Shown: piece by piece, positions 1 through 34,632 of the stretch
Layout: every line of letters starts with the position of its first letter
Numbering within the stretch: the stretch's first letter is position 1
Program-made: the position numbers and the translations under genes
From: Prosthecobacter sp.
Lineage (GTDB): Bacteria > Verrucomicrobiota > Verrucomicrobiia > Verrucomicrobiales > Verrucomicrobiaceae
DNA: 34,632 bases
Direction of reading: 5' to 3'
Assembly (NCBI RefSeq): GCF_029946185.1
Contig: NZ_JAQSEA010000135.1
Span: 1-34,632, forward strand
The notes under the pieces: generated by a model
Database searches by the model: none
Seen by the model: the letters and a program-made list of their open reading frames with translations, nothing else
Told to the model about the DNA's origin: nothing

Positions 1-53
1 TCAAGAGGTCAAGAGGTCAAGAGGTCAAGAGGTCAAGAGGTCAAGAGGTCAAG
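1..53. repeat. 8-bp tandem satellite at the left edge
   Basis: Six perfect head-to-tail copies of the octamer TCAAGAGG fill bases 1-48, followed by a partial seventh unit (TCAAG). The array touches the window edge, so its true length is unknown. The period is not a multiple of three and there is no reading frame worth keeping. The shorter word GGTCAAG also recurs in other intergenic stretches of the window (about 9690 and 31627). Confidence 0.9.
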
Positions 54-71
54 CGTGCTCTCGAAGCCGAA

Positions 72-95
72 TCGTCCTCGTCCTCGTCCTCGTCC
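72..95. repeat. 6-bp tandem repeat (TCGTCC)x4
   Basis: Four copies of the hexamer TCGTCC run from 72 to 95 and then degenerate into similar pyrimidine-rich sequence up to about 118. The stretch is strand-biased (T and C on the plus strand). It separates the octamer satellite from the 202-bp tandem array. No coding potential is evident. Confidence 0.85.
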
Positions 96-160
96 TCCTA
101 CTCGAACTCGTCCTCGATCCTACAGCATCGCCGGGTCTTGAATACGGAGTGCTGCGTGAA

Positions 161-930
161 GGAGCGCGGCACTTTAGTCCGCAGCAGGTCACTCACGCCC
201 GGAACGTGTTCCCAACGCTGAATACCGCAAGCACCCCGACCCTCCCCGCGAAGAGAGATCTCGCGTAAATAAGAACTTCACGCTTCGTCGGAGTGCAGCG
301 GAATAAATTCCGCGCGCCGAGGAGCTTATTCTGCACGGGCGTCGTTCATCAAATGATTGGAAGGAGCGCGGCACTTCAGTCCGCAGCAGGTCGCCCACGC
401 CCGGAGCGTGTTTTCCACGATGAACACCGCAAGCACCCCGACCCTCCCCGCGAAGAGAGATCTCGCGTAAATAAGAACTTCACGCTTCGTCGGAGTGCAG
501 CGGAATAAATTCCGCGCGCCGAGGAGCTTATTCTGCACGGGCGTCGTTCATCAAATGATTGGAAGGAGCGCGGCACTTCAGTCCGCAGCAGGTCGCCCAC
601 GCCCGGAGCGTGTTTTCCACGATGAACACCGCAAGCACCCCGACCCTCCCCGCGAAGAGGGATCCCGCGTCATTAAGATCTCAACGCTTCGTCGGAGTGC
701 AGCGGAATAAATTCCGCGCGCCGAGGAGCTGATTCTGCACGGGCATCGTTCATCAAATGATTGGAAGGAGCGCGGCACTTCAGTCCGCAGCAGGTCGCTC
801 ACGCCCGTAACGTGTTTTCCACGATGAACACCGCAAGCACTCTGACCCTCCCCGCGAAGAGGGATCTCGCGTATTAAGAACCTCACGCTTCATCGAAGTG
901 CAGCGGAATAAATTCCGCGCGCCGAGGGAG
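161..930. repeat. 202-bp tandem repeat array, about 3.8 copies
   Basis: Units begin at 161, 363, 565 and 767 with the words GGAGCGCGGCACTT(C/T)AGTCC, giving an exact 202-bp spacing. Units 2 and 3 are nearly identical, units 1 and 4 are more diverged, and unit 4 stops at about 930. Each unit contains the palindrome GCGGAATAAATTCCGC (7-bp arms) and a smaller hairpin of the form CACGC...GCGTG. Because 202 is not divisible by 3, each unit falls in a different frame, so the short open frames here (for example 293-508, 495-710 and their antisense partners) are by-products of the repeat. The array ends right at the stop codon of the minus-strand gene at 931. I read it as non-coding. Confidence 0.93.
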
Positions 931-1809
931 CTATGCGGGAAATCTCTCCAGCAGCGGCTTGGCAAGAAGCCCTTCGCGCCACGCCGCAGGGATGGCTTCG
1001 AGGCCGTGGGCGGCTCCGAGGAGCATGCCGAGGACGAGGGCGCGGGCGCAGTTGTCGCCGCCAGCCATGGCGTTTTCGATGGTGGCTGTCTCGAAACTTG
1101 GGCCGTGATGAAGGACGAGCCAGAGCACGGCGGGCAATGCCTGAGGAACGGGGCAGGCGCGGCCGAGCTGGCCGATGGCGTCGCTACCCGTGGCGGCTTC
1201 GGCGGCTTGCAGTGCCCATGCTGGCGCGGTGTCACGAATGACGCTTTGCAGTTCCCCCCCTTGCAGCAGGCGGTGCGTGGCGCGGGCAAGGAATTCGGCG
1301 CATTCGATGGCCTCAGGTGAGCGATGCGTGACCACGGTCTGCTCGATGGCGGCTGCGACGGCTTCGGACTCAGCCTGATCGGCCAGCAGGGCCATGAGTG
1401 GGGCGATGCGGGCGGGGCCGGCGAGTTCGTCGGAGGGAACCCCGCTGGTGGCGGCAGTGGCACCCGCTTCGAGATTGGCGAGGGTGCCTTTGGTGGCCTT
1501 GTCCACGTAGTCATTGTAGGTGGGCCACATGGCCTGCCAGTCAGCGAGGAAGGCGGTGGCGTCCCAGCGGCGTTCGCGTTGAAGGAAGGTAAGCAGACGC
1601 AGGGCCTGATCTCCAGCATGGCCCTGGTCACCGGCCTGCTTGTGCGGGTGGTAGGACTCCGCACCCGGCGCGAGGTAGCCGGTGACGCGGCCCTGCTTTT
1701 TGAGAATCAAGGCGGGGTCGTAAATCCAGTGTACGCCGAGTGAGATGGATTCGGCGATGAAGCTGCCTTGCAGCATGCCTGCAATGCGGGAGGAGAGGTC
1801 GGGAGTCAT
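931..1809 (-). CDS. ADP-ribosylglycohydrolase family protein, J1-crystallin-like
   Basis: A 292-residue protein of the ADP-ribosylglycohydrolase (DraG/ARH) fold. The N-terminus carries the family-type helix around residues 11-28 (GMLQGSFIAES...GVHW), and the C-terminus carries GGDNCARA at 250-257. Classical hydrolases have a GGDTDT-type metal-binding motif at this place. The GGD(N/S)C-R form is the one I associate with the jellyfish J1-crystallin branch, so hydrolase activity on ADP-ribosyl groups cannot be assumed. I chose the ATG at 1809 because the family homology starts directly after it; the frame stays open upstream to 1947, but that stretch reads as low-quality intergenic sequence. No clear Shine-Dalgarno is visible. 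The stop (TAG, 931-933) sits at the edge of the 202-bp tandem array. It is divergent from the hydrolase gene at 1981. The fold assignment is secure; the substrate is unknown. Confidence 0.85.
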   Translation of the reverse strand: MTPDLSSRIAGMLQGSFIAESISLGVHWIYDPALILKKQGRVTGYLAPGAESYHPHKQAGDQGHAGDQALRLLTFLQRERRWDATAFLADWQAMWPTYNDYVDKATKGTLANLEAGATAATSGVPSDELAGPARIAPLMALLADQAESEAVAAAIEQTVVTHRSPEAIECAEFLARATHRLLQGGELQSVIRDTAPAWALQAAEAATGSDAIGQLGRACPVPQALPAVLWLVLHHGPSFETATIENAMAGGDNCARALVLGMLLGAAHGLEAIPAAWREGLLAKPLLERFPA

Positions 1810-1980
1810 GGGGCGGGGAGATCGTGATCGAGGTGAGAGCGTTACGCCCATGCAGTGCCGTGCGGGACTGAAAACTGCGAGCTGAAAATTGAAAACTGTA
1901 AATGGAGGACGGTGCGAGGAACGAGTGCTTGTGTGTGCTGGCGGCATTCGCCATCGTGCCGCTCATTCATCCTCTTTCCC

Positions 1981-2724
1981 ATGACTCTCCGCGAACCTGA
2001 AATCGTCGAACTCGCCACGCCCACCGGTCCCATGCGCACGCTGGTGCTGCGTCCTGCGGGCGCGGGGCGCTATCCGGGGCTGCTGTTTCATTCGGAAATT
2101 TTTCAAAACACGGGGCCCATCTGCCGCACGGCTGCGTTCCTTGCGGGGCATGGCTTCATCGTGGCGCTGCCAGAGATCTATCATGAGTACCTGACTGCCG
2201 GAACCGTGCTGGCCTACGATCAGGCGGGTTCGGATGTGGGCAACCGCTTGAAGACCGAGAAATCCGTGGCCGCCTACGATGCGGACAACCGCGCCGTGCT
2301 CGACTACTTGAAAGCCCACGCAGACTGCAACGGGCGGCTCGGTTCCTTTGGCCCCTGCATTGGCGGTCACTTGACCTATCGCGCCGCCCTGCAGCCGGAT
2401 GTGGCTGCTGCGGCATGCTTTTACCCCACCGATCTGCACAAGAGCAGCCTTGGCGCAGGCATGAATGACGACTCGCTCGCTCGCGCGGCAGACATCAAAG
2501 GGGAGTTGCTGATGGTCTTTGGGCGTCAGGACCCGCATGTGCCCGCCGAGGGGCGTGCCATGATCTACCAGACGCTGACGGCTGCTGGTGTGCAGTTCAC
2601 CTGGAACGAGTTCAATGCCGCTCACGCCTTCCTGCGTGACGAAGGCCTGCGCTACGATGCCGAGGTGGCGCGTCAGGCGCTGGGCATGACGGTGGATTTC
2701 TTCCGCCGCTGCCTGTGCGAGTAA
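1981..2724 (+). CDS. Dienelactone hydrolase family protein
   Basis: A 247-residue alpha/beta-hydrolase of the dienelactone hydrolase (carboxymethylenebutenolidase) family. The expected catalytic set is visible: a nucleophilic cysteine in GPCIGG (C126), aspartate in GRQDPH (D184), histidine in NAAHAF (H215), and the glutamate in HSEIF (E39) that in DLH holds the cysteine in its resting state. Spacing and length match typical DLH proteins (about 230-250 residues). There is no signal peptide, so it is presumably cytosolic. Family members hydrolyse lactone or ester bonds in aromatic-compound breakdown, but many genomic homologues have no known substrate. I start at the ATG at 1981 because homology begins there; the frame is open from 1855 but the extra residues look like non-coding leader. 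No neighbouring aromatic-degradation genes are seen. Confidence 0.9.
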   Translation: MTLREPEIVELATPTGPMRTLVLRPAGAGRYPGLLFHSEIFQNTGPICRTAAFLAGHGFIVALPEIYHEYLTAGTVLAYDQAGSDVGNRLKTEKSVAAYDADNRAVLDYLKAHADCNGRLGSFGPCIGGHLTYRAALQPDVAAAACFYPTDLHKSSLGAGMNDDSLARAADIKGELLMVFGRQDPHVPAEGRAMIYQTLTAAGVQFTWNEFNAAHAFLRDEGLRYDAEVARQALGMTVDFFRRCLCE

Positions 2725-2756
2725 TTGAGGTTATTTAAATTCTATCGTTTCAAACC

Positions 2757-3191
2757 ATGGACTCCACAGCTCTCCCTCAACGCAGGTCACTGATGATACT
2801 GCTCAGTTTGCTAGGCGGCTCCCTGCTCGCAGGTTGCATCGGCAAGATCAATGTGATGGGTCGTAATATCCCGGACAGCGAATACAAGGCTTCCTATGAT
2901 CTTGATATTGCTCGTGAAAAGCAAGGGTTGGAGCCAACAGGTGCGCATGACGAACACGGCCGGATTCCATCCTGGGATCAGTTCTGGTGCAGCGCCGGCG
3001 GAACGGGCGATGTGACCAAGCCGGCACGCAGTCGCAGGCTGAAGCGTTACATCATCAAGAAGCGCCGCGCTGCTGGTTTGCGAGAGCTGAGCTCGCGCAT
3101 GAGCTTTATCTACACAGAATCGAATTCCGACTCCTGGCCGCCGATGTTTGACCACTATTACAAGCCGGGCGATCCGCGCATTTTCCAATGA
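2757..3191 (+). CDS. Small predicted lipoprotein, unknown function
   Basis: A 144-residue protein with an N-terminal hydrophobic stretch (residues 13-26) ending in the lipobox LLAGC, placing the lipidated cysteine at residue 27. An alternative ATG at 2793 (residue 13) would shorten the n-region but keep the lipobox. The mature part is polar, with several basic clusters (RRLKRYIIKKRR) and Trp/Tyr-rich segments near the end. I do not recognise a family. It begins 32 bp after the dienelactone-hydrolase gene on the same strand and could be co-transcribed with it. The region after its stop is the 210-bp-spaced tandem repeat. Confidence 0.7.
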   Translation: MDSTALPQRRSLMILLSLLGGSLLAGCIGKINVMGRNIPDSEYKASYDLDIAREKQGLEPTGAHDEHGRIPSWDQFWCSAGGTGDVTKPARSRRLKRYIIKKRRAAGLRELSSRMSFIYTESNSDSWPPMFDHYYKPGDPRIFQ

Positions 3192-3250
3192 GAGCAGCGT
3201 GAGCGACCAACGGAGTCGCTAGCATGTCTCTGGGTGCCTGTGTGAGTTCA

Positions 3251-3661
3251 GAGCAAGTGAGCTGCGAAAGCCTCGGGCGTAGGTTGGGTGTGTTTGGCGT
3301 CGAGGGCTGCCCATGCTCCACCACCTGCCTCGCCAAACCGCCCGACTGCGAGGACGTTCCTACGCCCAAGTGTTTGCAGCACGCTGACAGACGGGCGGGC
3401 TGTCGCCACACCCATCCAACGTCCGGATGCGCTAGGCTTCAGCCGTGATCAAGAGTGGACGAGCAAGTGAACTGCGAGCGGCTCGGGCGTAGGTTGGGTG
3501 TGTTTGGCGTCGAGGGCGGTCCATGCTCCACCACAGACCTCGCCAAACCGCCCGACTGCCAGGGCGTTCCTACGCCCAAGTGGTAGCAGCACGCTGAGAG
3601 ACAGGCGGGCTGTCGCCACACCCATCCCACGGCCGGATGCGCTAGGCTTCAGCAGTGATCA
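3251..3661. repeat. Two-copy tandem repeat (210-bp spacing) running into an ABC gene's 3' end
   Basis: The block at 3251-3452 is repeated at 3461-3661 with roughly 90% identity by eye; both start GAGCAAGTGA and end CAG(C/A)(C/A)GTGATCAA-like. Each copy contains inverted words (GGGCGTAGG near the left and CCTACGCCC near the middle; GGTTGGGTGTG against CACACCCATCC), so a single strand could fold. Copy 2 overlaps the last codons and stop of the minus-strand ABC exporter (stop at 3642-3644). Copy 1 contains a matching relic that would encode the same LITAEA-stop tail with only a synonymous change. The open frames at 3224-3448, 3288-3470 and 3439-3630 are repeat by-products. Confidence 0.88.
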
Positions 3662-5369
3662 ATGAGGTGCGGCATAGTTTGGCGTACATGCCGCCCTGGG
3701 AGATGAGTTCCTCATGGGTGCCTTGCTCGATGATGCGGCCGTGCTCGAGCACGTAGATGCGGTCGGCATTGCGCACGGTGCTGAGGCGGTGGGCGATGAC
3801 GAAGCAGGTGCGGTTTGCCATGAGGTGCTCCAGGGCATTTTGAATCTGGCGCTCGGTCTCGGTGTCCACGCTGGCGGTGGCTTCATCCAGCAGCAGGATG
3901 GGCGGATTGCGCAGCAGGGCGCGGGCGATGCTGATGCGCTGCTTTTCACCGACGCTGAGTCTGACCCCGCGCTCGCCTACCTGGGTGTCGAGCAGATCGG
4001 CCAGACGTTTGACGAAGGCATCGGCGTTGGCGTTTTTCAGGGCGTCCCAGAGCTGCTCATCGGTGGCATCACGTTTGCCGATGACGAGGTTCTCGCGCAC
4101 GGTGCCGTTGAACAAAAAGCTCTCCTGCGTGACGTAGCCGATGTTGCGGCGCAGCCAGGCTTTGTTGAGTTCGTGCACAGGGGTGCCGTCGATGGTGATG
4201 ACACCTTCATCATACTCATAGAAGCGCGTGAGCAGATTGATCAGCGTGGATTTGCCTGCGCCAGTTGGTCCCACAAGGGCGATTGTTTGCCCCGGACGCG
4301 CATCGAGCGAGACGCCGTGCACCGTGGGAGTTTTACCCGCGTAGCTGAAGCCGACATTCTCGTAGCGCACATGCCCGGCGATGGTTCCCAGTTCACGCCC
4401 GCCTGTGGTGTCGGCTTCGGGTTCGGCATCGAGGATGTCGAAGACGCGTTCCCCGGCAGCGCGGCCTGTTTGCAGGATCTGATTGAGCTGGTGCAGGCTT
4501 TCGATGGGGTCGTAGAAAAATTTGACCAGCAGGAGGAAGGCAGTGAGGTCCCCCGTTTGAATCTGGCCTGCCATGAGCTGGCGTGCGCCCACCCAGAGCA
4601 CAATGACCATGCCGGTGCTGGTGAAGAAATTCATGCCGGGGCGGTAGATGGCCCAGATGCGCATGACGTGGAGCGTGGCGGTGCGCAGCGCGCCGCTGCT
4701 GAGGTTGAAGCGGTCATGCTCCTCGCGCTCCATGGCATAGGCTTTGATCTGGCGCATGCCGGAGACGTTGTCCTGCAGCAGGGAGTTCATGGCGCTGCTG
4801 GCCTTGCGCACCTTGCGGTGGCGGTTCTTGGAGGTGCGGGTGTAGAGCAGCGCACCGGCCATGAGAAAGGGCAGGGGAATGAGGGCGTAGAGCGTCAGCG
4901 TGACGTCTGCCTGCAGCATGAACCCGCCCACGACAATGATTTGCAGCACGGAGACCAGGCCCTGCTCGATGCCGTCAATGAGCACGCGCTCCACGGAGGG
5001 GATGTCCTCGGAGACCGTCGTCATGATGTCGCCGGAGTGGCGGTTGTCGAACCAGCGGAGGGGCAGCGTTTGCAGGCGCTGGTAGATGTCGCTGCGGAGA
5101 TCGTAGATGACCTTTTGCTCGAAGGTGTTGTTTAGCTGGATGCGCAGGGAATTGAACAGGTGCTGGGCAAAGTAGGCGGCCAGCGCCCAGAGTGCGAGCG
5201 GGCCTATGCGTTCCCACTGCTTGCCAGGGACGACGACGTCCATGACCTCACGGGTGATGGACGGAAAGACGATGACCATCAGGGTGCCGACGATGGCACA
5301 GCCGATCTGGGCGGAGCCGAGCCATGGGTAACGACGAAGGTAGGAAAAGACGCGGGCGATGGTTTTCAA
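3642..5369 (-). CDS. ABC transporter, fused permease/ATPase (MsbA-like exporter half)
   Basis: A 575-residue type IV (exporter-fold) ABC half-transporter. Residues 1-300 form the six-helix membrane domain. The nucleotide-binding domain follows with Walker A GPTGAGKST (367-374), Q-loop glutamine at about 415 (YVTQESFLF), signature LSVGEKQR (471-478), Walker B ILLLDEATAS (491-500) and the H-loop histidine (VIAHRLS, 527). Length and order match MsbA/lipid A or multidrug-type homodimeric exporters; the substrate cannot be read from sequence. The start is TTG at 5369: the frame upstream reaches a stop without any ATG or GTG, and the next methionine would remove the elbow helix and first membrane helix. 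The stop lies inside copy 2 of the local tandem repeat. It is divergent from the GYF/RDD gene, with about 70 bp between. Confidence 0.95.
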   Translation of the reverse strand: MKTIARVFSYLRRYPWLGSAQIGCAIVGTLMVIVFPSITREVMDVVVPGKQWERIGPLALWALAAYFAQHLFNSLRIQLNNTFEQKVIYDLRSDIYQRLQTLPLRWFDNRHSGDIMTTVSEDIPSVERVLIDGIEQGLVSVLQIIVVGGFMLQADVTLTLYALIPLPFLMAGALLYTRTSKNRHRKVRKASSAMNSLLQDNVSGMRQIKAYAMEREEHDRFNLSSGALRTATLHVMRIWAIYRPGMNFFTSTGMVIVLWVGARQLMAGQIQTGDLTAFLLLVKFFYDPIESLHQLNQILQTGRAAGERVFDILDAEPEADTTGGRELGTIAGHVRYENVGFSYAGKTPTVHGVSLDARPGQTIALVGPTGAGKSTLINLLTRFYEYDEGVITIDGTPVHELNKAWLRRNIGYVTQESFLFNGTVRENLVIGKRDATDEQLWDALKNANADAFVKRLADLLDTQVGERGVRLSVGEKQRISIARALLRNPPILLLDEATASVDTETERQIQNALEHLMANRTCFVIAHRLSTVRNADRIYVLEHGRIIEQGTHEELISQGGMYAKLCRTSLITAEA

Positions 5370-5439
5370 TCGGGATGGGAGCTTGATGCTGGCGGGTTAG
5401 CAGCTATCTAGCATACGACTTACAGCAACAGGCATATAC

Positions 5440-6210
5440 ATGAAATACCATCTGGCACGCGGCGAGGAACAACTCGGCACTTTTAATGATCTGGATGTGA
5501 GCGCCGGACTGCGGAATGGACGTTTCAAATCCACCGACCTGTGCTGGACGGAAGGCATGCCGGAGTGGCAGACCTTGCAGGCCCATCTGCAGGAGGTGAA
5601 CCCGGAGGCGGTTCAGGCACCTGCCGTCGAGCCGCCAGCCATCAAAGCCCTGCGTGCCGAAGTGCGGCAGGATCTGGAGCCGCTCCCTGAGCTGGCCTCA
5701 CGTGAGCGGAGGTTCGCCGCCAAGCTGATCGATTTCACCCTGCTGATCGTGCCGATAGGGGTCATCCTCACGATGTTTTTTGACTCGGCGTTTGTGGAGG
5801 AAATCCAGAAGCTGCAGAACGATACGCCTGCGGTGATGGCCGCCATGCAGAAGCGGGCTGAACAGGTCCAGGCATCCGGTGACGTGAAGCTGGCCATCAT
5901 GAGCCTGATCTTTGACGTGACTTTGATCTTCAATGTGGTGCTGCTCACCCTGCGCGGTCAGACCGTTGGGAAGCTTTGCGTGGGCATTCAGGTGGTGCGC
6001 TCTCCGGACGGGGCGCGGGCAGGCTTTATCAAGGCCGTGCTGCTGCGCTCCCTGCTCTTTCTCGTCCTCATCTTTGCCGGCTCGCTTTCCCTCGGCGGCA
6101 TTGGACTGGCCCTGCTGCTGGTGGACTCACTGATGATCTTCCGCAAAGACCGCCGCTGCCTTCACGATCTGCTGGCCGACACCCTGGTGACGATTAAGCG
6201 GAAGGGGTGA
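5440..6210 (+). CDS. GYF-like (GYF_2/DUF4339) plus RDD membrane protein
   Basis: A 256-residue two-part protein. Residues 1-48 look like a bacterial GYF_2 domain (YHLARGEEQLGTF... with the W of CWTEGMPEWQTL), usually read as a peptide-binding module. Residues 87-250 are an RDD domain: the first conserved block ASRERRFAAKLIDF precedes a membrane helix, GQTVGKLCVGIQVV follows a second, and the C-terminal KDRRCLHDLLADT is typical of the family. Three to four hydrophobic segments are visible. RDD proteins are inner-membrane proteins of mostly unknown role. The linker (49-86) is Pro/Glu/Ala-rich. The stop codon is immediately followed by the stop of the convergent gene, with no base between. Confidence 0.9.
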   Translation: MKYHLARGEEQLGTFNDLDVSAGLRNGRFKSTDLCWTEGMPEWQTLQAHLQEVNPEAVQAPAVEPPAIKALRAEVRQDLEPLPELASRERRFAAKLIDFTLLIVPIGVILTMFFDSAFVEEIQKLQNDTPAVMAAMQKRAEQVQASGDVKLAIMSLIFDVTLIFNVVLLTLRGQTVGKLCVGIQVVRSPDGARAGFIKAVLLRSLLFLVLIFAGSLSLGGIGLALLLVDSLMIFRKDRRCLHDLLADTLVTIKRKG

Positions 6211-6564
6211 TCACAAGCTGTCGCCGCCGGGTTTTCTGCCGTTGTTGTACTTGTTGATCTCCTGAATATCTTCGAGCTGTTCGGGAGTGAAACGCCGGAG
6301 TTTGGTGCGGCTTTTATGGGTCACGCCAAGCACAAAGCAGGAGACATCCACCACCAGAATGGCCATCGCAATCACGATGCCGTAGCGCTTCAAGGCCTCA
6401 TCAATGATTTTGTTCTTGTTGACGGAGAAGGTCTCCGATTTGGAGAACATGGACTGAAACAGCCGCCGCCATCCTCGTGGCTCCCGTGCAACGCTGAACG
6501 ACCAGATGAAAAGGGCGGTCAGAATGACACAGGCGATTTGGTAGGGAATGGGAATGTCACGCAT
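6211..6564 (-). CDS. Small membrane protein, unknown function
   Basis: A 117-residue product (ATG at 6564) with two hydrophobic segments: one near the N-terminus (YQIACVILTALFIWSF) and one in the middle (YGIVIAMAILVVDVSCFVLG), joined by a basic/amphipathic loop and followed by a charged C-terminal tail ending NNGRKPGGDSL. A longer form starting at a TTG at 6597 is possible, but the ATG is preferred because a TATAAATT-like -10 element lies just upstream on the minus strand (about 6603-6613), leaving little leader. I recognise no family. It is convergent with the GYF/RDD gene with zero spacing and lies downstream of pgi in the same orientation. Confidence 0.6.
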   Translation of the reverse strand: MRDIPIPYQIACVILTALFIWSFSVAREPRGWRRLFQSMFSKSETFSVNKNKIIDEALKRYGIVIAMAILVVDVSCFVLGVTHKSRTKLRRFTPEQLEDIQEINKYNNGRKPGGDSL

Positions 6565-6645
6565 GTCTTTAACGCCAGAGGACGGCAGGCCTCGCAAGGG
6601 TACAATTTATAGGGTGCGCACGATCGGTGTGCAAACGGCGATTTG

Positions 6646-8208
6646 TTACGGCGCTGCGTATTGATCCAGCGCTGGACTGTCGCCAGTGGCAACAATTCGC
6701 GCCTGCTCATTGGCGGCAAGGTGGTTCAGCATGTGGAAGGCGTCCTCGGCATCAATCCCAAGCTTGGCTGCCACTTCATCCGCCGTGCTGCCGGCGGCAG
6801 TCAGGGCACCACGCACGCTGGCGAGCTGAGTGAGGAAATTCGTGGCGGCTTTTTTACCCGCTTCAACGCCGGGCTGGTGGTACGCATTGATGTTCACCAG
6901 GCTGGCGTAAAAGCTCACGGCACGCTCAAACAAGGCGATGAGCATTCCCAGGCTAAACGCATTGAGTTCAGAAATGTTCAGCGTGATGGACTCCCGGCCC
7001 TTCTCCGCCAGCGCCTTGCGGGTGCCGCGCAGAAAGCCCTGAAGGTAGTCGCCGGTGGTGAAGCCGGGATCGACTTCCATGGAGGCCTTGTCACGTGCTC
7101 TGCCCACTTCGATGAATGTGACGAAAAAATTGTTCACGCCATCACGGAGCTGCTGCACATAGGCATGCTGGTCCGTGCTGCCTTTGTTGCCATAGACGGC
7201 GATGCCCTGATTCACCACCGCACCGGAGAGGTCGTGTTCTTTGCCCAGGCTTTCCATGACGAGTTGCTGCAGGTATTTGCTGAAGAGCACCAGCCTGTCC
7301 TTGTAGGGCAGCACCACCATGTCTTTCAAACCCTTGCCTTTGCCGGCATGGTGCCACATCAGAGCCAGCAGCATCGCAGCATTCTCGATGGCGGGGCGCT
7401 GACGTGTTTCCACATCCATCGCCGCTGCACCGGCCAGAAACTGCAGTACGTCCACGCCTTGCAGCGCAGCGGCCAGCGTGCCCACGGCGCTCATCAGGCT
7501 CGTGCGTCCGCCCACCCAGTCCCACATCGGGAAGCGGGCCACCCAGCCCTGGCCGGAGGAGTGCAAGTCCAGCTCGCTGCCGTCACCCGTCACGGCGACG
7601 GCGTGCTTGGCGAAGTCGAGCCCCTTGGCCTTGTAGGCGGCTTCGGTTTCCAGCATGCCATTGCGCGTCTCCTTCGTGCCGCCGGATTTGGAAATCACCA
7701 GCGTGAGGGTGGTCGCCAGTTCATTGCCGATCTGGGCCATCAAGCGGTCAATGCCGTCCGGGTCCGTGTTGTCGAGAAAGGAAATCGCCAGCGGCGGATT
7801 GGCCGGGGTGATAGCATGCGCGACGAGCTGAGGACCCAGCGCCGAACCCCCAATGCCCACGACGAGCACACGGGAGAACTTTTTGCCATTGGCTGCGGTG
7901 ATCGCACCGGAGTGGACATCCGCAGCGAACTTCAGGGTTGCGGCGAGAGTCTCGCTGATCTCATGCTGGATGGCGTCATTCGGGGCAAGGCGGGCATTGC
8001 GCAGCCAGTAGTGGCCGACCATGCGCTGCTCATCCGGATTGGCGATGGCTCCCGCTTCGAGTGCGATCATCGACTTGAAGGCAGACTCGATGCGACCAGC
8101 CATGGTCTTGAAAATCTCATCCTCGAAAGCCATGCGGCTGATGTCGATGGAGAATCCCAGGTTTGAGTAACGAACAAAGTGTTTTTGAAAGCGGTCCCAA
8201 TGGCTCAT
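6646..8208 (-). CDS. pgi: Glucose-6-phosphate isomerase
   Basis: A 520-residue phosphoglucose isomerase that interconverts glucose 6-phosphate and fructose 6-phosphate in glycolysis and gluconeogenesis, in the cytosol. Visible hallmarks are the SIS-domain phosphate loops GIGGSALGP (118-126) and SKSGGTKET (173-181), the [11 protein letters not shown] block (233-243, arginine 235), the catalytic glutamate in VMESLGK (E319), histidine in STDQHAY (H348) and the C-terminal lysine in GVEAGKK (K452). Length fits the bacterial family, and a ~60-residue C-terminal extension follows the last motif. The ATG at 8206-8208 begins MSHWDRF, matching the usual N-terminus position. It is divergent from the Dabb gene. 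Functional assignment is firm. Confidence 0.96.
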
Positions 8209-8293
8209 GGATCATTGGGAGCATGCGCGATGCCACGGCGCAACCTGTTTGAGCCGTTGACGCATGGAGCGCCCTGCGACATTTTTGACCACT

Positions 8294-8665
8294 ATGAAAG
8301 CCGCCCTGTTCGCTCTCGCCATTCTCCTCTCCGCCATGACCACCCTCGCCACCGCCGCAGACGCCCCCTACCGCCACGTTGTCTTCTTCAAATTCAAAGA
8401 CAGCGCCACGCCAGCCGAGGTGCAGGGCATCGAAAACGCCTTCATCGAACTCAGCAAAAAAGTCGATACGGTCACCGCCTTTGAATGGGGCACCAATGTG
8501 AGCCCTGAAGGTCTCAATGACGGCTACACCCACTGCTTCCTCGTCACCTTTAAAGACAAGGCGGGTCTGGATGTCTATCTGCCACATCCGGAGCATTCGG
8601 CCTTTGTCGCCAAGCTCAAGCCGCTGCTCGACAAAGTCTGCGTGCTGGACTTCGTGGCTAAATAA
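8294..8665 (+). CDS. Exported Dabb (stress-responsive alpha/beta barrel) domain protein
   Basis: A 123-residue protein with a signal peptide (basic start MKAALFALAILLSAM, likely cleavage after ...ATA at about residue 23) followed by one Dabb domain: RHVVFFKFKDSATPAEV at the start with its conserved histidine, GTNVSPEGLNDGYTH in the middle, and the YLPHPEHSAFV block with two histidines near the end. Dabb proteins form small dimeric ferredoxin-like barrels; some are plant stress proteins or cyclases, and bacterial exported forms have no fixed role. I start at 8294 (ATG) because the signal peptide begins there; the frame is open from 8264. Its stop lies one base from the stop of the convergent gene. 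Confidence 0.88.
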   Translation: MKAALFALAILLSAMTTLATAADAPYRHVVFFKFKDSATPAEVQGIENAFIELSKKVDTVTAFEWGTNVSPEGLNDGYTHCFLVTFKDKAGLDVYLPHPEHSAFVAKLKPLLDKVCVLDFVAK

Positions 8666-8666
8666 C

Positions 8667-9413
8667 TCAGCCGCACACCGCGCAGTCGTTCCGTTTCGGC
8701 AGCCGAATCTTGCGAAACTGCATGCTGGCGAGATCCATCGACAGCAGCTCGCCGCAGAGCGTTTCGCCGATGCCGGTGATCAGCTTGATCACCTCCATCG
8801 CGCCGATGCAGGCCGCCGTGCCTGACACCGCACCAAACACCGGAAACTGCCGCGTCCAAGTGGGCGGCACTTCGGGCACGTAGCAGGCCAGACAGCCCGA
8901 TCTGCCGGGCACAAACGTAGTCACACTGGCTTCCAGGGTGTGCATGGCGCATTCCACCATCGGCTTGCCTGCACGCACAGCGGCGGCATTCAAAGCCAGC
9001 CGCTCCTGAAACAGCGGCGCTGCGTCCACCACGATGTCTGCCTGAGCCACCAAAGAGGCCGCATTGGCTACCGTCACGTTTTCCGCCACACCCACGATTT
9101 CGCAGCGGGGATTGAGTTCGTGCAGACGCCGTACGATGGAATCCATGCGCGGTTTGCCGATGTGATCGTAAGTTTGCAGCAACTGCCGGTTCAAATCCGG
9201 CCGCTGCAAATCGCCGCCGTGGGCTAGCACCAGTTTTCCCACGCCTGCCGCAGCGAGTTCCAGCGCCACCAGACCTCCCAGCCCGCCGACGCGGGAGATC
9301 AGCACCGAGGCCGCCTTGAGCTTCCGCTGGCCTTCCTCACCGACACCAGGCACCCACATCTGCCATTCATAAAGGGCACGTTCGGGGTCTGTCAGCAGAG
9401 GGAGTTCTGGCAT
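8667..9413 (-). CDS. HesA/MoeB/ThiF family adenylyltransferase
   Basis: A 248-residue E1-like enzyme that would adenylate the C-terminal glycine of a ubiquitin-like sulfur carrier (MoaD/ThiS type). It has the nucleotide-binding glycine-rich segment RVGGLGGLVALELAAAGVG (41-59), the LNRQ segment with the conserved arginine (75-78), the PMVECAMHTLEASVTTF block (151-167), and two Cys-X2-Cys pairs (C174/C177 and C244/C247) that bind structural zinc. Length and zinc sites fit MoeB/HesA more than ThiF with an extra cysteine arc. The Gly-rich motif begins RVGG where MoeB usually has GLGG, a small deviation. No carrier protein gene (moaD or thiS) is adjacent, so the pathway is undecided. The ATG at 9413 is chosen as the first start with family homology. 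Confidence 0.88.
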   Translation of the reverse strand: MPELPLLTDPERALYEWQMWVPGVGEEGQRKLKAASVLISRVGGLGGLVALELAAAGVGKLVLAHGGDLQRPDLNRQLLQTYDHIGKPRMDSIVRRLHELNPRCEIVGVAENVTVANAASLVAQADIVVDAAPLFQERLALNAAAVRAGKPMVECAMHTLEASVTTFVPGRSGCLACYVPEVPPTWTRQFPVFGAVSGTAACIGAMEVIKLITGIGETLCGELLSMDLASMQFRKIRLPKRNDCAVCG

Positions 9414-9534
9414 AGCGGCACGAGAGAACGAAGGCGGCTGGCAAGCTCGCGCAAAAATAATTCCATCATTTTTCAACACTTCTAACGGACCGCACTCTAA
9501 CACATTAACAGTTATGCGGGGTATCAGCCCTCCA

Positions 9535-9566
9535 TTGACTGAGTCTTGAGAGTGATTGGTTAGTTA
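9535..9566 (+). promoter_or_regulatory. Candidate sigma70-type promoter for a small RNA
   Basis: TTGACT (9535-9540) matches the -35 consensus in five of six positions. An AT-rich stretch TTAGTTATTAA (9560-9570) follows at roughly -10 distance, although no hexamer is an excellent match at 17-bp spacing. The site lies in a gene-free region upstream of a strong terminator on the same strand and would start a transcript near 9573. This is inference from position and pattern only. Confidence 0.4.
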
Positions 9567-9572
9567 TTAACT

Positions 9573-9658
9573 GAAACCCTGCTTCACCGCAGGACTAAGT
9601 TGAGGTTGATCAAACCAGAGGCCGGGCGGAATCGGGAGCCGCCCGGCCTCAATTTTTT
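9573..9658 (+). ncRNA. Candidate small RNA with two hairpins
   Basis: A plus-strand transcript starting downstream of the candidate promoter would be about 85 nt. It contains a small hairpin CCTGC-TTCACC-GCAGG (about 9578-9593), a linker with the palindrome TTGATCAA, and a strong intrinsic terminator. There is no plus-strand protein gene upstream within the gap (the flanking genes at 8667-9413 and 9757-10596 are both minus strand), so the terminator has no other obvious client. I do not see signatures of 6S RNA, SRP RNA, tmRNA or RNase P. An 11-codon frame (9514-9549, MRGISPPLTES) overlaps the promoter region and is more likely chance. The start site is inferred. Confidence 0.5.
9618..9658 (+). 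terminator. Intrinsic terminator (12-bp GC stem)
   Basis: GAGGCCGGGCGG (9618-9629) pairs perfectly with CCGCCCGGCCTC (9639-9650) around a 9-nt loop and is followed by AATTTTTT (9651-9658). The T-tract is on the plus strand, so it ends plus-strand transcription. On the minus strand the stem is followed by TGGTTTG, a poor tract. Confidence 0.9.
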
Positions 9659-9756
9659 CGGAGACTGAGCCGTTAAAGTCGCTGCGCGGTCAAGATGGCT
9701 ACGCCGTCAAGACTTGCCTTACCGACCATCATTGACCTGCTTGACCTCTTCCCCCC

Positions 9757-10596
9757 TCACTTCCCGGTCATCGTACACTTCACCCAGCTCGTCTCGCCGC
9801 ACCACTCGCGTGCTTTTTCCGCCAGTTCTGCCGCCTGAGCGGGGGATTCCGTGATGGCAAAAACGGTGCTGCCAGAGCCGGACATCAGGGCGGCGCGGAC
9901 TTCGCTTTGCTCCAGCAGCCAGGTTTTCAAGGTGGGCAGCAGCAGGTACTTCTCGAAGACCGGCCGCTCCAGATCGTTGGTCATGACACCCCATGGGCAG
10001 ATCTGCGGGGTGTAAAGGATGCCGGGGATTTCCTTGGAGTCGGCCCAGCGCTTATAGGCCCAAGGGGTCGGGATGGGGAAGGGCGGCTTGATCAGGACCA
10101 GCGGCAGTTGCCAGGGAAAATCCACCTCGCTGACCTCCTCGCCGCGCCCTGCGCCGTCGGCGGCGGGGCTGTCGAGAATGAAGCAGGGGATGTCCGAGCC
10201 GATCTGCGCGCCGAGTTCGATGAGCTGGGCCTGCGTGAGCGGTGAGCCTGCAAGTTCATTGGCCCCCATCAGCACCGTGGCCGCATTGCTGCTGCCGCCG
10301 CCGAGTCCTGCGCCTGCCGGAATTTTTTTCTCCAAATGAATGCGCCAGGAGGACTGCCTGCCGCTGAGGTTTTCAAAGGCACGCAGGGCGCGCATGGCCA
10401 GATTGGTTTCATCCAGCGGGACCGTGGGGTCGGAGCACGTCAGGTCCACCGCCGTCCCTGCGCCGCGGTGCTCAAGTTCCACGGTGTCGCCCAAGGCCAG
10501 CCGGCAGAGGCGGGTCTGCACTTCATGAAAACCATCCGGCCGTTTGCCGAGGATGCGCAGCCACAGATTGATTTTGGCGGGTGAATGAAAAGTCAT
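9757..10596 (-). CDS. ispE: 4-(cytidine 5'-diphospho)-2-C-methyl-D-erythritol kinase
   Basis: A 279-residue GHMP-superfamily kinase of the MEP isoprenoid pathway, phosphorylating the 2-hydroxyl of CDP-methylerythritol in the cytosol. The N-terminal SPAKINLWLRI block with catalytic lysine 8, the ATP-binding loop PAGAGLGGGSSNAA (93-106), the GSDIPCF segment with the catalytic aspartate (D135), and the C-terminal SGSGSTVFA loop (239-247) are all present in the right order. Length is normal. It starts 6 bp after the stop of the YfiH-family gene on the same strand, so the two are almost surely one transcript. No hairpin terminator is apparent downstream of its stop on the minus strand. Confidence 0.95.
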   Translation of the reverse strand: MTFHSPAKINLWLRILGKRPDGFHEVQTRLCRLALGDTVELEHRGAGTAVDLTCSDPTVPLDETNLAMRALRAFENLSGRQSSWRIHLEKKIPAGAGLGGGSSNAATVLMGANELAGSPLTQAQLIELGAQIGSDIPCFILDSPAADGAGRGEEVSEVDFPWQLPLVLIKPPFPIPTPWAYKRWADSKEIPGILYTPQICPWGVMTNDLERPVFEKYLLLPTLKTWLLEQSEVRAALMSGSGSTVFAITESPAQAAELAEKAREWCGETSWVKCTMTGK

Positions 10597-10602
10597 GGAA
10601 GA

Positions 10603-11268
10603 TCAAGCGGTGCGCCCGAGCAGAGCCAGCATGCGCCCGGTACGGCCTTTCTCCATGCGGTAGGAATAAAAGCGGTGCAAATCCAAAGACGTGCAGAGCC
10701 CCGTGTCGTGGATCTGCGCGGCGGGCACTCCGGCATCCAGGGCCTGCTGGCGGATCTGCGCGGCAAAGTCGATCTCATAGGCCGGGGGCCGGATGCAGGG
10801 ACTTAGCTGGACGATCACATCCTCCGCGCGGGTGCCAAAGTGCTGCTGCATTTTCTCAATCGCGTGCGTCATGATGCCGTTTTCAGAACCCTTCTTGCCC
10901 GAATGCACGATGCCGAAGGCTCCGCTGCGCGGATCGGCCAGATAGACGGCGCAGCAGTCGGCGACGTAGATCCCGATGACGAGGCCGGGAACGTTGGAAA
11001 CGATGCCGTCCGCGCCTGCGATGATTTCATTCGTGGGTGCCGTGAGCACCACGACCTCCCGCCCATGCACCTGTTCGGCGATGCACAGCGCGCCACCCGA
11101 AAAGCCAATTTCTTTAGCTTGGGCGCGATGCCAGTCCCACAGCCGCTCTACCACCACCGCGCGCTCGTCCGCCACATCGATGTCGGGATGGCGCAGGGTG
11201 AAGCGATGCGCGAATCCAGGCAGTGCTTCGAGGGCGTTGAAAGTCATCCAAGGTTGATGGGGGTTCAT
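10603..11268 (-). CDS. Polyphenol oxidase/laccase-domain (YfiH family) protein
   Basis: A member of the YfiH/DUF152 family, now known to include purine nucleoside phosphorolysis/deamination enzymes and formerly called multicopper polyphenol oxidases. The three metal ligands of the family are visible: histidine in AEQVHG (H68), cysteine in VADCC (C105) and histidine in IVHSGKKG (H122). The usual HAGWRG motif is altered to HSGKKG here, but the histidine is kept. The C-terminal FYSYRMEKGRTGRMLALLG block (about 200-218) is typical. Start choice: ATG at 11268 gives 221 residues; an ATG at 11247 also fits, and a start at 11298 would lie inside the terminator of the upstream gene and is unlikely. 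It is followed 6 bp later by ispE. Confidence 0.88.
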   Translation of the reverse strand: MNPHQPWMTFNALEALPGFAHRFTLRHPDIDVADERAVVVERLWDWHRAQAKEIGFSGGALCIAEQVHGREVVVLTAPTNEIIAGADGIVSNVPGLVIGIYVADCCAVYLADPRSGAFGIVHSGKKGSENGIMTHAIEKMQQHFGTRAEDVIVQLSPCIRPPAYEIDFAAQIRQQALDAGVPAAQIHDTGLCTSLDLHRFYSYRMEKGRTGRMLALLGRTA

Positions 11269-11288
11269 CTTCAGACTGTTCTGCCATG

Positions 11289-11326
11289 AAAAAAACAAAG
11301 GCGCACGGACAAACCGGGCGCCTTTG
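11289..11326 (-). terminator. Intrinsic terminator of the MarR-family gene
   Basis: On the minus strand CAAAGGCGC and GCGCCTTTG form a perfect 9-bp stem (plus-strand arms 11296-11304 and 11318-11326) around a 13-nt loop, followed directly by a run of seven Ts (11289-11295 as A on plus). It lies about 20 bp beyond the stop of the MarR gene and separates it from the YfiH/ispE operon. Confidence 0.93.
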
Positions 11327-11346
11327 CAAAAAGTATGGGGAAACGC

Positions 11347-11796
11347 TTAACGGGCTGCTGCTGCCGTGTCGAGCGTACTGTAGGAGTTCATGAAGCTGTC
11401 GGCATCGACGGATGAAGTTTCGGTCATGGCATCAGCGATCTGATTGGTCAGTTCGTTGCGCAGGCGGCTGACGAGTTCGATGCCACGGGAGGTGATGCGA
11501 ACAAGCACCTTGCGGCGGTCATCCACAGCGTGGGTACGCTCCATGAGGCCGAGCTTTTCAAGACGATCCACCAGGCCGGTGGCGGCTGCCGTGGAGTGTC
11601 CCATCTTCCGGGCGATGTCCGTCATCGTCAGCTCTTTTGAAGTGGCGAGATAGCCGAGCAGAAAGAACTGAGCGAAGGAGATGTTATCGCGGTTGAGCTC
11701 ACGGGAGAGATTCAACAAAAACTCACGCTGACTGTACAAGATGAAATCTGCCAGCTTGGCGTGGTCTTTGGCGAGGTTTTTGGTTCCGTTAATCAT
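11347..11796 (-). CDS. MarR-family transcriptional regulator
   Basis: A 149-residue winged helix-turn-helix regulator. The recognition region TMTDIARKMGHSTAAATGLVDRLEKLGLMERT spans about 57-88, and the wing DDRRKVLVRITSRG (93-106) is highly typical of MarR. The N- and C-terminal helices would form the dimer interface. Such proteins bind short palindromes and usually repress their own or adjacent genes, often transporters, in response to small phenolic ligands. The gene has its own intrinsic terminator. About 220 bp upstream, in the same orientation, lies the end of an MFS transporter; the AT-rich gap between them holds an inverted repeat that could be its operator. No ligand can be inferred. 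Confidence 0.93.
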   Translation of the reverse strand: MINGTKNLAKDHAKLADFILYSQREFLLNLSRELNRDNISFAQFFLLGYLATSKELTMTDIARKMGHSTAAATGLVDRLEKLGLMERTHAVDDRRKVLVRITSRGIELVSRLRNELTNQIADAMTETSSVDADSFMNSYSTLDTAAAAR

Positions 11797-11920
11797 GGAG
11801 GGAGTCCTTAGAGCTATGGTTTCCGAGAAATTCTTGAATAATGACTAATGTAACAAGTTCTATTGGTAGGATCAAGGCAAAATCATAGGTTCCATAAGAT
11901 TTTACTGAGCTTAAGATAAT

Positions 11921-11942
11921 AACTTCTTATTTGTGAGAAGTT
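11921..11942. promoter_or_regulatory. Inverted repeat, possible MarR operator
   Basis: AACTTCT (11921-11927) and AGAAGTT (11936-11942) form a perfect 7-bp inverted repeat with an 8-bp spacer, in an unusually AT-rich gap (about 11797-12000) upstream of the MarR gene. Size and geometry suit a dimeric wHTH regulator. It lacks a T-tract on either strand, which argues against a terminator. The distance to the MarR start (about 125 bp) is longer than usual for autoregulation. Confidence 0.35.
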
Positions 11943-12013
11943 AATATAAACTGATTATTATCGATGAAGGGCTACTTGGCAAGAACTCTTTCAAAGAGGA
12001 GCTGATCCCCCTT

Positions 12014-13552
12014 TTATTGGAGCGTGCGGCCTTTGGTCTCGGGTGCGAACCACACCAGCACCATTCCCACGAGGTAGATGCACGAAAGCACCGAATAGGC
12101 ATTGGCGGCAGACTGCACTGCGGTGACGTTTTCGCCATTGAACATCATCATCAGGTTGCCGAGCTGCAAGGCACCGATGGCGGCGACGAGGCGGCCGAAG
12201 TTGAAACAGAAGCCCTGTCCCGTGGCTCGCACGCTGGTGGGGAAGAGTTCCGGGAAGTAGAGCGGGAAGAAGCCGTAGAAAGAGGCGGTGATGCCGCCGA
12301 GCAGGAAGGCGGTGATGATCAGCGTGGAGGGAATCTCGGTGCCGACGAAGGGGACATTGATGCGGAAGAAGCCCACGGATGCCACAAGGGCGGCGGCGCA
12401 GAGCATGGTGTAAGTAACTCGGCGTCCCAGCTTGTCGGCAATGAAGGGGGTGATCAAGGTGGCGAGAATGGCCCCGAGTGCGGTGGCGATGACCACGTAG
12501 TCGATGACTGGCAGTGTGCTGCCCTTCGGAGCCAGATCGGAAGCCCAGCGTGCGGCCTGCTGCGCGGAACCCCAGGTGCCGAGCAGTGCCACGGCGGCGA
12601 GTCCTGCACCGATGAGCAGATTGCGCATGATGACGCTGCGATCAGCCGGCAGCGTGCTGCCTGCGGCCACGGAGCGGGCCATGTACTGGCGCACGGGGTG
12701 CATGTAACCCCAGAGCGCGATGACCATGCCCACCACCGTCACCACTCCGGCGACAGCACCGCCGACCGTGGTCATGGGCGACCACACGTAAATGATGCCT
12801 AGCGCTGCAATGCAGGCGATGAGGACTCCCATCAAATCCATGGTGGCCCAATGTGAGGTACTGCCGGATTTCTTTTCCGCCTCCCACTTGTGGGATTCGG
12901 GGACGAAGACGAGGATGAAAAAATTGATGATGGCCGGCAGGGCGCTGCTGACGGCGATGAAGCGCCAGGCGCGGTTGTGAAGCAGGTACTCGGTGTTCTC
13001 CTGGGAGAGACCCATGGAGTGAATCCAGTGGGTGACCACGTCCAGGCTGGCATTGAGCTGCCAGCTAATAAGACCGGTGAGCAGGAAGCCAATGTTGGAT
13101 GCAGCACCGATCATCCCCGCGATCCAGGCGCGGTTCTTGTTGCCCCAGATTTCATTGACCAAAGCAACGCCGAGCGCCCACTCGCCGCCCATACCGAGGG
13201 AAGCCACGAAGCGCAGACCTGCGAAGTGCCAGGCCTCGGTGACGAAGGCGCAGAGACCGCTGAAGATGGCGTAGGTGAAGATGGCCAGGGTCATGGCCTT
13301 GACGCGGCCTAGCTTATCCCCCAGCCAGCCAAAGAGCACGCCACCCGTGGCGGCACCGACGAGGAAGACCGCGATGATGACGGTGAACCACTGCCCCTGT
13401 ACCACGGCGCTCGCCTGCGGCAGTAGATCTTGCAGCGCGGGTTTGCCGATGAGCGGGAACAGCCCCATTTCAAAGCCGTCGAAGAGCCAGCCGAGGAATG
13501 CGGCGATGAGGGCGGCCACGGCGCCCTTGTTGGTGGTTTTAGTGTCGGTCAT
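12014..13552 (-). CDS. Major facilitator superfamily transporter
   Basis: A 512-residue membrane protein with about twelve hydrophobic segments. Family marks: FDGFEMGLFPLI in the first helix (with the acidic residue typical of the sugar/organic-acid porters), the loop 2-3 motif GWLGDKLGRVKAM, the helix-4 motif RFVASLGMGGEWALGVALVNE, the PESHKWE block after helix 6 and the DKLGRR loop in the second half. These features point to the sugar-porter/aromatic acid:H+ symporter group, importing a small organic solute by proton symport, but the substrate is unknown. The central loop is longer than average. It is adjacent to the MarR-family regulator, which could control it. Confidence 0.9.
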   Translation of the reverse strand: MTDTKTTNKGAVAALIAAFLGWLFDGFEMGLFPLIGKPALQDLLPQASAVVQGQWFTVIIAVFLVGAATGGVLFGWLGDKLGRVKAMTLAIFTYAIFSGLCAFVTEAWHFAGLRFVASLGMGGEWALGVALVNEIWGNKNRAWIAGMIGAASNIGFLLTGLISWQLNASLDVVTHWIHSMGLSQENTEYLLHNRAWRFIAVSSALPAIINFFILVFVPESHKWEAEKKSGSTSHWATMDLMGVLIACIAALGIIYVWSPMTTVGGAVAGVVTVVGMVIALWGYMHPVRQYMARSVAAGSTLPADRSVIMRNLLIGAGLAAVALLGTWGSAQQAARWASDLAPKGSTLPVIDYVVIATALGAILATLITPFIADKLGRRVTYTMLCAAALVASVGFFRINVPFVGTEIPSTLIITAFLLGGITASFYGFFPLYFPELFPTSVRATGQGFCFNFGRLVAAIGALQLGNLMMMFNGENVTAVQSAANAYSVLSCIYLVGMVLVWFAPETKGRTLQ

Positions 13553-13620
13553 GGGTGCGTCGGTGGGGAGTTGAGAGGAGTGGGCTTGAACGTATCGGGA
13601 GGTCGCGTGTGATCAACGAA

Positions 13621-13647
13621 ACAGGCCGCTGGGTGGCAGCGGCCTGT
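13621..13647 (-). terminator. Hairpin downstream of the cytochrome-FGE gene
   Basis: ACAGGCCGCTG (13621-13631) and CAGCGGCCTGT (13637-13647) form a perfect 11-bp stem with a 5-nt loop, 27 bp past the stop of the minus-strand gene at 13675. On the minus strand it is followed by TTCGTTGATC, a weak T-tract, so this may be an inefficient terminator or an mRNA 3'-end stabiliser. Confidence 0.65.
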
Positions 13648-13674
13648 GAATGGGCTCAGGGGAAAGGTGCGGCG

Positions 13675-15396
13675 TTATTCTTTGGCGACGCCATTGTTCC
13701 ATGCGGCGAACATTTCTTCCACCGTGGGGATTTCCAGGGGGCGCACGATGCGGAAGCCCAGCCAGGTGGCGTCCGTAAGGTACCAGATGCTCTTCGGCAG
13801 CTGCGGGTCCTGCTGCTTCCACAGGGGATCGGAGGCCTTGCGGGCGGAGCTGCGGAGGAGCTCAGGATCGTCGTCATAAGTGCCGCCACGGGCGACGTGC
13901 GGGTAGGGGGTCTTGGAGCGCACCCAGTCGTTGCCGGCAATCGCGGCGCCGGGCATCGTGGGGGTGTATTGATCCAGGCACCACTCGCAGACGTTGCCGT
14001 AGATGTCGTGCAGGCCCCAGGGATTCGGCTTCTTCATGCCGACCTTGGCGTACTGGAAGTTCGGGGCGTTGTCGAAGTACCAGGCGTACTCTTTAAGCTG
14101 CGCCTTGTCATCGCCAAAGAAATACGCGGTCTTCGTGCCGGCGCGGGCGGCATACTCCCACTCGGCCTCGGTCGGCAGGCGGTAGAACTGGCCGGTCTGG
14201 GCGCTGAGCCACTGGCAGTACTTGTTGGCGGCGTGCTGCGTCATGCAGATGGCGGGGAGGTGATCGCGGCCCATGCCGAAGTCCATTGGCTGATACGGCG
14301 GCGTTGGCTGGGAGATCAGGTCTTCCGGCTTGTCGGTCGGCTTCCACACCTGGCGGGAGCCGTCTTTGTTGCGGCCGATGCTGGTGAGCTGGAAGGGCTC
14401 ATACTCGTCCCAGGTCACTTCGAATTTGCCCATCCAGAAGGGCTTCAGGGTCTTCTTCACCTGCGGGCCTTCGTCATCGCCACGGTCAGCCTCGCTCTCG
14501 GGGCTGCCCATGGTGAATTCACCGCTCTTGATCACCACCATGCTGAAGGGGATGCCCGTTTTGGGGATCTTGGAGTCGTAGGCCTTCATCTCCGCCTCGG
14601 TCTTCTCCTTGGAAGTCTGCACGATGAAGGCGTGAATTTTCTTCACCAGCTCCATGTTGTCCGGGTTGGTCGAAGCCGGGCCCTTCTTTTCCTTTGCCGT
14701 CAGCTTCAGGTCGTCAGGCCATGGCGCGCCTTGCTCGATCCACAGCTTGAGGTAGTTGATGTTCTCCTTGCTCAGCGGGCCGCCGCTCTTCTTCGGTGGC
14801 ATCAAATCGTCATCGTCTGCCGCGAGGGTGGTGGAATGGTAGATCGCGCTCTTGAGGTCAAAGGGGATGATGTTCGGCGCGTTCTCACCCGTGCTGAAAG
14901 CTTCCTTCTTCGTCGTGATAACCCAGTCGCCCTTCGCCTTTTCCGCGTTGTGGCAGGAGACGCAGTTCTCTTCCAAAATCGGCTGGATGTGCTTTTCAAA
15001 CTTGATGCGCGGCGTCTGCTCCAGCACCACACCCGCAGGCCACTCCGCCCCTTGCTCGATCCACGTCTTGATCACTTCGATCTGGGATTTTTCCAGCATG
15101 CCTTCCTTCTTCGGGGGCATCGCCATGTCTTCGTCTGAGGCCAGGAGCAGTGTAGTATAGATGGCACTCTTCTTCAGATCGCCCGGCGTCAGGCCCGGGC
15201 CGTTCTCATTGCCCTTCTTCATGTCTTCCAGCGTGTGCATGCGGAAGTCGCCCTTGTCCTCTTTCTCGCCATGGCAATGCGTGCAGGCACCTTCGAGCAG
15301 CGGCTTGATCTGCTTGTTGAAATCAACCTTCTCCACTGCGCTCAAAAGCGCGGGAGTCAGGGCCATTAATGAAAGGAGTGTTCGTGGTGAAAACAT
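13675..15396 (-). CDS. Diheme cytochrome c fused to a formylglycine-generating-enzyme-like domain
   Basis: A 573-residue exported protein. A signal peptide (residues 1-20, MFSPRTLLSLMALTPALLSA) is followed by two planctomycete-type cytochrome C units, each with one heme motif: CTHCH (38-42) and CVSCH (145-149), each followed by an MPPK segment that may supply the axial methionine (about 92 and 199). Residues 284-562 are a formylglycine-generating enzyme (FGE/SUMF1) domain with RLPTEAEWEYAARAGT, YGNVCEWCLDQY and GFRIVRP. Such fusions are characteristic of Planctomycetes and Verrucomicrobia; the FGE fold may act as a binding module rather than a sulfatase activator. I start at 15396 because the signal peptide lies there; the frame runs open to 15531. 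No sulfatase gene is seen nearby. Confidence 0.92.
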   Translation of the reverse strand: MFSPRTLLSLMALTPALLSAVEKVDFNKQIKPLLEGACTHCHGEKEDKGDFRMHTLEDMKKGNENGPGLTPGDLKKSAIYTTLLLASDEDMAMPPKKEGMLEKSQIEVIKTWIEQGAEWPAGVVLEQTPRIKFEKHIQPILEENCVSCHNAEKAKGDWVITTKKEAFSTGENAPNIIPFDLKSAIYHSTTLAADDDDLMPPKKSGGPLSKENINYLKLWIEQGAPWPDDLKLTAKEKKGPASTNPDNMELVKKIHAFIVQTSKEKTEAEMKAYDSKIPKTGIPFSMVVIKSGEFTMGSPESEADRGDDEGPQVKKTLKPFWMGKFEVTWDEYEPFQLTSIGRNKDGSRQVWKPTDKPEDLISQPTPPYQPMDFGMGRDHLPAICMTQHAANKYCQWLSAQTGQFYRLPTEAEWEYAARAGTKTAYFFGDDKAQLKEYAWYFDNAPNFQYAKVGMKKPNPWGLHDIYGNVCEWCLDQYTPTMPGAAIAGNDWVRSKTPYPHVARGGTYDDDPELLRSSARKASDPLWKQQDPQLPKSIWYLTDATWLGFRIVRPLEIPTVEEMFAAWNNGVAKE

Positions 15397-15614
15397 GGAT
15401 GGGGCGATAGCACAGGCTTGGGCGGATGTCCAATACGAGCAAAACCGTGTAAAATTACGGGGAGTGAGGGGATGAAAATGTGAAAAGGATTGTGCAACAG
15501 CCATGCAAACAGTCGTAACTTCGTGCTTCAAGCCACTTTTATGGTTTCACCACAGATGACAGCAGCGGACAACAATGCAGCAAAAGCCCGGAAGACCGCA
15601 GGAAGGGGGTGGGC

Positions 15615-16676
15615 ATGAATGAACACCCCGTCCGCCTCATGGAACCGCCTGAAGGCTATCCTAGCTGGCTGGCCGATCTGAAGAGCCGCATCCACACCGC
15701 CCAGCAGCGCGCCTCCTTGGCGGTGAACCGGGAACTGGTTCAGCTGTACTGGCAGCTCGGGCAGGACATCCTGGCTCGGCAGGCAGCCCAAGGCTGGGGT
15801 GCGAAGGTGATCGAGCGTCTGTCTCAGGATCTGCGCGCTGCCTTCCCGGAGATGAAGGGATTTTCTTCGCGCAATCTTAAATACATGCGCGCTGTTGCCG
15901 AGGCCTGGCCAAACGAGGAATTTGTGCAGCAGGCTGCTGCACAATTGCCGTGGTTTCATCTTTGCACCCTGATTGACAAGCTCAAAACGCCCGAAGAACG
16001 CGATTGGTATCTGCGCAAAGCCGTCGAGAACAACTGGTCACGCAACATCTTGGTGATGCAAATTGAATCCCGCCTGCTGGAACGCAGCGGCACGGCTGCG
16101 ACCAACTTCGCGCTCAGCCTGCCAAAACCGCAGTCTGATCTGGCGCGGGAATCCCTCAAAGATCCGTACCGTTTCGATTTTCTGGGGCTGACGGAGGAGG
16201 CGCAGGAACGGGAAATTGAGGATGCACTGGTGAAACACGTCACCAGCTTCCTGCTGGAATTGGGCGCAGGCTTTGCCTTTGTGGGGCGGCAGGTGCTGCT
16301 GGATGTCGGCGGGGAGGAGTTTTTTCTGGATCTGCTGTTTTACCACCTCAAATTGCGCTGCTACGTGGTGATCGAACTCAAGGCCGGAAAATTCAAGCCG
16401 GAGCACCTCGGGCAGTTGAGCTTTTACCTGACGGCGGTGGATGCCCAGGTCAAGCACCCCGCTGATGGGCCGACCATCGGTCTGCTGCTATGCAAAAGCA
16501 AAAACCAGGTGGTGGCCGAATATGCGTTGCGCGACAAATCGCAACCGCTTGGGGTGGCAGAGTATCAACTGGTAGAGTCACTGCCGCCGGAACTGCTAAC
16601 CAGCCTCCCGAGCATTGCACAGATCGAGCGGGAACTGGCAGGCAGTAGTCTGCCAGAGGAAGAACAGCAAGACTGA
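15615..16676 (+). CDS. DUF1016/YhcG-like PD-(D/E)XK nuclease, orphan
   Basis: A 353-residue protein of the YhcG/DUF1016 family: an N-terminal helical DUF1016_N region (about 15-150, with VNRELVQLYWQLGQDI and FSSRNLKYMRAVAEAW) and a C-terminal PD-(D/E)XK nuclease domain. The likely active site is aspartate in FFLDLLFYH (D239) and E-X-K in VVIELKAG (E254, K256). The ATG at 15615 is preceded by GGAAGG with an 8-base gap; an in-frame GTG at 15609 is also possible. Family members are frequent in accessory DNA and often sit with restriction systems, but here there is no methylase, specificity subunit or toxin beside it. It is convergent with dus. The biological role is not established. Confidence 0.9.
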   Translation: MNEHPVRLMEPPEGYPSWLADLKSRIHTAQQRASLAVNRELVQLYWQLGQDILARQAAQGWGAKVIERLSQDLRAAFPEMKGFSSRNLKYMRAVAEAWPNEEFVQQAAAQLPWFHLCTLIDKLKTPEERDWYLRKAVENNWSRNILVMQIESRLLERSGTAATNFALSLPKPQSDLARESLKDPYRFDFLGLTEEAQEREIEDALVKHVTSFLLELGAGFAFVGRQVLLDVGGEEFFLDLLFYHLKLRCYVVIELKAGKFKPEHLGQLSFYLTAVDAQVKHPADGPTIGLLLCKSKNQVVAEYALRDKSQPLGVAEYQLVESLPPELLTSLPSIAQIERELAGSSLPEEEQQD

Positions 16677-16712
16677 AACAGATCGCGTTGGTTTCCAAGT
16701 CGAACTGACACT

Positions 16713-17690
16713 TCACACCCCAAACGCCCGCGTGCACACTTCCATGATCCCCGCCCTTGTGGTGCAGCGGCGCATGGTGCTGAGAAAAGTCTCGGCATCT
16801 GCCAGGCCCCAGGCGAAGAAATTGAGGTGCTTTTTGATGCGGTTCACCATGTCCAGCTCGCGGGTGTCTGGCATCGTCACGCATTCGTACAACTCCTCCA
16901 CATAGCGCAGCCGGTCGGTCGGGGTGGGTTGAAAGACGGCCTCGCCGCGTGTGTGCTGGCGGATCTGGTCAAACATCCACGGATTGCGGATGGCACCGCG
17001 CCCGAGCATGAGGCCGCGCACTCCGGCCTTCTGCACCACCTCGGCGGCTTCGAGATGGGAGTTGATATTGCCATTCGCCAATACAGGGCAGGGGAGGTTT
17101 GAGGTGGCGTTGCCGATCAGGTCATAGCGCACTCCTTCGCGATACATCTGCAGCACGGTGCGGCCGTGGATGGTGAGCAAGTCCACGCCATGCTTGGCAA
17201 ACAGCGGCACCAGCGCGTCGATGGTCTCCGTGTCATCAAAACCGAGCCGCGTCTTCACCGTGAACTTGATGGAAATCGCCTCACGCAGCGCGCCCAGGAT
17301 GCCCTCGATGCGCGGCACGTCGCGCAGCAGTCCGCCGCCGGCGCACTTCTTGTACACGATGGGTGCCGGGCAGCCGAGATTGAGATCCACCGCGGCGATG
17401 TTGTACTCCTGCAGCTCTTTGGCGCTGCGCACCAGGGAAGGGATGTCATTCCCAATCATCTGCGCGATGGCCGGTTTGCCCGTAGGATTGTGAATCAGCG
17501 AGGCGAGGATCGGTTTGTCCAAATGCGAGTCTGCATGCACGCGGAAGTACTCCGTGTAGTACACATCCGCCCCGCCATAGCGCGCCATGAGCCGCCAGAA
17601 CTCCAGGTCCGTGACATCCTGCATCGGAGCCAGCGCCAGCAGCGGCTCAGGCCGTGTGAGGAGTGCGTCGAGATGTTCGGTGGGATTCAC
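16713..17690 (-). CDS. dus: tRNA-dihydrouridine synthase
   Basis: A 325-residue FMN-dependent TIM-barrel enzyme that reduces uridines in the D-loop region of tRNA using NADPH. The N-terminal LALAPMQDVTDLEFW (FMN contact), the VDLNLGCPAP segment with the likely catalytic cysteine (C107), KTRLGFDD, LTIHGRT and GVRGLMLGRGAIRNPWMF (phosphate-binding) blocks are all present in family order. Which Dus subfamily (DusA, B or C type) it belongs to cannot be fixed from this alone. It has the normal length for the family. The gene is convergent with the DUF1016 nuclease, and an 84-bp palindromic element lies just upstream of its start. Confidence 0.93.
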   Translation of the reverse strand: MNPTEHLDALLTRPEPLLALAPMQDVTDLEFWRLMARYGGADVYYTEYFRVHADSHLDKPILASLIHNPTGKPAIAQMIGNDIPSLVRSAKELQEYNIAAVDLNLGCPAPIVYKKCAGGGLLRDVPRIEGILGALREAISIKFTVKTRLGFDDTETIDALVPLFAKHGVDLLTIHGRTVLQMYREGVRYDLIGNATSNLPCPVLANGNINSHLEAAEVVQKAGVRGLMLGRGAIRNPWMFDQIRQHTRGEAVFQPTPTDRLRYVEELYECVTMPDTRELDMVNRIKKHLNFFAWGLADAETFLSTMRRCTTRAGIMEVCTRAFGV

Positions 17691-17711
17691 AGCCGTCTCT
17701 TAACCACGGGT

Positions 17712-17795
17712 GCTGAAAGTAGTCGAGGGCTTTAGCTCGCTCCGGAAGCCTTCGGCCGGCGCTAGAACGAGCCAAAGCGCATGACTGCTTTCAGC
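17712..17795. repeat. 84-bp palindromic (REP-like) element
   Basis: The outer arms GCTGAAAG (17712-17719) and CTTTCAGC (17788-17795) pair, and inside them AGTC/GACT, GCTTT/AAAGC and GCTCG/CGAGC pair in register, with a smaller inner palindrome CCGGAAGCC-TTCGGCCGG. The whole forms one long imperfect hairpin. It lies between the divergent dus and DUF1592-type genes, upstream of both starts. Only one copy is seen in this window, so calling it a dispersed repeat is an inference from its form. Confidence 0.75.
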
Positions 17796-17905
17796 TTGCG
17801 CCAGTGCCAGCGTCAGCCACGCCCATTCACTGCCTGATAAACCCCGCACCGCATCGCCGTAACCCTCGGTACCCCCTTTTGAAGAGTCCCCCATTGCCCC
17901 CAAGA

Positions 17906-19834
17906 ATGTTGTTTCGTCGTGACCTGTCCGCCATGCGGCGGGTGTGCTGTGCCCTGGCATGCGGCCTGCCATTGCTGGCGCAATCAGCCCCCGACTTGAA
18001 ATCCACCGAGGACACCGCCCTCCAGGCAATGCAGACGGAGGTGAAGAAGGACTATAAAAACAAAGTCGAGCCCTTTGTGAAGACCTACTGCGTCGAGTGT
18101 CACGGGAATCGAAAATCCAAGGGCGGGATCAACTTCGAGGTGGCGGTGCGCAAGCCCGGCGTCGCGCCTTTCAGCGAAGTCTGGGCGAACGCCTACGTCA
18201 ACGTGAACGCGCATGACATGCCGCCGGAGGACGATGACAAGCAGCCGACGGATGCGGAGCGCCAGGGCTTTCTGGACATCATCGCCAAGACCAAATACCT
18301 CAGCACGAAAGATCCCGGCCCCTTTGTGATCCGCCGCCTGACGAAGACGGAGTATGGCAACACCCTGCACGACCTCCTCGGTGTGGATGCCGCAGTAGCC
18401 GCCGAACTGCCGGACGAGGTGCCCGGCGAGGGCTACATGAATTCGCTCTCGCCGCTGCAGTCGGAGCAGTATCTCAGCATCGCCAATGAAGCGCTCACCC
18501 GTGCGCTGGCCGCCCCAGGTGCGCCGCCCACGGCGGTGCAAAAGCGCCTGTTGGGTGAAGCTCCCGCCGCAGGTGCCGATCTGCGCGCCGAGGCCGGGAA
18601 GATCGCCCGCTCGCTGGCCCGCAGCGCCTACCGTCGCCCACCGTCCGCAGCGGAGGTCGCCACGCTGGTGGCTGTGTTTGAGCTCGGTCGCGCGAACAAG
18701 CTCGACCACGCCGCATCGCTGCGCCTCATGCTCAAGGCCGTGCTCGTTTCGCCGCAGTTCCTCTTCATCACTCCCGCGAAGGAAGCAGCGGCGGACGAGA
18801 AGATCGTGCCGCTCGATGATCACCAGCTCGCCGCGCGCCTCTCCTACCTGCTCTGGGCCACCATGCCCGATGCACAGCTCTCCGAACTCGCCGATGTCGG
18901 CAAACTTCACGAGCCCGCGATTCTCAAGGCGCAGGTGAAACGCCTGCTCTCCGATCCCCGCGCACGGGCCCTGTTTGACGGCTTTGGCGCGCAGTGGCTC
19001 GGGCTGGCGGAACTGGGAGACAAGACCTTCGACACCAAGAAATTCCCGCAGATGACGGGCGCGATGCGCACCGCCATGTATGACGAAGCGCGGCTGTTCT
19101 TTGACAGCATCGTGCGTGAGGATCGCAGCGTCGTCGGCTTTGTGGACAGCGATTACACCTACCTCAATGGCACGCTGGCCGCGCTGTATGGCCTGGAAAA
19201 AACCGTCACCGGCCCCGAGATGCGCAAGGTGAAACTGACGAATGCCAATCGCGGCGGCATCCTCGGCATGCCCGGCATTTTGGCCACGACCTCTTTCCCG
19301 AACCGCACCAGCCCCGTCAAACGCGGCGTGTGGGTGCTGGAGCAGGTGCTGGGGCAGAAGGTGCCGCCCGCCCCGCCGAATGTGCCGACCCTGGAAAAGC
19401 AGGACCCCAAAAAGGCCGCCAGCATGACTCTGCGCCAGCGCACCGAGCTGCACCGCACCAACGCCGTCTGCGCCAACTGCCACAAGATCCTCGATCCCAT
19501 CGGCTTCGGTCTCGAAAACTTCGATGCCATCGGCCGCTGGCGCGATCAGGATGACACCGGCGGCGCCATCGATGCCGTGGGCGAACTGCCGGGTGGGAAA
19601 CATTTCTCCACCCCCAAAGAATTGAAAGCCATCATCGCCGCACGCAAGGACGACATGGCGCGCAATCTAACGGAGAAACTCATGGCCTACGCCCTCTGCC
19701 GAAAACTCGAAGGCTACGACGAAATCGTGGTGGACGGTCTCATGCAAACCATCGCCAAAGATGGCTTCCGCATGCAGACCATCATCGCCGCGATCGTCAC
19801 CAGCTACCCGTTCATGAACCGTCGCCTGCAATAA
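17906..19834 (+). CDS. DUF1587/DUF1592/DUF1588/DUF1585 c-type cytochrome protein
   Basis: A 642-residue exported protein of the multi-DUF cytochrome type found in Planctomycetes and Verrucomicrobia. Order: signal peptide (to about residue 28), planctomycete cytochrome C region with CVECH (62-66), DUF1587 ([18 protein letters not shown]), DUF1595 and DUF1592 ([29 protein letters not shown]), DUF1588 ([25 protein letters not shown] and a second heme-like motif CANCH at 522-526, then [11 protein letters not shown]) and DUF1585 at the C-terminus ([17 protein letters not shown]). It normally pairs with a DUF1552 protein; here that partner lies 4.7 kb downstream on the same strand. The function is unknown, presumably periplasmic redox linked to polymer use. 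ATG at 17906 chosen; 17933 is an alternative. Confidence 0.92.
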
Positions 19835-19852
19835 ACCTCGTTATCTTTTCAC

Positions 19853-20008
19853 ATGAGTCGTACTCACCTGCGACTGGCTTTGAGACGATTTGAAATCATC
19901 GTCGAGCGCGAAGTTGAACTGTATGCCGAACACCGCACAGATCTGCTGGTGCAGACACTTCTTCCATCAGGCGATAAGATAACTGTTCTCACCGAACTAA
20001 AAAACTGA
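19853..20008 (+). pseudogene. Short frame, possibly a remnant gene
   Basis: A 51-codon frame beginning MSRTHLRLALRRFEIIVERE and ending KITVLTELKN followed by TGA. Amino-acid composition is balanced and charged, unlike the shadow frames of this GC-rich DNA, and the pattern (a helix with basic residues, then TDLLVQTLLPSGDKITVLTELK) resembles the middle of larger proteins with a nuclease-like V-x-E-x-K strand. It may be a truncated relic. It starts 18 bp after the DUF1592-type gene's stop and has no Shine-Dalgarno. It could also be a true small gene or chance. Confidence 0.3.
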
Positions 20009-20221
20009 GTAAGGCCAAAGCTAAAGAGCAAAGAACAGCGATGCAAACCAAGGGCAGGGGGCAGGCCAGTGCTTTGTGGCCCCTACCCATCCTTCAGGTC
20101 TATTCCTGATGGGGTGTTGTACCCAAAACAAGTTTAGATACGAGCGACTTAAGGCCTGTGACGTTAATGGAGTATGAGGAGCAAAATAATTGCCCCTCAA
20201 ACAACTAACTCCACTCCATCA

Positions 20222-20884
20222 ATGAAACATATCGCCTTCCAGGCCCTCCTCTACACAGGCGTTCTCCTTCAGATGAACCCGGTTTTTGCCCAAAGGGTTG
20301 AAGCCACCAGCACCGTGATCACTTCCGAGGGAACCATCAGTGAGTTCGGACCGCAGGGCGTCGTCATCAAGTCTGAAGCGGGCAGCCAGCCGGTTCGCTT
20401 CATTTCCAGCGAGACAACCAATTATGTGGATGAAAACGGCAACCCTGTAGCCGTGGAACTGGTAAAGTCCGGCCTTCCTGCCACGATCTATTATACTAAA
20501 GTGGGAGATACCCTGATCGCCTCCAAGATCATGGTGAGGACATCTGCCACCACATCCACCAAGGTGGTGGCCACCACCCCCGCCGTCACGGTGCCGATAA
20601 CAGCTGGAGTCATCACCCAGTTTGGGCCTGAGAATCTCATCATCAAGACAGAGTCCGCTCCGGACCCACTCAGCTATTCTTACAGCAAGACCACGACCTA
20701 CGTGGATGAGACCGGGGCGCCTGTGGCCATCGAAACCGTGCGCTCCGGCGTTCCCGTCACCGTGCATTACACCAAGGTCGGCAACACTTTGGTCGCCAGC
20801 AAAGTCATTGTGCGAAAGAACGCGGTCGTGCCTGAGCAGCTCATTGAGAAAAAGACCACAACGACGACCACGACCCGCAACTAA
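20222..20884 (+). CDS. Exported protein with two tandem 70-residue domains
   Basis: A 220-residue protein with a signal peptide (1-24, ending NPVFAQ). Two homologous 70-residue units occupy 37-106 and 129-198. Each starts G(T/V)I(S/T)(E/Q)FGP, has a (T/N)YVDE(N/T)G(N/A)PVA core and ends (Y/H)YTKVG(D/N)TL(I/V)ASK(I/V)(M/I)VR. A Thr/Val-rich linker joins them, and a threonine run (TTTTTTT) ends the protein. I do not know a named family; the beta-rich repeat resembles DUF5666-type modules. It is the first of three consecutive plus-strand genes with Thr-rich tails and probably acts in the periplasm or outer membrane. ATG at 20222 chosen for the signal peptide; the frame is open from 20174. Confidence 0.8.
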   Translation: MKHIAFQALLYTGVLLQMNPVFAQRVEATSTVITSEGTISEFGPQGVVIKSEAGSQPVRFISSETTNYVDENGNPVAVELVKSGLPATIYYTKVGDTLIASKIMVRTSATTSTKVVATTPAVTVPITAGVITQFGPENLIIKTESAPDPLSYSYSKTTTYVDETGAPVAIETVRSGVPVTVHYTKVGNTLVASKVIVRKNAVVPEQLIEKKTTTTTTTRN

Positions 20885-20960
20885 TCTTCCCAGATCCCTG
20901 CTCGCATCATTCTCAGTTTTTCCACAGCAAACACATATCAACACCACACCTTCTACCACC

Positions 20961-21149
20961 ATGAAAACGCACCTCCTCCTGGGACTCGCCCCGCTTCTCC
21001 TCATCGCCTGTGACGCACGCGTCACCACCACCGCCCCCGATTCGGGTCCTGACAAAGTGATCGAAAAACAAACCACCATCATCACCCCGCCTGCCGCTAC
21101 TTCCTCCACCGAAAAGACGACGACCACCACCACCGAAACCAAGAAATAA
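20961..21149 (+). CDS. 62-residue Thr-rich lipoprotein
   Basis: A tiny predicted lipoprotein: MKTHLLLGLAPLLLIAC gives a clear type II signal peptide with lipobox LIAC (cysteine 17). The mature part is 46 residues, rich in Thr, Pro and Lys, with a threonine run near the C-terminus (EKTTTTTTETKK). No family is recognised. It lies 76 bp after the duplicated-domain gene and 12 bp before the next small lipoprotein, and its N-terminal MKTH is shared with that one, suggesting a common origin or an operon. Confidence 0.72.
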   Translation: MKTHLLLGLAPLLLIACDARVTTTAPDSGPDKVIEKQTTIITPPAATSSTEKTTTTTTETKK

Positions 21150-21161
21150 CGATCTCCCCTC

Positions 21162-21374
21162 ATGAAAACTCACTCATTCTTCATCGCCAGTCTTGCCGCC
21201 GTCAGTTTCATGGCCCTCACCAGCTGTGACACCATGGACGACGACGACGATGACCGCCGCCCACCACCGACCACCATGACCACCACGACGGAAGAAACCA
21301 CACTGACCCGGACTCCCCTGTCCCCAGTCCCAGTTTCAACCACGACAGAGACAAGCACCATCCGTTCCTACTAA
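21162..21374 (+). CDS. 70-residue Asp/Thr-rich lipoprotein
   Basis: MKTHSFFIASLAAVSFMALTSC is a type II signal peptide with lipobox LTSC (cysteine 22). The mature 49 residues begin DTMDDDDDDRRPPP and continue as a Thr/Glu/Pro/Ser-rich, apparently disordered tail. No family is recognised. It is the last gene of the three-gene set and is followed by a strong intrinsic terminator. The acid cluster could bind cations, but that is speculation. Confidence 0.72.
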   Translation: MKTHSFFIASLAAVSFMALTSCDTMDDDDDDRRPPPTTMTTTTEETTLTRTPLSPVPVSTTTETSTIRSY

Positions 21375-21392
21375 GTCTCGATTCATCCCTTT

Positions 21393-21433
21393 GGCCGGCA
21401 TGTCTCCACGTGAGACATGCCGGCCATTTTATT
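21393..21433 (+). terminator. Intrinsic terminator (13-bp stem)
   Basis: GGCCGGCATGTCT (21393-21405) pairs perfectly with AGACATGCCGGCC (21413-21425) around a 7-nt loop, followed by ATTTTATT. It ends the three-gene plus-strand set at 20222-21374. Confidence 0.93.
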
Positions 21434-21509
21434 GCTCCATATCATGGGATGTAATTACGGCAGTCATGTGAATCCTTGAGAGCAGGCAGGAGGTGCCGCC
21501 CAGCCGGTG

Positions 21510-21745
21510 TATAGCGTTTTCCAAAACAGATTTCCGGATAGAGGCGTATGGCGACGCTCGACGGCGCTTGGAGGACTGCTCGCACCGGGCATGCGCATGC
21601 CCAGCGAAGGTAGGGCTGGCTGTCCTCAGCCAGCCGCCGTCGACCTGTCCTTCGTAGCTCGACGCAGGAGAGCGAAGAAGGAAGCCCATGATCTGCTAAC
21701 AAGAAACAGCCTGCTAAACGGAAATGATTTTTGCGAACCGCTATA
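21510..21745. mobile_element. MITE-like element, copy 1 (236 bp)
   Basis: It begins TATAGCGTTTTCC and ends CGAACCGCTATA; the ends form imperfect terminal inverted repeats of about 27 bp with a shared inner word (GATTTCCG on the left, CGGAAAT on the right). The interior holds further palindromes (GGCTGGCTGTCCTCAGCCAGCC split by a short loop; GGGCATGCGCATGCCC) and encodes no credible protein. The same element, in the same orientation, occurs at 31799-32038. TATA at both edges would fit a TA target duplication, but this cannot be proven without an empty site. Confidence 0.8.
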
Positions 21746-22127
21746 ACAAGCAGCGGTGCCAGTGAATGTGATCCCTCAGTCTCAAGCGCAGGCAGCTACA
21801 CCAATCGCGAATGGTGAGAAGCTCCCGCCCATTCGAGTGTGTCGGTTGATGCCGCACTGAGCAGCTCATCTCCGGTGCTACCAGGATCTTGAAGGAGGGA
21901 GTTGGAAGCGAGTATATCCGCCTCGTGCCATAACGCCTGCGACCTTCGTTCTTGCAGCTAGGCAGTCAGCAGGAAATTTAAAGCGGTGCTTGCCAGGAAA
22001 GCAAAAACCCCAAATCCAGGCACCAGTCGCAGTACCAAAGATTTGGGGAAGTGTGGAAGGTGCGCTCATGGCGCGCCTTCATGCGCCAGCCGCGCCGACA
22101 AGAGCCGTCGCGGATCTGCCGACCACT
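21746..22127. other. Gene-free stretch with short palindromes only
   Basis: About 380 bp between the MITE-like element and the end of the OmpA-family gene. No frame with plausible composition is seen on either strand. Near the right end, TGGCGCGCC (22067-22075) and GGCGCATG-type words could form a small hairpin on the minus strand beyond the OmpA stop, but without a T-tract. It may hold decayed sequence. Confidence 0.5.
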
Positions 22128-22811
22128 CTATTTAGTGCGGACTACCAGCACTCGGCGATCCATTTGCATTTGCCCCTCGTTGCCATTGGGGTACATCGGA
22201 AAGCTTTCGCCATAGCCGTGGGCGCTCAGCACTTCGGCTGGCACCTTGTAGCGCAGGGTGAGTTCGTCATACACCCTCTGCGCGCGTGCGGCAGACAGTG
22301 TTGCATTGAATTCATTCGTTCCATCGGTGCTGGTATGGCCCTCGATGTCAAATATCGCTCCCGGCGTTGTCTGGCTCACGTTGCGGATCACACTCGCCAC
22401 CTGCTCCAGTGCGGCGCGTGATTCAGCATCCAGCAGTTCAGCAGTTTCCTTCACAAACAGCACTGGCAGGGTCACATACGGCAGCTCACGCGTTTCGTTC
22501 TGATCTTGCACCACCACCACGTTGCGTTCGGATTGGTACACACGGCGCGGTTGGCCGGGAGTGTCCACGACTGTGGTCGTTTTGGTCGTCTTCACCACTT
22601 CCTGCGGCACCGCCGGGGTGGCAGGCACGGTCACCGTGGTGGGTTGGGTCACCACCACCACCTTGGGTGCGATGGACAATTGGCTCTGCACCAGCAGAGG
22701 ATCAAGCGCTGGCTGGGTCACGATGATATTCCCAGGCACTGCCACAGTGGTGACTTGAGCCTGAAGCCCTGGTGCAAGAGCAAGTACGGAAAGAAGAAGC
22801 AATGGTTTCAT
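22128..22811 (-). CDS. OmpA-family outer-membrane/peptidoglycan-binding protein
   Basis: A 227-residue exported protein: signal peptide MKPLLLLSVLALAPGLQAQ (1-19), a low-complexity Val/Thr/Pro-rich middle (about 20-105) and a C-terminal OmpA domain (about 115-225). The domain shows FDIEGHTSTDGTNEFN, the LSAARAQRVYDEL helix, LSAHGYGES and MDRRVLVV; the aspartate after HTST and the arginines of DRRV are the family's diaminopimelate contacts. There is no membrane barrel, so it probably acts as a periplasmic peptidoglycan tether. The KTTKTTTVV stretch echoes the Thr-rich tails of the three small genes on the opposite strand. The ATG at 22811 is chosen because the signal peptide begins there. Confidence 0.9.
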   Translation of the reverse strand: MKPLLLLSVLALAPGLQAQVTTVAVPGNIIVTQPALDPLLVQSQLSIAPKVVVVTQPTTVTVPATPAVPQEVVKTTKTTTVVDTPGQPRRVYQSERNVVVVQDQNETRELPYVTLPVLFVKETAELLDAESRAALEQVASVIRNVSQTTPGAIFDIEGHTSTDGTNEFNATLSAARAQRVYDELTLRYKVPAEVLSAHGYGESFPMYPNGNEGQMQMDRRVLVVRTK

Positions 22812-22955
22812 GAGTAAGGTTGGTTTGGTTTGAATTGGGTTATCCAAAGAGGGTAACGGTGGCGTATGAAACTCCGGCTGTACGGTTTCCGGCCATAATT
22901 CACCAGACAGGGAAAAGCATGAAGTTATCCCATCGCCTAACTTCCCATCTCCGGC

Positions 22956-24410
22956 TTAAAGCTGGTCGCCGACCATTTCGGCGAAGAGACTGCCTTTCTC
23001 CCTTGCCATGGCAGCAGTGACGCGAGTGCCCGCACGGAAGTCGTGCTCAAACACCCGGGTGGCCACCGTGTTCACGGTTTGCGGGTCAGACGTCGCCAGA
23101 TTCAGCTCCACATTGATGCGCTGGCTGAGCGTGTCGTAGTTCGCAGAGCCATACATCACCCAGTCATCACACACCGTCGCCTTCAGGTGGGTCATCCCGG
23201 GGTAGGCCCAGACCTTCGCTCCCTTGTCGATGAGTTTTTTCAGGTCTGCCGCATTGTTTTTATCCATGATCTTCTGGTCGGCCTTGTCCGGTACGACAAT
23301 GCGTACATCCACTCCCCGCTTCAGCGCAGCCTCGAGTTCCGAAACAATTTCATCGCATGAGAAATACGGAGTCTCGATCCACACCCGCCGTGCCGAGCAG
23401 CGGATACCCAGCAGTGTCGCCTTCAAAATTTGCTGGCGTCCCTGGCATGCGTCCGTGTGCAGCACGCGCAGCGGCACCTGACGTTTCATGGGCTTCGCAG
23501 CCACCGGGGCAGGGGATGCCTCTGCCACCACCGGCTTCTTCACCGCCTTGCTGCCCTTCAGCTTCCTCCACAAGGTATCACTGCACCAGCGCTCCTCATA
23601 CAGCCGCGCCAGGTCCTGAACCACCGGCCCCTCCACGCGTGACATCATGTCATGCCATTCATACCGGTACTCGCGCCCCAGGTTCATGCCGCCCACGAAA
23701 GCTGTGTCCCCATCAATGAGGTGCAGCTTGCTGTGGTCCGCCCTGAAGCAGGGGTTCTCAGTGCGGCGGCATTCAACCGTCGTGCCATCGGTGAGGTAGT
23801 CTTGCATATTTTCCACCGGCGTGAAATTTGCCGGCATGCTCTTCGCATGTACGCTGGCCGCCTGATCACTGCCCAGACGATCATAGCGCACGCGCACCGG
23901 CAGCTCCCGGGACTTCGCTCTCAGCACATCCGCCACCTCCACGGCGAAGTCATCATTGTCGAAGATGAAGGTCTCCACGTCGATGCTTTTGCGCGCCTCC
24001 TTCAGTGCCTTCAAGTACAGCGGAAAGAAATTGCGACCGTCGATCAAAAACTCCACCGAGCCCGAAGTGCGCGGCGGCAGTTTTTCGCGGTCCAGCAAAG
24101 TCTCAAATGCCTCCCCGCCCGCGCCGGTGCCTGCCGCCAGCGTCTTGCTTCCAGCCCCCGCCCGGCGGATGACCGAAGCATTGCCCAGAAACAAACTGCG
24201 CAGCCGGTCCCGCATGACCACGCCTCCAATGCGTGCCGAGCCCATCGGATCTTTGATCGAAGCGCCCACCGTGCAGCGGAACACACTGCGTGCTACCAGT
24301 CCCCCAGGGATGTCCCCGGTTTTCTTATGGGAGCAGCCGATGACCAGTCCCAAGGCCAGTAGAATGGAACCGCGATAGAGCTGAAACGGCCGGCAAGATG
24401 GGGTAGTCAT
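22956..24410 (-). CDS. Phospholipase D-like lipoprotein (cardiolipin synthase-like)
   Basis: A 484-residue protein of the PLD/cardiolipin-synthase superfamily with both catalytic HxKxxxxD motifs: HSKLHLID (H226, K228, D233) followed by GGMNLG, and HLKATVCD (H408, K410, D415) followed by YGSANYD. The N-terminus (ALGLVIGC) looks like a lipoprotein signal with cysteine 26, so the enzyme is likely anchored on the periplasmic side rather than spanning the membrane as classical ClsA does. A 25-residue Ala/Pro/Lys-rich linker (about 287-311) separates the two halves. Family members transfer phosphatidyl groups or cleave phosphodiesters; lipid remodelling is the likely role, with the substrate unknown. 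It is divergent from the DUF1552 gene. Confidence 0.9.
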   Translation of the reverse strand: MTTPSCRPFQLYRGSILLALGLVIGCSHKKTGDIPGGLVARSVFRCTVGASIKDPMGSARIGGVVMRDRLRSLFLGNASVIRRAGAGSKTLAAGTGAGGEAFETLLDREKLPPRTSGSVEFLIDGRNFFPLYLKALKEARKSIDVETFIFDNDDFAVEVADVLRAKSRELPVRVRYDRLGSDQAASVHAKSMPANFTPVENMQDYLTDGTTVECRRTENPCFRADHSKLHLIDGDTAFVGGMNLGREYRYEWHDMMSRVEGPVVQDLARLYEERWCSDTLWRKLKGSKAVKKPVVAEASPAPVAAKPMKRQVPLRVLHTDACQGRQQILKATLLGIRCSARRVWIETPYFSCDEIVSELEAALKRGVDVRIVVPDKADQKIMDKNNAADLKKLIDKGAKVWAYPGMTHLKATVCDDWVMYGSANYDTLSQRINVELNLATSDPQTVNTVATRVFEHDFRAGTRVTAAMAREKGSLFAEMVGDQL

Positions 24411-24572
24411 GGATTTTCACCCCATCCATCGAATATCCCCGCCTCTCTGCGCGTGCCCATCTGGCAACCGCCCGTCCCGGCGTGATCCTCTCGATAGAAT
24501 CGAGCCCCCCTGCGAGTAGAAGTACGCACACGAATCCCCTCGCTCAGCCTTCGTCATTACGCCTTCCGTCTC

Positions 24573-25958
24573 ATGCCCCACCGCCCCCTCATCTCCCGCC
24601 GCACAACCCTGCGCGGCCTCGGCGCCACCCTCGCACTGCCTTTGCTCGAAACCATGGGCTGGGCGGAGTCCGGCAAAGGCAGGGCCACTTACAAGCCTCC
24701 TGTCAGGCTTGGCTTCATGTACATGCCGCACGGGGTGGTCATGGATCAGTTCTGGCCCGCGAGTGCGGAGAGCTTCCTCAACTCGCCGCCGCCTGCTCTG
24801 GAATCCCTGCGTTCCGTGCTTGATCAGTGCTTGCTGATGAAAGGCATCTCGGGCGTGCCGATCTCTCCGTTCAACGGCGCGCCGCATGCGCTGGAGCTTT
24901 CCACCTGGCTCACGGCCTGTCTTCCGGACGCGGACAAGCGGGATCAGATCCACATCGCCATCTCGGCGGATCAAATCGCCGCGAACTACGTGGGCGGACT
25001 CACCTCCCTGCCTTCCTTGGAGCTGGCCACCATGCCGCAGACGCACAAGGAAAATCAGGAAGGGCTCAACGAAGGCTACTACTCGCATTGCAGCTACCGC
25101 TCGCCCACGCAGGCCGTTCCCGCAGAGACCAATCCCCGCAGCGTGCTCAACCGTTTGTTTGGCAAGTCAGACAAGCCCGGCAGCCCCACCCAGTCCGACC
25201 CGCTGGACCGCCAGATGCTCGATCTCGTCATCGGCGGTGCCAAGGATCTGCGCACGAAATTACCGCAGGGCGATCAGCATAAACTCGACGAATACCTCGA
25301 CAGCGTGCGCTCCGTGGAGCGCCGCATCGCCGCCCTCGAGTATCGCCAAAAAGAAGCAGCCTTGGAAAAGGCCGGCGTCAGCGCCAGCAAGCGTAGCGCC
25401 TCCGACTCACCGCCCATCGAAATCAAAATCCCCGTGAGCGACAAGCGCAGCGAGTACATGCAGGTCATGTGTGATCTCAACGTGCTCGCTTTTCAGACCG
25501 ACACCACACGCGTCAGCACCTACATCGGCTCCACGCCGAACGGAGTTTCCTATCCCGAGCTCGGCTTCGCGGACATGCATCATTCACAAACGCACCACAA
25601 CAACAAGCCGGACATGGTTGCCAAACTCGCCGCCATCACCGCCTTCAACATCGCGCAGTTTGCCTACATGGTGAAAAAGATGCACAGCCTGCGGGAAGGG
25701 GACGGCACCCTGCTCGACAACTGCCTCATGATGTGGGGCTCCGGCCTCGAAGACGGCAACAAGCACAGCCGCGAAAACCTCCCCTTCATCATCGCCGGCA
25801 AAGGCGGCGGCTCCGTCAACACCGGCCGCTTCCTGCCCAACATCAAAGGCAATCAAGGCGACCTCCTCACCACCCTGCTCGCCTGCACCGGCGTGCCGCT
25901 GGATCGCCCCATCGGCCTCGCGACCAAGCAGATCACGGAGATGAAACGCAGCGCGTAG
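24573..25958 (+). CDS. DUF1552 family exported protein (Tat substrate)
   Basis: A 461-residue protein with an N-terminal twin-arginine signal ([21 protein letters not shown], arginines 9-10) followed by a DUF1552 domain: [26 protein letters not shown], a [13 protein letters not shown] histidine cluster near the middle-to-end, and [31 protein letters not shown] at the C-terminal side. The histidine-rich cluster suggests metal binding, which would suit folded export by Tat. DUF1552 proteins usually neighbour DUF1592-type cytochrome proteins in Planctomycetes/Verrucomicrobia; here that gene is 4.7 kb upstream. The reaction is not known. The PQQ propeller gene follows after 54 bp on the same strand. 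Confidence 0.92.
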
Positions 25959-26012
25959 GTCCACGCTCCTTCAGCGCAAGCTCCGCCCCTTTCCCCCGTT
26001 TGCCTTCTCTGC

Positions 26013-27317
26013 ATGATCTCCCTCCGCACGCTTTCCCTGCTCCTCGCTCTCACCCCTTCGCTGCTGCCCGCAGAAGACTGGCCGCAGTGGCGCGGCCCGC
26101 GTCTGGATGGCACCTCCAAAGACACCGGTTTTCCCATCTCCGCAGATGGCAATGTCACCTGGAAAGTCGAACTCCCCGGCAGCGGCCATGCCTCACCCAT
26201 CGTCTGGCAGGACCGCATCTTCATCGTCGCAGCACTCCCTGAAAACGAAGAGCGCGCACTCCTCTGCCTCGACCGCACCTCAGGCAAACAGCTCTGGCAG
26301 TCCACCATACTCAAAGCCCCCACTGAAAGCATCCACAAGCTCAACAGCCAGGCCTCCAGCACCCCCGCCACCGATGGCGAGCGCGTCTTCACCGCCTTCC
26401 TCGATAACACAGAAACAGACGTCACCCGCGCCATCAACGCCGGCAAAGTCTTCGGCAAAGGCGAAGTCCCCAAAGGCACCGTCGTCATCTCCGCGCACGA
26501 TTTCAGCGGCAAACAAATCTGGCAGGTGCGCCCCGGCCTCTTCTCCAGCAAGCACGGCTTCTGCTCCAGCCCCATCGTTTTCGAAGACAAAGTCATCGTC
26601 AATTGCGACCACGACGGCGACGGCTACATCGTCGCCCTCGCCAGAGCCGACGGCAAAGAACTCTGGCGCATCGCCCGCCCCAACAACACCCGCAGCTACT
26701 GCGTCCCCCTCATCCGCGACATCGCCGGACGCACCCAGATGGTCCTCTCCGGCACCCTGTGCGTCACCAGCTACGATCCCCGCACCGGCAAACTCCTCTG
26801 GATCATCGACGGCCCCACCGAGCAGTTCGTCGCCTCCATCGTTTACAGCGAACAAACCGGACTCCTCTACATGACCGGCGGCTTCCCCGAGCACCATCTC
26901 CTCGCCATCAAACCCGACGGCAGCGGCAACGTCACCAACACCCACATCGTCTGGCGCACCAACAAAGGCGTCTCCTACGTCCCATCACCCATCATCGAAG
27001 GCACCCACCTCCTCAACGTCTCCGACTCCGGCGTCGCCCACTGCTTCGATGCCAAGTCCGGCGAGATCCAATGGGAAGAGCGCATGCGCGAGCACCACGC
27101 CTCCCTCACCAGCGCCGAAGGCCACGTCTTTTTCATCAACGACTTCGGCATCCTCCGCACCGTCCAGCCCGACAAAACCTACAAGCTCCTCGCCGAAAGC
27201 GAACTCAAAGAAAAAGTCTTCGCCTCCCCCGCACTCAGCGAAGGCCAGCTCTTCATCCGCACCGACAAAAGCCTCATCTGCCTCGGCAAACGCACCACCA
27301 AAACCGCCGCGCGGTAA
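26013..27317 (+). CDS. PQQ-type beta-propeller exported protein
   Basis: A 434-residue protein with a signal peptide (1-20) followed directly by EDWPQWRGPRLDGTS, the signature start of the planctomycete/verrucomicrobial PQQ-like propeller proteins, and repeated GK-(Q/E/I)-(L/I)-W blades (for example SGKQLWQS, SGKQIWQV, DGKELWRI, TGKLLWII). About seven blades fit the length. It resembles BamB and quinoprotein dehydrogenase propellers, but no PQQ ligands or heme motif are evident, so enzyme activity is unproven; a scaffolding or binding role is as likely. It is on the same strand as the DUF1552 gene, 54 bp away, probably one transcript. Confidence 0.9.
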   Translation: MISLRTLSLLLALTPSLLPAEDWPQWRGPRLDGTSKDTGFPISADGNVTWKVELPGSGHASPIVWQDRIFIVAALPENEERALLCLDRTSGKQLWQSTILKAPTESIHKLNSQASSTPATDGERVFTAFLDNTETDVTRAINAGKVFGKGEVPKGTVVISAHDFSGKQIWQVRPGLFSSKHGFCSSPIVFEDKVIVNCDHDGDGYIVALARADGKELWRIARPNNTRSYCVPLIRDIAGRTQMVLSGTLCVTSYDPRTGKLLWIIDGPTEQFVASIVYSEQTGLLYMTGGFPEHHLLAIKPDGSGNVTNTHIVWRTNKGVSYVPSPIIEGTHLLNVSDSGVAHCFDAKSGEIQWEERMREHHASLTSAEGHVFFINDFGILRTVQPDKTYKLLAESELKEKVFASPALSEGQLFIRTDKSLICLGKRTTKTAAR

Positions 27318-27389
27318 GTGCAGCTGGCGTTGTAGTTTCGCTCGCCCAAGAAACGAACGCTGAAATCGTAATCAGGAAAAGACCCGGCG

Positions 27390-27779
27390 ATGAAAACGAC
27401 ACTCAGAGTTCTGCTTCTTGTGTTTGCCCAGTTGGCATTGGGGGCGGATGCTCCCACCTACGAGGGCTACGAGAGAGATCGCGTTTTGATTCGATCCACC
27501 TACCGCCTGTCGGCACCCGTGGTCAATGCCTCCAGCGGAGAAGCCATCCAGGCCGCTCATCGAATTTTCAAAAACATAAGGTTTGTCGGACGCTCCCGTG
27601 CACAGGTTTTGGCGATTCTCGGAGATCCGAAGACGATCAGCGGTTACGGAGTCGCGGCAGATGCCGCAGCCGACAGCCCGCTAACCTACCGCTTTGACTC
27701 AGGTTTCGGCGGATGGGAGTATGTCATTCGATTTGCGAAGGGTGTTGTCACGCAGGTTGATCAGAAAGGTTTGGACTGA
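27390..27779 (+). CDS. Small exported protein with a BamE/SmpA-like motif
   Basis: A 129-residue protein with a signal peptide (1-19, ending QLALG-ADAP). The segment VGRSRAQVLAILGDPKTIS (67-85) matches the helix-turn pattern of SmpA/OmlA (BamE)-like domains (G-M-x-R-x-Q-V-x-x-L-L-G-x-P), and the remainder has the beta-hairpin look of that fold (YRFDSGFGGWEYVIRF). BamE itself is a lipoprotein; this one has no lipobox, so it is a relative, not an orthologue. It is 72 bp downstream of the propeller gene with AGGAAAAG about 10 bases before the ATG. Confidence 0.7.
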   Translation: MKTTLRVLLLVFAQLALGADAPTYEGYERDRVLIRSTYRLSAPVVNASSGEAIQAAHRIFKNIRFVGRSRAQVLAILGDPKTISGYGVAADAAADSPLTYRFDSGFGGWEYVIRFAKGVVTQVDQKGLD

Positions 27780-27800
27780 CGCCTAGTTGTTCAAGACCAC

Positions 27801-27815
27801 TTAAAAGACTTTTAA
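27801..27815. promoter_or_regulatory. 15-bp perfect palindrome upstream of the lactonase gene
   Basis: TTAAAAG-A-CTTTTAA is a perfect inverted repeat ending 13 bp before the SMP-30 start codon. Its place, overlapping where a transcript leader would be, fits an operator or a leader structure. AT-rich short palindromes also arise by chance, so confidence is low. Confidence 0.3.
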
Positions 27816-27828
27816 CCCACGCCACCTC

Positions 27829-28806
27829 ATGCTCCTCCGCTCACTCTCCCTCCTCCTCGTCACCACCCTCACAGCCTTCGCTGCCGAGCCCCTCCCCGCA
27901 TTCCACGGCTCCATCGAGCGCCTCGATCCAGCCCTCGACACACTGCTCGCTCCCGACGCAAAACTCGAAGTCCTCGCCTCCGGCTTCAACTGGTCCGAAG
28001 GCCCTGTCTGGCACGATGGCGGCATCCTCTTCTCAGACGTCCCCGAGAACACCGTCTTCGGCTGGAAAGAAGGCGACACCGCTGCCAAAGTCGTCCTCAA
28101 ACCCAGCGGCAGCCTCAGTGGCGACGCCCAAGGCTCCAACGGCCTCCAAGTCGATACTCAGGGAAATCTCATCCTCTGCCAGCACGGCGAGCGCCGCATC
28201 GCACGCCTTGAAAAAGACGGCACCTTCACCTCGCTCGCCGACAAGTTCGAAGGCAAGCGCTTCAACAGCCCCAACGATCTCGTCATCGCAAAAAGCGGCA
28301 CCATCTTCTTCACCGATCCCCCCTACGGCCTCAAAAAAGGCGAAGCCCCAGAGCTCCCCCAGCACGGCGTTTACTCCGTCACACCTGCCGGCAAAGTCTC
28401 ACTCGTGATCGCAGACATCCGCTTCCCCAACGGCATCGCACTCAGCCCCGACCAGCACACCCTCTACATCGCCGTGTCTGATCCCAAGGACACCCGCATC
28501 ATGGCCTACGATCTCCAAGAAGACGGCACCGCAAAAAACGGCCGCGTCTTCTTCAATGCCCAGCCCCTCAAAAGCGCGGATCGCAAAGGCGGCTGCGACG
28601 GCATGAAGGTGGACACCAAGGGCAACATCTGGACCACCGGCCCCGGCGGCGTCCTGATCATCAGCAAAGACGGCAAACACCTCGGCAGCATCCTCACCGG
28701 CCAGGCCACGGGAAACTGCGCTTTCGGCTGCGCAGACCACACGACCCTCTACATCACCGCAGACATGTTCCTCCTACGCGTGAAGACGCTGGCGAAAGGG
28801 CTTTAG
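27829..28806 (+). CDS. SMP-30/gluconolactonase family exported protein
   Basis: A 325-residue six-bladed propeller with a signal peptide (1-19). The divalent-metal ligands of the SMP-30 family are visible: glutamate in NWSEGPVW (E57), asparagine in FNSPNDLV (N149), and aspartate in GCDGMKVD (D257), with FPNGIALSPD (N201) completing the set. Family members hydrolyse sugar lactones such as gluconolactone. Being exported, it would act on periplasmic sugar acids, in keeping with the PQQ propeller just upstream. It is preceded by a perfect 15-bp palindrome and followed by a palindromic repeat element. Confidence 0.93.
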   Translation: MLLRSLSLLLVTTLTAFAAEPLPAFHGSIERLDPALDTLLAPDAKLEVLASGFNWSEGPVWHDGGILFSDVPENTVFGWKEGDTAAKVVLKPSGSLSGDAQGSNGLQVDTQGNLILCQHGERRIARLEKDGTFTSLADKFEGKRFNSPNDLVIAKSGTIFFTDPPYGLKKGEAPELPQHGVYSVTPAGKVSLVIADIRFPNGIALSPDQHTLYIAVSDPKDTRIMAYDLQEDGTAKNGRVFFNAQPLKSADRKGGCDGMKVDTKGNIWTTGPGGVLIISKDGKHLGSILTGQATGNCAFGCADHTTLYITADMFLLRVKTLAKGL

Positions 28807-28810
28807 TTCT

Positions 28811-28928
28811 ACATTGTTAGACTTGATCGTCAGGCAGGTTGCTTTCGGCTGACGTCTCAGCGCAGCAAAGTAGCCTTGTTCCTGTGGAACAAGGAACGCT
28901 CCGCCTCGCCCTAGACGCTTAACAATGT
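28811..28928. repeat. Palindromic element, copy 1 (118 bp)
   Basis: The termini ACATTGTTAG and CTTAACAATGT are inverted repeats (9 bases exact). Inside is the perfect stem CTTGTTCC-TGT-GGAACAAG (28875-28893) preceded by GCAAAGTAGC. A second copy, without the left terminus, lies at 32044-32148. It begins 4 bp after the SMP-30 stop codon and could serve as its transcription terminator or mRNA 3' structure. No protein is encoded. The next 125 bp (28929-29053) hold nothing I can assign. Confidence 0.8.
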
Positions 28929-29053
28929 AAAATTAGCACGTCGTCGAGATATCCTGATCCCATGCGCGAGTGTTGGACTACGGAGGCAAACTCCAGACTC
29001 GTGGCAAGCGATTCAGTTGTCAGGCCCTGGCGTTCATCTAACGCAGGGGGATA

Positions 29054-29353
29054 TCAAGAGCCTATTCGCCACTGCCAGATGAGAGGCACGAGGGTGCAGC
29101 TGGTCAGTGTGATAAAAACCAGGCCGTAGCGCAAAAAATAAACATCCCATCGAGTCAGCTTACAGGGTCTGCGAAGAACGACGAGCACGGCTGTGCTCCA
29201 GAAGGCAACCGAGCCATAGACGATAAAGTAAAAGGATTCTTCTCCTGAGGCTATCAGACCGTCCAGAAACCAAAGCAGAAATTGCACCGCCACGCCTGTC
29301 CATAGAAGTGTTCCCACCTTAGGATCGAACTTCATGTCGATTTTGAGCTTCAT
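29054..29353 (-). CDS. Small membrane protein, unknown function
   Basis: A 99-residue protein with three hydrophobic segments (about 17-35, 42-60 and 76-92) and a basic loop with RRPCKLTRWDVYFLRYG between the second and third. No family is recognised. The start ATG is at 29351-29353, with MKLKIDMKFD as a charged cytosolic start; a second ATG at codon 7 is possible. It lies downstream of the M20 peptidase gene in the same orientation, about 60 bp after that gene's stop, and could be the last gene of the epimerase/peptidase transcript. Confidence 0.6.
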   Translation of the reverse strand: MKLKIDMKFDPKVGTLLWTGVAVQFLLWFLDGLIASGEESFYFIVYGSVAFWSTAVLVVLRRPCKLTRWDVYFLRYGLVFITLTSCTLVPLIWQWRIGS

Positions 29354-29411
29354 GCCGGTTTGCTGAGTGGTGTTGCCCTTTCTTTTACCATTACAAGCCG
29401 GAGCGAATCAA

Positions 29412-30632
29412 TCAAAAGGACGCTGTAGGGGTCACCAGCTTCACCAGCGCCAGCCCATTCATCACCGCCTTCGTCACAAACGACCCCGGCTCCACATACT
29501 CCGGCAGCTTGCTCCCATCCGCCGTCCGCTCAGAGCAGTGCGCATTAGCCCCATAAGGCCCCAGACCATCCAGCGTCGGCGCCAGGTGCCACAGGTGGTT
29601 CGCATCGCTCAATCCACCGCGCGGCACCGAGGTCGCCGCAAGCCCCATCATCGCAGCCGCCTCATGCCAGAGGTGAAACAAAGCCTCCGACTCCACGCCC
29701 CCAGGCCACGCAGCCGTGACACCGATGCGCTCCGCCGTCAGCTTCGCGCCATTCGCAGCGGTGCCGCTCAGTCCCGCAAAAAGATCATCCGCCTGCTGCA
29801 ATGCCGCAGGCTCCGTGGCCCGGCACTCCCACTCAGCCACAGCTTCATGCGGCACGCGGTTCACCACCGTCCCACCATTCACCAGGCCAATGTTCACCGT
29901 GCGCTCAGCTTCCGCATTCGTCAGCGCAGCAATGTCTGGGAGCACACGCGCCAGCGCATCAATGGCATTGATGCCCTCATGGTGCTTGCTCCCCGCATGC
30001 GCGGCCCTGCCTTCGGCTTTCAGCCTCCATGTGCTGCGCCCTTTGCGTGAGGTCACGATGTGCCAGCCCCGCTCATCCACCGGCCCGCCTTCAAACACCA
30101 GCACCGCGCGCGCCTTTCCTCCGCAGCGTTCAGCCGTGGCATGGCCAAAATCATCACCAATGATCTCTTCCGCAGCATTCGCCGCCACGATCCAGTGCGT
30201 GTGCTCAAAGACATCCGGCGCCGCATCCCGCAGGCTTTGCAGCATCAGCCAGATCAAGGCGGTGCCGCCTTTGTTATCCACCGTGCCCGGTCCATAAATA
30301 CGCCCTTCATCGGGTCGCTCGTCCCATTTGAAATCATTCAGCTCCTCCTCCTCGGCCGGAAACACCGTGTCAGAATGCGTCACCAGCACGATGGGTTCTC
30401 CACCCTCACCGCGATGCGTGAGAAACAGGTGATGCCCCGTGCCCGGAGTGCTGCACCGCGCAAGTTCAGCCCCAAAACCCAGCGGCGCAAAGGCCACCGC
30501 AGTCAGCCGTGCCACCTCATCCACACCCGCAGCATTCGCGGTGAAACTGTTGGTGCCCACAAGTCGCCGCAACAAATCCAGCGCCGCCGGGAGGTGCCGC
30601 TCTGCCGCCGCTTGAAGAAGAGAAACGTTCAT
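29412..30632 (-). CDS. M20 family metallopeptidase
   Basis: A 406-residue M20 peptidase (carboxypeptidase G2/ArgE/DapE group), cytosolic, dependent on two zinc ions. The ligands are visible: histidine in VTHSDTVFP (H86), bridging aspartate in GTVDNKGG (D119), catalytic and ligand glutamates in NAAEEIIG (E155/E156), aspartate/glutamate near LVFEGG, and the C-terminal histidine in NAHCSER. The dimerisation domain (about 190-305) is present. The start ATG overlaps the stop of the upstream epimerase gene (ATGA, 30629-30632), indicating translational coupling. With that partner it most likely cleaves a dipeptide or acylated amino acid derived from the epimerised substrate. Confidence 0.92.
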   Translation of the reverse strand: MNVSLLQAAAERHLPAALDLLRRLVGTNSFTANAAGVDEVARLTAVAFAPLGFGAELARCSTPGTGHHLFLTHRGEGGEPIVLVTHSDTVFPAEEEELNDFKWDERPDEGRIYGPGTVDNKGGTALIWLMLQSLRDAAPDVFEHTHWIVAANAAEEIIGDDFGHATAERCGGKARAVLVFEGGPVDERGWHIVTSRKGRSTWRLKAEGRAAHAGSKHHEGINAIDALARVLPDIAALTNAEAERTVNIGLVNGGTVVNRVPHEAVAEWECRATEPAALQQADDLFAGLSGTAANGAKLTAERIGVTAAWPGGVESEALFHLWHEAAAMMGLAATSVPRGGLSDANHLWHLAPTLDGLGPYGANAHCSERTADGSKLPEYVEPGSFVTKAVMNGLALVKLVTPTASF

Positions 30633-31612
30633 CGCGGTACAGCGCCAATGCCAGGGCGGTTTGGCATGATGAGGTTGCCAGCGGCATCATACGTGATGCC
30701 CGCGAAGTCGTCATTCGCGACATAAAAATGCCCGTCTAGGTCGATCAAGTCCGCCCACGGTGCCAGGTGCGCCGCCGCAGTCGTGCCTAGGCTGGTTTCA
30801 ATCATGCAGCCCAGCAGGATCTGCAGACTCTGCTCCTTCGCCGCCGCCATCATCGCCACCGCAGCGTCAAAGCTCCCGCTTTTCAGCAGCTTGATGTTCA
30901 CACCATCCACGAAGTCGGCCAGCGCCACGATGTCCTCCACCGTTTGCACACTTTCATCGGCAAAGATCGGCGGCGGATTCCCAGGCAGCAGCGCCCGCAG
31001 TTCCACCCATCCTTCGACACCGAGCCGGTGATGAATCGGCTGCTCGATCAGCGTCGGGCTGTATTCCGCCAGCTTCTCAATCATGAGCGGAGCTTCCGCC
31101 ATGTCCCAGCCCCCGTTCACATCCAGCAGCAGTTTCGCCTCAGGCGCAGCCATCCGTGCCACGGAGACAATGGCAATATCCAGCCCCAGATCACCGGAAC
31201 CAAGTTTGAGTTTGAGCACCGGAAATTGCTCCGCGATCTCACGCACCTTCTCCGCAAAAACATCGAGATCCTCCGGAATGCTGAACGAGCGGCAGCCCGG
31301 AGGAGCGGCATGCGCCGACACACCCAGTTTCGACTCCGCGTAAGCCGCTAGAGGCCGGTCAGTCTCGTGGCCAATGATGTCGTGCCGCAGCAGATTCAGC
31401 GCGAGGGCAGCGGTGCGCGGCAGGTGCTCCGGCAGCACGGGTTGATTGAGCAGGGCCAGCGTCAGCGCCGGATCTTCCCCATAGTAGGGGACAAACGGGG
31501 CCTCGGTGACGCGTTCACCATTGGAGACACGCAGCACCTGGCGCGTGGCGGAGGTGCCGTGGGCGATGCGAAAGGGCTCGCTTAGCTGAAGGGTTTTGAT
31601 CTCGAAGTGCAA
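30629..31612 (-). CDS. Dipeptide epimerase (L-Ala-D/L-Glu epimerase-like), enolase superfamily
   Basis: A 327-residue enolase-superfamily enzyme of the muconate-lactonising/dipeptide epimerase group. The catalytic base motif KLK (K134-K136), the metal ligands D164 (LLLDVNGG), E190 (LIEQP) and D219 (FADES), the opposite-face lysine K241 (VNIKLLKSG), and the C-terminal IETSLGTTAAAHL and DLDG motifs are all present. Family members epimerise the second residue of Ala-Glu and related dipeptides, for example from recycled murein. Specificity cannot be fixed from sequence. It is the first gene of a pair with the M20 peptidase, overlapping it by 4 bp. Confidence 0.9.
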   Translation of the reverse strand: MHFEIKTLQLSEPFRIAHGTSATRQVLRVSNGERVTEAPFVPYYGEDPALTLALLNQPVLPEHLPRTAALALNLLRHDIIGHETDRPLAAYAESKLGVSAHAAPPGCRSFSIPEDLDVFAEKVREIAEQFPVLKLKLGSGDLGLDIAIVSVARMAAPEAKLLLDVNGGWDMAEAPLMIEKLAEYSPTLIEQPIHHRLGVEGWVELRALLPGNPPPIFADESVQTVEDIVALADFVDGVNIKLLKSGSFDAAVAMMAAAKEQSLQILLGCMIETSLGTTAAAHLAPWADLIDLDGHFYVANDDFAGITYDAAGNLIMPNRPGIGAVPR

Positions 31613-31798
31613 GGCGCGCAGTCAAAGGTCAAGAGCCCCAATGGTCAAGGAATCCTGTCTCAATTTGAATGGATTCGCCTCCAGCGCATTTTAAAATCTG
31701 CACCATCTAACTCGCACCAAATCTGCGGCTGAGCAGATGGATTGAAGTGCGCCAGACACTCCTTTCTGTCGATCAGCGCCCCCACTTCCCCGACCACA

Positions 31799-32038
31799 TA
31801 TAGCGTCTTCCAAAACAGATTTCCGGATAGAGGCGCATGGCGACGCTCGACGGCGCTTGGAGGACCAAACGCCCTACCAGCGGTGGGCATGCCCCAGCGC
31901 TGGTAGGGCTGGCTGTCCTCAGCCAGCCGCCGTCGACCTGTCCTTTGTAGCTCGACGCAGGAGAGCGAAGAAGGAAGCCCATGATCTGCGATCAAGAGAC
32001 AGCCCGCTAAACGGAAATGAGTTTTAAAAACTGCTATA
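31799..32038. mobile_element. MITE-like element, copy 2 (240 bp)
   Basis: It starts TATAGCGTCTTCC and ends AACTGCTATA, with the same interior as the copy at 21510-21745 in the same orientation, except for a central stem: here CCCTACCAGCG pairs with CGCTGGTAGGG, whereas copy 1 has a different palindrome at this place. Long shared blocks flank the stem (GATTTCCGGATAGAGGCG on the left, GAAGAAGGAAGCCCATGATC on the right). The short frames across it are not credible genes. Together with the neighbouring palindromic element and the unassigned 31613-31798 it fills the 700-bp gap before the secretin gene. Confidence 0.82.
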
Positions 32039-32043
32039 GAAAA

Positions 32044-32148
32044 GATCGTCAGGCTTGTCAGCAAGCTGCTTTCGACTGCCATCCAGGCGAAGCAAAGTAG
32101 CCTTGTTCCTGTGGAACAAGAAACGCGCCGCTTCACCCCAGACGCTTA
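32044..32148. repeat. Palindromic element, copy 2, left end missing
   Basis: It shares GATCGTCAGG, GCAAAGTAGCC, the stem CTTGTTCC-TGT-GGAACAAG (32102-32120) and CAGACGCTTA with the element at 28811-28928. The inverted left terminus present in copy 1 is absent; the MITE-like element ends only 5 bp to the left, so insertion or joining of the two may have removed it. Confidence 0.78.
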
Positions 32149-32313
32149 GAGCATTTTAAATTATTAGGTGTGTTTGATCACGTGGCGCACCCTCAGGTCG
32201 GAGCGTGCAAAAGAACGCAGGCCACGACACACTCGAAGGCACAGGAGGTCCTGAGCAGTCCAGGACGCATAGCTCAGCGGGCACCAAGTTTTTCCAACAC
32301 GGCCTGATTTTTA
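32149..32313. other. Structured spacer next to the secretin gene
   Basis: This spacer lies beyond the stop of the minus-strand secretin gene. It has self-complementary words (GTGTG...CGTGGC against GCCACGACACAC; GTCCTG-AGCAGTC-CAGGAC at about 32249-32267) and so may fold, possibly as the 3' end of the secretin mRNA, but no T-tract is evident. Bases 32263-32283 resemble the 5' end of a tRNA. Confidence 0.4.
32263..32283 (+). other. tRNA 5'-end-like fragment
   Basis: GGACGCATAGCTCAGCGGGC matches the usual start of a bacterial tRNA: seven acceptor bases, TA, then GCTCAG-NGGG of the D-arm. The following bases (ACCAAGTTTTTCC) do not complete the D-stem, and no anticodon, T-loop or CCA partner follows, so it is not a functional tRNA. 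It may be a relic or coincidence. Confidence 0.25.
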
Positions 32314-34632
32314 TTACTGCTGCTTCGCGTCACGGCTGAACATCCGCTGGAAAAGATTCTTCTTCCTCGCAGGCACCTCCACCGGCTCAGGCGCAGGTGG
32401 CGGTGGAATTTGTGGGAACCGCTGTGCCGCCTGCGTGCCCGATGTGGTGCGGATGTCTTCGCTCAGCGAGGTCTCACGGACGCTGTCGTTGTCAGTCACG
32501 ACCTGCGGCTGAATGAAAACGATCAGCTCTTTGCGGGTCACGCTGTTGTTGTCCGTGCGGAAGAGCTTGCCCAGACCTGGGATTTTGCCGAGGAAGGGAA
32601 TGCCGTTCTGCGCCAGGTTCTTTTCCTCGGAGATCAGGCCGCCCAGCACGATCGTGTTGCGGTCCGGGATGGTCACCGAGGTGACGAGCTGCTCGGTGCC
32701 GATGATCGGCACGAGGTTGGGCGTGATGAGCTGGGTGCCGATCAGCGTGTCATTGATTTGAGAAATGGTCAGAGTCACCTCGCCATCCGTGTTGATCAGC
32801 GGCACCACCTCCAGTTTCAGCACCACGTCAAGATAGCTGGTGGTGGAGGTGACGGTGCCGTTGAGGTTGGCGGCATTGGTCACGGTGCTCGCCGGATAAG
32901 GCACTTTCCGACCCGAGGAGATCACGGCCTTTTTGTTGTTCAGCGCGAAAATGGAGGGCCTGGAGAGGACTTTGAAATTGTTGTTGGTTTGCAGTGCATT
33001 GAGGTAAATGCCCAGGCCGCTGCCGGCGGCTCCATACAGGTTCAGGCCGGAGGCGGGGCCGAAGGGTGCGGTGACGACATTGTTGCGCAGGTCATTGATG
33101 GCGCGCCCCGCGCCTCCCGTCGTGCCGAGGATGTCGGTGCGGTTGGTGATGCTGCTGGCGCTGAAGTTCTTGTTGGTCAGGGAGGAGATGTAATCAATCC
33201 CCGTGGTCATCGTGTCGGTGAGGGTGAGTTCACCGATGACGGTGGCCAGGTAAACCTGGGATGGCTTGCGGTCGAGTTTGTCGATCAGTGCATCCACTTT
33301 GGAAATCTCCTCCTGCCGGCCTATGACAATGATGGTGTTCGACATCGGATCGGCCACGATGCGGGATTTGCCGACAAGCACGGAGACCGGCGCATTGTTT
33401 TCCGTGGGGCCGGAAACGACGTCAGCACGTGAGCTTCCGGTGCTGCCTGTTGATGTGCCGCTGGTTCCTGAGGCCGCGCTGGCGGTGTCAGAGCCGGATG
33501 TGGCTGCTGCGGTATTACCCACCACACCACCTCGTGTGCCCTGGGTGGTTCTGCCGCCGAGGAGCTGGCTGCTGTTCGTAGCCAGCACCTGCTGCCGCTG
33601 TTGCTGGATGCTGCCGCCACCGGGCAGCTGGGTGCTGCCGGCGTTCACTTCCTGCAGCCGGTCCACCAGCGCACTCAAGACATCCAGGGCCGCAGCGTAC
33701 TTCAGCTTGCGCTCATACGGCTCCGTACTCTCCAGCGGTTTGTCAAATTCGGCAATCAGGCTCGCCACGTAGGTGTAGTCCAGCGGCGAGGCCACGACGA
33801 GAATCTGGTTCAGGCGCGTGTCTGCAACGACCTGCGTGCTGGGCTGCGGACTGAACGAACTTTGATTCGATGACTGCGGTGAGTTGGCTTGGCCTGCTGA
33901 TTGTTTCGGATCTTTGTCCCGTCCATCACTGACGGCCGTGCCACGGATGGTGTTCAGGCCCTTCGTTTCTTTTTCCTGCGCCTGCGCATTCAAGGTCGCC
34001 TGAATGATCTGGGCGATCACCGCCGCATCGGCGAATTTGATCGGAATGAATTTCGTGACGAGCGAGGAGCCCGTGTCGCCAAGATCAATGGCTTCGCGAA
34101 TGCCGATGAGCTGCTTGACGATGGTGGCGCTTTCTGTGATCAGCAGCCCCGGCGGGGAGGTGACGGGGGTGATTCTCCCATACGCACCCAGTCCGACGTG
34201 ACCGGAGAACATGGCGGCAGCCACCTCGGGATCGATGAAATCGAGCTTCATGAAGTAGGACACGATGCTTTCACCGTCGGGGATATCCTGGGCGCTGGTG
34301 TAAAATCTCACCCCGTGGGAGAACTGCACGGCATTGGCGCTTTGATTGCGTGCCGGCAGAATCTTGGCGCTGTTGCTGCCAGGTTCGGTCACAATGGCAT
34401 AACCATTCGCGAGCAGGGAGGCCTCGATGAGCTTGATGGCTTCGGCTTTGGGCACCTGTTTGGGTGTGACGAGGCTGATGGTCGCTCCTTCAAAGATGTT
34501 GCTGTCTTTGATCAGCGTGTAGCCCGTGAGCTTTTCATAGATCGCCAGCAGGTCGGCCACCGGATTGTTGGCAAACTGCATCATGACGTTGTCACCGGTG
34601 ATCACAAAGGCCTCGGCCTCTCCCGGTGCTCC
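32314..34632 (-). CDS. GspD-like secretin, 5' end beyond the window
   Basis: An outer-membrane secretin of the type II secretion/type IV pilus group; about 772 residues are present and the frame is still open at the right edge, so the signal peptide and true start are missing (the GTG at 34605 is internal). Order: N0-like domain (FANNPVADLLAIYEKLTGY), N1/N2-type ring modules (FIPIKFADAAVIAQIIQATLN; NQILVVASPLDYTYVASLIAEFDKP), an N3-like region interrupted by a long Gln/Ser/Gly/Thr-rich insert, then the secretin core with VEVVP-like LKLEVVPLINTDGEVTL, VTSVTIPDRNTIVLGGLISEE and GKIPGLGKLFR. A Pro-rich basic tail ends the protein. It would form the exit pore for protein secretion or pili. Confidence 0.93.
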   Translation of the reverse strand, partial: GAPGEAEAFVITGDNVMMQFANNPVADLLAIYEKLTGYTLIKDSNIFEGATISLVTPKQVPKAEAIKLIEASLLANGYAIVTEPGSNSAKILPARNQSANAVQFSHGVRFYTSAQDIPDGESIVSYFMKLDFIDPEVAAAMFSGHVGLGAYGRITPVTSPPGLLITESATIVKQLIGIREAIDLGDTGSSLVTKFIPIKFADAAVIAQIIQATLNAQAQEKETKGLNTIRGTAVSDGRDKDPKQSAGQANSPQSSNQSSFSPQPSTQVVADTRLNQILVVASPLDYTYVASLIAEFDKPLESTEPYERKLKYAAALDVLSALVDRLQEVNAGSTQLPGGGSIQQQRQQVLATNSSQLLGGRTTQGTRGGVVGNTAAATSGSDTASAASGTSGTSTGSTGSSRADVVSGPTENNAPVSVLVGKSRIVADPMSNTIIVIGRQEEISKVDALIDKLDRKPSQVYLATVIGELTLTDTMTTGIDYISSLTNKNFSASSITNRTDILGTTGGAGRAINDLRNNVVTAPFGPASGLNLYGAAGSGLGIYLNALQTNNNFKVLSRPSIFALNNKKAVISSGRKVPYPASTVTNAANLNGTVTSTTSYLDVVLKLEVVPLINTDGEVTLTISQINDTLIGTQLITPNLVPIIGTEQLVTSVTIPDRNTIVLGGLISEEKNLAQNGIPFLGKIPGLGKLFRTDNNSVTRKELIVFIQPQVVTDNDSVRETSLSEDIRTTSGTQAAQRFPQIPPPPAPEPVEVPARKKNLFQRMFSRDAKQQ

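Follow-up and report, generated by a model that had tools for sequence, protein, structure and literature searches.

The gap between two minus-strand genes of a Prosthecobacter contig (NZ_JAQSEA010000135.1, analysed here in full as a window of 34,632 nucleotides) very probably holds a real gene for a non-coding RNA of about 150 nt, which is conserved across one family of the Verrucomicrobiota and, in a diverged form, very probably extends to at least one more family within that family's order. Comparison with relatives delimits its borders and shows three covarying hairpins, two long motifs, a promoter-like block and independence from the neighbouring genes. The best explanation, which we hold to be fairly probable, is a stand-alone, trans-acting regulatory RNA that would work without Hfq and is perhaps under the control of an ECF-type sigma factor.

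The gap was taken as positions 9414-9756, from the ATG of a moeB-like gene (set at 9413; the list of open reading frames instead extends the gene to a GTG at 9503) to the end of ispE at 9757. Both flanking genes lie on the minus strand, as the first-pass annotation had stated, and the gap is without a plus-strand open reading frame of at least 80 amino acids. The plus-strand intrinsic terminator that it described is likewise present at 9618-9658, with a 12-bp stem (9618-9629 paired with 9639-9650), the loop AATCGGGAG (9630-9638) and a run of six T residues (9653-9658). A pattern scan of a single genome does not set such a site clearly apart from chance (24 terminator-like sites against 17.7 ± 4.0 in shuffled sequences), and the fold of 9560-9660, which is stable compared with shuffles (z of -5.4), draws its stability mostly from the terminator stem. 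It is thus the comparison with relatives, and not the pattern scan alone, that decides in favour of a real RNA at this locus.

In the window, the RNA is placed at 9507-9658 on the plus strand, based on a covariance-model match at 9507-9661, an alignment of 30 sequences and its end at the T run; the transcript of about 85 nt suggested previously is therefore replaced by one of about 150 nt. Along the RNA, hairpin H1 (9509-9541), with outer CAGU/ACUG-type pairs and a variable inner stem, is followed by motif M1 (GTCTTGAGAGTGATTGG, 9543-9559), hairpin H2 (9578-9593, inner stem CCTGC/GCAGG), motif M2 (GTTGAGGTTGAT, 9599-9610) and the terminator. M1, that is GUCUUGAGAGUGAUUGG, is exact in 29 of the 30 aligned sequences, with GTCTTGAGAGTGATT invariant in all of them, and M2, GUUGAGGUUGAU, is exact in 27; in the terminator loop, AAUCGGGAG is found in 28 and TCGGGAGCC in all 30. 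A 4-nt insertion after M1 is peculiar to the window copy and absent from the other 29 sequences. One subgroup of the same genus (loci L037, L038, L124, L126 and L139) has retained H1 and M1 as well as the terminator stem but is without the standard H2 and M2, and a TTGCGT- or TTGCAT-like sequence replaces the T run past its stem. Similar stems with a UCGGGAG or AUGGGAG loop were also seen at other loci (L110, L112, L113, L114 and L115), two of them (L113 and L114) shortly past an apparent protein-gene stop, and the GGGAG-type loop may be a wider feature; a survey of terminator loops, whose loci were preselected for the RNA and which is no measure of the generality of the loop, returned nothing positive.

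The helices of H1, H2 and the terminator covary among the aligned relatives. Of the 17 pairs that H2 and the terminator form together in the 30 sequences, 9 have compensatory changes; 98.4% of cells are paired, and the covariation score of 0.277 is reached by none of 500 shuffles and compares with 0.031-0.083 in slid controls; one of five measures, the number of further pair types, is not above the shuffles (115 of 500 reach it). H2 alone shows compensatory changes in 3 of 5 pairs (94.3% of cells paired) and the terminator alone in 6 of 12 (100%). In the case of H1, 15 segments of equal length (14 of them distinct) were chosen by eye from the same family, among them L026, L027, L028 and L067, which were kept although they are able to pair one base shifted. 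Here, 5 of 11 pairs carry compensatory changes, a number reached by 25 of 500 shuffles, and the covariation score is 0.287 against 0.180 in shuffled sequences (reached by 1 of 500) and 0.040-0.146 in slid controls, whereas further pair types are equalled by 36 of 500 shuffles. RNAalifold missed H1 on the 30-sequence alignment, because the H1 arms are misaligned between subgroups. With gaps counted as differences, the mean identity of the RNA block to 16 relatives is 88%, compared with 79% at the moeB start, 74% at the ispE end, 60% in the gap ahead of the promoter block, 67% in the promoter block itself and 18% past the terminator. Conservation of hairpins outside the terminator, on which the first-pass annotation had staked its proposal, is thus found in relatives, compensatory changes included. 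What stands of that proposal is a small RNA gene ending at the terminator, as borne out by conservation, covariation and shifting neighbourhoods, and what falls is its promoter and start: the TTGACT read as a -35 box (9535-9540) belongs to the 3' arm of H1, and only 2 of the 30 aligned sequences, the window counted, retain it.

Transcription would instead be driven by a promoter-like block at 9472-9500 on the plus strand, consisting of a -35-like element, TTCAAC (9472-9477; TTGAAC in many relatives), and, at a conserved spacing, a -10-like element, TCTAA (9496-9500), with an 18-nt spacer in most relatives. The 5' end of the RNA is then probably near 9507, 7 nt past the -10-like element, at a conserved AACAGT. 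By an expression composed after inspecting the sequences, TTSAAC and, 18-19 nt further on, a -10-like element are found in 60 of 68 distinct sequences of the window's family (f1) and in 12 of 20 of the diverged form (family f2), and the spacer is 18 nt in 52 of these 60 and 10 of these 12. Of the 60 f1 sequences, 23 have TTGAAC and 37 have TTCAAC as their -35-like element, and all 12 from f2 have TTGAAC; the -10-like element is mostly ACTAA (29 of 60) or TCTAA in f1 and TCTGA, TCAGA, TCAAA, TCTTA or similar in f2. Eight f1 sequences are off the pattern: an additional A is present in L012, L013 and L065, L139 differs, and for L127, L140, L141 and L142 the scanned stretch stopped short of the -10 position. 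ECF/sigmaE-type promoters have a GAAC-type -35 element, a TCTRA-type -10 element and a fixed spacing, and the block (GAAC or CAAC, 18 nt, TCTRA-like) resembles them; on this resemblance a stress-type control is suggested. The exact promoter pattern occurs at three places in eight genomes, compared with five for a reversed control, and reveals no regulon there; the open frames were inspected at two of the three places. Upstream of 6S RNA in 20 genomes, taken as a control, one subgroup read by eye shows TTGAT(C/A), about 17 nt and a TA(C/G)CAT-like element, a weak control since the 6S start points are not mapped.

Family f1 is the Verrucomicrobiaceae, according to the titles of public records. 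A BLASTN search with the gap against 56 genomes, the window's own included, matched 30 genomes (E of at most 1.7e-7), all of the same genus, and these gave the 30-sequence alignment and a covariance model, R1, which over 386 genomes of the order has strong matches in f1 only and values of 0.002-0.5 elsewhere. A second model, R2, was made from 32 f1 and three f2 sequences, and its own structure is poor (7 pairs), so that it is mostly a sequence model. With R2, the RNA is found in 64 of 68 f1 genomes, namely 45 of the 48 from the window's genus and 19 of the 20 from ten further genera, counts that were taken from the result rows, with unlisted misses assigned outside f1 from the row order. The f1 genomes without a match (G021, G133, G022 and G180) are draft assemblies between 52% and 93% complete. 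In the window's own genome, a search for extra copies gave, besides the locus, seven matches of 15-33 nt, all with E above 1. A 19-nt core is present in 36 stretches of named genome contigs and was not found in viral contigs; the titles of the records that bear it are Verrucomicrobia, Verrucomicrobiaceae, Verrucomicrobiales, Prosthecobacter, Verrucomicrobium and Brevifollis, with the exception of two metagenome-assembled genomes titled Akkermansia muciniphila. These two (L094 and L097) correspond to genomes G138 and G031 of the window's own genus and have an f1-type locus, and their titles look wrong.

The diverged form belongs to f2, which we infer to be the Akkermansiaceae, with its small-genome genus g2 being Akkermansia. 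R2 matches 28 f2 genomes at E of at most 1e-4, including the three that had supplied model sequences (G251, G209 and G235), and finds no convincing copy in g2 genomes (best 0.007). An alignment of the f2 form covers 20 of the 22 f2 loci with the RNA, selected by means of an expression that lies within the M1 region and that the diverged second copies L167 and L169 escaped; these copies, bearing AUGUUAGGGUGAAC, are found in G209 and G251 alongside the common form. In f2, H1 has GAA..UUUUC-type arms and AAGGGUGAA stands where the M1 core is in f1; the whole of AUGUAAGGGUGAACAGCAGUUGUCAGC is present in 14 of the 20 sequences, the terminator-loop sequence GUGGGUGC in 15 and exact M2 in 5, with a relative of M2 in more. 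The f1 and f2 forms likely descend from a common ancestor, judging from the architecture, promoter-like block and M2 that they share. Exact M2 ahead of a terminator-like hairpin is also found in families f5 (L177) and f6 (L108 and L217), and these loci, sharing M2 and the terminator, probably count as copies. Over 387 genomes of the phylum, R2 gives no convincing copy outside the order, where nothing falls below 0.005: 15 of the 387 match at E of at most 0.01, and those beyond the order (G542, G654 and G655, at 0.005-0.01) look like chance. A pattern search of the phylum, which fails to pick up two carriers of the RNA, the window itself and G060, matches 10 of 387 genomes, with RNA copies in G018, G056, G057, G058 and G059; six other places (L147-L151 and L157) were rejected, as they lie inside open frames of 114-724 codons. 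Weak R1 or R2 matches at L109, L116 and L117 were not accepted on inspection by eye.

The genes beside the RNA change from one copy to the next, and this bears on the reading of the element as part of its neighbours, that is a 3' end, a leader or a bidirectional terminator. Matches to moeB and ispE flank the RNA at 16 of the 17 loci L009-L025 (L014 has no ispE match within 620 bases beyond the motif), L026-L030 keep ispE only, L031-L036 keep neither and L037-L038 have only a distant moeB relative. Judged by eye from their flanking frames, other copies adjoin rarA-like, PQQ-dehydrogenase-like and other genes, in three other f1 genera ispE again adjoins the RNA (L118, L133 and L136), and two f2 loci have the RNA beside a PpiD/SurA-like frame. 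Tandem copies, each with its own promoter-like block, are present in three Verrucomicrobium-type (g16) genomes (L130, 1501-1926; L131, 1501-1896; L138, 1501-2154) and in one f5 genome (L177). Persistence beside other genes and as tandem copies argues against a leader, a tail or a shared terminator, as do the RNA's own promoter-like block and a conservation that continues for about 110 nt on the upstream side of the terminator. A cis element of this kind is hence very unlikely, even with a hairpin that stands just past ispE in the window and several relatives and with 12 distinct hairpins with the loop CTCCCGATT that pass a loose test for a T-rich tail on the minus strand. The RNA thus has the properties of a stand-alone gene: it carries a promoter-like block and a terminator of its own and is independent of its neighbours, although the five copies noted above (L037, L038, L124, L126 and L139) are without the T run. 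A gene for a small protein, for which a GTG within M1 and an ATG in the f2 form might speak, is extremely improbable: by eye there is no shared frame, the GTG in the window meets a stop within four codons, the f2 ATG is directly followed by TAA, and it is the helices that covary instead.

The RNA matches no known family at the gathering score of Rfam 15 in the window. In a loose search of 9400-9800, the sole match is ctRNA_pGA1 (RF00236; E of 0.16 and 19.4 bits, the cut-off being 45), a chance-level likeness of G+C-rich terminator hairpins that was rejected. A 6S RNA (RF00013) was also rejected at this locus, with no match in 9400-9800 at E up to 10. Like 6S RNA, the new RNA is a conserved non-coding RNA with usually one locus per genome, but the window's genome has a separate 6S gene, on contig C163, and the fold is different, 6S RNA having the shape of a rod with a central bubble. 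These comparisons bear on the main rival, in which a core RNA acts through protein binding, either 6S-like or by sequestering a protein, and M1, M2 and the GGGAG loop are binding sites. It would account for long motifs, the terminator loop included, that hardly vary in f1, and the search for M2 targets described below gave no clear targets; set against it are the unlike shape, a hypothetical binding partner and a 6S match elsewhere in 30 of 34 genomes (E of at most 0.001; 15 over the Rfam cut-off), and we regard it as unlikely.

In the preferred model of a trans-acting regulatory RNA, transcription would start at the promoter-like block and stop at the intrinsic terminator, stress-type control would be exerted via the putative ECF/sigmaE-type promoter, and the RNA would act in trans, with M1 and M2, set between protective hairpins, as seeds pairing with mRNAs. 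Hfq (PF17209) was found in none of 11 genomes of the order, the window's own included, with controls positive in 5 of 14, so any pairing would work without Hfq. GcvB is a trans-acting, base-pairing small RNA, and RNAs of its type resemble the present one in being stand-alone genes with hairpins around conserved G/U-rich stretches and an intrinsic terminator; they differ from it in that here Hfq was not found in the 11 genomes, no clear M2 target was found in two genomes and Rfam gives no sequence relation. MicA and RybB are sigmaE-driven small RNAs, whose promoter consensus the GAAC-N18-TCTRA block resembles, but many f1 copies have CAAC, the same Hfq result applies, the phylum is another one and the sigma factor here is putative. 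A search of two genomes for sites complementary to M2 (14 nt, at most one mismatch) found 29, one of which is the RNA's own gene. Each of the other 28 is located in or at an open frame of at least 100 codons, and only one of them (L258, in the window's genome) is near a possible start codon, so that these two genomes show neither a start-codon cluster nor clear targets. The sites outnumber those of the pattern in reverse, with 20 versus 7 in the window's genome, G000, and 9 versus 4 in G018, an excess that can come from codon usage. A wider search for the M2 complement covered 34 genomes; among the exact matches listed, those at L210 and L213 have the look of coding sequence and the remaining ones are RNA copies or f5/f6 forms. 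Predicted openness in f1 is 0.42 for M1 (47 of 53 sequences) and 0.43 for M2 (44 of 53), the value of the whole RNA being 0.37, and in f2 it is 0.50 for M1 (18 of 20) against 0.31 for the whole RNA and 0.22 for M2 (9 of 20); such modest predicted values, low for M2 in f2, count against pairing. A broader version of the preferred model, in which an order-wide core RNA would control a large set of genes independently of Hfq, under a stress sigma factor of ECF type, and would use two near-frozen seeds and, as a third site of interaction, the conserved terminator loop, is quite unlikely in our view; that M2 is exact in so few of the f2 sequences counts against it.

A survey of 2017 reportedly described 224 candidate RNAs, and the present family is, judging from literature searches and Rfam alone, very probably unreported. 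Regulatory RNAs of Verrucomicrobiota seem to be little studied, as searches for the literature on Prosthecobacter sRNAs and Verrucomicrobium spinosum small RNAs suggest. If the order-wide reading were true, the RNA would be the first such global riboregulator of the Verrucomicrobiota; as a conserved family with mapped parts, it offers a handle on riboregulation in bacteria in which Hfq was not found.
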